The translations under genes were made by a program, and so were the position numbers. Of a stretch of 52,424 bases of DNA, positions 1-52,424 are shown one piece after another; the stretch's first letter is position 1, and every line of letters starts with the position of its first letter. The stretch is from Bacillota bacterium (GTDB lineage: Bacteria > Bacillota > Sulfobacillia > Sulfobacillales > Sulfobacillaceae): contig JAKBWA010000111.1 in assembly GCA_021841025.1 (NCBI GenBank), positions 1-52,424 of the forward strand. Reading direction: 5' to 3'. The notes under the pieces were generated by a model. It was not told the origin of the DNA and made no database searches. It saw only the letters and a list, made by a program, of their open reading frames with translations.

Positions 1-2
1 AA

Positions 3-110
3 GATGCTTATCGCGAGGTGACCCGCGGGATTGAAGAGTATCATACCATTCGCATTCATCGTGGCCTCCCCTACGGGTCTCCGCAAGATATGCGAATGCG
101 AGTGGCTTGA
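3..110 (+). pseudogene. IS3-family transposase, C-terminal end only
   Basis: Reading from base 3, the frame gives about 35 residues that include EEYHTIRIHRGLPYGSP and stop at the TGA ending at base 110. The Y-[NH]-x-x-R-x-H-x-x-L-x-Y-x-[ST]-P pattern is the conserved end of the DDE integrase domain of IS3-type OrfB transposases. The rest of the gene lies before the window, so I cannot tell whether it is whole. Nothing recognisable as the IS right end follows, although a strong hairpin sits 50 bases downstream. Family assignment is knowledge-based; completeness is unknown. Confidence 0.6.
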
Positions 111-158
111 GGCCAAGCTCAATGGACGCCACTACGGGTCTAAGGTTAGCCAATACCT

Positions 159-206
159 CTCCGGATGTCGCGGCGTTTTCGGAACGAAACGCGGCGACAT
201 CCGGAG
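159..206. repeat. Long imperfect hairpin behind the IS fragment
   Basis: CTCCGGATGTCG at 159-170 is exactly complementary to CGACATCCGGAG at 195-206. After one mismatch the stem continues with CGCGTTT pairing, giving about 18 of 19 paired positions around a loop of about 10 bases. There is no U-tract, so it is not a classical terminator. It could be a structural end of the mobile element or a palindromic repeat. Confidence 0.55.
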
Positions 207-432
207 ACCCAGCCGGACCCGCAAATTCTCTGGAGCCCTTCTGAATAACGTGGAGCACTTTCGTCATCATCGGTCAGATGATGAAAAACTGAGTCCGGAG
301 AAACGAGAGGCCGCACTTGTTCAAATAACGGAGGTTAGACCGCGGTTATCCCTTACCGATCGGACGCGCCGTCAGCAGCAAATCCTTGATCACCTCAAGA
401 TTCCTGAACCGATGACGAAACCCGTTATATAA
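207..432 (+). pseudogene. 3' remnant of an unrecognised gene
   Basis: The open frame ending at 432 has a coding-like tail, lysine- and glutamate-rich with SPEKREAAL and TRRQQQILDHL segments predicted to be helical. Its upstream part runs through the hairpin and IS-flanking sequence and has no ribosome binding site. I read it as the 3' end of a gene cut by the element on its left, finished by the hairpin at 448-474. No family is recognised. Confidence 0.25.
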
Positions 433-447
433 TACGACCATTCCCTC

Positions 448-474
448 GAAACCCCTTGCGCCGCAAGGGGTTTC
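448..474. terminator. Perfect 13-bp hairpin, candidate bidirectional terminator
   Basis: GAAACCCCTTGCG, one base, then CGCAAGGGGTTTC form a perfect inverted repeat 16 bases after the stop at 432. It ends in TTTC on the plus strand and lies downstream of the minus-strand sugar transporter operon as well. The run of four C or G pairs followed by T residues suits an intrinsic terminator, although the tract is short. Confidence 0.5.
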
Positions 475-812
475 ACTATGCGCGATCGGCTAACTGGGAA
501 AGTTCCGCTAGGACATTCAGTCCTGCGTGGGCAGAATTGTCGTTCAGACCCAGGAAAGATTGAGGTTCATCCATATAGTCATCGACAACCCAGACAGGGT
601 GTCACAACCCGTCCGGGGGCAATGACAATTTCAACCAGGGGGTGCAAGCTTGCAGGACTTTTCCTGATGCGAACATGCATTCGCCACTCACACCCCAGGC
701 CTTGAGAGGGATTTATTCGCGTAATACCGTTACACGTTTCGGGCTTCAGGACCCAAAACTCGTCATCGCCTGCAATCTTTAGAACTGCGCCCATCTTCAC
801 AACGATTTTTCC
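475..812. other. 338 bp with no confident gene
   Basis: A minus-strand open frame (800 down to 579, GTG start, 73 residues) begins 13 bases after the stop of the permease gene and starts with MKMGAVLKIAGDDEF. It has no recognisable domain and loses coding character towards its end. It may be the first part of a decayed sugar-locus gene. Nothing else is supported here. Confidence 0.3.
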
Positions 813-1640
813 CTAACCTTTGACGCTACCCGCCGTGAGCCCCGATTCGATCCGTTGCTGCAAAAAGAGGACAATCAAGGCAATGGGCAATGATGCCACG
901 ACCACCCCTGCGTAAATTTGCCCATAATGCACGTAATACGCATTGCGGAAATTCACCAAAGCCAATGGCACGGTGTCCATATTGGGACTTTGAATGAAAG
1001 ATAAGGCGAACAAAAAATCATTCCACGACAGCAAAAACCCCAAAATCGCAGCGGTGAAGATCCCCGGCAAAGCTATGGGAGCAAACACCTTGAGTATCGT
1101 CTGGCGAATCGTTGCCCCGTCGACCATGGCGGCTTCTTCAATGTCTTGCGGGATCTGGCCGAAGAATGCCGTTAAAATCCAGGTGGTTATGGGCAACGCC
1201 AGAATCAGATATGGGATGATCAAACTCTGGTAAGTGTTCAGCCACTGCAAGTGGCGAAAGACCAAATACAAGGGGCCCACCATGGCGATTTGCGGAAAAA
1301 ATGACACGAGAAGCACAAAACCGAGAATAGCAGCTTTCCCTTTGATGGGCATCCGGGCTAAACCATAAGCGGCCATCGATCCCAAAATCACCGAAATAAT
1401 GGTCGTGACCCCTGCCACGAACATACTGTTAAGCAAAGGACGCAGGAAATTTTCTACGGCAAATATGGCTTGATAATGAACCAACGTCCACTGCACCGGA
1501 AGCATGCCCGTAGTGGGCTGGTTTAGCGAAATACTGGATTCCATGGAAGATTTGAACACCCAGTAAAAAGGAAACAGTGAGTACAGAATGATAATCACCA
1601 CAAGGGCGTAAAAGCCGCTTTGTCCAAACCACCTTCTCAT
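813..1640 (-). CDS. Carbohydrate ABC transporter permease, MalG type
   Basis: This is an inner-membrane channel subunit of a sugar importer. The 275-residue protein has about six hydrophobic segments, the first at residues 10-30. The cytoplasmic EAA loop that docks on the ATPase is clear at about 168-190 (EEAAMVDGA followed by the conserved G and P). The short N-terminus and C-terminal QQRIESGLTAGSVKG tail are characteristic of MalG-like partners (the LxxGLTxGxVKG ending is common). Its ATG overlaps the stop of the MalF-type gene by four bases (ATGA), so the two are translationally coupled. No ATPase gene lies in the window; families of this kind usually share an MsmK/UgpC-type ATPase encoded elsewhere. 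Confidence 0.93.
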   Translation of the reverse strand: MRRWFGQSGFYALVVIIILYSLFPFYWVFKSSMESSISLNQPTTGMLPVQWTLVHYQAIFAVENFLRPLLNSMFVAGVTTIISVILGSMAAYGLARMPIKGKAAILGFVLLVSFFPQIAMVGPLYLVFRHLQWLNTYQSLIIPYLILALPITTWILTAFFGQIPQDIEEAAMVDGATIRQTILKVFAPIALPGIFTAAILGFLLSWNDFLFALSFIQSPNMDTVPLALVNFRNAYYVHYGQIYAGVVVASLPIALIVLFLQQRIESGLTAGSVKG

Positions 1641-2584
1641 GTCACGAATCCCTCCCGTTGCCGCAGGATGCGGACATAAATTGCCGCGAGCAACAGCGCC
1701 AGGATAGTAATGACAACCGCAACCGCAGCACCATAGCCAAAATTCAGGGAAACCATGTATTTGTACCAGTTATAGTAGGCAATGACTTCTGTGCTCCGCC
1801 CCGGTCCTCCGCCCGTCATAACAAAGATGGTGTCGAATACCAGCATCGCGCTTAAGGTCCGGAAAATCAAAGCCACGAGGATTGCTGGACGCAAGAGCGG
1901 AAGAGTTAAGGACCAAAAAGATTGCCATGCTGAGGCACCGTCAATTTTGGCGCTTTCATAAATTTCTTGAGGAATGGTCTGAAGACCGGCTAAAAGGAGT
2001 AACGCGATAAAGGGGGTGTTTTTCCACATGTCGCTCAAAATAATCGGCACCCACGCCAAAATCGGCGAATTAAACCAAACCGCCTGTGCCCCCGGCAAAT
2101 GCAAAGATTTCAGGGCAAAATCCACAAATCCGGAACGTATATCAAAGAACATTTTCCATAACAATGCCGATACGGCTGTGGGAATGGCCCAAGGGATAAG
2201 AATGGAAGCCCTGACCAATCCCCGGGCCCGAAACTTGCGGTTAACCACCAAGGCGAGAATCATACCAGCCACGAATTCCAATGTCACCGAAATCACGACA
2301 AATATTCCCGTGTGCAGCAAATCTCCCCAAAACGCCGGATCTGTCATCAAACTATGATAGTTTTGCAGTCCGACAAAATGCTGCGTGCCTGGTTCTGTCG
2401 CCACGTCAAATCGTGACGACAGAACCAGATTATATATCAACGGGTAAATGGCCACCAGGGCCAAGGCGATAATCGCGGGCATGACCAATAGATACCCCAC
2501 TCGTCTGCGCCTGGCCAAATACGATGCGCCAGGACGCCTTTGCGTCAGCTGATCGGGGGATTTGGTCGCCAGTTTAGCCGCCAT
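1637..2584 (-). CDS. Carbohydrate ABC transporter permease, MalF/UgpA type
   Basis: The 315-residue membrane protein is the second permease of the importer. It begins with a basic cytoplasmic stretch ending in RRRR near residue 28, then a hydrophobic segment at about 30-55. The EAA loop is at about 210-236 (ESAKIDGAS, then conserved leucines and prolines). The periplasmic LGLQNY-like motif after the first segment (VGLQNYHSL, about 71-79) is typical of MalF/UgpA subunits. It overlaps the end of the binding-protein gene by 11 bases and the MalG-type gene by four, which supports a three-gene operon in the order binding protein, MalF, MalG. Confidence 0.93.
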   Translation of the reverse strand: MAAKLATKSPDQLTQRRPGASYLARRRRVGYLLVMPAIIALALVAIYPLIYNLVLSSRFDVATEPGTQHFVGLQNYHSLMTDPAFWGDLLHTGIFVVISVTLEFVAGMILALVVNRKFRARGLVRASILIPWAIPTAVSALLWKMFFDIRSGFVDFALKSLHLPGAQAVWFNSPILAWVPIILSDMWKNTPFIALLLLAGLQTIPQEIYESAKIDGASAWQSFWSLTLPLLRPAILVALIFRTLSAMLVFDTIFVMTGGGPGRSTEVIAYYNWYKYMVSLNFGYGAAVAVVITILALLLAAIYVRILRQREGFVT

Positions 2585-3848
2585 GGCCGCTCACAATGGC
2601 CTGGACCGCTTTTTGGGCTTGATCCAATGCCTGCTTAGGTGTTAATTGACCAGAATAGGTCGCGGACAATGCCTCCTGGATCCGGGCCGATATTCTGGGG
2701 TATAACGGGGTAACCGGGCGTGGAGTGGCATCGGCGTAAACTGCCTCCTCTTGTTTAAACCAAGGAGCCTTTTTCAGCAATGAAGGGGTATAAGCGTCAG
2801 TCCGAGCTGGCGGATCTCCTGATATTAAGGCGCGTTGCGTCATTGTCTTGGCCGAAGTCAGGAATTTTACCAACTCCCAAGCCTGTTTAGGATATTTGGT
2901 ATTCTTGTTAATCACCAAATCGTCGCCACCCAAAGACGCTGTGGGCTTGCCGCCCTGAACGGGAGTCGGTACAAATCCCACCTGATTAGCCACTTTAGAC
3001 CCTTTTTGTTCTGCCAGAGGATATAAATAAGGCCAGTTAGTGGCAAATACTGCCCCTCCTGATAAAAAGGCCTGTTGCACATTGCCTTCTTCCCATCCTG
3101 TGACCGCTTTGGGAGACAATCCTGATTTAATGGCGTTATCCAGCCATGTCAGTGCCCGAATATTTTGGGGGGAGTTTAAAACGGGTTGCCCCTTGGAATT
3201 CAAAAACGATCCTCCAAATCCTCCTGACACGTCTTGAAACACGGTCACAGCCCCTTCATATTTGTTGCCCTCAAATGCCAGCCCAATCAGTTTAGGGTTT
3301 TTCGCCATGGCTGCCCTGGCATCAGCAGCCAACTGGGTAAATGTACGAGGGGGTGTTTTAACCAAGTTTGTGCGGTAATATAAGCCTTCCACGTTAATAA
3401 ACCAGGGAATGGCATAGAGTTTTCCTTGATACTCTCCCGCTTTAACCATCCCTGGATAAAATTTGCTCATATTAGGATGAAATTGATTCAATGGCATGAT
3501 CCACTTGGCCGCAGCAAATGTTGGCGGCCAAATGACGTCCGATGTAATCACATCGGGTGTGGCCGATCCGGAATTTAAGTCTGTCACAAGGGTTTGATAA
3601 GCGCTATTGGATGACGCCGATAGTGTCTCAATCTGAACATGGATATGCGGGTGCAATTTTTCAAATTCTTTGACAGCTTGTGCTGTGGCTTGAGCTTCGG
3701 TGCCAAGACCTTGGGTCGCAAACACCAATTTGACCGTTTTAGACCCGGACGCCTGGGTGCTGCTTCCACACCCCGCCAACGCTGCCGTCAAAAACACGGC
3801 ACTAAAAACTCCCACCGTGCCTCGCTTTACGCGTGTATTGTTTACCAT
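2574..3848 (-). CDS. Extracellular sugar-binding lipoprotein (ABC importer)
   Basis: This 424-residue solute-binding protein captures sugar outside the membrane and hands it to the two permeases. It has a positively charged start, a hydrophobic stretch and a lipobox (LAGC, about residues 23-26), so it is a lipid-anchored protein after SPase II cleavage. Family 1 features include the LVFATQGLGTEAQ strand, the DVITSDVIWPP segment and GGDDLVINKNTKYPKQAWELV near the C-terminal third. I moved the start to the ATG at 3848 because AGGAGG lies 7 bases before it; the longer frame to 3887 has no such site. The substrate is not visible in the sequence; the divergent debranching-type fusion suggests an alpha-glucan or maltooligosaccharide. 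Confidence 0.92.
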   Translation of the reverse strand: MVNNTRVKRGTVGVFSAVFLTAALAGCGSSTQASGSKTVKLVFATQGLGTEAQATAQAVKEFEKLHPHIHVQIETLSASSNSAYQTLVTDLNSGSATPDVITSDVIWPPTFAAAKWIMPLNQFHPNMSKFYPGMVKAGEYQGKLYAIPWFINVEGLYYRTNLVKTPPRTFTQLAADARAAMAKNPKLIGLAFEGNKYEGAVTVFQDVSGGFGGSFLNSKGQPVLNSPQNIRALTWLDNAIKSGLSPKAVTGWEEGNVQQAFLSGGAVFATNWPYLYPLAEQKGSKVANQVGFVPTPVQGGKPTASLGGDDLVINKNTKYPKQAWELVKFLTSAKTMTQRALISGDPPARTDAYTPSLLKKAPWFKQEEAVYADATPRPVTPLYPRISARIQEALSATYSGQLTPKQALDQAQKAVQAIVSGHGG

Positions 3849-4034
3849 ACTGTTCCTCCTACCTTTGTGGTGTAGCCTTTGACCCACGAATATTTTTTGT
3901 TTTCAGTAATTTCTGGTCTCTACAATCCGTTTTGTGTAATTAATGTTTTGCGAATTTCCCGTATTGTGTCATACTTTGAGATATAATTCAATCGTTTCAC
4001 TGAAACGTTTCAATTTTTTTGATGGAGGGCGTCT
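3849..4034. promoter_or_regulatory. Divergent promoter region with LacI-type operator
   Basis: Between the transporter operon and the regulator-enzyme gene lies a palindromic cluster. TGAAACGTTTCA at 4001-4012 is a perfect 12-bp palindrome with a central CG, the usual core of LacI/GalR-family operators. CGTTTCA-C-TGAAACG at 3993-4007 is a second, overlapping palindrome. A TATAAT box at 3982-3987 sits immediately upstream, so a bound repressor would cover the start of transcription of the fusion gene and could also act on the divergent operon. No convincing -35 box was seen. GGAGGG precedes the ATG at 4035. Autoregulation is inferred. Confidence 0.7.
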
Positions 4035-7000
4035 ATGTCGCAAAATTTTCGCCGTGCACGTATTGGCGATGTGGCTAAGTTAGCCGGGGTGTCTGCATCC
4101 ACCGTGTCATATATTCTGAATAACCGGGGAAATTTTTCCGCTGAGACGGTCAGTAGAGTCCATGAGGCCGCCAGGACTCTAAACTATTCGCCCAACGCCC
4201 AGGGCCGAATATTGGTAAAGGGAGTCTCTGAAACCATTGGCATTCTTCTTCCTCCATTTCGCACAGAAGAACATTCACCCGGTATCTTTCTCGGCTTGAT
4301 GCCAGGACTGATTACTGCCTGCCAGGAAAACAATTATCATGTCATCGTGTTGGTCGGATCCAGCACCCAATATTTACAGCAGGTCGTATTGTCCAGACGA
4401 GTAGACGGTCTGATTTTGCTGCATGATCCTGATCTGGCCCAACACCGGGAAATTCTACATCAATATCACATTCCGTTTGTGGTGTTTGGCAATCCCCGCA
4501 GTGATGATTTGTCATATGATGCTGATTTGGAAGAAGCCGCCCGCATGGCTACCCAGTATCTTATTGACCTCGGTCACCGCCACATTGCCTTTATGCCTTC
4601 GAATTCTCTGCCTTGGCAAACGGAACGATACCAGGCAGCCTTTGAAAGAACGATGCGTCAATATCACCTGACCCCCACGGTTCTTGGCCACGCGCCGCCC
4701 GAAGACAGCCACAACGAGCGCCATGCAAGAGAATATCACGGAGCGTATGATGCCTTAACCCAGCTTAACCCTCCCACCGCCGTTTTGGTAACCACCCTTC
4801 GAGGCGCCCAGGAAGTCATCCACTTGGCGGAGAATCTCGGCATGCACGTGCCCAGACGGTTGTCAGTGATGAGTCTTGAGCCGATGTGGGCGCCTCAGGA
4901 CACTCATCTGGCTCTCTCTACAGTGGAAATCAACCTCAGTGAAGCTGGCTACCAATTGGCCAGGACGCTTATTACCCTTATTCACGGGAAACCTGTCACA
5001 AGCCAACGCGTCATCCCTTCACTCAATATTCGCCAGTCCACCGGTATCCCGGCCGTATTCCAGACTCCGAGCACAGACATTAGCGAGCCCGTTCTCAAGT
5101 CGGGTCCGGTTTTTGCCCTCTTTTCCACTCAAGGTCACGTAGAAGTCCATTCCAAGCGACAGGGGATTTATAGTTTTGATACACGCCTGTTATCGGTCTA
5201 TCAATGGCGAATAGAAAATGAAGTGCTAGATCCTGTGGGATTCGAAGTGCAAGACAATACCCTGTTCCTGCGGTATGTGGCTGTCCAAGAGGGAGCAAGT
5301 TTGGTACTTAGACGCCACCTTACGCTTTATGACGATCATTTGGACGATCAGTGGGAATGGGAATACTATGGACCATCTTCGTCCTGGACTTTATCTGTCG
5401 CGATGGATGCCGATTTTATCGACATTTTCGAACTGCGGGGCACTCCCAAAACAGGCGAAGGCCAGAAATCGAAATTCTTCCAGGATGATCACTATGTCAT
5501 CGAATACGCAGGGGCCGATGGCATAACCCGCCAGGTCTCTATGCAAGCCAATCCCACCCCCTATCATACCCAAGAAGGCAAATGGCAATGGCGTTTTCAT
5601 GCCTCCGACAAACAGGGACAGCTTAACGTGGGCATTCACTGGGTCAATCCGGTGAAGATTGCACCCTCTCATTCCTTCGGAGCATCTCACAGCCCCTTAT
5701 CCCCGGCATCCTCGTCCCCAAACTTTGATTTCCATGACTACCCGTGGAGTCAAATTATTCGTCAAGCGCATCAGGACTATCACCGGCTTCTCACCGACTT
5801 TGGTCAGGGGGTGGTTCCTATGGCTGGCATTCCCTGGTTTGCCACTTTTTTCGGACGCGACGCCATCATCGCCTCTTATGAATACTTGCTGTGGGATCCG
5901 AGCGTGGCCATGAACACTTTATATACCCTGGCACAGTGGCAAGGACAACAAGAAGACCCAGCACGCGAAGAAGAGATCGGAAAAATGGTTCACGAAATCC
6001 GCTTTGGAGAAATGGCGCAAAGTGGGCAAGTACCCTTTTCTCGGTACTACGGCTCGGTCGATGTCACACCGCTTTTCTTGATTCTGTTGCTGGAAACCTG
6101 GCGTCGCACCGGTGATGATCAACTCATAGACGATTTATGGCCTCATGCCGAGAAAGCTTTAGCATGGCTTTTGAAAGCACAAGATCCTGCCACGGGATTA
6201 TTTTCTTTTCAAAATCATGGAGACCAGGGGTTAATCATCCAATCTTGGAAGGATTCGTTTGACTCGATGGTTTACGGCAGTGGTGAACATGCCAGGCCTC
6301 CTTTAGCAGTCAGCGAAGTGCAAGGCTATGCCTACCGGGCTTTAGATCTCTGTGAGCAATATTACCGGTACAAAGGCGCTATGGACAAAGCGCAGGAACT
6401 CCATAAACGAGCGGCTACTCTCAAACGCCAGTTTAACAAGCTTTATTGGATCGAGTCCGGATCTTATTACGCACTGGCCCTAGATTCTTCACTTCGTCCT
6501 CTTGATGTCTTGACATCGGACACCGGACAATGCCTTTGGAGTGGTATCGTCCAATCCTCACGCGTTCCCGCTTTGACTCACACCATCATGACGCCTGAGT
6601 TGTTTTCTGGGTGGGGAATCCGGACCCTGTCCCATGACGCCCTCACTTATGACCCCTACAGCTATCATCGCGGCAGTATCTGGCCTCACGATACCGCGTT
6701 AATCGCCAAAGGGCTGGCGCAATCGGGCATGTGGAAAGAGTCGCGAGTTGTGGCCCGGAGTCTTTTTGAAGCTGCTTCCCATTTCTCTTTTTATCGGTTG
6801 CCGGAATTGTTTTCCGGTGAACCTTCGACGTCGCCCCCCTCTCCTTATAAAGGTGCCTGCAGCCCCCAGGCTTGGGCCGCAGGATCCCCATTATTGCTTC
6901 TTCAGGTCATGTTAGGAATGGAGATTGACGCCAAGCGCCGCCTTATTACCCTTCGCCCTGAACGCCCTTGGCCTATGGGTTCTTTTGCCATTCACAATAT

Positions 7001-7097
7001 TCCTCTGACCCAGGGCGATGTCATCACCCTGCGGTTTCAGTCCAGAGGAATTGTCATTGAAAAGGTGCCGAATCATTGGAAGGTGAAAAGAAGCTAA
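4035..7097 (+). CDS. LacI-family repressor fused to amylo-alpha-1,6-glucosidase-like enzyme
   Basis: One uninterrupted 1020-residue frame holds two complete proteins. Residues 8-60 are a LacI helix-turn-helix with hinge (IGDVAKLAGVSASTVSYILN), and about 65-342 form a periplasmic-binding-like sugar sensor of normal LacI length. Residues about 356-545 match the N-terminal beta domain of bacterial debranching-type enzymes (GDE_N_bis), with the hallmark GIYSFDTRLLS at 377-387. Residues about 565-1000 are an (alpha/alpha)6 catalytic domain with IPWFATFFGRDAII at 599-612 and YHRGSIWPHD at 877-886, the usual catalytic-site motifs. The gene is divergent from a sugar importer and has a LacI-type operator before its start. 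The substrate is not certain: the family includes amylo-1,6-glucosidases and related alpha-glycosidases. I see no ribosome binding site at the domain junction near 5097. Confidence 0.93.
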   Translation: MSQNFRRARIGDVAKLAGVSASTVSYILNNRGNFSAETVSRVHEAARTLNYSPNAQGRILVKGVSETIGILLPPFRTEEHSPGIFLGLMPGLITACQENNYHVIVLVGSSTQYLQQVVLSRRVDGLILLHDPDLAQHREILHQYHIPFVVFGNPRSDDLSYDADLEEAARMATQYLIDLGHRHIAFMPSNSLPWQTERYQAAFERTMRQYHLTPTVLGHAPPEDSHNERHAREYHGAYDALTQLNPPTAVLVTTLRGAQEVIHLAENLGMHVPRRLSVMSLEPMWAPQDTHLALSTVEINLSEAGYQLARTLITLIHGKPVTSQRVIPSLNIRQSTGIPAVFQTPSTDISEPVLKSGPVFALFSTQGHVEVHSKRQGIYSFDTRLLSVYQWRIENEVLDPVGFEVQDNTLFLRYVAVQEGASLVLRRHLTLYDDHLDDQWEWEYYGPSSSWTLSVAMDADFIDIFELRGTPKTGEGQKSKFFQDDHYVIEYAGADGITRQVSMQANPTPYHTQEGKWQWRFHASDKQGQLNVGIHWVNPVKIAPSHSFGASHSPLSPASSSPNFDFHDYPWSQIIRQAHQDYHRLLTDFGQGVVPMAGIPWFATFFGRDAIIASYEYLLWDPSVAMNTLYTLAQWQGQQEDPAREEEIGKMVHEIRFGEMAQSGQVPFSRYYGSVDVTPLFLILLLETWRRTGDDQLIDDLWPHAEKALAWLLKAQDPATGLFSFQNHGDQGLIIQSWKDSFDSMVYGSGEHARPPLAVSEVQGYAYRALDLCEQYYRYKGAMDKAQELHKRAATLKRQFNKLYWIESGSYYALALDSSLRPLDVLTSDTGQCLWSGIVQSSRVPALTHTIMTPELFSGWGIRTLSHDALTYDPYSYHRGSIWPHDTALIAKGLAQSGMWKESRVVARSLFEAASHFSFYRLPELFSGEPSTSPPSPYKGACSPQAWAAGSPLLLLQVMLGMEIDAKRRLITLRPERPWPMGSFAIHNIPLTQGDVITLRFQSRGIVIEKVPNHWKVKRS

Positions 7098-7124
7098 TAC
7101 AATAGATATCGGAAGAATCATGTC

Positions 7125-7148
7125 TTAGCGGGGCAGATCTCCCGCTGA
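7125..7148. terminator. Hairpin after the fusion gene
   Basis: TTAGCGGG (7125-7132) pairs with CCCGCTGA (7141-7148), with one G-T pair, 28 bases after the stop of the fusion gene and before the convergent patatin pseudogene. No T-run follows, so it is only a candidate terminator. Confidence 0.35.
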
Positions 7149-7180
7149 GTCGGGGTCCGAGCAACTGTTGTCTTAGATTG

Positions 7181-8017
7181 TCAGGGCTTGTCGGATTGGC
7201 CTGAAATAAAAGATTCGATTTGGGGCCAGGACTGGAGTGCTGTTTGACGTCCTGTTGCCACCAAACGCTCAAAGTCACGGAAGGCAAAAAACGGTGTCCC
7301 TTCAGTGGGAGGACAAATTGTCAATACCGGATATCCCCTGTTTTCGATACCGGCCAAATATTGCGTGACAAAAGCTTCAGAACGCGACAAGATTTCACCA
7401 ATACCCATTTTTTCTCCGTTTTTCACATCCGTCGGAGTCACATTCACTGCGAGAACCGGATGTGGGATTAACTGATATGCCCAATTGACTGGCAAGGTAT
7501 TGGCAAGACCACCATCCACATAAAGATGAGAATCTCGCCTCACAGCGTCGAAGAGGCCAGGCATGGCCAATGATTTGCCACTCACGCTTTGGCAGCTTCG
7601 AAGGGCGGTGCGGGGTAAAGACAACTGGTGACATGGTGGCAAGATCCACGGAAGTCACCGCGCATGGTATGACCCAATCCTCAATGAATTGTATCTGCGG
7701 AGCAAGTGCCAACAGACTGAAAAGAAATTCTCGGGGATTGATAAAACCCGATGCTGGCTGTCCCAAATCTGGCCATATTTCACTGACAAGGCCATGCACA
7801 TTGAGATCAAAATAGTCCCAAGGCGCGTTTGTAATCCTGCGTCCCCAGGCAATCATAGTTGTACTGTCAACCCCTGAAGATATTAACGAGGCCACGATCC
7901 CCCCGGCCGAAGTCCCGGCCACAGCCACAGGTTGGACTTTCCTTTCTTCCAACACCTGAATTACGCTAAGTGGGCCGCGCCTAATAAACCACCCCCAGAC
8001 AAGGCCAAGGAAAACAT
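7181..8017 (-). pseudogene. Patatin-like phospholipase, two frameshifts
   Basis: Patatin family proteins are serine lipid acyl hydrolases with a GxSxG / DG[GA] dyad. Starting at the ATG at 8017, which has AGGAGG 8 bases upstream, the first frame gives the oxyanion loop SGGGLLGAAH. Loss of one base near 7963 then shifts into the frame carrying VIQVLEE and the nucleophile motif GTSAGG, which runs to VVFTPHRPSK. A second shift near 7600 leads into the frame with YVDGGLANTLPV, the aspartate motif, which ends at 7181. All three conserved blocks are present in order, so the gene was once complete. Either it is a pseudogene or the assembly has two indels here; the decayed surroundings favour the former. 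Confidence 0.8.
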
Positions 8018-9179
8018 GGGACTTCCTCCTCATCTCAATTCACTGATTCATAATATTCTTTCATGGCACGGTTGGTTCCCCCGGTCTTGATCATGTTGCG
8101 CGAGCTCTCCCTCTCTTCGGCATAAAGCCTTCTCGACGACATCGGCAATCAACTCGTTTACGTCTGAAGCCGTTACGCCATGACGGGAACCTTAGGGAAT
8201 TCCAGAAACAAAATTTATGGGATGGTCTGAATTTCGCCCTGGATCGATCAGGTTGTCATAATGCACGGCATGATAATGGGAAAATTGGTCATATGCAATC
8301 TAGGGTTAGATGGTCTCTGGCTTCATGCCGAGTAATTGAGTCTCTTTTGTGCAAAACCTGGTTGACTTGGCCTACGAAATCACCATCTCTATTGTGCAAA
8401 ATGTGGTTGGAGGCTCCAACGGCGGAACTGGCCGGATCGGGGGGCCGGATTGCATGGGGAATCCCGCCAAAGACCTTTACAGCGACGGGTTGTTAATCCT
8501 TAATGCCCTAACGGGCCAGTTCACCTCATTCGCATCGTCAAACTTTGCCCGTCGGTGCACGAATCCTCGGAGTTCTGATGGGATTGTTCCCCATCATGCC
8601 ATCTTCTCGTGATCTCCCCGATGTCACCGCTTTCCTGAACTGGTCGCTGTATCAGCGAGAACATCGGAAAGAAAGAGGCGCTGATGAAAAAACCGGTTCT
8701 GCGTGACGCGATCGCGCTGGCAGGCGGTAGCCTTGGTGGGGTGCGGCACACTCGTGTCGACATAGGTGAATCCACCGACAGGGGGGCAGTACCAGCGTCG
8801 CTGTCAGCATGTGCATACTGATGGCACATTCCGCTTATCCTGCGGATACCGTCACGCAACGGGAATGGAGGGGTTTGGTAGGTGTCGCCTCGGCCACCAT
8901 GACTCCGGACGGACGGCACCGATTGGATGAGACGCCGGCGGATTTAGGTGTTTCTTCAAAACAATGATTTTCGCCTCCCCTTCTTTACGAAAGGCCGCGA
9001 ACATATGACGCGGTGAATACTTATTTGCTCAACGGATTCCCAAGAGTAATATCACTCCAACAATTACTCCCGTAAAGTTTACGATTATAAGCGTATAATG
9101 AGCCCATGACCTTGGACTACATCTATTTGCCAAAAAAATGATTGGTTACAAGGAAAAATCCCAAGACAGTTAGGCCAGA
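8018..9179. other. About 1.2 kb of decayed, non-coding-looking sequence
   Basis: Short open frames occur on both strands but none has a ribosome binding site together with a recognisable domain. Base use is irregular and frames change often. One plus-strand frame from 8683 starts MKKPVLRDAIALAGG and, if one base is dropped, continues into a lipobox-like LVGCG, which could be a broken lipoprotein. I cannot support any functional feature. Confidence 0.4.
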
Positions 9180-9402
9180 ACCCTAACACGGGAGCTGCCT
9201 TCGTTCCCGCTAGGGACAATGCCTACAACGATCAGCAGCATGCCGACATCCTAAACCCAATCTCGCGTTGCCATCCAGAGGCTAATCCCCATATCGTGCC
9301 ACCTGCAATATGCGGAAAGAAGATCTGTACAATAGATGCCCCGCCAAAGGCGATACCGGCGACTACCAAATACGTATGCAAAATCCCATTCAATTCCATT
9401 TG
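9180..9402 (-). pseudogene. Relic of a small membrane protein, DUF6790-like
   Basis: From the ATG at 9402 the frame gives a hydrophobic helix (ILHTYLVVAGIAFGGASIV), then FFPHIAGGTIWGLASGWQREIGF. After a one-base shift it goes on with VGMLLIVVGIV. A GW-x-REIGF block followed by a second helix resembles the FQxEVGFxNL signature I associate with DUF6790-type proteins. The frameshift and the missing end mark it as a relic. The family call is tentative. Confidence 0.35.
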
Positions 9403-9983
9403 CCTCGGGCAAAGGACCATTTTACGCGAACTTTCTATTCCTCTCGGGATGCGTCAAGCGTAATCAGCGGCCCGGGAATGGTTCCCAGGACCGACCAGGG
9501 TTGGCCTATCATCAATGAAATTGTGCGAGAAACCGGACCTTCGCCCCCCCCCCTTTTTTTCCTGTAGGTGGGGGGCTTCAGCGTGAAGCTGCTTCATCTT
9601 GAGAATGTGTGTTGAAGATACCGTCCTGTAAGTTGACCGATCCTCATAGGATCGCGCCTTTGGTATTGAGGATGGTAAGCATCTCTGCCACCGGGTGATT
9701 CAGACCCCTCCAAACACCGCTCCACGGTCTCGGCCGTCACCGGCCCATGACTTTCGAGGCCGATCAGCAGCGCACCTGTCACTGATCGGTCCGTCTTCAA
9801 CAGTCTTTCCAACCCGCGAAGGACCAACCGTCGAGAACGGACCGTAAATTCCAACATGGGTCCCGATCACCGGAGAGGTTCAAGCTGGATTGAAACATGC
9901 ACGCAGCTTGGGAATATCATGACCAAGGGAATAACGGCAGAGATCAAGATCATGCAACCGGCGGTTCCCCCTGGGAGCACACC
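9403..9983. other. Intergenic region with homopolymers and a small unknown frame
   Basis: A C10-T7 run lies at 9544-9560, followed by a small hairpin (GCTTCA-GCG-TGAAGC, 9575-9589). A minus-strand frame at 9857-9594 (87 residues, beginning MLEFTVRSRRLVLRGLERLL) has some coding character but no ribosome binding site or known domain. The homopolymer is a likely slippage or assembly-error site. Confidence 0.35.
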
Positions 9984-12143
9984 CTATTTATCCTGTTCTT
10001 GATACCGCCTCCTAGAATCATCCTCACCCCCAGAAGACTTCTCGGGCATTCGCCAAGGCCAATAGGCTTGGCGTCCTAAAACCACGATCGTCGCCGGAAC
10101 TAAGAACGAGCGGACTATCCAGGTATCCACCAAAACCGCAAAACTCAACCCGATCGCCAGTGTTTTCATCACTTCAAGCGGACTGATTAATAGGGATAGA
10201 AATGCCACAACCATAACCATCCCGGCACCGGTGATCATGGATCCCGTCGTCGCCACACCATGAGCCACCGCCAAACTGGGTGTTTCTCCGTCGCGCAAGG
10301 GTTCCTGAATACGGTGTAGTAATATAACTTCGTAGTCCATCGACAAGCCGAAAAGCAAAACAAAGATGAGGGGAGTAATCGAACTGTCCAAAGGTTGGGC
10401 TTGAAATCCCAATTGCCCATGCTGAACCACCAGTACCAGCAATCCTGCTGTGGCCAATGCCACCACTGCGTCAAAAACGACTCCCAAAAAAGCTTGAATC
10501 ACGGAAGACGTGGCAATAGCCAACACGACGAAAGCAACCGCCAGAGCCGACGCGATAATAAGGGGCAATCGATGAGAAGTTAAAATATTGAAACTACGCA
10601 ATATCGGGACCTGCCCACCTACTGCGGCTTTCGTTCCCTTAGGAAGCCAATGGGGCAAATTTTGGTTGATGTGGCTGACCAAGTTGGATGTTGCCCCATT
10701 ATCCGGACCCGTTTTAGCCGTCACATACAGCACCACCAAATGCGCGTCAGACGGTGCCATAAAGTTACTCATCCCAGTTCTTAGGGAAACAGGAAACCGC
10801 TGAGGCCGGCTGACCAGCGTGGCAAATTGTGGCGCGCCTAGGCCTAAAGCTGTCGTGGGCGAGGCGACTTTTTTCACATCAGGCAATGTTTGTAATTTTC
10901 GTGTCACCAAAGAAACTCGATTCCAGTTGGCCTTTTGGGTGAGGGATGACGAAAAACGGATCGCGACGGCCAAAGGCGTAATGCTTCCCGAACCTTGAAG
11001 CTTTTGTTCTAGCGTGACGGCTTGACGGATGGAACTGTTAAGAGGAAGCATCGTCGCGAGATTTGCTGGGGTTTTCATATTAATTTGGGCGCCAAAAAAC
11101 GCCAACGGCAACAAGATAACAAACCCAATAGTGATTGCCGTCCACGGCCTTTTTGTGACCCACTTGCTCAACCGGCGCCAGAATCCCAAGTTTGGCACCC
11201 GTTTAAGACTCCCCCAGTCAATATGACGGCCCATCAAACTCATGATGGCCGGGAGCAGGGAATGAGTAGCCAACAGCACGGAAGCAATGGCAATAGATCC
11301 GCCTACGGCCAGCCCCCGCCAATAGGCATCACCTCCAATAAGCAATGCACCCACGGCAAGAGCTACAGCGATTCCCGAATAGAGAACCGACCGCCCTGCA
11401 TGGCGCATGCTTTCAACTACCGCTCTATCTACACTCTCACCACGAGACAAGTGGGACCGAAATCGGTTGCTGATAAAGAGCGCATAGTCGATACCGACTC
11501 CTAGGGCTAAAAAGGTGGCAATATTGGTTAAAAAGACCGAAAGTTTAATATGCGTTTCGATTACAGAGATCACAGCCAACGCCAATTCGGATCCGGTAAT
11601 CGCAATAATTAACGGAAGAAGAATAGCAGCAACCGAGCCATAGATGAAAAATAATAAGACGGCCAAAACCGGTAATGCGAGAAGCCCACTTATCGCTAAG
11701 GTTTTTGAGCTGTCATGTGAGACCCGTTTGCCAATCGTGCCCTGAGTCACATTTTGCGACTGCCCATGATTAAGATGAACGACCCGAACCAAACTGGACT
11801 CCTGAGCCACTGTAGTCCCACGCAAGGGCAAATATAAAATATGGTCCGTCGTCATCTGGTGAAAGCCGCCACTGGGGATATGTTCACCGCGAGCTAAAGC
11901 CTGAACCTTTGAAAGGGACAAATTTTCAATTAAAATCGGCACTGGGCTGGGAGGAGGATGAAGCCGGGCTACTTGATTGGTGGCCCAGGTAGCCCGGCTT
12001 TGCGGACGCCCAAAGCCAGCAGGAGTCAAATGTTTCGTAACATTGAGCGCCCATGGCATCGTAACGGCAAACAACACTACCCAAGCGAATATAATCAAGA
12101 CCCTTCGCTTGGTCAAAAAAGCCGTCCATCGTTCAAACCCCAT
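9984..12143 (-). CDS. MMPL-family RND transporter
   Basis: This roughly 719-residue membrane protein has the two-fold MMPL layout. A first hydrophobic helix near residue 15-35 is followed by an extracytoplasmic domain and a cluster of about five helices beginning near residue 170. The pattern is then repeated, with a second outer domain at about 360-520. The conserved GVGIDYALFISNRFR (first half) and GLSMDYEVILLHRIQE (second half) carry the aspartates used for proton coupling in this superfamily. Members export lipids, surfactants or drugs using the proton gradient; the substrate here is unknown. I chose the ATG at 12143 because GGAG lies 8 bases upstream; the GTG at 12152 is poorly placed. 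The gene stands alone. Confidence 0.9.
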   Translation of the reverse strand: MGFERWTAFLTKRRVLIIFAWVVLFAVTMPWALNVTKHLTPAGFGRPQSRATWATNQVARLHPPPSPVPILIENLSLSKVQALARGEHIPSGGFHQMTTDHILYLPLRGTTVAQESSLVRVVHLNHGQSQNVTQGTIGKRVSHDSSKTLAISGLLALPVLAVLLFFIYGSVAAILLPLIIAITGSELALAVISVIETHIKLSVFLTNIATFLALGVGIDYALFISNRFRSHLSRGESVDRAVVESMRHAGRSVLYSGIAVALAVGALLIGGDAYWRGLAVGGSIAIASVLLATHSLLPAIMSLMGRHIDWGSLKRVPNLGFWRRLSKWVTKRPWTAITIGFVILLPLAFFGAQINMKTPANLATMLPLNSSIRQAVTLEQKLQGSGSITPLAVAIRFSSSLTQKANWNRVSLVTRKLQTLPDVKKVASPTTALGLGAPQFATLVSRPQRFPVSLRTGMSNFMAPSDAHLVVLYVTAKTGPDNGATSNLVSHINQNLPHWLPKGTKAAVGGQVPILRSFNILTSHRLPLIIASALAVAFVVLAIATSSVIQAFLGVVFDAVVALATAGLLVLVVQHGQLGFQAQPLDSSITPLIFVLLFGLSMDYEVILLHRIQEPLRDGETPSLAVAHGVATTGSMITGAGMVMVVAFLSLLISPLEVMKTLAIGLSFAVLVDTWIVRSFLVPATIVVLGRQAYWPWRMPEKSSGGEDDSRRRYQEQDK

Positions 12144-12193
12144 ATCTTTCACTCCAGCCTGATGAAAATCCTAGGTGTAATAGTATTTATCGT

Positions 12194-12221
12194 ATCATAA
12201 CCGCTTTCTTAGTTGTAGCAA
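12194..12221 (-). promoter_or_regulatory. Candidate promoter of the MMPL gene
   Basis: Read on the minus strand, TTGCTA (12221-12216) and TATGAT (12199-12194) are separated by 16 bases and lie about 50 bases before the MMPL start. This is a plausible housekeeping promoter. The remaining sequence up to 12424 shows no gene. Confidence 0.4.
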
Positions 12222-12424
12222 CTGTAACTTTCGGACTCACAAGGGCCATAGTGCCCATTCCCGCTGCTCAAACCACAGGGATTTGTGGATCGTCTTTCGC
12301 CAGCTTGATTGCACAATGGGTTTGCCATTCCCCTAGTAATCGCCCAATGTCGATTGTAGTGCGCTTGTATGGCCTCACACCGAGAGCATAAAAGGCTGAT
12401 AGTGAGGTGTGCATGCCTTGTTAT

Positions 12425-12901
12425 TTACGTGCTTTTAATATACTCCCCTTTAATCACGAAGAAGGAACCGCGAATGGTCCCAGCAAGTTTAGACCTTTGT
12501 TGGGCAAATTTAAATTTCTCTGCCAACTCCTTAGGTATCTCCATCCCCTCAGACAGCTTAAAACCCACCGCCCGCTTCTTCGGATCATCTACAGCATACA
12601 TAACGTTGACCACTAGACCATCCGCATACAAGACATAGGCAAATTGGAGGTTTTCCACTCGAAAACATGACGTTTCAAGAGGTGTGGCAGCAAACTCAAT
12701 ACCACGCTCCTCTTTCAAAATGCGGCGGACATAATTTAACGTGTGCTGACTCTCACGGGCTGGCACCACGGTAAATCTGTGCTGGTATTTGTTCTGAAAG
12801 TAACGAGCTTCATGCGCACGTAAACCCGCCAGTTTTTCGGCTACCGGTGACGACGTCAAACCAACCGTAGATACCTGACTGAAATCAACGGTATACGGCA
12901 T
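12425..12901 (-). CDS. Hypothetical protein, 158 residues
   Basis: I do not recognise this protein. It is soluble, mixed alpha/beta by appearance and rich in charged residues, with no signal peptide or membrane segment. A central AYVLYADGLVVNVMYAVDD stretch looks like a beta-hairpin, and the C-terminal third is basic and helical (IPKELAEKFKFAQQRSKLA). GGGGAG lies about 10 bases before the ATG, which supports a genuine start. It stands between the MMPL gene and a reductase pseudogene on the same strand with no coupling. It reads like a real gene by codon use and ribosome binding site. Confidence 0.6.
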   Translation of the reverse strand: MPYTVDFSQVSTVGLTSSPVAEKLAGLRAHEARYFQNKYQHRFTVVPARESQHTLNYVRRILKEERGIEFAATPLETSCFRVENLQFAYVLYADGLVVNVMYAVDDPKKRAVGFKLSEGMEIPKELAEKFKFAQQRSKLAGTIRGSFFVIKGEYIKST

Positions 12902-13138
12902 TCCTGTATCTCCCCTTCGCGTATTAGCCGTTTTCTAATTGCTGTACTAGGCCATGCATGAGATGCCTTCTAGGACCCACACCCAGGAGATTTTCTTGCG
13001 TTGAAAATGGCACAAAGGCACGTCCGCATACTCAATTGCCTTGCGGGTTGGTAGGATGCCGTCTTGATCGTAAGTGGCAAAGACGGGCACTTATCGGGCT
13101 TGCACCCGGACCGGCTATAAATGCTTCCTACGCAAATG

Positions 13139-13657
13139 TCACGTACGCTGGTAATACAGTTCGACAAACTCATTATATTGGGTAACCTTGAGCAGTTGGA
13201 GCGTCATTTCATACGAACCTGGCTTAAACAACAAAATGCCCTGACCAATAATGGCTGGCGCGACATGAATGATAAACTCGTCCACTAGGTTCTGCTCAAA
13301 CAAGGGGATAAGGATTTCCTGTCCTCCCACTATCCAAATGTTCTGGCCAGGTTTGTTTTTGAGACAGGCAGTGAAACGGGCAATGTTTTGGTTCAGAAAT
13401 GTGACATTGGCCGTTTGTTCACGCAACGTCCGTGAAAACACGTAACATTCTTTGCCTTCATAAGGAAATGCGCCCTGTACATTTTTTAAAATCCCTTCGT
13501 AGGTTCTTCTACCCAGTAAAATTGTATCAACGTTTTCATAGAAAGCGGTATATCCATTGTCGCCCCGGCCTTTGCATTTCAGTAGCCAGTCGAGGAAGTC
13601 GTCATTCCATGCGATATAGCTATCCAAACTTTAGGCAACATAAAGAACAACTTTCCT
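13139..13657 (-). pseudogene. Dihydrofolate reductase-like (RibD C-terminal family), in-frame stop
   Basis: The frame from 13627 down carries the family core: LLGRRTYEG, the CYVFSRTL strand and IWIVGGQEILIPLFEQNLVDE (nucleotide-binding GGxE and following helix), ending in the typical FVELYYQR. Normal members begin with a strand of the type RKVVLFIAxSLDGYIA. Here the codons for RKVVLYVA lie just upstream in the same frame but are cut from SLDSYIAW by a TAA at 13633-13631. No start codon precedes the broken strand. A change such as CAA to TAA would explain it. Translation from the internal ATG would lack the first beta strand, so I call it a pseudogene. Confidence 0.7.
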
Positions 13658-14336
13658 GGAAATGGCACAGGAATCGCCGATTGAATCCGGCGAGCTCATC
13701 GTCTGATGACCAATGGCCGACAATAGGCAGAAGTCTCTGGACCTGGCCAAAAGCAGGGATATTTCCCACCCTGACGCAGCGAGTTTCATGGCTGATCCCG
13801 ACAAAGACAGTGAAAATGAGTTTCCCACCGTGCCCTGATTCACTAATCTCCTTATCAGCAAGGAACTTGGCATAACATAAACATAAAAGATAGACACGCA
13901 AATAACCAGTATTTGACCAGGAAAATCCAAGTCCAAAATCCTCATAATTACAGAGAGCAATTCGGTCTCTTGCTTAACCCTCCCAGTAAACCGCGTGCAA
14001 TGCATCAAACCATCATGGACTTGATAGTAGAGGCTTTTGTTTATGTTTATTATGACTCACGCCATTTGTGTCCTCCTCCGCCGCCTTTGGACTGACATAT
14101 CATCACCTGCGAGGCCATGAAGTTCTCAACTTTTGAATTCTTGCCAAGGATGCACAAATGCCCCATCATTGGTTACACTACAAAGGTGGTTGCAAGACCA
14201 TTCTGGGCGTTTTTGTCCACGGACTGCAATGAATTGAAGTTGTCTCAGGTTAAGCACGCTAAGACCTGACACACAAAAATTCTAGAATCGACGATCACAG
14301 ATTGCTAAAGTCTGAGATCTCAAGGAGGATTGCAAT
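13658..14336. other. 680 bp with no supported gene
   Basis: Overlapping frames on the minus strand (14008-13631 and 13901-13620) lack ribosome binding sites and domain signals. The last bases before 14337 are the leader of the peroxiredoxin gene, with AAGGAGG 9 bases before its ATG; I could not define a promoter or PerR box there. Confidence 0.4.
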
Positions 14337-14873
14337 ATGGCTCTAGTTGGATCTCCCGCTCCATTTTTTGAGATGCCAGCGATTATGCCCAATGGGGAAA
14401 CAGAAACCGTCCGACTCGACACCTACCGAGGCCAATGGCTGGTTCTCTTCTTCTATCCACACGACTTTACCTTTGTTTGTCCAACCGAAATTACGGGACT
14501 ATCACAAGCTTATGACCGGTTTCGAGAGCTCGACGCCCAAATTTTAGGAGTATCGACAGATAGTCCCTATGTACATAAGGCATGGATGGCTCAAAGCCCA
14601 GATCAAGGAGGAATTGGCCAAATCCGCTATCCGCTGGCCAGTGACGGGACGCATGAAATTGCGCGTCGGTATAAGGTTTATGTTGAAGGAGAAGGCGCTG
14701 CCTACCGAGGATTATTCATCATCAACCCAGATGGTTACGTAGAATATGAGGTCGTGCATAACCTCAACGTAGGGCGTTCGGTTGACGAAACCCTTCGCGT
14801 TTTGCAAGGTATTCAAGCTGGGGGACTATGCCCTGTAGACTGGACACCCGGAAAACCTCTGCTAAACTCTTAA
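14337..14873 (+). CDS. 2-Cys peroxiredoxin (AhpC/TSA family)
   Basis: This cytoplasmic thiol peroxidase reduces hydrogen peroxide and organic hydroperoxides using thioredoxin-like donors. The 178-residue protein has the peroxidatic cysteine in FVCPTE at Cys48 and a C-terminal resolving cysteine in GGLCPVDW at Cys165, so it is a typical 2-Cys enzyme. The conserved arginine region, GLFIINPDGYVEY, and the YPHDFTFVCPTE block are intact. A strong AAGGAGG ribosome binding site precedes the ATG. It is monocistronic, with an inverted repeat about 45 bases after the stop. An oxidative-stress role fits a metal-rich acidic habitat, but that is inference. Confidence 0.93.
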   Translation: MALVGSPAPFFEMPAIMPNGETETVRLDTYRGQWLVLFFYPHDFTFVCPTEITGLSQAYDRFRELDAQILGVSTDSPYVHKAWMAQSPDQGGIGQIRYPLASDGTHEIARRYKVYVEGEGAAYRGLFIINPDGYVEYEVVHNLNVGRSVDETLRVLQGIQAGGLCPVDWTPGKPLLNS

Positions 14874-14918
14874 ATCCGGACCCATTTCTGCGTATTCTCT
14901 TGGGAATGGATTTTATTA

Positions 14919-14958
14919 AAGACTCTTGCATCGGCCATCATGCCCATGCAAGAGTCTT
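14919..14958 (+). terminator. Inverted repeat after the peroxiredoxin gene
   Basis: AAGACTCTTGCAT (14919-14931) and ATGCAAGAGTCTT (14946-14958) are perfect complements with a 14-base loop. Only a weak T-rich stretch follows, but the position 45 bases after the stop fits a terminator. Confidence 0.55.
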
Positions 14959-16263
14959 CCCTTCTGAATACATGCCTTCGCACTCCTGATAGCTGCCCAA
15001 ATGTTACAACAAATCGCCTCCAATGCAAAAAATTTCCCTCATAGTGCTGGGACCGGATAATCCACGGGCCCTCCACAATAAGGAAACGGGTAAACTCTAT
15101 TCCTTACCGAACAACCACAGAAGTTTCAAACTGTGGAAGACCCTAACACGATGCGATCACCACCGGACGTTTTCTCTACAATAGTTGAAATGAGCGCCCC
15201 CGAAAGACGCTCCTTACGATGAACTCTTTCCTCAATGTCGTTTGTGCCTTCTAACCGCACTCTCTCTCACGGCGTACTGTCCCAACCATTCCATTTTCTG
15301 CCTAGGTTCTGCAATGACAAAAAAATGAGCTGAACTAAGCGAATTTTTATGACGTGAACCGATTCGCCTGTCGGTCAACAATTTTCCCTATCATAGAATG
15401 AATCGTGAGCTTTAGTAGATTAGATGCCATTGATATCGCTTTATGCCAAGAAGGAGTGAAGCCACGTTTTTTCTGTGGCTCGTCCCAATTGCATATCCCA
15501 TTCATATATGGGAAGAAGCATCAAGATTCATTCCCGGGACTAAAAAATATTCATGACTCTTCACTGGGAGGTTTACCATGCCTCTCTTGGTGTTTGGAAA
15601 CGCACATTTCATGCTCTATGTTCTTATCTCCGTGCTCTTGGCCAGTGTTATCCATAAGGGGTATCGACGGCAGCTTGGATTTGATCCAATTCCTTGCTTC
15701 ATACTGTCCTGATCTTGTGGTCCGGAGATTGTTCCCGAGTTGTTACTGCCGGTTCCATTTCTGTTCCGATCGCACTTTACGCTGATATTTCATTGTGGAA
15801 TCAAATGAGCGCCACCGCCATAGCTGGTACATTGCTGTGATGTGATCTGTATTCCGCAACTAAGTGCCATGCGCATTGCCCACGCATAACAGAAGAGCAT
15901 CCCATAAGAATAGCCGACGCCTTTCCAAAGCCTAAAATGGTCATTGGCAGGAACAATTCCATCTAGAAAGCCACTGCCCCTTGGTTGACCTGGATTTCCC
16001 TGCTGTCCTTCGGTCCTGTGCGGAAGCCGTGATTGTCTATCACTGGCACGACAGAAAACGTCTAGACGTTCCACCCTATCCCTGTGATCCATGGTATTAT
16101 CGAGTCTGTTAGTACAATGACACTGGTGTTTATTAGCTATGACCACCAGGCAGAGATGGCTGGGCCCAGAATTCTCCAGGGCTCTATAGTCTCTTGTCAA
16201 CATGACGGGGTTTTAGCCAGCAGTGTATTGCGCAACAACTCCATAAACAAGGAGGAAGGCAGC
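14959..16263. other. 1.3 kb of degraded sequence with a permease-like scrap
   Basis: A plus-strand 44-codon frame at 15578-15712 starts MPLLVFGNAHFMLYVLIS behind GGGAGG and is hydrophobic. Another frame ending at the TGA at 15838-15840 reads VTAGSISVPIALYADI then SLWNQMSATAIAG, which resembles the last helix region of MalG-type permeases. Neither is a full gene. The remaining frames (including 15405-15785 and the minus-strand 16203-15790) have no supporting signals. Confidence 0.3.
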
Positions 16264-16722
16264 ATGCCTCGGTCGACCGAGTCACAAGACAGACCAATGC
16301 CTCAAAATTCATTGGTCACAATCCAAAGGTTGCGGCTTTCCTTAGCGTTTTTTGCTCTATTGGACGTTGCCGCTCATCTATTTGCCGGACCTGCTGCGAG
16401 CAGGCTTATTTCCTACTGGATCGATATCGAAACTGCTTCTTATGGGTTAATCGCTGTTATTTACCTCTTAGGCCTTCGCCAGTTTTATGCACCGCCGTTG
16501 TGGTTTACAGCTTACAACATGTTGATGTATTTCCTTTCGGGATTTATCGCGTTGCCATTCGGGATTAATCCCCAGCCCTTGACCGGGCATATCCAATTTG
16601 CCCAGTATTCTTTTGGGCGGTCATTTTCACTTATTGCGTGGATATATTTACTTATCATAGGTTGGTGGATGCTCAAACATGATCGAGGTTCGAAGCTCGA
16701 TGAGTTATTGAGAACATCATGA
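16264..16722 (+). CDS. Small four-helix membrane protein, unknown function
   Basis: The 152-residue protein has four hydrophobic segments at about 22-42, 60-75, 80-100 and 120-140, with short polar loops and a basic C-terminal tail (KHDRGSKLDELL). I do not recognise a named family. The ATG at 16264 is chosen because AAGGAGG lies 9 bases upstream; the longer frame to 16084 has no such site. A long hairpin follows the stop at once. It stands alone. Confidence 0.75.
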   Translation: MPRSTESQDRPMPQNSLVTIQRLRLSLAFFALLDVAAHLFAGPAASRLISYWIDIETASYGLIAVIYLLGLRQFYAPPLWFTAYNMLMYFLSGFIALPFGINPQPLTGHIQFAQYSFGRSFSLIAWIYLLIIGWWMLKHDRGSKLDELLRTS

Positions 16723-16726
16723 GGTC

Positions 16727-16777
16727 TTTTCTCACCATGGCTCTGCCCTCTTTGTCCCAGCAGGGCTATGGTGAAAA
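16727..16777 (+). terminator. Terminator of the small membrane protein gene
   Basis: TTTTCTCACCATGGCTCTGC (from 16727) is almost fully complementary to GCAGGGCTATGGTGAAAA (16760-16777), with a 13-base loop. It starts four bases after the stop codon. Confidence 0.6.
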
Positions 16778-17263
16778 TTATCAACACACAAATTCATCGA
16801 GAAAATACAAGCACGTCAGACAATGTTTGTCCCCTGTATTCATGAAGAGAGGCAGATGGAAAACTCCCAACGCATGAAAGATTAAAACTCCTCTTGCCAT
16901 GGGCAATCCAATCTCACAGAATCTCATCCACAAATCCTCTATTCTCTGGAAAATTATGGTCCAGTGATACTTTTGCCAGACAAAAGCTGCCCTCACCCTC
17001 GGAACAGATGCCTTCTGTTCAAAACAGAGCAGGCCTATGAATTTTCAAGGATCAAAGTTTGTCACCGGTGTATAATATGGGTTCTAATTCGTGGCTAGAC
17101 ATAAAGTGGGATGCTCCTAGGGCCATCTAACAGCAGTTCTCTGGGAACGTCTTTTGTTGTGTGACCCAGCAAGACGATATTTGGCCGGTGCTAAGAATTG
17201 CCATGTTTCATCCTCTAGGTTACAAAATCTTGAGATGAACGTCTTAGAATCAGGAGGAGAAAA
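16778..17263. other. Upstream region of the sigma factor operon
   Basis: No gene is supported. TATAAT occurs at 17071-17076, directly behind TG, but without a good -35 box. GGGAAC at 17143-17148 followed by CGTCTT at 17238-17243 shows both half-sites of an ECF-type promoter at the wrong spacing, so I do not claim one. GGAGGAG precedes the start at 17264. Confidence 0.3.
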
Positions 17264-17836
17264 TTGATGACCAAACCCCAGGAAGCTTCCGGCCATTTAT
17301 CTGAGCTTGACCACCTCTATGCTCAACATTTTGAAAAGTTGGTGCGTTATGCCGAATATCTGTTGGGGCAGAATCGTCAGAGTGCCGAGGATGTGGTCCA
17401 AGAAGCCTTTACCCGTCTAATCCATCACCCGCTGGATGATTACACCCGTGGTGCTGCCTGGCTGAAAACGGTCGTGACCCGTTTGAGCTATGACCGCATG
17501 CGGGAATTGAAAAAGCGCGGTTATGGGGATGTTCCGGAAGGCGCTTATCCATCTGCCGAAGACGTGTCACTGCAGGAATTTGACCGAACTTTGTTGCGAG
17601 CAGCCCTGGAGACCCTGACCGCACGGGATCGCCAAGCTCTGTGGATGCGGCACAATGGGTATCGCTACAAGGAAATTGCCCAAAAGCTAGACCTAGATCC
17701 CACCCAAGTTGGCATGATTTTATTGCGCGCCATGAAAAAACTGCGTGTTGCTTACCACACGAAAGAGGAGGATTCACATGAAGAGTTGCCCTCTAGACCC
17801 GCAATGGCTCGAATTCCTCGACCAGGAAATAACTGA
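17264..17836 (+). CDS. ECF-type RNA polymerase sigma factor
   Basis: The 190-residue protein directs RNA polymerase to a specific promoter set. Region 2 is at about residues 20-90, with the -10 binding helix AEDVVQEAFTRL near 46-57. Region 4 is at about 115-175, with LTARDRQALWMRHNGYRYKE and the recognition helix around LDLDPTQVGMILLRAMKKL. Between them is only a short linker, as in ECF sigma factors. Its last 59 bases overlap the anti-sigma gene, a strong sign of coupled expression. An AGGAGG site precedes the ATG. The two ABC transporter genes that follow are the likely output or sensed process. Confidence 0.92.
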   Translation: MMTKPQEASGHLSELDHLYAQHFEKLVRYAEYLLGQNRQSAEDVVQEAFTRLIHHPLDDYTRGAAWLKTVVTRLSYDRMRELKKRGYGDVPEGAYPSAEDVSLQEFDRTLLRAALETLTARDRQALWMRHNGYRYKEIAQKLDLDPTQVGMILLRAMKKLRVAYHTKEEDSHEELPSRPAMARIPRPGNN

Positions 17837-18848
17837 TGAAGTGGACGCCATGCTTCAAACTCATCTAGAATCTTGCGGGAATTGCCGCTCGCGTCTTCAC
17901 GACATTGCGGCCTTGGCCGCCTCCTCCACCGAAGCTTTCGGGATGCCAGAAGAAAACCGCTCCCACCGTCTCGTCTTCAAGCAGACGGCACGTACGAAGA
18001 CGACTCTAGTTGCTTCTGTGGCGGCGCTCATATTGATCCTTTCATCCCTGAGTTCTAGTGGTCGTCACGTCTTAGCCGCCGTATGGCAAACTCTTTTGTT
18101 TCGCCAAGTCAATGCAGTGCAAATCACCTCGTCCCAACTTGCCCAAATTAATTCCCGCCTCACCCAAGGAGGGCGAGTAAATATCAAGCACTACGGCTCC
18201 ATAAGTCTGACGCAACAGGGCCATTCTCAAGTCTCAGTCAAATGGGCCACCCTAAGGAGAACAAACAAAGAGGCCCGTGTGTGGCCAAAAGAGTGGCCTT
18301 CCCCCCAGGCATCGATTCAATCAGCTCAGCGGCTGACTTTGACACTTAATGTCCAGGCGATCAATCAGTTGCTGCAAGCCGAAGGAGACAAAACACTCTT
18401 CCCCAGATCCTTAAATCATGTGCCGATCACCGTAAACATTCCCCAAATCACCACACTCTCCTTGCAACCGGGGCCATCCCATCCTCAAAGCCCATTTGCC
18501 CAGTTGAGTGTCTCGTCGGTGCCGACTTTGGTCGTACCCAAAGGACTGAACATGATTCGAGTATCCCGGGCTATTGAATCCCTGCCATTTTTGCCTAGCT
18601 CAGTGACTCAGCAATTAACAGCCGTGGGCAACCATTTGAGTTCAACCTTGCTTATTCCGTCTCAAGGTCCCAGCACTCATTTCACGATCCAAGGAGTTCC
18701 GGGACTCATCAGTGTATCCCCTGGAAGTGACTATCAGGCAACTTGGATACGCCATCACGTTCTCTACAGCCTGAACTATCAACCAGGCAGAAATCTCAAA
18801 CTAAAAGCTTTTGAGAGGCAGGTATCCCAATGGTTCCCAACGCCATAG
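17778..18848 (+). CDS. Transmembrane anti-sigma factor with ZAS-type zinc motif
   Basis: The 356-residue protein should hold the preceding sigma factor inactive. Its N-terminal domain carries His29 and the CxxC pair Cys33/Cys36 (HLESCGNC), the core of the zinc-associated anti-sigma fold. One membrane segment lies at about 78-98 (VASVAALILILSSLSS). The remaining 250 residues are predicted outside the cell, Ser/Thr/Gln-rich, and resemble the extracytoplasmic domains of RsgI- or DUF4367-like sensors only in general character. The ATG at 17778 is preceded by GAGGAGG. It overlaps the sigma gene by 59 bases and the ATPase gene by 19. Confidence 0.85.
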   Translation: MKSCPLDPQWLEFLDQEITDEVDAMLQTHLESCGNCRSRLHDIAALAASSTEAFGMPEENRSHRLVFKQTARTKTTLVASVAALILILSSLSSSGRHVLAAVWQTLLFRQVNAVQITSSQLAQINSRLTQGGRVNIKHYGSISLTQQGHSQVSVKWATLRRTNKEARVWPKEWPSPQASIQSAQRLTLTLNVQAINQLLQAEGDKTLFPRSLNHVPITVNIPQITTLSLQPGPSHPQSPFAQLSVSSVPTLVVPKGLNMIRVSRAIESLPFLPSSVTQQLTAVGNHLSSTLLIPSQGPSTHFTIQGVPGLISVSPGSDYQATWIRHHVLYSLNYQPGRNLKLKAFERQVSQWFPTP

Positions 18849-19792
18849 AAACTGTCGCATTAAAAAAAATTTACGGCTCCCACATGGCGGTGAATCATGT
18901 CAGCCTGATCGTCCGCCGCGGTGAAATATTTGGTTTTTTAGGCCCCAACGGGGCCGGTAAAAGCACGGTCGTCAAAATGCTCTTGGGATTGGTCACACCC
19001 ACGGCGGGCACTGCCCGCCTTTTGGGGCATTCTTACCGCGAGGTGTCCATACGCCGGCAAATTGGCTATTTACCGGAACTTTTTCGCTTTCCGCCGTGGC
19101 TTCGTGTCCAGGAAGTTTTGACTTGGCATCAAAAGTTGTCAGGACTGACACCAAATCTGGGACAAGTCCGAGATATTCTCCAGCAAGTCGGATTAGAAGG
19201 GCGGGAATCACACCGTGTCAAGTCGCTCAGTAAAGGTCTGCAACAAAGATTAGGGCTTGGTGTAGCATTGATCGGAGACCCCGTCTTGCTCTTTCTCGAT
19301 GAGCCCACTTCGGCCATGGACCCATTAGGCCGACATGAAATGTCTCAGTTATTCAAGGCTATGCGAAAGCAAGGCCGCACTATTTTTCTGAATAGTCATT
19401 TGCTAAGCGACATGGAACATTTGTGTGACCGGGTCGCATTAATTGATCACGGGAACATTTTGTACACCGGAACTTTGCAAGCGGCTCTGCAGAATCAGCA
19501 CGGGGGTTACCGTATATTTCTTGACCAATTGCCTGAAGCTTGCCTTGCCGATTTGTCACAACATGACCTCAGCTTGCATCCAGTGGGAGAGTACTGGCAT
19601 TTTCCTTATGCCAGGGAGAAGTTGCCTGTTTTACACCAAATTTTGGCTCATCACGCCATTGATGTCTATGAGGTGGAAAAGGATAAGAAAAGCTTGGAGG
19701 ACTGGTTCCTCGAAAGTCTCGAAACCGACGACCCCGTACACGGACCCACCCATGAACCGAAGCTGTTGCGAAAGGATGAACGTCGTGCGTAA
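18830..19792 (+). CDS. ABC transporter ATP-binding protein (ABC-2 exporter type)
   Basis: This ATPase powers the membrane partner encoded next. Walker A GPNGAGKS lies at 38-45, the Q-loop around IGYLPE (78-83), the signature as LSKGLQQR at 133-140 (the usual LSGGQ is altered to LSKGL, common in this exporter group), Walker B LLFLDEPTSAMD at 153-164 and the switch histidine in LNSHLLSD near 191. The C-terminal 80 residues are an accessory domain of the kind seen in NatA- and CcmA-like proteins. It overlaps the anti-sigma gene upstream and the permease downstream, so all four genes form one operon. Confidence 0.92.
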   Translation: MVPNAIETVALKKIYGSHMAVNHVSLIVRRGEIFGFLGPNGAGKSTVVKMLLGLVTPTAGTARLLGHSYREVSIRRQIGYLPELFRFPPWLRVQEVLTWHQKLSGLTPNLGQVRDILQQVGLEGRESHRVKSLSKGLQQRLGLGVALIGDPVLLFLDEPTSAMDPLGRHEMSQLFKAMRKQGRTIFLNSHLLSDMEHLCDRVALIDHGNILYTGTLQAALQNQHGGYRIFLDQLPEACLADLSQHDLSLHPVGEYWHFPYAREKLPVLHQILAHHAIDVYEVEKDKKSLEDWFLESLETDDPVHGPTHEPKLLRKDERRA

Positions 19793-20624
19793 TATTCGCT
19801 TGATAGCCCAAATGAGTATAAACGAAATGAGTCGACGCAAAATTTTGCCCATTCTTGGGATCATGACCTTAGGGTTTTTCGTGCTCTTTGATTTCGTAAT
19901 CGGCGGGCAATCCTCTGCTGCGGTGCCAGGAAATCCTCTGTCCAATCTTGCGACGGTCGTGGGTGATAAAGTGATGGCCGCTTTTTTTGTTAATCTGTTC
20001 ATTGGATTCATGGCGATTTTCATTGTGTCCGGAGCCATCACACCCGAAGTAGACAATGGCACTTTGCTGGTCATTTTAGCCAGACCTCTAAAACGTTGGC
20101 AAATCATTGCAGGGAAATGGCTGGCCGTCTTAGTTATGCAAGTCGTGATGATCCCCATTCTGGTTATTGTGACGAGCATAATTGTCCATGCGTATTTTCC
20201 CCATCAAAGCATTCCTTTGCCTGCGCTTATGGGAACTATCCTGTCTTTTCTGGAAGAGGGTTGGATATTGAGTCTTTTAGCCTTGTTAGGCTCAGTTTTC
20301 TTGTCTCAGGTAGCCAACGGGATAATGATCGGACTGGCCTTTATTATTAACTTCATAGTGGGGTCCATGGCCCAACTCGTCCACCATTCCCTCATCCTGC
20401 AAATAGTGTCTCCCACACTGAGCCTTCTCATGCCGACCAACGAATTATACCGGCGCGCTCTGTTTGAATGGAGCGGCGGTATTTCCAATCCGTTTTTACT
20501 CTCAGCCTTGGGCCCCTTTGGCGTCACTCATCCTCCGGCCGGTTCCATTGCGATTTATGCCATTATTTACACAGGAATTATCTTCGCCATAACTTGCCGG
20601 TCATTTGCCCGACTGGATGTCTAA
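19785..20624 (+). CDS. ABC-2 type transporter permease
   Basis: The protein of about 280 residues has six hydrophobic segments. An amphipathic start (RNIRLIAQMSINEMSRRK) is followed by helices at about 20-40, 60-85, 105-135, 150-175, 180-200 and 240-260. The first loop has the pattern of a resistance or Na-export ABC-2 permease, including GTLLVILARPLKRWQIIAGKW. I place the start at the GTG at 19785, with AAAGGA 8 bases upstream; the ATG at 19776 is the alternative. It overlaps the ATPase stop. Substrate unknown. Confidence 0.87.
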   Translation: MRNIRLIAQMSINEMSRRKILPILGIMTLGFFVLFDFVIGGQSSAAVPGNPLSNLATVVGDKVMAAFFVNLFIGFMAIFIVSGAITPEVDNGTLLVILARPLKRWQIIAGKWLAVLVMQVVMIPILVIVTSIIVHAYFPHQSIPLPALMGTILSFLEEGWILSLLALLGSVFLSQVANGIMIGLAFIINFIVGSMAQLVHHSLILQIVSPTLSLLMPTNELYRRALFEWSGGISNPFLLSALGPFGVTHPPAGSIAIYAIIYTGIIFAITCRSFARLDV

Positions 20625-21237
20625 GGTCTTGCCATCCGATTCTTCTTAGGCACCTCCTCCGTTATGCGAGAAATTAGGACTGTGGATAAATTCGTCCGGC
20701 TCAACCTGATAGGGTTTGCGGACTTTGTGCGAAGATGCCGTTATTGGGTAGTCATCCCATTCGGACCTCCTTATGGATTGTCATCGATCTCTAGGAAAAA
20801 CCGAATGGGATGCAGCGTTGTCCACACAAAATCTGGTGTCAAGGCGGGCCGACGGCCGACTCCTGCCCCGAAGGCGCAGCCGAGAGGCCGGGCCCTTCCT
20901 ATTTACACTACATAATTGGACTCTAACCGATACCCACTGAAATTTGTCGTGGTGTCCTCCTACGAATTTCGGGTAAACTGGCGTTAGCTGAATCAGGCGG
21001 AAGTGAATCAGGGATAGAGAAGACGCTTGGTAATCGCACTCAATAATCCTCTCTATGGGTCGATAGCGAGAAATCAGAATCTTGTCTACGACATCACCCC
21101 AATACTCTTGCTGGTTCAGCTCATTTTTATCTTTTTCTTATCTAATCAGTGTATGAGTGGGACGTGGGCATTTTCTCATGCTTGCACGGAGTCAAACATA
21201 TTTGACAAACGTTGAGGTTCTGGAAAGGAGATAGATA
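20625..21237. other. 613 bp without a gene, holding a perfect inverted repeat
   Basis: CATCCCATTCGG at 20753-20764 and CCGAATGGGATG at 20801-20812 are exact complements with 36 bases between them. No T-run follows. GC-rich sequence follows to about 20900. A plus-strand frame at 21027-21215 is hydrophobic in its middle but has no ribosome binding site. AAAGGAGA precedes the next gene. Confidence 0.5.
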
Positions 21238-22377
21238 ATGCACATACCAACTCAAGGCAAATGGTTCATGGCTTTAGCAGGCTCGGCTATGGTGGCAGCC
21301 GGATTTTCCAATTCCCATCAGGTGTCGGCCCATTCCCATCACTCAATATCATATCAGGTTCAGCACACCTGGACCGATGTCGGGCCCACCCCGCATTTTG
21401 CTGGCGTCGATATGCGCCTGAACAAACTGTTCGTGAGCAATCTAGCTCATGGCAGCGTCACGGTCGTGAACGCCAAGACCGGCCAGCAAATCGGCACTAT
21501 TCACATTGGCGGCACGCTGCATACGGTAATGGTGGACCAAAAAACCAGCACGGTTTACGTCACCGACATTCAACGGGGTCTGGTTGATGTTATCAACGCC
21601 AAGACCGACCAGGTAGAAAAACAAATCAATGTGGGCGGCCATCCCCATGGACTGGCGGTGTCTCAAAGACTGCACGAGGCTTTCGTATCCAACATTGGTT
21701 TGAATTCGGTGCAAGTGATAAACCTCAAGACCAATAAAGTCATCAAAACAATTCCCGTAGGCCCCAACCCCTGGGGAGTGACCGTCAATCCCCGAACTGA
21801 CACAATTTACGCCGCTAATACGGGAATTAACCCCTTTGCTACGAGCAAATCGCAACAAGTTAATCCCAATGGCGATTCCATTACCATCATCAACGGGAAA
21901 AACTTTACAGTCGAAAAAACACTCCCCGTAGGACCTCATCCTTGGAATATCATTGCCAACCCTTCAACCCACACGGTCTATACCGGTGTCAGCGGAGCTA
22001 ACGAAGTCGCAATGATTCAACACCAGCGAGTGGTCAAAGATATTGGAGTTGGACACTCACCGCACGGAATAGCTTTGGACCGTCAAACGCACCGTCTCTT
22101 TGTCAACGACTCCTTGAGTAATGAAGTCAGCATTATAAATACTCGCACCAATCAAGTCCAGCAAACTCTTCCTACTGGCAAGCAGCCCCAGGGAATAGCC
22201 GTGAACAAGCATACGGGCACGGTCTATGCCATCAATCAGGCGGGCCAAAGCGCCACCGTGCTGGAACCCACCAAATCATCCAAGCAAGAAGAAATTTCCC
22301 GGCTTATTAAAAAAGAACGCCACCTGGCCACGAAGCTCGCGTCGATCGCTCGGCAGATTGCGCACTTGCAGCAATAA
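21238..22377 (+). CDS. Secreted YVTN-type beta-propeller protein
   Basis: The 379-residue protein begins with a signal peptide (hydrophobic to about residue 24, cleavage near VSAHS). About seven 40-45-residue repeats follow, each with the pattern LYV-N-x-x-x-x-SVxVIN-x-KTxxxxxxIxVGxxPxGxAV. Examples are KLFVSNLAHGSVTVVNAKTG near 62-81 and RLFVNDSLSNEVSIINTRTN near 284-303. Such YVTN propellers are extracytoplasmic and act in surface layers, binding or redox enzymes; the exact role cannot be read. A short lysine/glutamate-rich helix ends the protein (about 348-379), perhaps a coiled coil. AAAGGAGA precedes the ATG and a strong terminator follows, so it is monocistronic. Confidence 0.85.
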   Translation: MHIPTQGKWFMALAGSAMVAAGFSNSHQVSAHSHHSISYQVQHTWTDVGPTPHFAGVDMRLNKLFVSNLAHGSVTVVNAKTGQQIGTIHIGGTLHTVMVDQKTSTVYVTDIQRGLVDVINAKTDQVEKQINVGGHPHGLAVSQRLHEAFVSNIGLNSVQVINLKTNKVIKTIPVGPNPWGVTVNPRTDTIYAANTGINPFATSKSQQVNPNGDSITIINGKNFTVEKTLPVGPHPWNIIANPSTHTVYTGVSGANEVAMIQHQRVVKDIGVGHSPHGIALDRQTHRLFVNDSLSNEVSIINTRTNQVQQTLPTGKQPQGIAVNKHTGTVYAINQAGQSATVLEPTKSSKQEEISRLIKKERHLATKLASIARQIAHLQQ

Positions 22378-22403
22378 GAAACCAGCCCCACACTTTCTAA
22401 ATT

Positions 22404-22436
22404 ACGGGCCAAAGAAGAGTGTCTTTGGCCCGTTTT
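22404..22436 (+). terminator. Rho-independent terminator
   Basis: ACGGGCCAAAG (22404-22414) and CTTTGGCCCGT (22423-22433) pair perfectly around an 8-base loop and are followed by TTT. It lies 27 bases after the propeller gene. Confidence 0.8.
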
Positions 22437-22588
22437 GACTAATCGTTCTGCCTGGCTTTGGCCCAGGGGGAATCGCAAGGGAAGCAAGAACTCACTATGC
22501 TATCCGGTATGATGACGCCAGCATATTGTCGACCACTCTTAACTGCCAATCACTGCTTGCTCCTTTGTAGATGTATGGTGGGCAAAAC

Positions 22589-24178
22589 ATGAGTACAATA
22601 AGTCACCGGTTATTTAGAAATTCGACTATCATGGCCTCCGCCCAATTGCTGACCCTTCTTATCAGCTTTGCGGCGCTTCCTATCGTGATTCATTTTATCG
22701 GGTTGAGTCTCTATGGGGTCTGGGTCATCATTTTCGGATTAGTCACCATGCTAGCGATTTTTGATTTGGGTTTAGGCGGCACCTTTGTGACTCAACTGTC
22801 GATGGCGCTGGCACGGGATGACAAGCGGCAGGTCAGGCAGTTTCTCACCTTGAGTGTCCTTTTTTATTTGTTGCTGGGGGCCTTGTTTTCTCCCTTATTG
22901 TACTTTGTTGTTCCCTTGCTGCCTTCCTGGCTCCATATTGCGCCCCGTTTCTGGCATAGTGTTGAACCCTTGATTCCCTGGCTTTATGGCTTTGTGTTCC
23001 TCTCCCAGGCATTTTCCGCTTTTACGTCTTTAGCCGCCGCTGATCAGCGTTTTGCCCTGGTAGCCGTTTTAGGGGTCTTGGGTCAGTTGACCAACTCCGG
23101 ATCGCTGATTTTCTTGTTAATTTTTCACGTAGGCCTTCCTGCCTTTATTATCGCGCTTTACGCATCGTGGGTTATACCCACCCTGGTCTATGTCATCTTA
23201 AGCTTCCGCATTTTGAAAGAGTGGCCCTTTACTGTGCTCTGGCCTTTTCCCCGCCAACTCATGGCTCAGCTTGCCTCTTTCAGCGGATGGCTTCAGATAA
23301 ACCGCATTTCTAACCAAATCACTAACGAGATCGACCGCGTTCTGATTGGGATTTATGTAAGTCCGGCTGCGGCCGGTGTCTTCCAAATCGCTTACCGCTT
23401 GACCCGCATTGCCAAAACTTTCCCCGGATCCTTGACGGGAACCATATTACCCGTCATCTCCCACTGGGAAGCCACCGACAACCACGATCACATTCGCCAC
23501 ACCTTTCGCGATGCGACGCGTTATCTGGTAGCTTTGACCTTGTTCTTTGGGGTCTTTTTTTGGAGCTGCGAACGCATTATCTTCCATTTTTGGCTGGCGC
23601 ACCATTACCCCGGTGAATTTATCGCGATGGCTCTCTTAACCATAACGGCGGTGGTTAACAGCCTAACCGCAATTGGCCCCACGATTCTCCGCGGCATTGG
23701 CAAGCCGCGTCTGGAATCCTATTACGCCATATTAAATGCATTCCTCAAGATTCTCATCAGTCTCAGTTTAGCGTCGCGCTTCAAACTGCCAGGAATCCTT
23801 TTGGGCACGGTTCTGGGTACCGTCTTAGGATCTTTTTACTTTCTTTGGCTGTTCTTTCGCCGTATGAATATCAATTGGAAAGATGGACTATGGTCGTGGA
23901 TCTGGCCCATCGTCATGACGGCCACCGCAAGCGGTGTTATCACCAATGTGCTGACTCATCGGATTGCCTTGCCCCCGGGACGCGCAAGCAGTCTGATTCT
24001 TTCGGCTGCGTTTGGGGTTTTCTACACCATCATTTTCGCCTATGGCCTGCATCTCTTCGGATTTTATCAAGAGTCACGGGATATTGAGCGCCTCAAACAA
24101 ATCCTCCCTCACTCTCTTCTGATTATCGGTCAGCGTCTGCATATCTTTCCACGTCTTTCTCACGTTGGCAATATCTAA
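22589..24178 (+). CDS. Polysaccharide flippase (Wzx/MATE-like, oligosaccharyl exporter superfamily)
   Basis: The 529-residue integral membrane protein has 12-14 hydrophobic segments spread over its length. It opens with the family pattern NSTIMASAQLLTLLISFAALPIVIHFIGLSLYGVW. Such proteins flip lipid-linked sugar units across the membrane for capsule, exopolysaccharide or teichuronic polymers. Charged residues inside the membrane region (DLGLGGTFVTQLSMALARDD near 56-75 and RISNQITNEIDRVLIG near 228-243) agree with the MOP superfamily. I use the ATG at 22589 because GGTGGGC precedes it; an ATG at 22571 is also possible. No glycosyltransferase neighbours are present, so this is an orphan flippase. 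Confidence 0.88.
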   Translation: MSTISHRLFRNSTIMASAQLLTLLISFAALPIVIHFIGLSLYGVWVIIFGLVTMLAIFDLGLGGTFVTQLSMALARDDKRQVRQFLTLSVLFYLLLGALFSPLLYFVVPLLPSWLHIAPRFWHSVEPLIPWLYGFVFLSQAFSAFTSLAAADQRFALVAVLGVLGQLTNSGSLIFLLIFHVGLPAFIIALYASWVIPTLVYVILSFRILKEWPFTVLWPFPRQLMAQLASFSGWLQINRISNQITNEIDRVLIGIYVSPAAAGVFQIAYRLTRIAKTFPGSLTGTILPVISHWEATDNHDHIRHTFRDATRYLVALTLFFGVFFWSCERIIFHFWLAHHYPGEFIAMALLTITAVVNSLTAIGPTILRGIGKPRLESYYAILNAFLKILISLSLASRFKLPGILLGTVLGTVLGSFYFLWLFFRRMNINWKDGLWSWIWPIVMTATASGVITNVLTHRIALPPGRASSLILSAAFGVFYTIIFAYGLHLFGFYQESRDIERLKQILPHSLLIIGQRLHIFPRLSHVGNI

Positions 24179-24247
24179 AAAGGCAAACAAAGTTTCTTCT
24201 CCACAAGGCCTGCTCGCAGAGCCCGAACAGGAAGGAAGATTTCATAA

Positions 24248-24475
24248 GTCAAACCTTCCGGCGAGTTAAAAGAATCCGTCGTGAAGGCAGGGCAGAACAC
24301 TCAAAGTGCAACGCGAGTAGCCCGTCAGCATTCACTCAGTCCGAGTATGGTGCGATGGTGGGCTCGCAAGGCGCGGCAATGGGTCACAGGCAGTCCGGCA
24401 GGCTTGTCATTGACCGAAGAGAGCCCCGCTGCTTTTGATTATGTTGGTGGGAATGTCTCTTCCCAGCCCATTTAG
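24248..24475 (+). pseudogene. IS3-type OrfA (helix-turn-helix) relic
   Basis: The frame reads GELKESVVKA, then SATRVARQHSLSPSMVRWWARKARQ. This is the DNA-binding helix-turn-helix of IS3-type OrfA proteins, which start with a [YF]SxEFK block and then xxVARxHxLSxxxVxxW. The first residues of OrfA are missing and the tail is out of character. A second, different relic of the same family lies at 29646-29987. Confidence 0.6.
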
Positions 24476-24517
24476 CGGTTGAAATTATCTGTGATTACCC
24501 CAAGGGGGATGGGCTGA

Positions 24518-24658
24518 CTGTTCTGGAATGCCGCTCAGCAAAGGGATTATCCAGTTCTGCTGGGAATTGCCATTATAGTGGGCCCCCTAACGATGTGGGG
24601 AAATCTGCTGGCTGATATTTTCTATCCCGTAGTCGATCCACGAATCCAATATCGATAG
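24518..24658 (+). pseudogene. C-terminal end of a DppB/OppB-type peptide permease
   Basis: The frame from 24518 reads FWNAAQQRDYPVLLGIAIIV, continues with a hydrophobic helix and ends in LLADIFYPVVDPRIQYR and a stop. The block A-x-x-x-RDYPVxxGxxxxxxxxxxxxNLLxDxxYxxxDPRIxY is diagnostic of the last helix of dipeptide/oligopeptide ABC permeases. Everything upstream of about residue 250 of the normal protein is gone, replaced by the IS3 relic. An ATG at 24685 behind GGAGAAGG (MEARKSFYSRSL) may be the start of the missing partner permease. Confidence 0.7.
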
Positions 24659-24813
24659 GCTGGAGAAGGAATCACAAGACAGCCATGGAAGCCAGGAAAT
24701 CTTTCTACAGTCGATCGTTAACAGTTACAGTCGCTAAGAGGAGGGGTCCATATTACCTTCCGTATTTGACCACGTTTATCGTGATTAATTCCCAGTTGCG
24801 TGGGCGGGGATCC

Positions 24814-25005
24814 CTAACGAATGAGACGGCCAAGAATGCGCCCCACAACCTGAATGACTGCCCCAATCGCCGCCCAAATTAATCCGACCCAGAGATCCTC
24901 AAGCAATCCCGTAGCTAGGGCCCCGGCTGAATCCGGATGTGGGGTCAGTAGCATAAACGAGGTCAAAGTGAAGGCCACCGAGAATCCATGCCAGCCAATA
25001 TTTCT
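24814..25005 (-). pseudogene. C-terminal fragment of a membrane protein
   Basis: Read on the minus strand, an open frame of 64 codons ending at 24814 encodes a hydrophobic segment (FSVAFTLTSFMLLTP), a short polar stretch and a second helix (LWVGLIWAAIGAVIQVVGRI) with a basic end. It looks coding but has no start or ribosome binding site. I do not recognise the family; FUSC-like or general transporter tails are possible. From 25006 to 25344 I see nothing. Confidence 0.35.
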
Positions 25006-25344
25006 TTAACACAATGCAGTCCCGGCCTTTCCATTGAACAATTCGCTTTCCACGTCCCATTGGCATGCATATAATTCGTCCCCAATATATTATACTCTTG
25101 ACCGCTCCCAATGAAATGGACAGTACAATATTCGCATAGCTTTCTAAGAAGCATTCCGAAAACCCGTTTGTAACAATATTGATGAATCCGGTTCAAATGA
25201 GTTCACACCATGGACGCCAATACGTCCAATAAGGATGCGTAACTTCTCTTCTCCCTTACCATTTAGGTTGCCCCACTCCTTGAATCAATTTCCTAGCGGC
25301 TCTCAGAAACGTTCACTTTTCCCTCAAGCAAAGCCTATGGCATT

Positions 25345-26232
25345 TCAAGTTCCGGAACTCAAATGAACATTCATCCGGAACATCCACCAGAAAACCAGCA
25401 CCATCACACACTCCATGGCGGCAAAAATTCCTGCTGTAGCAATATTGGATGCCGCAGGCAAACTCACGAGGATCCCTAATACGCCCAATCCAAAAGATAT
25501 GCTTGGGCCGAGCCACAACGCAACTTTTTTGGAACTGTACCCATTGGGCTGCCCCGACAAACCAAAATGAATCGCCACCTGCTTTGGCAAACGCGAAGCA
25601 AAATGGCGACTCATCGCCCCTTGGATAATCACACTTAAGATTCCCATGCCTATACTCAAGTCGAGTCCGTAAGGAGGCGGCGAAACGGGCATGGCAGAAG
25701 CATTCACAAAATTGGCAGCGGCTTTGTGTAAAGCGCCGGGCAGACTCTTTATTCCTGGCGAAGACAATAAGATAACGTGAGAAGATCCCGCCACCGCCAA
25801 GATCGGCCCGTGACCGTATTCGAACACCATAGCATGTTGGTTGTTATTGAGAAGGAAATGACCGGCCTGCAAATCACCTGCACTAGTCCCATTAATTCTC
25901 TCGCTCAAACCCCAAGGGCCCCGGGAACTCACCCAGGCACTGTGAACATCCCGAGCAGGAACCATGACTGTACCAGAGCCGGTATTCACCGTCAAGATCC
26001 CTCGTGTCAATGACCATCCGGTATCCGTTAAGGACAGAGCGAGAAGAACAGGCAAAGCCAATGTCACCACACCGATGAGAGCAAGCAACAGGCTCATGGA
26101 TTTCAATCGTGCGTTGATCCTTTTGGCATAAACGTAGCTCCCTACAGCTAGTCCCAGAAGAATCACGCAAGGAATATAGGCCCACACTCCTAAAACATCC
26201 ACGGTTTGGCCGTAACCGATATGAAATCCCAT
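25345..26232 (-). CDS. DUF1648-containing membrane protein
   Basis: The 295-residue protein has helices at about 12-35 and 45-65, a central extracellular or cytoplasmic beta-rich stretch (about 70-185), and helices at about 190-210, 245-265 and 268-288. The segment LPKQVAIHFGLSGQPNGYSSK at about 217-237 is the DUF1648 signature (P-x-x-[VI]-x-x-HF-x-x-x-GxP-x-G-x-x-[ST]K) found in SdpI-like immunity and related proteins. The central region has the outline of a bacterial PH-like domain (TGWSLTRGILTV). No clear ribosome binding site precedes the ATG, so the start is uncertain. It could act in envelope stress or bacteriocin tolerance, which is inference. Confidence 0.75.
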   Translation of the reverse strand: MGFHIGYGQTVDVLGVWAYIPCVILLGLAVGSYVYAKRINARLKSMSLLLALIGVVTLALPVLLALSLTDTGWSLTRGILTVNTGSGTVMVPARDVHSAWVSSRGPWGLSERINGTSAGDLQAGHFLLNNNQHAMVFEYGHGPILAVAGSSHVILLSSPGIKSLPGALHKAAANFVNASAMPVSPPPYGLDLSIGMGILSVIIQGAMSRHFASRLPKQVAIHFGLSGQPNGYSSKKVALWLGPSISFGLGVLGILVSLPAASNIATAGIFAAMECVMVLVFWWMFRMNVHLSSGT

Positions 26233-26722
26233 CTGAAGTTGGCGGCCGGGCTCTTTTCAAGTCAGGGTCCAAGCCGCCAATCCTCCTCTCCATTATTTCT
26301 CTATTATTAATATTATTAATGGCACTGGCACTGCCATTTTAACGCTGCCGCACAGAGTACTGCCCACGGCAAGAGACTTTACCTATGATATTATTTTAAG
26401 TTCTGATTTGGAGAGGCCCAAAGCTCCCGACTCGTCAATTTTTAATCTTAGCCCGGGCCAGCTTCAGAGGATATTAAAGAAGGCTCACCCACTTTCTTGA
26501 ACCAGAAAGCCCAGGCATTGGCTTCGGCCACAACATTTTCCAAAGAGCACAAACCTGTCAACCAGAAAACCTTGGGCCCAGGACGCCTTAAATCCCGGGC
26601 ACTTGAATGTTGGCGTTAAACATTTTTCGGGGAATCAGATCATTGGGACTCATGGCCCTGCTCTTGCAGGACTTCGCATCTTGGCAAGGATCCGCACAAT
26701 TTTTCCTCGCTACGTCTTCTCG
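26233..26722. other. 490 bp without a supported gene
   Basis: An AT-rich stretch with tandem ATTATTAAT units lies at about 26303-26322. No frame has a ribosome binding site plus a domain. No clear terminator was found for the permease gene that ends at 26723. Confidence 0.35.
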
Positions 26723-28267
26723 TTAGGGTTGCTCAGCCACTTGAGGCGGTGTATCCAGTTCCTCCTGAGACATCCTGGAGGCGACGCCCCAAGGCAAGAA
26801 GAGCGCCAAAGCTACTACGACTACAATCGCACTGCCCACATCAATATTCATCCATTTCTGCGCACCCACACCCCCTACGTAGGTCATCGCCGTTAAAAAC
26901 GCGATATAGGCCATATACCAGAGCGCATTTTTCGCATGGTCCCCAACCCTATACACCAGGCCAAAGATCACTGAGGCCGCCAACAGAAGCACACTCGCGT
27001 AAGGAACTGACGGCCACCCGCTCCAATAGACGATCAAAGACGCGGACGCAAAGGCCACTGCCGCGATGAGTCCTCCATGGCCAAGCCGTCCCTCCCGGCC
27101 TTGCTTGCGTAAGGCTAACATGACCACGGGGTTGACCGCGAATCCTAAGTACCCCGCCACCACCGCATCAGTAATGAGACTGTAAATAGACGGAAGCGGC
27201 GCCGCAATATAGGCCACAACCGCCCCCACTACGGTAAATACAATTAAGGCCCAAGCCGGTATGGCATAACGGTGGTCAATTTCTTTCATGCGAGCACTGA
27301 CCAGGCCGGTTCGGCTCATGGCCAAGAGAATTCGGCTTCCTCCTCCCTGATAAATATAGCCGGTTACAAAGGGCCCCAAAATGGCTATCACTACGGTAAA
27401 GGCGATCAGCCACCCCACATGCGCTCCGCTGGCGATAGTAAGAAAGGGATTGCCCGCAATGGTCGACAAGGAACCCCAGCTACCCGGATGGATTTTTAAA
27501 GCCAGCCAGTTCAACGAAGTCAGAAATCCGACAGCCAACAGCACGTAAATGATAGTTTGACCCACCACCACCCAGATAATGGCACGCCCTAAAACCGATG
27601 GAGAGCGGACTTCTTCGGCATAATCGGGTATCACCCTGATACTGCCAAACGCGAACATTCCCAAAGGAATAGCGGCAAAAACTCCCCCCACGCCAAAAGG
27701 TGCAAACCCGCCAAAATGGGTAAAGTTTTCAAAACGAGCAAAGCCCAGAAATCCCACGGCGACCAGAACATATAAAAATAACTTGATCACTCCGAGAAAA
27801 TCCGTAGATTGGGCAAAAGCCCTAATGCCAAAGTAGTTAAAAGGGAAGAAGATAATCATGAATATGACGCCCATCACAGCCCCGAGCGTGGTGGGATTTC
27901 CTGAAGAAGCCACCAAATGGGGATAGAAATAGTTAAGACCCTCAACAGAAGCCAACGCCTCTACGGGCGGAATAAAGAGATACCAGATCAAATCGGCAAA
28001 GGCATTGATCATGTTGGTCATTTTGCCATACGTGTACAAACTATACCGTGAAGGCCCCCCGGCTTCAGGATAGAGATAGCTAAGTTCCACATAAGTGAGG
28101 CCAACAAAAAGATACATAATCGCTCCAATAATCCAGGCCAACACTACTCCAGGTCCTGCCAGAGCAGCCATGCCCGCAGTAGAAAATAGCACACCGGTGC
28201 CAACAGCACCTGCTACCCCTATGATAATGAGGTCCTTTAAATCGAGCCCTCGCTTCAAAGTGTTCAT
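26723..28267 (-). CDS. APC-superfamily amino-acid permease
   Basis: The 514-residue protein has about 12 hydrophobic segments. It starts with the family pattern LKRGLDLKDLIIIGVAGAVGTGVLFSTAGMAALAGPG, in which the unwound GxGxG of helix 1 contacts the substrate amine. The LTYVELSYLYPEAGGPSRY block at about 61-79 is the conserved helix 2 and loop of APC transporters. It should import or exchange amino acids or amines using the proton gradient. I use the ATG at 28267, with AAGGGG 8 bases upstream, rather than the upstream start at 28288. It is not linked to any enzyme gene, so the substrate is open. Confidence 0.9.
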   Translation of the reverse strand: MNTLKRGLDLKDLIIIGVAGAVGTGVLFSTAGMAALAGPGVVLAWIIGAIMYLFVGLTYVELSYLYPEAGGPSRYSLYTYGKMTNMINAFADLIWYLFIPPVEALASVEGLNYFYPHLVASSGNPTTLGAVMGVIFMIIFFPFNYFGIRAFAQSTDFLGVIKLFLYVLVAVGFLGFARFENFTHFGGFAPFGVGGVFAAIPLGMFAFGSIRVIPDYAEEVRSPSVLGRAIIWVVVGQTIIYVLLAVGFLTSLNWLALKIHPGSWGSLSTIAGNPFLTIASGAHVGWLIAFTVVIAILGPFVTGYIYQGGGSRILLAMSRTGLVSARMKEIDHRYAIPAWALIVFTVVGAVVAYIAAPLPSIYSLITDAVVAGYLGFAVNPVVMLALRKQGREGRLGHGGLIAAVAFASASLIVYWSGWPSVPYASVLLLAASVIFGLVYRVGDHAKNALWYMAYIAFLTAMTYVGGVGAQKWMNIDVGSAIVVVVALALFLPWGVASRMSQEELDTPPQVAEQP

Positions 28268-29253
28268 AAAACACCCCTTAACGTCCAAGTTATGAAGATT
28301 GGCAGAACACGGCCAGGCAAGGCTTAAGCCCGTACTATACCCATAAGAATGCTGAAGAAACCGTGTCTACTAGATATTATAAAGAATATTCTGTTGAAAG
28401 TGCGGGTGCATCTTGTCCGTAATTCATTTGGACTGATTAGAACAGACGATCCCAGCACATTCCATCGTCTTTGTCCTCTCATCCACTCAACTGCATGTGC
28501 TCTAAAGCGAAATAACCCGAGCTCTCTCGTTTATGCTCTGTTCCACGGCTACAAGAATGACTAAGATATCTTTGCTAGCCTTAGGCTGTTGAATAGAAGC
28601 CGGAGCTTAGCGGCAAAGCGATACAGAGCTTAACAGCCTTGAATTTCCAGCACTACTCAATTCAAATTAGAGTGTTTTTTTCTTATACGACCTCTTGCAC
28701 AAATCTTGTGATACCTTAAAACATAAGAAGGGCTCATGTCATGCCTCGACGGTTAAACTCGCTTGCAATGATTAGAGGTAGCCTGTTGATTCTGGCAGCG
28801 GCTATGCTGGTCTGGGCACATTCGTCTTCGCCCAAAATGACGCTACAATCCCAACAGATATAGGCAACTATATGCAACGTCTCATCCGATTTCAGATTTG
28901 GCCCTATCTCACATGACTTCATTGCTCCGCAAGAAAACAGATTCATGTCTTTTTGCTCCGCAGCTCAACAACGGAAATAGGTGGCCACCGGACGGCCGGC
29001 GATCTATTTTTCCTCTCTGCTGCGCTATTATTATTTCGAACGTATGAATGCATCGCGTAATAACAAGGAATCTTCCGTGATTCTTTACCCCCACGTTGGG
29101 CCGATCCACCCCTTCCCGCCCCTTGAGAGCCGGTGGTTGGAAGAGGTTGGCACGAGCCTTAGACCCTTGTCGGAAGACCGTCTTCTATTCTAAACGCACG
29201 AGCCCCGAGATTCCACACTCTACCTGATGAACCGAACAAGTGCCTCAATTACT
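28268..29253. other. Nearly 1 kb with no confident gene
   Basis: A plus-strand 40-codon frame at 28741-28863 (starting MPRRLNSLAMIRGSLLILAA) looks like a signal peptide with a short tail and could be the first part of a lost secreted protein. A weak hairpin lies around 28582-28637 (AGGCTGTT and AACAGCCT). Other frames are not supported. Confidence 0.3.
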
Positions 29254-29511
29254 TTAGACTCCCAGCACAAATCGAGCCCGCTCTTCATCTTCTCGTTTGA
29301 CATAGATTTGATATTCGTTAAAATCGGAACCGGCTGCGGGCGGATTGACACCATTAATTCCGCCGATAAGTCCCGGAATTCTTGTTTGATAGGGAATGTC
29401 AGCGTCCTGCAAAAGCCCTGTTATCCGAAATAGATCCTGGTGGTCAAATACCGTATAAACACAGACTCTTTTGCGATGAAATAACTTTGCTGTTATTTTC
29501 CAGAAAGACAT
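29254..29511 (-). CDS. Small DUF2007-like protein
   Basis: The 85-residue protein has an N-terminal basic helix (WKITAKLFHRKR) and then a compact alpha/beta domain: RVCVYTVFDHQDLFRITGLL, DADIPYQTRI, a glycine- and proline-rich loop, and YQIYVKREDEERARFVL. Strand, helix containing a 'glLe.agIp' pattern, strand, then the V-x-x-ED-x-x-[RA]A ending is the layout of DUF2007, a family described as putative signal-transducing. The ATG at 29511 is chosen because GAGGAG lies 9 bases upstream; the longer frame to 29646 has none. Function is unknown. Confidence 0.65.
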   Translation of the reverse strand: MSFWKITAKLFHRKRVCVYTVFDHQDLFRITGLLQDADIPYQTRIPGLIGGINGVNPPAAGSDFNEYQIYVKREDEERARFVLGV

Positions 29512-29645
29512 TTGATGCAACTCCTCTTTCTTTTGCATATTTCGATGCCTAACTTCTAGACCACCTCCATCGTCTTCTCCTTGCATGATTGTGCTTGGAC
29601 TAGCTGCCATGACACTTGCAATGACTTTTTTGGGAGGGCGCTGCA

Positions 29646-29987
29646 CTAGATCGAGTTTTCCAACCCTATTGCATTTTTGTTCGTTACTACACCCCCCATA
29701 ACGTTAATGCCCGAAGATTGGCGACCGGCAGATGACGAAAATTGTTCTGCCCTATGGTACTCTTCACGCCTCACCTGACCGACAAACCAGGCAAAGGCTT
29801 CATCTACCGAGCATGTTTCGCTTTGACTGGGAAAATTTCCACTTTCCCTGAGAACATGATTTTTCCCGCATGCAAAAATGTGAGGGCTGAGTGGGTGTCG
29901 CCGCGCCACCAATGTCGCGTTTGGAGTCCCTTGCACTTCGCGACCGACCTGGTCTTTAAATTCGGACGAATAGGGTTGAGTACTCAT
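29646..29987 (-). pseudogene. IS3-type OrfA relic with its ribosome binding site
   Basis: The ATG at 29987 has GGAGG 5 bases upstream and opens MSTQPYSSEFKDQV, the normal start of an IS3-type OrfA. It then runs through the helix-turn-helix pattern TLVARRHPLSPHI. After that the frame departs from the family, with no leucine-zipper region, so the gene is truncated or frameshifted. It marks the left border of the HEPN cassette. Confidence 0.55.
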
Positions 29988-30065
29988 CACGACCTCCTTC
30001 ATAGAATGGTGGGCCCATTTTTACCCTATCAAACAGAGGCCCCAGGTGTCATGTTTTCTTAGGGG

Positions 30066-30335
30066 GTGGAAAAGTTTCAAATTGAGCCGATGGACTTTGC
30101 TGTAGCCCCAAGTGATCTGTCAAGCGTCCTCCCCCCAGTAGTTACGGGTCGGCGCAAGCAAGTCCTCACAAAGATTAACAAATCGCTTGATCAAAACAGG
30201 AAAAAACCAAGACGACCACGAAATCGTATCACAGGCAAAGAAAACCCCAGGAGGACTCCTCAATGGAATACGAAGTTCGCCTTGCAACCTTTATCGATCC
30301 CCACTCGAATCAACCAGGATTTGAAGTGGAATTAG
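30066..30335 (+). CDS. Possible small basic protein, weakly supported
   Basis: An 89-codon frame starts with GTG and is strongly basic in its middle (KINKSLDQNRKKPRRPRNR). It overlaps the next gene by 73 bases in another frame. There is no good ribosome binding site and no domain. It may be a leader or a chance frame. Confidence 0.2.
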   Translation: MEKFQIEPMDFAVAPSDLSSVLPPVVTGRRKQVLTKINKSLDQNRKKPRRPRNRITGKENPRRTPQWNTKFALQPLSIPTRINQDLKWN

Positions 30336-30733
30336 TATCGGCAACAGGCCAAGAATGGCACAAAGAGCCCTCTCTTATTACAGGAGGCCAAACACGCCAA
30401 CTTGCCTGGCTTCGAGGAATCTTGTGGGTTTTAGAACAGCCGATCCCTGGTGAGCAAATCATCTGGGTGAATACGGCCAATGCCATCGCTCTGCAAGAAC
30501 TCATTCACGGCACAGACCGGCACAGTCATCAGTCACCATATTATCGTCAGCTCTATGAGATATTGGGCCAACGAGCCAGTCGTGTTCGACAGTCTGACGG
30601 AACAACGTACGACAATGTTCATGGGCTTCCATGGAACACAATCGTCGAGCAATCCATGCAAACAGACAGAGCCACCCCAGAAAAAGTTCGGGAAGAATCT
30701 TTCGATCAATGGAAGAGCGTTATCATTTTCTGA
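30263..30733 (+). CDS. RNase H-fold-like protein without catalytic acids, partner of HEPN gene
   Basis: The 156-residue protein has the order of elements of a reverse-transcriptase-type RNase H. Beta strands occupy residues 2-35 (VRLATFID, FEVELVSATG). A helix follows (TRQLAWLRGILWVLEQ, about 44-59), then a strand (GEQIIWVNTANAIALQEL, about 64-81) and a further helix (YYRQLYEILGQ). In RNase HI the helix carries a catalytic Glu and the next strand an Asp; here Gln and Asn stand at those places, so any nuclease activity is doubtful. AGGAGG lies 8 bases before the ATG, inside a small AGGAG-GA-CTCCT hairpin. It overlaps the HEPN gene by 25 bases. The fold call is by pattern only. Confidence 0.6.
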   Translation: MEYEVRLATFIDPHSNQPGFEVELVSATGQEWHKEPSLITGGQTRQLAWLRGILWVLEQPIPGEQIIWVNTANAIALQELIHGTDRHSHQSPYYRQLYEILGQRASRVRQSDGTTYDNVHGLPWNTIVEQSMQTDRATPEKVREESFDQWKSVIIF

Positions 30734-31440
30734 CAGAAATTCAACGGCTAGGGTCTGAAGTCCAGCATTGGCAAGAAATCGCTAATGCCGGGCGACTGCG
30801 TTCGCTTCAAGAACTCGACGCGGATTTGCAGCAATGGTTTGGCCCAACGATATGGAATCGACTGGCACCCTACCATGAGGGGCTATTGATGGCACATCGA
30901 GAAGCCGAAGTGGCGGACAAGACACACGAAGAAGGAACATATCGCGACGCGGTCTTTAACGTGTGGAAAGTTTTTGAGCAGGTTCTGCGAAAATCATGGA
31001 TGGCTTCCGTAGCCAGGTGGGTTGCACAGGACTCCCTCGCCCAACGTCGATTGTGGCAAGCCCATCGCCGAGAAGTGGTCGTCACGCTAGAATCGACATC
31101 CCATAGCGAAGCGCCTAAACAAATTCGTTGGTCCACGCAAAACGGAAATTTTTGTACTTTAGGGGACATGGAATCCCTATTGTTTGATCGCGTCATAGCT
31201 CATTACGTCCGACCGGAATATTGGACGACGGTACTGACGCAATGGGCTGAAATGAGTCACTTCTTATGGATAACGGAACCTGCGTTTTATCACATGTTGG
31301 AACAAACCAGAACCCATCGCAATCCTCACGCCCATGCATTTCCGATCACAGCCTGGGAGAACTGGCCAACGTTATGGAATGAATTGATGAACCCCGCCAC
31401 GGGTTGGATCGTCCGATTAGTGAATGCCAAATGGCTCTAA
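30709..31440 (+). CDS. HEPN-domain protein, candidate RNase toxin or defence effector
   Basis: The 243-residue protein is mostly helical. Residues 50-100 give a helix pair with the form W-x-x-LxPY-x-x-LLxAHREAE then YRDAVFNVWKVFEQVLRK, typical of HEPN helices 1 and 2. Near the C-terminus, RNPHAH at 204-209 matches the RNxxxH ribonuclease motif of HEPN toxins such as Swt1- and DUF4145-like proteins. The ATG at 30709 gives a 25-base overlap with the preceding gene; an upstream ATG at 30631 is possible but would add a non-conserved basic tail. The overlap suggests a two-gene unit. Toxin-antitoxin or abortive-infection function is inferred from the motif and from the flanking IS relic. Confidence 0.65.
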   Translation: MEERYHFLTEIQRLGSEVQHWQEIANAGRLRSLQELDADLQQWFGPTIWNRLAPYHEGLLMAHREAEVADKTHEEGTYRDAVFNVWKVFEQVLRKSWMASVARWVAQDSLAQRRLWQAHRREVVVTLESTSHSEAPKQIRWSTQNGNFCTLGDMESLLFDRVIAHYVRPEYWTTVLTQWAEMSHFLWITEPAFYHMLEQTRTHRNPHAHAFPITAWENWPTLWNELMNPATGWIVRLVNAKWL

Positions 31441-31556
31441 TACCCTCTTCCGATAGGGTAATAGGATAAAAGAAGGAAAATACCATATTGCACACTTTTC
31501 CCCAAAATGATATGACAGATGCTGGACGCTGAATCTTTCATTCGGCCGAACAGAAG

Positions 31557-31608
31557 GGCCCTGCTTGCTATGGGCTCAGATTGAAAGGCCTCGCCAGCAA
31601 GCAGGGCC
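31557..31608. repeat. 13-bp perfect inverted repeat behind the HEPN cassette
   Basis: GGCCCTGCTTGCT (31557-31569) and AGCAAGCAGGGCC (31596-31608) are exact complements with 26 bases between. It lies 117 bases after the HEPN gene. It may be a terminator without a T-run or one end of a mobile unit. Confidence 0.5.
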
Positions 31609-32033
31609 AGAAGATAGAGAAGACAGATTCTTTGAATTACTGCATCTGTGTTTGCTCCATGTGCCGAATGCCTTGGCTCAGCAAACCACGGAGAGTCCGA
31701 TCGTCTGCGACATCCGGCAACACTTTCTTGACTGGCAAGGCCAAAACAACCAAACGTGCAAGCGCCAATTGGGACTATGCTTGATGGAGTCGCGCCTCCC
31801 AAAGGAAGCACCGGCCTATTTCTCGCGGAAGCCATTAAGGTTCTGCTCCCGTCTTCTATTCTAAACAACACGTTCCAACATGATTCGACAAATGTTAATC
31901 CTCTTCTCCTGTTTTTGTCAAAATGATTTTAACACCAATAAAAGGAATCCCTTCACAATTTGCCGAAATAGCAAAATAACACGGTGAATAGGCTGGTTTC
32001 CGTGATTACTGTGTGGGTAGAGGAGGTGAGTAC
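31609..32033. other. 425 bp of probable decayed coding sequence
   Basis: On the minus strand at about 31785-31650 a frame reads LALARLVVLALPVKKVLP then DVADDRTLRGLLSQGIRHM, which looks like protein but has no start and stops early. No family is recognised; transposase debris is possible. The last 50 bases are the leader of the diguanylate cyclase gene, with GAGGAGGTG before its ATG. Confidence 0.3.
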
Positions 32034-32741
32034 ATGACTACGCGTTTTGGGTTTTTCGATGGTCATTCTCATCCTCTCTGGCGAAAACTTGGCGGCATGA
32101 CGGCAGCTGGCGGCATCACCAGTCTTGTTATAGCTATTTATTCCATTGAAACCGTTCCCCTCCACTGTCGTCATGTTCTGTGGACCGCACTTTTCATCGA
32201 AACCTTCGTATGGATCTCACTGTGGCTCATTTGGAATCACGTCGTCTCGACTTGGCAAAAGAGAGCTCTTATAGATTCCCTAACCGGTTTAGCTCGCCCT
32301 ACCGCTTTTTGGGAGTCCACAGAACGCGCCGCTACCGAGCGCGAAGCAACCCCATGGGTCATCGCCTACTTAGACCTTGACAACTTTAAACAGATCAACG
32401 ATACCTGGGGGCACGCAACAGGAGATGCCGTGCTAAAAATATGGGGCCAGTTATTAGCACAATATTCACGACATTGCGATATCGTGGGACGCTTGGGCGG
32501 TGAGGAAATGGGATGGTGGTTCCCTGGCACCACAGAACCTGAAGCCCGCAGTGCTATCGAAAGGGTGTTGAATCTTTGCCGCAATGCCACAGTCGGCGAA
32601 ATCACAGGGTTCTCCTTCTCGGCAGGAATTGCTTTAGGAAAAGTGGGTGAAAGTGTCTGGGATGCGGCGCGGCGTGCCGATCAAGCCCTATATGGCGCTA
32701 AACGGGCAGGCAAAGGACAGGTTAAGGAAGCTTCACTTTAA
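32034..32741 (+). CDS. Membrane-anchored GGDEF diguanylate cyclase
   Basis: The 235-residue protein should make cyclic di-GMP. Two membrane helices lie at about 21-40 and 48-70. The GGDEF domain runs from about 78 to 233: DSLTGLARPTAF at 81-92, metal-binding YLDLDNFKQINDTWGH at 113-126 and active-site GGEEM at 155-159. The last residue is Met rather than Phe, which is a mild change; the two acidic positions are kept. RHCD at 146-149, five residues before GGEE, is an intact inhibitory I-site for product feedback. No sensor domain other than the helices is present. The ATG at 32034 is preceded by GAGGAGG. Confidence 0.92.
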   Translation: MTTRFGFFDGHSHPLWRKLGGMTAAGGITSLVIAIYSIETVPLHCRHVLWTALFIETFVWISLWLIWNHVVSTWQKRALIDSLTGLARPTAFWESTERAATEREATPWVIAYLDLDNFKQINDTWGHATGDAVLKIWGQLLAQYSRHCDIVGRLGGEEMGWWFPGTTEPEARSAIERVLNLCRNATVGEITGFSFSAGIALGKVGESVWDAARRADQALYGAKRAGKGQVKEASL

Positions 32742-32812
32742 ATCATAACCGACTACATCGGGCCGTCGAGACCCACTGCCCGTTTCTCCTTCTCCCTCTT
32801 TGATGCCCAAAA

Positions 32813-35344
32813 TCAAAAAGGGGGAACAATGGCCGTCATAATTTGACTGGAGTGCAGGCTTACGGCCTGCCAAGCCAAGATTATCTTCTCGTCCGGGCCC
32901 ACAATCAAGGCCGGAACTTGGGCCTTCAGAGGGGCAATATGATCTACCCTGCGGATAGTAAAGTATCCGTGCCCGTTGTGAGCTATCATTAAATTCCCGG
33001 GAGATGTGACCCATGACAGAAAGAGTACGCCTTGTTTACTGCGAGCCATAGTAAAATCAAGAACCCCTTGGGTGAATTTTGAGGGTAAATACGCGGTGCG
33101 CACATTTTTGAGATCGGTTTGCGATTGGGCTACAGCCAATTCCAAGGAGCCTGAGCTTGTGCGGTTAATCCACGCCCAATACACCGTATTCCCACCCGCA
33201 ATGATGCGAGGCATATACTGTTCATGGTTACTATCCGGAAAAACCGGAATGCCAGGCGTAAAATGTTCTCCTCTATCATTACTGAACGCCACTCGCACCT
33301 CGTTACGCCGGGTCGATCGATTGGTGATATTTTGCGGACGAAAATCCTGCCAGCCCACGGCCAGAGATCCGTTACCTATCCCAGTCAGGCAAGGGTTCCA
33401 GGCGTAACCCACTCCATATGTCGCCCCCTCCACGTCATAGGTTGGCGTATCGCTGACCCGCAGTGGGCTAGTGAAGGATTGTCCCTGATCATGACTCTTT
33501 ACCAGATAAATGTCTGAGACGGCATTACTCAGACGATCATCACTCCACAGCACATACAACTCGGATGCTGCGGGCGCCAATAGCCTGACACCACTTGCCA
33601 AGGGCCGCCGTGTTTTCGGCGCAACAGCCCGGCTTGGCCCAAAATCACGCCCCTGATTACGGCTGACAGCCAGCCTGATCTCCCAATTCTCACTGCGGTA
33701 ATCATTCCAAGCGACATATAAGGTTCCATCGTCATCTGCGGCTATAGCGGGTCCCCATTGGGCACTGTTCACCCCATCCACAGCCTCGGCAGGTCCATAT
33801 GATTGTCCATTGTCCGTGCTCCTCGCAACAAATACCGTACTCGTACGGCAGTAGTGTGCCACAAACGCAATATAGATCACTCCCTGGGAATCTAGAGCCA
33901 AAGCGGGCATCCACTGGCTACCGTGCTCTATCTGCGCGATAGTCTGAGATTTCAGGGGTAAAGGAGGGGCCAAGACAGCCGCGCCTGGCGAGGGGCCTAA
34001 AGACGTTTTGAAATGAATGACCGCTGCGTGATATTGATTCTCGAGAGGACTTCCGCTGCCCGGGGCCAAAAGCTTTGAGCGGGCATGCAAAAGCCTTCGG
34101 CGTTCTAAGAGCGGCATGGCCTCAGGCTCATTCACAACCCAGGAAGCCAGCGCTGGAAATCCTCCGTCGGGTTCTTGCCCAATATAGCCCTTTAGCCCTT
34201 CTCCCGGCCTGACCTTGGAGACAATGGACGACTGACCGTCAAATGGGATATTGAACAAATTGCCCGTCATCATAGGATTAACATTATATTGAAATTGGGG
34301 ATATTTCTGCACATCCACCCAGTTGCCGGGTTTCCAGCCGTCGGGTTGCCAGTTCGTCAGCACGGGACTGGTGGCCCAAATTCCGTCATTGGCATCAGGT
34401 TGAATTAAAATTTCCGCATTATCTTGTGCCAGCTTGTCTAAAACATCTGGCATCCAGGCATCTTTGCTAATCACAATGCCCACGCGCCCAATTCCCTCCA
34501 AGGGGATAGCCTGGACATCTTGGATATTGCCGGGCGTAAGATTCAACAAAGATTTTTCCGCGGCAACCAAATGCACCTTGTGCACCTTCCCTACAATTCG
34601 TCCTGCAGGATCAAAAATAAAGGCCGTATTATAAATGGTCGGCTTTGTTGCCTCAAATACCGGTGAATTCGAAGGACGTTGCCAATCCCCTAGCAAAATT
34701 CGGCGAGATGCCGACTCAACAGTCCTAAAGGGTGCAACGGGCAAGCAGGCTACAACATAAGCACAGTGCTGCCGGGCGATAGATTCAAAGGCCCCAGTAA
34801 AAGACCGCACCATGGTATCGGTCAGAGCCATCCACAAGAGCCGCAAGTCCCCGGGAGGCAAGGGTATTTGGGGAAATTTCCGTTTGTAATAAAGAATTTG
34901 CGGAAAGTAGCAAGCAATTAGAGAGGCCATGGCCCAGGTGATTGAGCGGGCATGACGGGCGATATCACCCCTGATGCCCGTAAACGCCGTAATGAGTCCC
35001 ACATCCTCGGGGTACACCACCAGACGCGGGACATCCGGTTTTTCGTCCCTCACCCCAGAAATCCAGTGCTTCATAGCCTGTGCATACGATGCATAGCTAG
35101 TTGCTGACGACACAGTTTGCTTAGGCGCAATACTGATGATTTCCACAGGACGCATGCCCTCAGTTGCAATGGACTCTGTCAAATATTGTGCCCTGATTAG
35201 ACGTTGTAGTTTTTGCATGGACCAGTCCAGAGCTACTCCGCCTCCTGCAAGCAACATTCCCAAAATGCCCGCACGCTTCAAAAACTGACGCCGGCTGAGG
35301 TGTGAAAAGTGTCTGTGCTTGCGCTTTCTCCACCGACTCCCAAT
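32813..35344 (-). CDS. Tat-exported nitrilase-like / Asp-box propeller fusion
   Basis: In frame before the first TTG (35281) is a Tat signal, LSRRQFLKRAG, followed by the hydrophobic ILGMLLAGGGVAL. The only start between an upstream TAA and this signal is ATT at 35344, 4 bases after AGAAGGG, giving 843 residues; a lost start or frameshift is the alternative. Residues about 65-380 form a carbon-nitrogen hydrolase domain. Glu113 (VVYPED) and Lys256 (GKVHKVHL) match the nitrilase triad, but the nucleophile block reads VISKDAWMPD, with Ser293 in place of Cys. Residues about 470-840 hold at least four Asp-boxes (STDNGQSY, SRNQGRDF, SHDQGQSF, SNDRGEHF), the turns of a sialidase-like beta-propeller. 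The protein is exported folded. Activity and substrate are unknown. Confidence 0.85.
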   Translation of the reverse strand: MGSRWRKRKHRHFSHLSRRQFLKRAGILGMLLAGGGVALDWSMQKLQRLIRAQYLTESIATEGMRPVEIISIAPKQTVSSATSYASYAQAMKHWISGVRDEKPDVPRLVVYPEDVGLITAFTGIRGDIARHARSITWAMASLIACYFPQILYYKRKFPQIPLPPGDLRLLWMALTDTMVRSFTGAFESIARQHCAYVVACLPVAPFRTVESASRRILLGDWQRPSNSPVFEATKPTIYNTAFIFDPAGRIVGKVHKVHLVAAEKSLLNLTPGNIQDVQAIPLEGIGRVGIVISKDAWMPDVLDKLAQDNAEILIQPDANDGIWATSPVLTNWQPDGWKPGNWVDVQKYPQFQYNVNPMMTGNLFNIPFDGQSSIVSKVRPGEGLKGYIGQEPDGGFPALASWVVNEPEAMPLLERRRLLHARSKLLAPGSGSPLENQYHAAVIHFKTSLGPSPGAAVLAPPLPLKSQTIAQIEHGSQWMPALALDSQGVIYIAFVAHYCRTSTVFVARSTDNGQSYGPAEAVDGVNSAQWGPAIAADDDGTLYVAWNDYRSENWEIRLAVSRNQGRDFGPSRAVAPKTRRPLASGVRLLAPAASELYVLWSDDRLSNAVSDIYLVKSHDQGQSFTSPLRVSDTPTYDVEGATYGVGYAWNPCLTGIGNGSLAVGWQDFRPQNITNRSTRRNEVRVAFSNDRGEHFTPGIPVFPDSNHEQYMPRIIAGGNTVYWAWINRTSSGSLELAVAQSQTDLKNVRTAYLPSKFTQGVLDFTMARSKQGVLFLSWVTSPGNLMIAHNGHGYFTIRRVDHIAPLKAQVPALIVGPDEKIILAWQAVSLHSSQIMTAIVPPF

Positions 35345-35576
35345 ATGACCCTTCTGTCCTCTTTATCGTAAGAGTCGTGCCTTGGCCACAGCCCCGCCCA
35401 CTAACTTGGCCGAACTTCGGAACCTCTGTATTCCAAAAAATCTAGCATTGGCTGCACGCACGCAAATAATTGCCACTGGAGCCATTCATACAGCCCATCC
35501 GAAGAACCTTGCCCCGCGAAATTTTGACAACGGGTCTGGCTTGAGGTTCTAAAGGTATCCTGCGAAGAGTCTCAAG

Positions 35577-36521
35577 TTAGAACTCTTTGGTCCAATGATC
35601 AAAGAAATCCCGGATAACATAGCCAATTTCAGGATGGGAGTAATGCACGTAGTGCCCCCCCTTCACTTCATACAGCAATACCGGCAGACCCTTTTCATCA
35701 ATTTGGGTTAGAGAAGGATGGTGAGTCATGTGCTCGGGGACCACCAACAAAGTGGGCGGCTTGAGACGGTTAAATGCACTGACGGGCTTGGTGCGGTAAA
35801 AGCCTAACAATAATTTCATCGTGCCCGCATTGAGCCGAATCACCTTATGGGCTATGTAGAATGCCTCACGCAACTCGTTCGTGATGAGTAAATGCTCGTT
35901 CTCGACAAATTCTTGAAATTCCTTTTCCACTTGCGCAGCATCGAAAGACACAGGCACAAGATTGCTGGAATGTTCTTTATCATTGGACAAAAGCCAGCGC
36001 GTCACCCACTCTACGCCCCCTAAAGAAGCCACCATATTCGCTAGGGGAACAAAGTAGCGAAGCGGCTTGGCTACGTTTTGGGGAAAACGCGGAATCGCTT
36101 GGTAACCCGCATCTAAGAGAACTAGCTGATAGACTTGTTCTGGAAACTGGTCCGCAAAGGCCAAGGCCATTAACCCGCCCATGGAATGGCCAATGATCCG
36201 CACCCTCTCCCAATCATGCTGCATTAAGTACTCCCGTAACCACAAGGCAAGATCTTTCCACCCGGCTATATGTTTTAAAGGCTCACTTCGGCCCATACCG
36301 GGTAAATCGAGCCGATGCAGGCAATAGCGTTCCTCAAGAATGCCAGTCAATAATCCGGACGACTCAGCCGTCCAGCCCATTCCCGGAAGAAAAATAACGG
36401 GGTCACCCTTACCACCGACAAGCGAAAAAATCTTGATCTCATGTCCCTCTCTTCCTACTTGCGGAGCCGAAACCATGGTTAGTAAAGATCCCCGCCCTTT
36501 CCCAGCTGGTGGCTGAATCAT
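35577..36521 (-). CDS. Alpha/beta hydrolase
   Basis: The 314-residue protein has a standard alpha/beta-hydrolase core. The oxyanion region is FLPGMGWTAES at about 44-54, the nucleophile elbow GHSMGG is at about 110-115 and the catalytic histidine lies in KGGHYVHYSHPE near 290. A cap-like helical insertion spans about 145-235. Such enzymes act on esters, lactones, haloalkanes or C-C bonds; the sequence does not say which. The start is uncertain: the ATG at 36521 has no clear ribosome binding site, and a second ATG about 15 codons later (MVSAPQ) is possible. It is not coupled to the neighbouring fusion gene, with about 230 bases between. Confidence 0.85.
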   Translation of the reverse strand: MIQPPAGKGRGSLLTMVSAPQVGREGHEIKIFSLVGGKGDPVIFLPGMGWTAESSGLLTGILEERYCLHRLDLPGMGRSEPLKHIAGWKDLALWLREYLMQHDWERVRIIGHSMGGLMALAFADQFPEQVYQLVLLDAGYQAIPRFPQNVAKPLRYFVPLANMVASLGGVEWVTRWLLSNDKEHSSNLVPVSFDAAQVEKEFQEFVENEHLLITNELREAFYIAHKVIRLNAGTMKLLLGFYRTKPVSAFNRLKPPTLLVVPEHMTHHPSLTQIDEKGLPVLLYEVKGGHYVHYSHPEIGYVIRDFFDHWTKEF

Positions 36522-37137
36522 GCATTCGATTTTAAAGAAACTACGGGACGGGGACTAGAGAAAAAGCCACTCTACTGCTTGCGTCCTCTAATTTCTCATC
36601 TGTTTGTCACCACACCTTATCCATGATAACGAAATAAAACTTTTGGCGCAGGATGTTTCGTGAAACCCTTGCAATGAGTTGTAGAAAATCTCCGTAAATC
36701 CTGACTCCTCCATCTGGGTTTTTGATCCGAATATCTAAGTGAATTTCTGGACAGCTAAGGTTCATATGCCAAAGAACAGCCATTTGGTTAAAAGCCTTAC
36801 CAAATCTCAATACCCTAGCTTGAGTAACATGTGCCACCACAAGAAAATCTCACCAATATCGGTATGGATTGAAAGGCCTGACCATGATGTTTGAAACTAT
36901 GGGTATCCGGAATTCATGATTGATGACAGACTTTTCACCCATCGTCAGGGTGGCGCGTTTCAGGTTGACTGGGACAATTGTCATGGTAAAAAGATGATGT
37001 GTTGTGCTTAAGGTCCGGGTCCCCCGCCCGCATTGAGGGCCGAGTCCCATCAGATCTGAAACCTCTTCGCGTAACCGCCAAAGGCTGCCCGGCGTTATGT
37101 ATAGGGAACTAGGGAAAATTATAGGGGGCGTCTTGGA
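36522..37137. other. 616 bp with two weak minus-strand frames
   Basis: Two frames in the same phase (37146-36850 and 36840-36607) are separated by one stop. They read like one protein: SVINHEFRIPIVSNIMVRPF then CPEIHLDIRIKNPDGGVRIY. This could be a gene broken by a nonsense change, but I recognise no family and see no ribosome binding site. Confidence 0.3.
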
Positions 37138-37836
37138 GTGGATCAACGTTGGATGTTCATCACGGGAGGAATCGTCGCCAGTCTTGTGTTGGCGGGGTGT
37201 GGCCTAAGTGGCCATGTGAGCGCTACTTCTTCCGGAAATGGGACCGTTCAGACGAGGGGGCAAGACAGTCCACACCAATCCTTGTCTTCGAGTCCGAGCC
37301 CAACGGCTGTGCCCTCAGAGAGTTCTAATAAGGGAACAGGATCGTCTGCCTCAACTTCATCCTCAACGCCTTCGATCAGCACAATGTCCATCACCTATTC
37401 CAATAGCCAAACAGCGTTGATCATCAAAGAAGGTCACCTTGCCAGATTCCCCTATATGTCGGTTCCCAGGAAAGGTTTTGATTCTCAGTTTGTTGGTGTT
37501 AAACTCTACACCACGACTCCTGTATACCCAAAAATCCTTCCCAAGAAAATTCTAACGCTCACCTATAACAATTTCATTGTGTACGAATCCCGCTCAGCGA
37601 AGGCGTTTGGAACTGGGGGCGACCATGCGCGTACCAGGGTCGTACACTTAACGATTCCAGGTTCCGGATCACGGACACCGATTCTCGGAACATGGACAAC
37701 CGATTATGGAATTCAAGGCAGTGGAATGCATTCATTTTTGACCTTTCGTATGCATGGCGTATATTGTGAGATCATGTCCAATACGTTGTCCGAAACTCAA
37801 GTCAACACAATTGCCGAATCATTCAGTGAAACTTGA
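37138..37836 (+). CDS. Secreted lipoprotein, unknown function
   Basis: The 232-residue protein starts with a lipoprotein signal: hydrophobic FITGGIVASLVLAGCG with the lipobox cysteine near residue 21. A serine- and threonine-rich linker of about 60 residues follows, then a beta-rich domain from about 80 to the end with no recognised family. GTG at 37138 follows GGGGG by 8 bases; ATG at 37153 is an alternative. The low-complexity linker is typical of surface lipoproteins of Gram-positive bacteria. Confidence 0.7.
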   Translation: MDQRWMFITGGIVASLVLAGCGLSGHVSATSSGNGTVQTRGQDSPHQSLSSSPSPTAVPSESSNKGTGSSASTSSSTPSISTMSITYSNSQTALIIKEGHLARFPYMSVPRKGFDSQFVGVKLYTTTPVYPKILPKKILTLTYNNFIVYESRSAKAFGTGGDHARTRVVHLTIPGSGSRTPILGTWTTDYGIQGSGMHSFLTFRMHGVYCEIMSNTLSETQVNTIAESFSET

Positions 37837-38328
37837 GGTCATGACGTCTCTTTTGCAGCCGCTGATAGCCCCAGAGGATCCGGGATGGAAAAGACCCTCT
37901 CCCATCCGCTCTGGCGAATACGGCCAAATCTGGTACCATATGCTCCCAACACCTGTAGTGTTCTTGACTGTGCTCCTTGTCATATCTCTGAGGGCAGCCA
38001 GTCTTCTTTGCAAAAACCAGCTACAAAGCGAAACAAGACAACCGCCAGTCAAACCCCCTCACAAGAAGCCCTCAAATTCAGTCAGTGAAACGGAGTAAAT
38101 GGCTAATTATACCATTCGCCTCATTAACATTTATGAGCGTCTTTTTCACCATGACCCCAGGAAACATATTCTGTTTTGATTCCAATATTAATACATTGTC
38201 ACAGCAAGCAAAAAATCTGCGAAAATTGATCCGTTAGGTTCAGAAAAACGGTACATATGGCCCTGACTAACGAGACCAAAATTTTACAATCTAAATAAAC
38301 ATGACAATAAATTTTGATGGGGAGAGTG
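37837..38328. other. About 490 bp without a gene
   Basis: The sequence becomes AT-rich before the aldolase gene. Frames present here (for example 37819-38052 on the minus strand) have no start signals. GGGGAG at 38319-38324 is the likely ribosome binding site for the next gene. No operator was recognised. Confidence 0.35.
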
Positions 38329-39426
38329 GTGCACTTGGATAAATTTTGGGTTACTCAAGACTTCCAGGAGTCAGGACTGACCAAGGCATTCCAAATCCGG
38401 CTGGTTGAAGCCGTCAATGAAGCTGGTTTTGTTGAGACTCAAGAGGTAAATGAGGCCAATACCGTATTCCAAGTTGTCAGCGACAAAACCCGTCCGTTTC
38501 GCCGCCGGAACTATGCTGTTTACGTGATTGGCGTCTTATTCCAACCATCTTTAGATAATAGCCAGGATCTACTCAAACAGTTTTATTCCACCCACATCCG
38601 GTCTTTATCTAACGTTCTCATCATCGTCGCAGGAACTTTAGCCGATCCCACCTTCGTCATTACCACGCTGGAACGCGGAGCCTTTTTGGTATCGTCTGCC
38701 GATGATGACCTGGACACACGTTACCAAAAATTAGTTAACCGTATCGCACCTTTGATGCGCAGTCACCTAATCATCCGCAACCGATTTGACCCCGATTTGA
38801 GACCATCCTTGTGGAACGGTACTCGGGAAACGGCCAGTTTGTCGCGGGCCGGGCAAATTCTCGAAAGTTGGGACCTGTTGCCTACTCCCTTTCCCATGCA
38901 AGACTACCTCTCGGCTGATGAAATGGCCCATGTCAAACGGCTATTTGGAATCGGCGGGCTCAGTTATGGCAATCTCAGCGTCCGTCATGACGACAACAGC
39001 TTTTGGATGAGTGCCAGTGGCGTTGACAAAAGCCGTCTCAACGAAGTGGGCCGGGATATTCTTTTGGTGAAGGATTTTGATGCAGAAGAGGAAAGTATCG
39101 AGTTAAGCGTGCCTAAAGGCATTTCCCCCAGGCGGGTATCCGTGGACGCTATCGAACACTGGAATATTTATCAGCAACATCCGGATATCGGTGCCATTAT
39201 TCATATTCACGCATGGATGACAGGAGTTCCCGCCACGGAATTCAACTATCCTTGCGGCAGCAAGGAATTGGCCGAAGAAGTCTCCAAACAATTGGCCAAA
39301 GCTGAAGATCCCGGACATGCCGTAATCGGACTTAAAAATCATGGATTGACCATTACTGGCGACAGTCCGGAAGAAATCCTGGCCCGGATTCACGACCATG
39401 TTCTTCGTCAGGTCCCTATGCAATGA
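38329..39426 (+). CDS. Class II aldolase/adducin-family protein with extra N-terminal domain
   Basis: The C-terminal 185 residues are a class II aldolase/adducin fold. GNLSVRHDDNSFWMSASG lies in its first third, the zinc pair is in IIHIHAW and the third histidine in IGLKNHGLTITGD. Family members are sugar-phosphate aldolases, epimerases and dehydratases. The N-terminal 165 residues are a separate domain that I do not recognise, with strands such as YAVYVIGVLFQ and NVLIIVAGTLADPTFVITTLERGAFLVSS. The start is uncertain: TTG 38314, ATG 38317, GTG 38329 and TTG 38335 are all in frame, and GGGGAG at 38319-38324 favours the last two. The stop overlaps the ATG of the dehydrogenase (ATGA). Confidence 0.82.
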   Translation: MHLDKFWVTQDFQESGLTKAFQIRLVEAVNEAGFVETQEVNEANTVFQVVSDKTRPFRRRNYAVYVIGVLFQPSLDNSQDLLKQFYSTHIRSLSNVLIIVAGTLADPTFVITTLERGAFLVSSADDDLDTRYQKLVNRIAPLMRSHLIIRNRFDPDLRPSLWNGTRETASLSRAGQILESWDLLPTPFPMQDYLSADEMAHVKRLFGIGGLSYGNLSVRHDDNSFWMSASGVDKSRLNEVGRDILLVKDFDAEEESIELSVPKGISPRRVSVDAIEHWNIYQQHPDIGAIIHIHAWMTGVPATEFNYPCGSKELAEEVSKQLAKAEDPGHAVIGLKNHGLTITGDSPEEILARIHDHVLRQVPMQ

Positions 39427-40601
39427 GTTATACCGCGCTTAGATATCATTTATCTTTAATGCGTATCGTCCGCCAAAAAGTCGCCCCGGCCACAAGCCGG
39501 TGGCGAGCTCTTTTATCCCTGCGTTGTGAACAAACGCCGGAACCTGGATGGATTCAGAATAACGACGAAGCCGTTGAAGTCGAACCATTGTTAACTGGCA
39601 TCTGTGGTTCCGATTTGGCGTTAGTGTTGGGACACAACTCACCCTATCTGGCTTCCTTGACCCAGTTCCCGGCAGTACCTGGACATGAAGTGGTGGCCCA
39701 AGTGGCTAAGGACACGCCCAGATGGTCCCAGGGAACACGGGTCGTCGTCAACCCGTCTTTATCCTGCGCCTCTTTAAAGATTACCGACAGTTGTACGGCC
39801 TGTATATCAGGGCATCCTGAAAGTTGCTACAACCGTGGCAGACATGACTTAGGACTGCTCATGGGATTTCATTTTGGGTTTCCGGGAGGATTTGGAGAAA
39901 AAATGTGGGTTCCCCCCCACCAACTTTATGCCATTCCGTCGGATATGTCCGTTCAAAGAGCGGTTCTGACGGAACCCTTAAGTATTGTGCTGCATGGACT
40001 TTCCCATGTTAAATGGGATCTCGTGCATCGCGTCCTCGTGATCGGATCGGGTGCGATTGGTCTTCTGGCTCTTTTAGCCATCCAATCCCGACCCGTCCCG
40101 CCCGAATTAGTGATAGCCGTGGCCCGTTATCCACAACAACAACAGTGGGCTAAGCGGTTCGGGGCCGATGTCGTGTCTCATCTTGGGGATCCTTCCATTA
40201 CAGAACTCACCGGCACACCCTATCCCCCTATTCTTCATGCTTTGCCTTGGCGGCCCAAAGGGTTTGATTTGGTGATCGACGCGGCAGGTTCTTCGTCATC
40301 GCTTAAAGGCGCTGTGGAATGCGTTCACCCTGGCGGACAAATTCTGTTGTTGGGTGCTGCCAGTGAAATGACATGGGATTTTACCCCTGTCTGGTCTCGC
40401 GATATTACTCTTCATGGGACCTATGGCTATGGCAAACCCGATGAAACGTTCCCGGAAGCCTTGAATATATTGGCCCATTCACCCATTCCTTTGGAAGACA
40501 TGGTTACGCACATATTCACGTTAAAGGATTACACCAAAGCCTTTCACACCCTGTGGAACAAGAATACTGGCGCGCTTAAAGTTTGTTTGAAACCCGTTTA
40601 A
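39423..40601 (+). CDS. Zinc-dependent alcohol/polyol dehydrogenase (MDR family)
   Basis: The 392-residue protein is a medium-chain dehydrogenase. Catalytic zinc ligands are Cys61 (GICGSD) and the His/Glu of PGHEVV at 86-91. Four cysteines at about 115, 124, 127 and 135 form the structural zinc site (CTACISGHPESC). The nucleotide-binding glycines are GSGAIG at 208-213. The family oxidises sugars, polyols or threonine with NAD(P). The first 12 residues may be untranslated, since MRIVRQKVAP is the more usual start. Four-base coupling to the aldolase gene suggests the two act in one sugar or polyol pathway. Confidence 0.9.
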   Translation: MSYTALRYHLSLMRIVRQKVAPATSRWRALLSLRCEQTPEPGWIQNNDEAVEVEPLLTGICGSDLALVLGHNSPYLASLTQFPAVPGHEVVAQVAKDTPRWSQGTRVVVNPSLSCASLKITDSCTACISGHPESCYNRGRHDLGLLMGFHFGFPGGFGEKMWVPPHQLYAIPSDMSVQRAVLTEPLSIVLHGLSHVKWDLVHRVLVIGSGAIGLLALLAIQSRPVPPELVIAVARYPQQQQWAKRFGADVVSHLGDPSITELTGTPYPPILHALPWRPKGFDLVIDAAGSSSSLKGAVECVHPGGQILLLGAASEMTWDFTPVWSRDITLHGTYGYGKPDETFPEALNILAHSPIPLEDMVTHIFTLKDYTKAFHTLWNKNTGALKVCLKPV

Positions 40602-40658
40602 AATTAAGACACACTTCATCATTTGACGTTTTTGATTTCAAACATACGCTCTGTTCGC

Positions 40659-41021
40659 TTAAATTGTTGTTTTCAGTACCGGTAATAATATGCGGAAAAA
40701 TAGGTGACTGACGGCGGGGGGCAAGGCGTTGCACCACCAAATAAAGAACTTCTTAAACGGCTGGCCCAAGTTCTTGATGGCCATCTGTGGAGCGTTTTTG
40801 GTAACCTCCAGCATCCACGGGAACTCTTGGCGCTTGATCGCGTTCAGTTGACGCCGCAAGGCAGGTAACGGCGGCGCTTCGCCAAACGGAAAGTTCGCCC
40901 CGCTGGCGATGGCTGCATATTCAGCGGAGCTATTCGATATACATACCCCTTTGCCATCGATAAAGAGGGGCACCGGTGTGCTTTCACGTCCGTCATAGGG
41001 GAAACTCCACTTTTCTGCCAT
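40659..41021 (-). pseudogene. TnpB (IS200/IS605 OrfB) N-terminal relic
   Basis: The frame contains LRRQLNAIKRQEFPWMLEV, then the helix NAPQMAIKNLGQPFKKFF. This is the conserved N-terminal region of TnpB proteins (xLxxLKxxFPWLxEVxxxxxQxAxxxLxxAFxxFF). The following residues do not give the YPRFKxK block, so the frame is broken at about 40745, and the RuvC nuclease domain is absent. I did not see a tnpA gene or an end structure. The element is dead but may mark an old insertion site. Confidence 0.7.
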
Positions 41022-41610
41022 CTTGTCAGTTGAGCGATATGGTTGACAAAAGGTCGTCGTTTTTCCTGCCTTATTCGGGGCAATTTCTAAAAATGCTCAG
41101 ATCCCAATCCGCGCCGTTGCATCATCATGATTAGGCTGCCGAGGAGGACATCTCGCTTCGATAGGATTCTGCGCATAATAATGAGGAAGAAGGAGAATGT
41201 AAAAAGCCGAGGCGTATCACGAGTTAACAATGCAAAGCGAAAGAATTGGTGCAACCTTACACGCTTAAAATTGAAGAGCCGCAGAGCAAACCGCTCCGAT
41301 TCTTCTCAAAAATCTCGGCTGATGCTCACACACTCGCCCCGTCAATCTTCTCGATCTGAAGTCCTGATGGCCATAACTGCATGATCCTCAGGCAGACTAT
41401 TTGTTGTCCCTTGAAAATGGACAGGATACCGCACTCTCGGGGGATGACTCTTTTAGAGAATCTACTGGGCTGGGGAGGAGTGGCACACCGTGGTTCTTTG
41501 TTCACAGCAGTCTGTTATCAGCTTCAGGCCACCCTATGCACGTAGAAACCACAGAGCCCACGAAAACACAACCACAAAAGAGCTGCTCCGTCATCGGTGC
41601 TATCGAAAGT
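41022..41610. other. 590 bp without a supported gene
   Basis: A lysine/arginine-rich plus-strand frame at 41127-41384 has no ribosome binding site and looks like chance. No repeat or terminator of note was found between the TnpB relic and the NERD gene. Confidence 0.35.
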
Positions 41611-42435
41611 TTAAGACTCGGATCGGTCTTCGGGCTGTCTCAACGCTGTCATAGCAAGCACATTTGTTGAAAAAGCGCACGAAGTTCGTGTGCAAATCAT
41701 TTTTGACCCGTGATCATCCCGCACCACTTCCAATGTGTTCCCGCATACAGGACAGCGTCCATTGGCCACTGCCAAACTTTTGCTTAAGTCTCGCTTTTTG
41801 TGACCCAGTCTCTTCCATATCCACCAACGGGCTAAAGTGCGACGACGCCTCCAGCGTATCATCGCCCGGATGACAGACTCCCTTTCTAATGCAGACAACG
41901 GCCGTGGCATGTGTCCATTGGCCCGGGTAATAAATTCAGAAAGATGGGAAAACTGAACAATATGGGAGCCTGCGATTTCTTCAACATATAACCGCAAGGA
42001 ATTGGGAACGGCAATGACAGAGAACCAGACTTCCTTGGGCAAATCAGGAAAAGCTTGCCTGAAAGCCTTAATGTGAGAAGTGTTTTGCCGGTGGGGCGAA
42101 TAAATTCGCTTTTTCTGTAATCCAATCACATGGGTCCAATACATGTCCTTTCGTTTTCCATGCAAAGCCCCTTGAATATTGGTGGTTTCGATGATAAAAA
42201 TTGCCGCCGGGCCCACAACCACATGATCGACCTGACACCCAACGGAAGCCTGGGAAGTGCTTGGAACCGTAATATCGTGGTAGATGTCATATTGCATTGG
42301 ATCCAACAATCGCAACGCCCCTTGGACAATAAAATGTCCTTGCTTGCCACGAACATAGGCATCATGTGGACGAAGGACGAGAAACAGGATGGTGATGGTT
42401 ATGAATATCAATGCGACCACAAAGACAATCTCCAT
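41611..42435 (-). CDS. Membrane-anchored NERD-domain protein with zinc ribbon, altered active site
   Basis: The 274-residue protein starts with one membrane helix (residues 2-22) and then a NERD (nuclease-related) domain at about 35-150. The core strand pair QVDHVVVGPAAIFIIETTN keeps the acidic residues Asp70 and Glu83, but the usual lysine of the D...ExK nuclease motif is Thr85. The C-terminal 45 residues carry a zinc ribbon (CPVCGNTLEV, then CTRTSC). The ATG at 42435 is chosen because AAGGGGGG lies about 8 bases upstream; the longer frame to 42468 lacks a site. It may bind nucleic acid at the membrane without cutting it. Function unproven. Confidence 0.8.
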   Translation of the reverse strand: MEIVFVVALIFITITILFLVLRPHDAYVRGKQGHFIVQGALRLLDPMQYDIYHDITVPSTSQASVGCQVDHVVVGPAAIFIIETTNIQGALHGKRKDMYWTHVIGLQKKRIYSPHRQNTSHIKAFRQAFPDLPKEVWFSVIAVPNSLRLYVEEIAGSHIVQFSHLSEFITRANGHMPRPLSALERESVIRAMIRWRRRRTLARWWIWKRLGHKKRDLSKSLAVANGRCPVCGNTLEVVRDDHGSKMICTRTSCAFSTNVLAMTALRQPEDRSES

Positions 42436-42841
42436 ACCGGCCTGCCCCCCTTTCCTTGGGCATTGCATGCAAAAGACGACGCGCCAGATCCTCTATTGTC
42501 TATTATAAAACAACTGAATTTTCCGTTAAAATATTTTTTGAAAAATGCCGGTTCAGTTCATGTTCTTATTTTGTCATGTTGTGCAAGCAGCGACAATTTT
42601 TAAGCACGTCATACACCAAATCTGTTAATCTGCCTAAAGACGATTGTCGAATTTTTTATTGAGTCCTTTCCAAGAGTTTGTTTCAAAACGCGTAGAAGCG
42701 CAAAAGTCCTAGTATCCTTCGGTTAGACTTATTTAATAAGAGGCTGGACCCAATAACACTGGGACTATCTCAAAAATATGCACCTTTGGGTATTGCGAGT
42801 GCAGTCACAGGAATCTCACATCGAAAATTTTTCACAAGAAG
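42436..42841. other. Upstream region of an unknown gene pair
   Basis: No gene is supported. CTTATTTAATAAG at 42728-42740 is a perfect palindrome with an AT-rich centre, about 100 bases before the next gene, and could be an operator. The segment 42500-42720 is AT-rich and contains nothing else I can name. Confidence 0.4.
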
Positions 42842-43492
42842 GTGGTCAATTGTTTAAGTACCTATCTCCACCCGCAACACCGAGCAGACCATCCTGCTTT
42901 GGATGGATGGACATTTGACACAATACCTCCGACTTTTGATGCCATCGCCCTAGGGCATAAACCCCTGACAAGCCGGCGCGTTCGAGACATATGCGCCCGT
43001 CTAAATGGCACCATGACCGTCACGATCCCTATGTGGATGCAGCGCGGCCAGTGGGGATCCGAATTGTCAGTTGTGCTCACTCCCAAAGTAGGTCCGATTA
43101 TCCCATATGAGATCCCCCCTAACGGCGTCCAATCCCCATCGACTCTTTGCCTCACTGGAACGGTTTCCCGGGATTTGCACGACGGCGATGGGGTTCAGAT
43201 GACGTGGTGGCCGGACATCAATCAATCCCATATACATGAATGTGACGTGGTGATCGTGCGGGGTCCGGAAGCGGGATTTCCGGAAGCTCTTTGGGAATTT
43301 CCCGCACTATTCGATAACTTCATTCGTCACCCAGAGTCTGAATCATCAGTGACCGGTTATTTTCCCCCTTTGTCCGATGCCGATCAAGTGCGCTTAGCTA
43401 ACACTTTACACCAACAACCGAAACTCAGGAATCTCCACGCCGGATGGATGCGCGCTGGGGGCCAAGCCCTTTTATTGTCATGGAGGCTTTAA
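42842..43492 (+). CDS. Unknown protein, first of a coupled pair
   Basis: I do not recognise this 216-residue protein. It is soluble, proline- and tryptophan-rich, with a beta-strand character (GTMTVTIPMWM, SELSVVLTP, CDVVIVRGPEAG) and a helical C-terminal third. No known motif is visible. The GTG start is the first possible one after in-frame stops; AAGAAG abuts it, so initiation may be weak. It overlaps the next gene by up to 49 bases. Confidence 0.55.
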   Translation: MVNCLSTYLHPQHRADHPALDGWTFDTIPPTFDAIALGHKPLTSRRVRDICARLNGTMTVTIPMWMQRGQWGSELSVVLTPKVGPIIPYEIPPNGVQSPSTLCLTGTVSRDLHDGDGVQMTWWPDINQSHIHECDVVIVRGPEAGFPEALWEFPALFDNFIRHPESESSVTGYFPPLSDADQVRLANTLHQQPKLRNLHAGWMRAGGQALLLSWRL

Positions 43493-44088
43493 TACCTGCG
43501 GGACTTGAATCCCCCTTGGAAGAGGCGCAGTGGTCCGTAGGGGTGATGGCCAATCTAAGCCACGATGGTCCCCGAACCGTCGCTTGGATTGGCCGCGACG
43601 TCAAACACACACCCTTCCCAGAAGTTTTGGAAACCTGGATCTTGCACGGGCGAGTCCTCAATTCACCATGGCCACCCCCAAGCACCTGGGCTCCTCTTCT
43701 CTCCCCGCCTTTTGGCGTTCGAGTTCTTGACGACTTTGCCGCCGAACGTTCCGTCTCGCCAGAACCTTGGCGGGGTCCTAGGCCCTGGCCCGGCATTGTA
43801 TTGCAGAGCCCGTCGGTTTATGAAGCGTTTCAAACCTGGATGACGAGGGTTCTTACAGAAGGGAAATTTCACGCGTATCGGTATCCTTTATGTTGGGGGC
43901 AACCCGATCCCCTGCCTATTATGGATGCCATTCGGCACAGCTATCGGTTTGTTATAGCGTTTCGCGCATGCCCAGATTTCAGCCACCTTGCTTCCCTGAG
44001 AAATGAGACGGACAAGATCCTACAAAAGTCAAACGGGAAACTATTGGGTATGATGGGATGGCTCAGAAGCACAGACCAATGGTTGTAA
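43444..44088 (+). CDS. Unknown protein, second of a coupled pair
   Basis: This 214-residue protein is also unrecognised. It is tryptophan- and proline-rich, with no signal peptide or membrane helix. Two starts are possible: ATG 43444, or ATG 43480 (MEALIPAGLESP), which overlaps the stop of the preceding gene by 13 bases. Neither has a clear ribosome binding site, which suggests translational coupling. The general composition resembles its partner, so a heteromeric complex is plausible but not shown. Confidence 0.5.
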   Translation: MDARWGPSPFIVMEALIPAGLESPLEEAQWSVGVMANLSHDGPRTVAWIGRDVKHTPFPEVLETWILHGRVLNSPWPPPSTWAPLLSPPFGVRVLDDFAAERSVSPEPWRGPRPWPGIVLQSPSVYEAFQTWMTRVLTEGKFHAYRYPLCWGQPDPLPIMDAIRHSYRFVIAFRACPDFSHLASLRNETDKILQKSNGKLLGMMGWLRSTDQWL

Positions 44089-44375
44089 ATGTGGAGCACT
44101 GAGAAGACCCTCAGCAGTTCTGGCGACCATGCAACGAATTCGGATTCTCCCTCTACAAAGGTTCTTTAGGATCCATTGTTACAATCCAAGGACCATTTCC
44201 GGTGGCCGATTCCTCCCATTTGGTTCAATCCACACAAAGGAAAGTCCCTGGAGATGAGAACAGTCTTGGAAATAGGAGCCCTTAACGTATATTTCCTATT
44301 ATGGACTCATCGTGAAAGTTATGGCTCGACGGTTCATACCAAACATGGTAAAGTCGCATCATGATGCTAAAGGAG

Positions 44376-44544
44376 AGGAGGCGATTTCTGTGCTGATGAT
44401 GGGCGATTGGATGATTCCCTATGATCAAGGACATGCCCAAATGTCCTTCAAGGGCGGAGTTTGCCCTTCAGACCGTTTGGGTATCTTGAAGGCACAGGGA
44501 TCGCCTCCCCCTGTTTAAGGGGAAATTGAACGTATCCTTCGGTG
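44376..44544 (+). ncRNA. Candidate structured leader RNA (riboswitch-like)
   Basis: GGAGGCGAT (44377-44385) is complementary to ATCGCCTCC (44500-44508), closing a domain that contains two perfect hairpins: AAGGACAT/ATGTCCTT (44427-44434 with 44441-44448) and AAGGGC/GCCCTT (44450-44455 with 44463-44468). A CCCC...GGGG pair near 44507-44522 could compete with the closing stem. An intrinsic terminator follows at 44545-44569, then a gene start at 44594. This is the arrangement of an attenuating riboswitch or leader peptide. I could not match it to a known class. Confidence 0.5.
44390..44518 (+). CDS. Possible 42-residue leader peptide
   Basis: A GTG lies 8 bases after a strong AGGAGG and opens a 42-codon frame (MLMMGDWMIPYDQGHAQM...SPPPV). 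The ribosome binding site is half of the closing stem of the leader, and its complement is the last part of this same frame, so translation would open or close the structure. The peptide has no known family. It may instead be only the RNA. Confidence 0.4.
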   Translation: MLMMGDWMIPYDQGHAQMSFKGGVCPSDRLGILKAQGSPPPV

Positions 44545-44569
44545 CTCGGGTACCCACCCGAGTTTTTTT
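44545..44569 (+). terminator. Rho-independent terminator of the leader
   Basis: CTCGGGT and ACCCGAG (44545-44551 and 44556-44562) pair around 4 bases and are followed at once by seven T residues. It lies between the leader and the MFS pseudogene start and would stop transcription before that gene. Confidence 0.85.
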
Positions 44570-44593
44570 ATGCCAAAGGAGGATTTACACCAT

Positions 44594-44985
44594 CATGTCC
44601 CCTGCCCTTTCCTTGAAGGCCTTTTATGCCTTTATCATCTGCTGATCCTTTAACCCCACCAGCGGTCTTTGGATACTGTATCTTCTGCATTGTCATTGGA
44701 CTCTTTTTCAAGTTGGCCTCGCCGAAGCCCGATTTCACGGCGTGTCATTTGTGTCTGATCTTCCCACCGGTCTCTTTGCCGATCGCTGGGGGCGCCGGAA
44801 AAGTTTGGCCCTCGGGCTGATAGTCCAAGCTCTAACGAAAGCGTCCACATTTCTCTTGGCGTCGACAAACTTCGTATTGGGCTTTTTAAATGTCTCCCTG
44901 GGCGCATTGGCATGGTCCTTCATTAACGGCGCCGACCGGGCAATGCTGTTCATTGTAGCAAAAGAAGACGACACCTCGGCATGTG
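44594..44985 (+). pseudogene. MFS transporter, broken N-terminal part
   Basis: The ATG at 44594 with AAAGGAGG upstream reads MSPALSLKAFYAFIIC and stops at once. After frameshifts a second frame gives FQVGLAEARFHGVSFVSDLPTGLFADRWGRRKSLALG, the helix 2-3 region of MFS proteins with the D-x-x-GRR motif. A third and fourth helix follow (FVLGFLNVSLGALAWSFING). Sequence similarity to MFS ends near 44980, where regulator sequence begins. So at least two indels and a 3' deletion are present. Confidence 0.65.
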
Positions 44986-45618
44986 GCCCGGGATTTTGGC
45001 GTACCAACTTGGTTTGCTCTTCTCTATAAGCATTGGATAGGCATTATTCACACGGCAGAATTAACCCCGGACCAATTAGCTGTTACCCGCAATATTCAAC
45101 AGATATTGGTCCAACATATCCATTCTTCGATATACATGGGATGGGGCCGGCTGGCTTTGGATCCTGGCGAATTGCCGCGTTCTTTTGCTGAAGCCTGCGA
45201 ATCTGCCAAACTAACCAAGGTTCTCGGTCGCCATGATTTGCTGATTTGGGATGACATCCCGGGATTCCGTTTGGTGCCCTATTTAAAAGAAAATGCAGAG
45301 TTGCTGAGGATTTGCGACGAGTTTTTAGAACCCCTGAGGCAAGAGGATCGACAACACCGATCGCAATTACTGTTAACGTTGCGCACTTATATTAAGTGCC
45401 AAATGAACGCAAAAAAGACAAGTCAAGCACTTTTCATTCATCCCGGCACCCTCAAGTACCGGTTGCGCCGCGTTCAAGCTTTGACAGCGTGGGATTTTCG
45501 AAATCCATACGCTCTGTTCGAATTATTGACGTGTACCTTCTTAACGAACGAGAACTTTGAACCCTTCCGTCCGGCAAAAGACAGGCTGAACTTCGGGAAT
45601 TGTAGCAAAGACGTATGA
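44986..45618 (+). pseudogene. PucR/CdaR-type regulator, C-terminal part
   Basis: The frame carries the central GGDEF-like domain of CdaR/PucR regulators (from about 45065) and, at its end, the PucR helix-turn-helix: LLLTLRTYIKCQMNAKKTSQ and LFIHPGTLKYRLRRVQALT. The N-terminal sensory part is missing and the frame begins inside the MFS debris, so this is probably a deletion product. An internal start might still give a DNA-binding protein, but no ribosome binding site is seen. Confidence 0.6.
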
Positions 45619-46156
45619 CAGCAGGGCGGGGGCCTTGAGTGATTTCTTTCATTGGACCTATAACTTCAATGCCTGCCGCAAGACTACCGTCTTGAGGATA
45701 AAGCTCAGTTCGGAATATCTTCGGTGCTAGTCTGACTTAGCATGGACAACAACCGCTTAGTGGGATTCCTTGCAGCAGCCCGGAAGAGAACAGAGAGGGA
45801 TTATGCTGGACTCGATAATCACGCGAGCAAGTACGCCAATGCGTAGAAGAAGTCAGCGGGTCAATAGCAAAAATTGAGGTTAATGACAGCAATGACGAAA
45901 TCTGCCTCAGAAGCCTTGAACCGGGCGGACCCGTGAACTCGACTGGCATTACGCTGCCATGAACTTTCTTTCCCTCTATTTGCAACGGAGCGGGAATAAC
46001 ACCCAACGTATGGGAGAAACCCGTGACCCGCTGATTAAAGATCCCGTGACCCGCTGATAGAGCTCGCATCTCCGGAGCGATGAAACACGGTCAGTATATT
46101 GCGAAAACTTAACGCTCTCTAATTTTTAGTCACAGCTTTCTCCCGCAATCGACCTC
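45619..46156. other. 538 bp without a gene; short tandem repeat
   Basis: CCGTGACCCGCTGAT occurs twice (46021-46035 and 46044-46058), with a period of 23 bases. The minus-strand frame 46069-45737 lacks a ribosome binding site and domain signals. Nothing else is supported. Confidence 0.35.
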
Positions 46157-46372
46157 TTACGAGGTTTGAAAAGCCTCTTGCTGTTGAGAACGACGGCGCC
46201 GGCGATGGGCCCGTTTTCTCATTCCATCAGGGGTAATATGGTAAACAATCAAGCCATCCACGTCATATTTAAATTCAATTGTGCATGTTGAACAGAAAAA
46301 CCAGCCGGGAGCGGTTAGCCTTCCAACCCACCGGTTGCCACACTCAGGACAAACGGGATACTTCACTCGCAT
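46157..46372 (-). CDS. Small zinc-ribbon protein
   Basis: The 71-residue protein has two cysteine pairs, CPECGN at about 8-13 and CSTC at about 27-30, forming a zinc ribbon, and ends in a strongly basic tail (KRAHRRRRRS). I choose the ATG at 46372, 7 bases after AGGAG. Such small proteins often bind nucleic acid, but there is no direct evidence here. The preceding frame on the same strand overlaps it by 29 bases. Confidence 0.6.
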   Translation of the reverse strand: MRVKYPVCPECGNRWVGRLTAPGWFFCSTCTIEFKYDVDGLIVYHITPDGMRKRAHRRRRRSQQQEAFQTS

Positions 46373-46628
46373 AACCATTCTCCTTTACTCGTTTATATTT
46401 ACCATAACGCCGCAAAGGGGTTAAAGGTAACACGTTCAGCGAAAATTTAGTTTGTTTAACAACCTCAAATTTCTCGACTCCTCCATTCTTTAACCTCTTA
46501 AAGAGAGCCCTATCCCCTTTCGCCACAGCTCTGGACATGAATCGGCCGGGAAAAGACGAACTTTGAGTGGTGTATTTAATCACCAGGCATGCCCCCAAAA
46601 AAGCCCACAAATTCCCTGCTTTCATCAT
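46344..46628 (-). CDS. Possible small protein with N-terminal helix
   Basis: A 94-residue frame starts MMKAGNLWAFLGACLVIKYT (one hydrophobic helix) and continues with a basic segment. Only AGGT is present near its start. It overlaps the zinc-ribbon gene by 29 bases. It may be a real gene or debris at the end of the intron region. Confidence 0.3.
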   Translation of the reverse strand: MMKAGNLWAFLGACLVIKYTTQSSSFPGRFMSRAVAKGDRALFKRLKNGGVEKFEVVKQTKFSLNVLPLTPLRRYGKYKRVKENGYASEVSRLS

Positions 46629-46811
46629 CTTTACCTGGCCACAGAATTGCGACTGGACCGTTAGCTTCTACGGGCATGCTATTCGACAAAATGGTGCCGC
46701 CTAAAGGATTTTGCCGCGCACGAAGAGCCTTGCATACCCGTGTTCTCCCATTCCGGCCAGAAATTGCCTGGTAATTTTGTTGTGCCCCGCAAACGCTTTT
46801 TTGGGGGCATT
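46629..46811 (-). other. Decayed coding-like stretch downstream of the intron relic
   Basis: Several minus-strand frames each show short coding-like blocks (GGTILSNSMPVEANGPVAIL and NKITRQFLAGMGEHGYARLF) but no single frame holds them all. This suggests a frameshifted gene of unknown family that was joined to the truncated intron. Confidence 0.25.
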
Positions 46812-46994
46812 CTATTTGACGACATACACAGAATCGTCTCCATAAAGCTGTTCCGTGACTCGTCGGGTGTTGAGGCTCCGGATGCCGGAGACACGCCCGG
46901 CGCCTGTGACGACCCGCCGGGGCTTCACCCAGTCCTCCGACACGAGGTCCTCTCGCGAGGTATTCGGCTGTCGTTGTGTGTCCCACGAATCCAT
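46812..46994 (-). pseudogene. N-terminal stub of a group II intron reverse transcriptase ORF
   Basis: An ATG at 46994 follows GAGGTG, in the place where group IIC introns start their maturase ORF (just after the domain IV leader). The 60-residue stub (MDSWDTQRQPNTSREDLVSE, then VTEQLYGDDSVYVVK) stops before the first reverse-transcriptase motif would be reached. The leader sequence, not the peptide, is the main evidence. Confidence 0.4.
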
Positions 46995-47335
46995 GAGTGG
47001 CACCTCTTTCTGATAATGTTCGGCCCTTTAGCCAGCGCGGCCGTGCTGGCCTACTATGGACCCGGATGACTTCTCTCGCATCACACACACCTTCCGGTGC
47101 GCCTTCCTATCTTTAACAGTCCCACGAGAGATCTCCCCAGGTAAGAACGTGTACTGTCCCTTTTCCACCCCCTAATAAAATATGACACCTACCGGATGCA
47201 TTTACGTGACGCGTGCTTGAGCGTATCGGGCTTCGTTCTGTGTAGCGACCTTGCCCCGCGCGCCCCGCCTCGGATGCACTTTCTGTTCGTCCGGCCAGAG
47301 GTTTGTCGCCAACTTCCTTCAGATTTCGCCGCCAG
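46995..47335 (-). ncRNA. Group IIC intron, domain I remainder to domain IV leader
   Basis: Read on the minus strand, this stretch carries landmarks I know from group IIC introns: AATCTGAAGGAAG (around 47326-47313), a TTCTTACC-GGGGAG block (47147-47133), AGAAGTCAT near 47074 and CATAGTA (47057-47051) before the maturase start. It lacks its own 5' end; that seems to lie at 48062 beyond an inserted element. Confidence 0.6.
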
Positions 47336-47972
47336 GTAGGCCGGAGGAATTACACCTCCAGCCCCCTACAGATTCCGTACGTAAACCTCTCGGTTTATAC
47401 GGCTCGTGCAAACCCTTCCTCGGCGGCGTTACCGCCGCCGGGCGACGCCAAGATAGTGAGGCTCCTCCCCGAAGGTTGGCCTCGCTGCTTGCCGAGTTCG
47501 CCCATCCCCTTCGCTTCCACCGCCATTACAGCCGCTTCCTCACTACTACGGCATGGTCCGTCCCTCTCCGGTGCTTCGCTACTTTCCCCTTTCGTGGTCG
47601 CCACTTATAGAGTTTTCGCTTCGCATCACCGGCCAGGTTCCCACGTTCCACGTAAAAGCCTAAATCCAGTGCGTGCCTCCTGTACCCCGGATGCCACCAA
47701 GGCCGTAAGCAGGTATCGCCTTGATCCGTCTGGAGAGACCGCAAAGCCCTCCATTTTGACATCGATAAGAGGTGTCTTTCGACGCTTTCGGAGGGTCGCT
47801 CATCGCTCACCTTCTGGATTCATACCTGACGTCTTCGAGGACGCCTTTTCCCCCAACGTTCACGACCACAACCATTGAGTCCCAGCCGCTTGGGGCGGTT
47901 TGACGGCTCCCCCTGCAGAGCGCCGTCGAGGGGCCTACCCCCATCTTCTACATAGCCTCGTGGCACAATCAC
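47336..47972 (-). ncRNA. ORF-less group II intron, apparently nested
   Basis: On the minus strand the segment ends with a clear domain V at 47405-47371: GAGCCGTAT, a GAGA-capped stem and ACGTACGG. Domain VI follows, a stem with a bulged adenosine region (GGAGGTGTAATTCCTCC), ending CCTAC at 47336, which fits the 3' AY rule. Upstream lie long GC-rich paired regions and blocks such as CATGCCGTAGTAGTGAGGAAG typical of a second group II class. At about 640 bases it has no room for a reverse transcriptase. The 5' end (GTG at 47972) is inferred from the outer intron's continuity. Confidence 0.6.
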
Positions 47973-48062
47973 GGTGGACACCCTTGCCTTAGGCTAATGC
48001 TTGGAACGGTCATCCCCCGTTCAAAACTTCCACCTTAGAGCACACGCCCATGCCGAGCGCAC
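47973..48062 (-). ncRNA. 5' end of a group IIC intron
   Basis: The minus strand begins GTGCGCTCGGCATGGGCGTG at 48062 and continues to CTAAGGCAAGGGTGTCC at 47981-47976. The GTGYG start, CGGCATGGG and GCCTAAxGCAAGGGTGTCC are the usual opening of group IIC introns. It sits directly after a terminator-like hairpin, the standard insertion site of this class. Confidence 0.7.
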
Positions 48063-48101
48063 TACGAAAGCCGTCTGCTCATTTGGCAAACGGCTTTCGT
48101 A
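48063..48101 (-). terminator. Terminator hairpin used as intron target
   Basis: TACGAAAGCCGT (48063-48074) and ACGGCTTTCGTA (48090-48101) pair perfectly, with further partial pairing inside. It lies 83 bases beyond the stop of the DUF1641 gene and its T-tract has been displaced by the intron. Confidence 0.8.
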
Positions 48102-48183
48102 CTGAGAACCCCGGCTCCTTTATGTTGTGAGACTCCTCAACCATAATGCCTTAACGACAACGTCACGAAGACTAACCTGGAGT

Positions 48184-49296
48184 TCACGGCGCTGGCGTCA
48201 TGGCCATGTGTACCAGCCGTCCTACCGCCGCTGTCATAAATTGGAGACCTTTTTGCACATCAGGGTCTTTCATCATAGCCATCATACCCCGCATGCCCCC
48301 AAATGTTGACGTCTTTTTCTGGGTGTCTTCGGCGACCCCCTTAATGCTGGCCACAATGCCCTCGATATTTACTTGCCCATCTTTTGTCATGAGGCCTGGA
48401 AACAGTTCTCCCCACTTGACCTCGTGCTTTAACGATTCCACCGCAGATAGAGCCTGTTTCACCACACTCCAACCCTGATTCTTATCGATGAAACCCAATA
48501 CGTCCACACTGACACTCAACAGCTGCTGGATAGTGGCGGGAGGAATGTCTTTTACCGTATTAAGGGTCAGTGTCAAAAGAGATGTCACATCCGTTTGAGA
48601 TGCTATTTGGGTAATTTGAATTAGGTTTTGCCACTGGGTTGAGTGCATGGACTCAAGTAAGTGATTATCTTGAACCCAACGGAAAAATTGGTCAATCGCA
48701 TCACCGGAAGGCAATAGCGCAGAAATTTCCTCCAAATAATCCACTGCCAAGAGCAAATCATCAAAAACACCATGGTCACTGGCCGCTTCCAACAATAACA
48801 TGAGTTTTGGCAAGGTTTCCAACACCCTAGGACGCGTCATGGACTCCACTACGCGAACCACAGACGCCTGGGGGAGATGGGTGAAAGCTTGAAATAATCC
48901 TTGCAACAATTCTTTTAGACCCTTAACATCACCAATTGACTCAACAGCTTGAATCATGGCCATTAACGGCCCTATCACCTCATCTTGGCTCATCATGCCG
49001 GTCAGTTTCACTAAATTCTCGGGGTGAATGGTTTTCGCATCGTCAAAGAGTGCTTGGTGGGTTTGATAATATTGCCCAATTTTGTCGGCTAATTCATCGG
49101 TATTGATAGCATCCGGATACATTGCCATAAAATCTATGGTGGTCGTTAACATATCGATAATCCCACTGTCATTAAGAGTTTCCACTGATTTGAGCAATTT
49201 CACGAGCGCGTCCAGAACTTCTGGATTTTGTGCTTGTTCCAAAAGAGCGTCCATTAATTTATCTTCTTCTTGCTCCATGATTTCCAGTTGCTTCAT
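48184..49296 (-). CDS. DUF1641-family protein, helical, 370 residues
   Basis: The protein is entirely helical and lacks membrane segments. Repeating blocks of about 40 residues of the type [24 protein letters not shown] occur at about 28-52 and, in changed form, around 155-185 and 235-265. The last 40 residues ([21 protein letters not shown]) match the C-terminal DUF1641 signature. Shorter relatives (B. subtilis YjgD) lie next to formate dehydrogenase genes, and archaeal and acidophile members near sulfide:quinone oxidoreductases. No such partner is present here. The ATG is preceded by GGGGAGG. A hairpin terminator and the intron follow. Confidence 0.78.
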
Positions 49297-49736
49297 AAAC
49301 CATCCTCCCCATCCTCACGGAAATCGGATCCCACACCACGGTTCACGGCTGCAGAATGAAATACGTGTTATTACGTTTTAGTCTGAAACGAGAGAGGATC
49401 CCAGGCTAGGAACTTTTGACCCAAGCAGAAAAGGTCAGGTGGCCCCGAATTTCTAATTGTTTGCTCTTTTGAGTACAGGGAAAGCGCCCATCAGACAATA
49501 CCGAAGTGGCGTAAAAACGCCATATTAGGCATCTCAAGCTCTTGAATAAGTCCAGGGCTAGATGTCCAGATTTCTGAAATTGGCCTGATATCGAGCACTG
49601 GGCAAGGATTTTCTAGCTATGCCCACAGGCTCCATGGACTTCGGACATGCTGTCGGGTTTCATGTAAAAACATCTCCTTAAATGCACGTCATTCTCGTCC
49701 TTGATTGATATGATGGATAAAAGAGATTGGCGTGTC
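49297..49736. other. 440 bp intergenic, divergent starts
   Basis: This stretch separates the DUF1641 gene from the ABC exporter. Frames such as 49801-49613 on the minus strand have no support. No promoter could be set with confidence. Confidence 0.35.
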
Positions 49737-50504
49737 ATGAGGAAATCAGGGGGTCTTAGGTTGTCGCACTTTCGGGTCGAGGCGGAGGATTTATCCGTCA
49801 CATTTGGCAGTTATCAGGCACTACAGCACATTTCCCTGAGGATACCGCCCCAGGAATATTGGATTGTGATCGGGGAAAACGGAGCCGGCAAGTCTACTTT
49901 GCTCAATTGTTTGGCGCTGTGGTCCAGGCCCACAAAAGGGCATGTGCGCATAGACGGGTACGAAGCGTTGGAGCATGAACGGTTCTTGCGTTCTCTGATC
50001 AAATTTGTTCCGGATACACCCACTTTCTACTCCGAATTAACAGCATTAGAACATGCTCAGTTGATTGCGGCCCACCATCACCTTTCCCACTGGCAAGCCG
50101 AGGCGGAAAGATTATTTCACGCCTTCTCACTGGATCGGAACGTCAACGCTTATCCTGCCAGCTTTTCGCGGGGCATGCAATATAAATTGGCTCTACTCCT
50201 AAGCCTTTTGACGAAGCCGTCCTTGCTATTGCTTGACGAACCTTTTGCCCCGTTGGATCCGGTGTCGCAAAATCATTTGACCCAGCTCTTGAGCCAGTTG
50301 GCCCATGAACAGGGCACGACCGTTGTCATGACGACGCATTTACTCCCAGAGGCAAAGAGTCCCGATCATCTGGTTTTTCTCAACCAAGGCCGGGTCATTA
50401 TCGACTGGACCTGGGATCAAGTTCGAGAGCGTTTCCCCGGCAACATTGCCACTGTACCCTACCGCTTAGAGACGGAGATCCTGGGAATATCCACGGAAGG
50501 ATGA
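49737..50504 (+). CDS. ABC transporter ATP-binding protein
   Basis: The protein of about 255 residues has Walker A GENGAGKS (near 50-57), an ABC signature degraded to FSRGMQYKLAL, Walker B LLLLDEPFAPLD and a switch histidine in MTTHLL. It probably pairs with the following membrane protein, which starts 6 bases after its stop. The start is uncertain: TTG 49701, ATG 49737 and TTG 49761 (MSHFRVEAEDLSVTFG, behind AGGGGGT) are in frame. The pair resembles EcsA/EcsB-type exporters in layout; that is inference. Confidence 0.87.
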   Translation: MRKSGGLRLSHFRVEAEDLSVTFGSYQALQHISLRIPPQEYWIVIGENGAGKSTLLNCLALWSRPTKGHVRIDGYEALEHERFLRSLIKFVPDTPTFYSELTALEHAQLIAAHHHLSHWQAEAERLFHAFSLDRNVNAYPASFSRGMQYKLALLLSLLTKPSLLLLDEPFAPLDPVSQNHLTQLLSQLAHEQGTTVVMTTHLLPEAKSPDHLVFLNQGRVIIDWTWDQVRERFPGNIATVPYRLETEILGISTEG

Positions 50505-50510
50505 TCGCCT

Positions 50511-52034
50511 TTGACACATATTCATCATCATCCGGCTAAAGGGCCTTGGGCAAGCTTGTTGGCTTTGAATGAGAGAAGGTGGAAATCCAAAAGTTTGTAC
50601 TGGCTCAGAAGTCTCGGCGTAGATCTGAGTGATCGGGACATCTTTTCCCGGCTTTATATTCTTTACATCCTGGCCATCCTGGTTATCTGGGTTGCAGTGA
50701 GTTTTTCCTTAGTTCTTAACTTGGCGGTACACTTAGGACACCCCATTTCTCCCAAGCTCTATCTGGGGCTGGGAATCACATCATGGATTTTGGGCATCCT
50801 TGTCATCACCCTATCGTCCTCCACTTCGCCGTTGTATCTGACACACGGCGATATACAGTGGCTAGCCTCATCGCCTCTGTCTCCCCGCCTTCTCATCCCG
50901 TTTCACCTCCCTTTCCGGCAAATGAAAGCTTTCCTGATGGCAGCTCTCTTAGCCTCTCTCGTGGCGGCGGCAGTGCATGACAGCCACATTGAAGAATTTG
51001 CGTTAACCCAGGCTCTTTGGATCCTTTCGTGCCAAGCGGCAGGCTGGAATCTCTCCGCCCTTCACTATTCGCGAAGCCGCAAACCGCTTAGGTTTTTTTG
51101 GGTTGGGGTTATACTGGCTCTTATCCTTTTGTCGGCCATTTTTCATCACCTCAACCAAACCCTGATACTCGCACTGACCCCAGGGCATTTACACCCTGAC
51201 ACCTTTGTGGCTCCTGTGGCGGGATTATGGCTCTTGACAATTTTCACTTCCGCCCGCATTAATCTTGTGAATGTGCATGAAGCCAGCACACTTTTTGCCG
51301 ACATCGACCAACTCGGCACGATCTACCTGCCTAATCGCGGTATGGTGCAGGAAATTCGCACTCGAAAGCGCTTCGCCCAAAAGCGTGTTCTGGGACATCT
51401 TCCTCTTTGGTCCAGCCCATGGTATCACACCGGGCGCGTAATGATTACGGCCCTCCGCAGGCCTCGCTACATTTGGAGCTTGGTGGAATTGGCACTGCTA
51501 TTCCGTTCGGCCCTGCTTTTGTTATCCCCTCAAGCGAGTCGGTGGACATGGCTGTTCTGGATCTTTATCGCCTACCGGTTTCGCCAGGGCAACATGGCTT
51601 TCGTGTCTGCCGAAGATGTCTTAAGTCCCTTTCTTAACCAGTTTAGGCCCCTGAACAAGCTCAGACAATTTCTTCTCAGCACATGGCTTCCCTTTTTGTT
51701 CGTCTTTGTCACATCGTTGGTGTTTTGGCTCATCATTCCCTTAACTGTCTCCCTTTCACTGCCCCACTTCCTATATTTGAGTTCATTAATCTTGGCTTGG
51801 GCATTAGGCGAAGGGGTAGTTATTATCCGCAATCCCCTCGACCACATACCATTTCTCAATGATTACCATCTTGTCGCCGTCAGTGCATCGGCTCTGGTGA
51901 TGATGCTGGCGTTAACCATGGGCCATGTATGGTTGACCCCCGTGATCCCATTGGGCCTTATGCTTGCGATGATTCTCAGCAACAAGAAACAAACGATCCG
52001 TGATCCTCTCGGAGATGTCCACGACGTTTCTTAA
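50511..52034 (+). CDS. Large ABC exporter membrane subunit
   Basis: The 507-residue protein has about ten hydrophobic segments, at about 48-75, 83-105, 140-155, 160-180, 195-215, 233-250, then 325-345, 395-420, 425-445 and 465-490. A cytoplasmic loop of about 70 residues between (252-320) is rich in arginine. It starts with TTG, with GGAAGG upstream, 6 bases after the ATPase gene. No known family was certain; size and position suggest an EcsB-like or ABC-2-like exporter subunit. Substrate unknown. Confidence 0.8.
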   Translation: MTHIHHHPAKGPWASLLALNERRWKSKSLYWLRSLGVDLSDRDIFSRLYILYILAILVIWVAVSFSLVLNLAVHLGHPISPKLYLGLGITSWILGILVITLSSSTSPLYLTHGDIQWLASSPLSPRLLIPFHLPFRQMKAFLMAALLASLVAAAVHDSHIEEFALTQALWILSCQAAGWNLSALHYSRSRKPLRFFWVGVILALILLSAIFHHLNQTLILALTPGHLHPDTFVAPVAGLWLLTIFTSARINLVNVHEASTLFADIDQLGTIYLPNRGMVQEIRTRKRFAQKRVLGHLPLWSSPWYHTGRVMITALRRPRYIWSLVELALLFRSALLLLSPQASRWTWLFWIFIAYRFRQGNMAFVSAEDVLSPFLNQFRPLNKLRQFLLSTWLPFLFVFVTSLVFWLIIPLTVSLSLPHFLYLSSLILAWALGEGVVIIRNPLDHIPFLNDYHLVAVSASALVMMLALTMGHVWLTPVIPLGLMLAMILSNKKQTIRDPLGDVHDVS

Positions 52035-52424
52035 GTGACAAACATTGTTAACGCTTCGTCCGTTCATAACAAGGACCTGGCAGGCATGAGATTCTCTTGT
52101 GCAAGACTTAGGCAACACAAGAAGAGAAAAAAACCCACTCCGGGAGACAATCAAATATCAGCCCGATCCCCATTGCACTCATGAAAGAGGCTATCGAGAA
52201 TTAGGCCATCATATAGTGATTCCTCTAGCCTTCACGTCACGAAATTCTTAAAGAGACATTCTGTTGACAATGAAGGGTTTTGAAACGAAGGGGCAGCCTA
52301 GGAGCTTGTCCAAAAATTGATCAGTCGTGGAATAGTTATCCACAGCCTAGTCTATCAGGCGGCAACGCGTCCGAAATGTCAGGCACATGCGTGCACAAAA
52401 CTGGGGACGACGCCTGAGAAAAAT
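52035..52424. other. 390 bp at the window end, no gene
   Basis: No supported gene. GAGCTTGTCCAAAAATTG near 52302-52319 resembles the outer ends of some IS elements (G-x-x-x-TGTCCAAAAA), so another element may begin beyond the edge. Confidence 0.3.

Follow-up and report, generated by a model that had tools for sequence, protein, structure and literature searches.

On the forward strand of the window (i.e., the whole 52,424-nt stretch of DNA that was analysed), one open frame joins a LacI-type repressor to a glucosidase-type enzyme (Table 1). The initial annotation had read this frame as a LacI helix-turn-helix (HTH), a sugar-binding domain and a debranching-type enzyme in a single protein, which the domain searches bore out with all Pfam matches above their curated cut-offs. 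Specifically, the LacI HTH was matched at residues 10–54 (2e-16; PF00356, 59.8 bits vs. a cut-off of 27), and the sugar-binding core follows directly (Peripla_BP_3 at residues 174–336, 4e-25; PF13377, 89.2 bits vs. 26.5, and PF00532, 33.8 vs. 22.2). Both enzyme domains were matched behind it, i.e., GDE_N_bis at residues 354–522 (1e-24; PF14742, 87.5 bits vs. 22.1), MGH1-like_GH at residues 618–913 (2e-15; PF22422, 57.8 vs. 27) and GDE_C at residues 671–950 (3e-10; PF06202, 40.2 vs. 21). The two enzyme motifs named earlier lie where they had been placed (FGRD at residues 606–609 and HRGSIWPHD at 878–886), and both the LacI-type palindromes just upstream of the start and the divergent sugar importer, comprising a binding protein and two permeases, were likewise recovered.

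Table 1. Coordinates of the features at the fusion locus, with the basis of each assignment.
Feature	Position	Strand	Basis or remark
ABC sugar permease	813..1640	-	Pfam
ABC sugar permease	1637..2584	-	Pfam
ABC sugar-binding protein, divergent	2574..3887	-	Pfam; partner of most fusions
TATAAT hexamer immediately before operator 1; probable -10 box for the fusion gene	3982..3987	+	
Operator 1, imperfect palindrome TCAATCGTTTCA	3988..3999	.	
Operator 2, palindrome TGAAACGTTTCA	4001..4012	.	Ends 22 bases before the ATG
GGAGG ribosome-binding site	4024..4028	+	Sequence
Fusion gene, LacI repressor plus glucosidase-type enzyme	4035..7097	+	1020 codons, no stop; orthologues
LacI HTH, residues 8–54	4056..4196	+	Pfam, fusion comparison
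LacI effector-binding/dimerisation core, residues 62–340	4218..5054	+	
Linker, short and variable, residues 341–353	5055..5093	+	
GDE_N_bis N-terminal beta domain of the enzyme, residues 354–522	5094..5600	+	Pfam
Catalytic (alpha/alpha)6-type domain, residues 576–960	5760..6914	+	
Asp740 in WKDS, candidate general acid	6252..6254	+	Inferred by analogy with CgGDE Asp1241
Glu924 in RLPELFSG, candidate general base	6804..6806	+	Inferred by analogy with CgGDE Glu1492

With the whole protein as query, relatives gave alignments that span repressor and enzyme in a single frame; the identities were 79, 73, 71 (contig-truncated), 60, 60, 47 and 47%, followed by values of 37–42%. The fusion is intact or contig-cut in 18 of the 42 genomes (species) of the order, with two fusion genes each in G003, G007, G010 and G019, and three species in other families of the class carry it as well (complete in G136, cut by contig ends in G135 and G106). 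In total it has been kept over about 20 species at 36–79% identity, and the same frame is also found in genomes of one to three contigs (G003, G004). Since this continuous frame recurs in independent genomes, an assembly artefact can be ruled out (the support being orthologues rather than reads), and an assembly chimera, a frame error or a second product made from an internal start are hardly credible accounts of the locus. An internal start was rejected as the source of a separate enzyme because the window gene lacks ATG, GTG and TTG throughout codons 320–380, and the other fusions show scattered candidates with neither a conserved position nor a ribosome-binding site at the junction. The initial annotation had pointed to such a start, or to a stop or frameshift between the halves, as the signs to look for; no conserved start was seen, and the halves are joined without interruption in the window and in the independent genomes, but in the related genome G005, the 19th of the order to carry the gene, the frame is broken within the LacI half. 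This split, which is what speaks for a frame error, leaves the enzyme frame open; in this finished genome the gene (L049, 7598–10617) consists of two overlapping frames near LacI residues 251–263, and a sequencing error, decay or a real split may be the cause.

Outside the class, about 1,180 genomes from other classes and phyla were sampled; these samples gave the enzyme alone and no full-length alignment, although a fusion whose LacI half is very divergent may have escaped, as scoring was restricted to the best few candidates of each genome. The even samples covered the window's phylum (398 genomes, including at least 16 of its own class) and the phyla of a Nocardioides MAG (396), a Truepera MAG (111) and a 'Deltaproteobacteria' MAG (297). 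No plasmid record covered 80% of the fusion query in one place. Long frames elsewhere were considered as further fusions, and the opened loci (L103, L104, L115–L128) carried no LacI in the enzyme frame, while others (e.g., G1172) were left out. A 952-codon frame in G056 (L076, 7696–10554) ends in a complete LacI protein preceded by 620 codons without a Pfam match, and is probably a run-on frame in GC-rich DNA.

Purifying selection acts on both halves. In six resolvable close-orthologue pairs, dN/dS was 0.03–0.20 for the HTH, 0.05–0.19 for the LacI core and 0.11–0.14 for the enzyme half (Nei–Gojobori; synonymous distances were high in some pairs and a seventh pair was saturated). Within the HTH, T23, V24, S25 and Y26 were invariant among the 20 fusions compared. 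That the fusion is fixed and under selection is well supported, and an enzyme and a DNA-binding domain are thereby found in one selected polypeptide.

The enzyme half aligned as a profile over nearly its whole length with the amylo-alpha-1,6-glucosidase of Thermococcus gammatolerans (7vma; E 3e-150), which also ranked first in a Foldseek search with a predicted model of the fusion. This AlphaFold model of the whole protein (eight sequences, pLDDT 58, pTM 0.49) is poor and served the fold search rather than any reading of domain contacts. The T. gammatolerans enzyme acts on maltodextrin by cutting its alpha-1,6 bonds (PMC9142091). Like 7vma and bacterial GDE_N_bis/MGH1-like enzymes, the fusion combines an N-terminal beta domain with an (alpha/alpha)6-type catalytic domain and shares the motifs FGRD, WKDS, HRGS/HNGS.WPHD and LPEL.G, whereas the GDE_N_bis/MGH1-like enzymes found are standalone and mostly about 600–760 residues long. 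All 20 full-length fusions compared retain FGRD, WKDS, SYHRGS.WPHD, LPELF.G and PQAW. Asp740 and Glu924, invariant in the same 20 and in standalone enzymes of this type, are proposed as the acid/base pair by analogy with Asp1241 and Glu1492 of CgGDE, mutation of which abolishes the glucosidase step (PMC4837477), the residues having been matched by reasoning rather than aligned by a tool.

Importer genes adjoin most fusions. Moreover, five fusions have glucodextranase-like GH15 genes as neighbours and a further three have GH15/trehalase-like genes, the latter type also standing beside three of the five unfused loci of the order; this neighbourhood suggests alpha-glucans as the sugars concerned. 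Because other glycosidases share the cluster in some relatives, the fusion enzyme may not be the main glycosidase.

The two operators lie 13 bp apart (centre to centre) and directly follow the TATAAT hexamer, at which ATAATTCAATCG is conserved in close orthologues; no full sigma-70 match was found for the fusion-gene promoter. Operators were scored with the pattern TNAANCGNTTNA, allowing at most one mismatch in eight positions for a single site and at most three in sixteen for a 13-bp pair. A CG-centred palindromic, LacI-type operator was found near the start of 22 of the 23 fusion genes and the 13-bp-spaced pair at 16 of them, vs. 10% (single site) and 0 of 460 (pair) in shuffled upstream regions, figures that describe rather than test the footprint because the pattern was chosen after seeing the same sequences. 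Elsewhere in the 5–52 kb loci the perfect single site hardly occurs, and the window's genome holds the perfect pair just once. The sole exception among the 23 is a separately placed fusion (L079) with no operator match near its start; at L056, L057 and L060 the listed ORF begins a few bases ahead of the site, the real start codon probably being the next GTG. Local autoregulation by the fusion, as predicted from these sites, is supported by the operator footprint. Upstream of the TATAAT hexamer, a block with TATTGTGTCATAC / AGTATTATGGCAT (window 3961–3981) is conserved among close fusion loci, also at those with a divergent importer, and is possibly a divergent promoter or activator site.

In Sulfobacillus relatives and other Bacillota, the same two proteins are encoded by separate genes in the same order, with the LacI gene 0–179 bp before the enzyme gene (ten loci, i.e., L061–L064, L066, L085, L103, L105, L106 and L113). 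A sharper operator pattern, CnAAAACGTTTTnG, is matched perfectly ahead of the LacI gene (or at its annotated start) in seven of the ten, an eighth having one mismatch, and perfectly ahead of the enzyme gene in six; operators precede both genes in five loci (one with a mismatch). Because the unfused LacI gene lies just upstream, usually with operators beside the genes, repressor and enzyme would have formed a regulatory pair before merging, and since operators stand before the enzyme gene it was probably already a target of its LacI. The unfused pairs differ from the fusion in their operator core (CnAAAACGTTTTnG vs. TnAAnCGnTTnA) and in having mostly single sites. The HTH of fused LacIs reads ATVSY, TTVSY or STVSY and accompanies TnAAnCGnTTnA operators, that of unfused LacIs reads TTVSR or TTVSH with AAAACGTTTT, and operator and recognition helix seem, by this sequence comparison, to have changed together. 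At L085 (G143, 3474–6905), a single stop codon separates the LacI and enzyme frames, and the true enzyme start probably lies further on because two operator-like palindromes follow the stop. At L103 (G412), two identical CCGAAACGTTTCGG palindromes lie 51 bp apart between the unfused LacI and enzyme genes (between 5869 and 5972).

The fused proteins of the order form one clade with that of G106 in both the enzyme tree (a clade of 22 rows, SH-aLRT 99) and the LacI tree (a clade of 23 rows, SH-aLRT 100). The enzyme tree groups the G136/G135 fusion with the unfused gene of G132 (98), and holding all fused enzymes together was disfavoured at an AU p of 0.03, a marginal value from a quick tree, the group having been picked after inspection of that tree. 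For the LacI tree, a second origin is not needed. The enzyme tree weakly suggests that the fusion happened twice; two independent fusion events are possible, as is a single event followed by a split.

The single frame, its conservation, the selection on both halves, the retained active site and the operator footprint can all be read directly from the sequence. They are consistent with a bifunctional repressor–enzyme whose enzyme half lowers the inducer, so that induction of its own gene and of the importer ends itself, a reading that we hold at a probability of roughly 50%. The fusion would sit as a LacI-type dimer, or a pair of dimers, on the tandem operator (3988–4012) over its own promoter start, repressing its own gene and probably the divergent importer. 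The sugar brought in by the importer, most likely a short alpha-1,6-containing gluco-oligosaccharide, or a derivative of it, would bind the LacI core and free the DNA, upon which importer and fusion would rise together. Hydrolysis of the imported sugar by the enzyme half would then let the inducer fall, while the same rise would supply more repressor. DNA binding, catalysis and the identity of the sugar are here predictions, and inducer and substrate are presumed to be the same or in direct exchange. That the enzyme destroys the inducer, as the initial annotation had proposed, is a plausible prediction from the presence of repressor and glycosidase in one protein; with the join conserved in about twenty species, the switch may be able to break down its own inducing sugar. 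Speaking against this reading, ordinary repressors are produced at low and catabolic enzymes at high levels, so that a single polypeptide compromises both roles; the additional glycosidases in some clusters, the broken frame of G005 and the lack of an operator match at L079 also count against it. A bolder extension, which we regard as speculative and rather doubtful, is that this self-ending switch arose twice, with the tandem operator evolved for the larger assembly and catalysis on the promoter setting the on-time.

Among the alternatives, the one to be taken most seriously, tentative as it is, holds that adjacent genes under the same regulator merged merely for co-expression, the halves working independently at a fixed 1:1 ratio. 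The adjacency of the unfused genes in relatives (0–179 bp) and the short, variable linker fit this account, and loss of a stop codon would be a simple route to it, but the fusion has been kept across an order, the enzyme tree favours two origins, and a tandem operator pair occurs in most of the main fused clade vs. single sites in unfused relatives. The same anatomy would also fit an enzyme that makes the inducer, by hydrolysis or transglycosylation of the imported sugar, and thus turns the fusion into a positive-feedback sensor. Beta-galactosidase makes allolactose, local production at the repressor would be a natural reason for physical linkage, and the other glycosidases in some clusters could take care of bulk catabolism. 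Nevertheless, GH15/GH63-type enzymes, to which the enzyme half is related, work by inversion, which disfavours transglycosylation, and we regard this option as unlikely.

We consider it very unlikely that the enzyme half acts only as a carbohydrate sensor or oligomerisation module without turnover. Some transcription factors do derive from enzymes, as described for the BzdR subfamily (PMC3602430). Yet the active-site motifs are retained in 20 of 20 full-length fusions, and dN/dS of the enzyme half is similar to that of the LacI half.

As a repressor, the fusion resembles LacI/GalR proteins (CcpA, PurR, LacI) in its HTH, hinge leucine, periplasmic-binding-like core and palindromic operator with a central CG, and differs from them in about 675 extra residues forming the enzyme, in Tyr26 (Arg in the classical repressors) and, across most of the main clade, in operators that come as tandem pairs with 13-bp spacing. 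Sugar repressors and inducer-consuming enzymes are textbook partners, as separate proteins. Trigger enzymes such as PutA, BirA and NadR do unite a DNA-binding domain with a metabolic enzyme in one polypeptide that controls its own locus, as the fusion is predicted to do from its sequence, but here it is a complete ligand-binding LacI repressor that is joined to a glycoside hydrolase. We know of no described case of this combination, and no published description was found in the open-licence literature; as far as the open papers searched go, the initial annotation was therefore right that no such protein had been described, whereas the architecture itself turned out to be common within one bacterial order. 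The joined form has been kept across this order of (Sulfobacillus-like) acidophiles while relatives still carry the two genes unmerged. Nature has thus set up a comparison that could show whether physical coupling of sensing to consumption changes the dynamics of gene induction, and the fusion is a possible part for synthetic pulse-generating switches.

Finally, four fusion clusters contain another, distantly related MGH1-like glycosidase of 734–749 aa (L046, 14713–16917; L050, 16034–18256; L058, 3677–5926; L059, 1015–3243). These were considered as second copies of the enzyme and rejected upon alignment, which revealed a distinct family with WWFGCD or WWFACD instead of FGRD and with neither WKDS nor LPEL.
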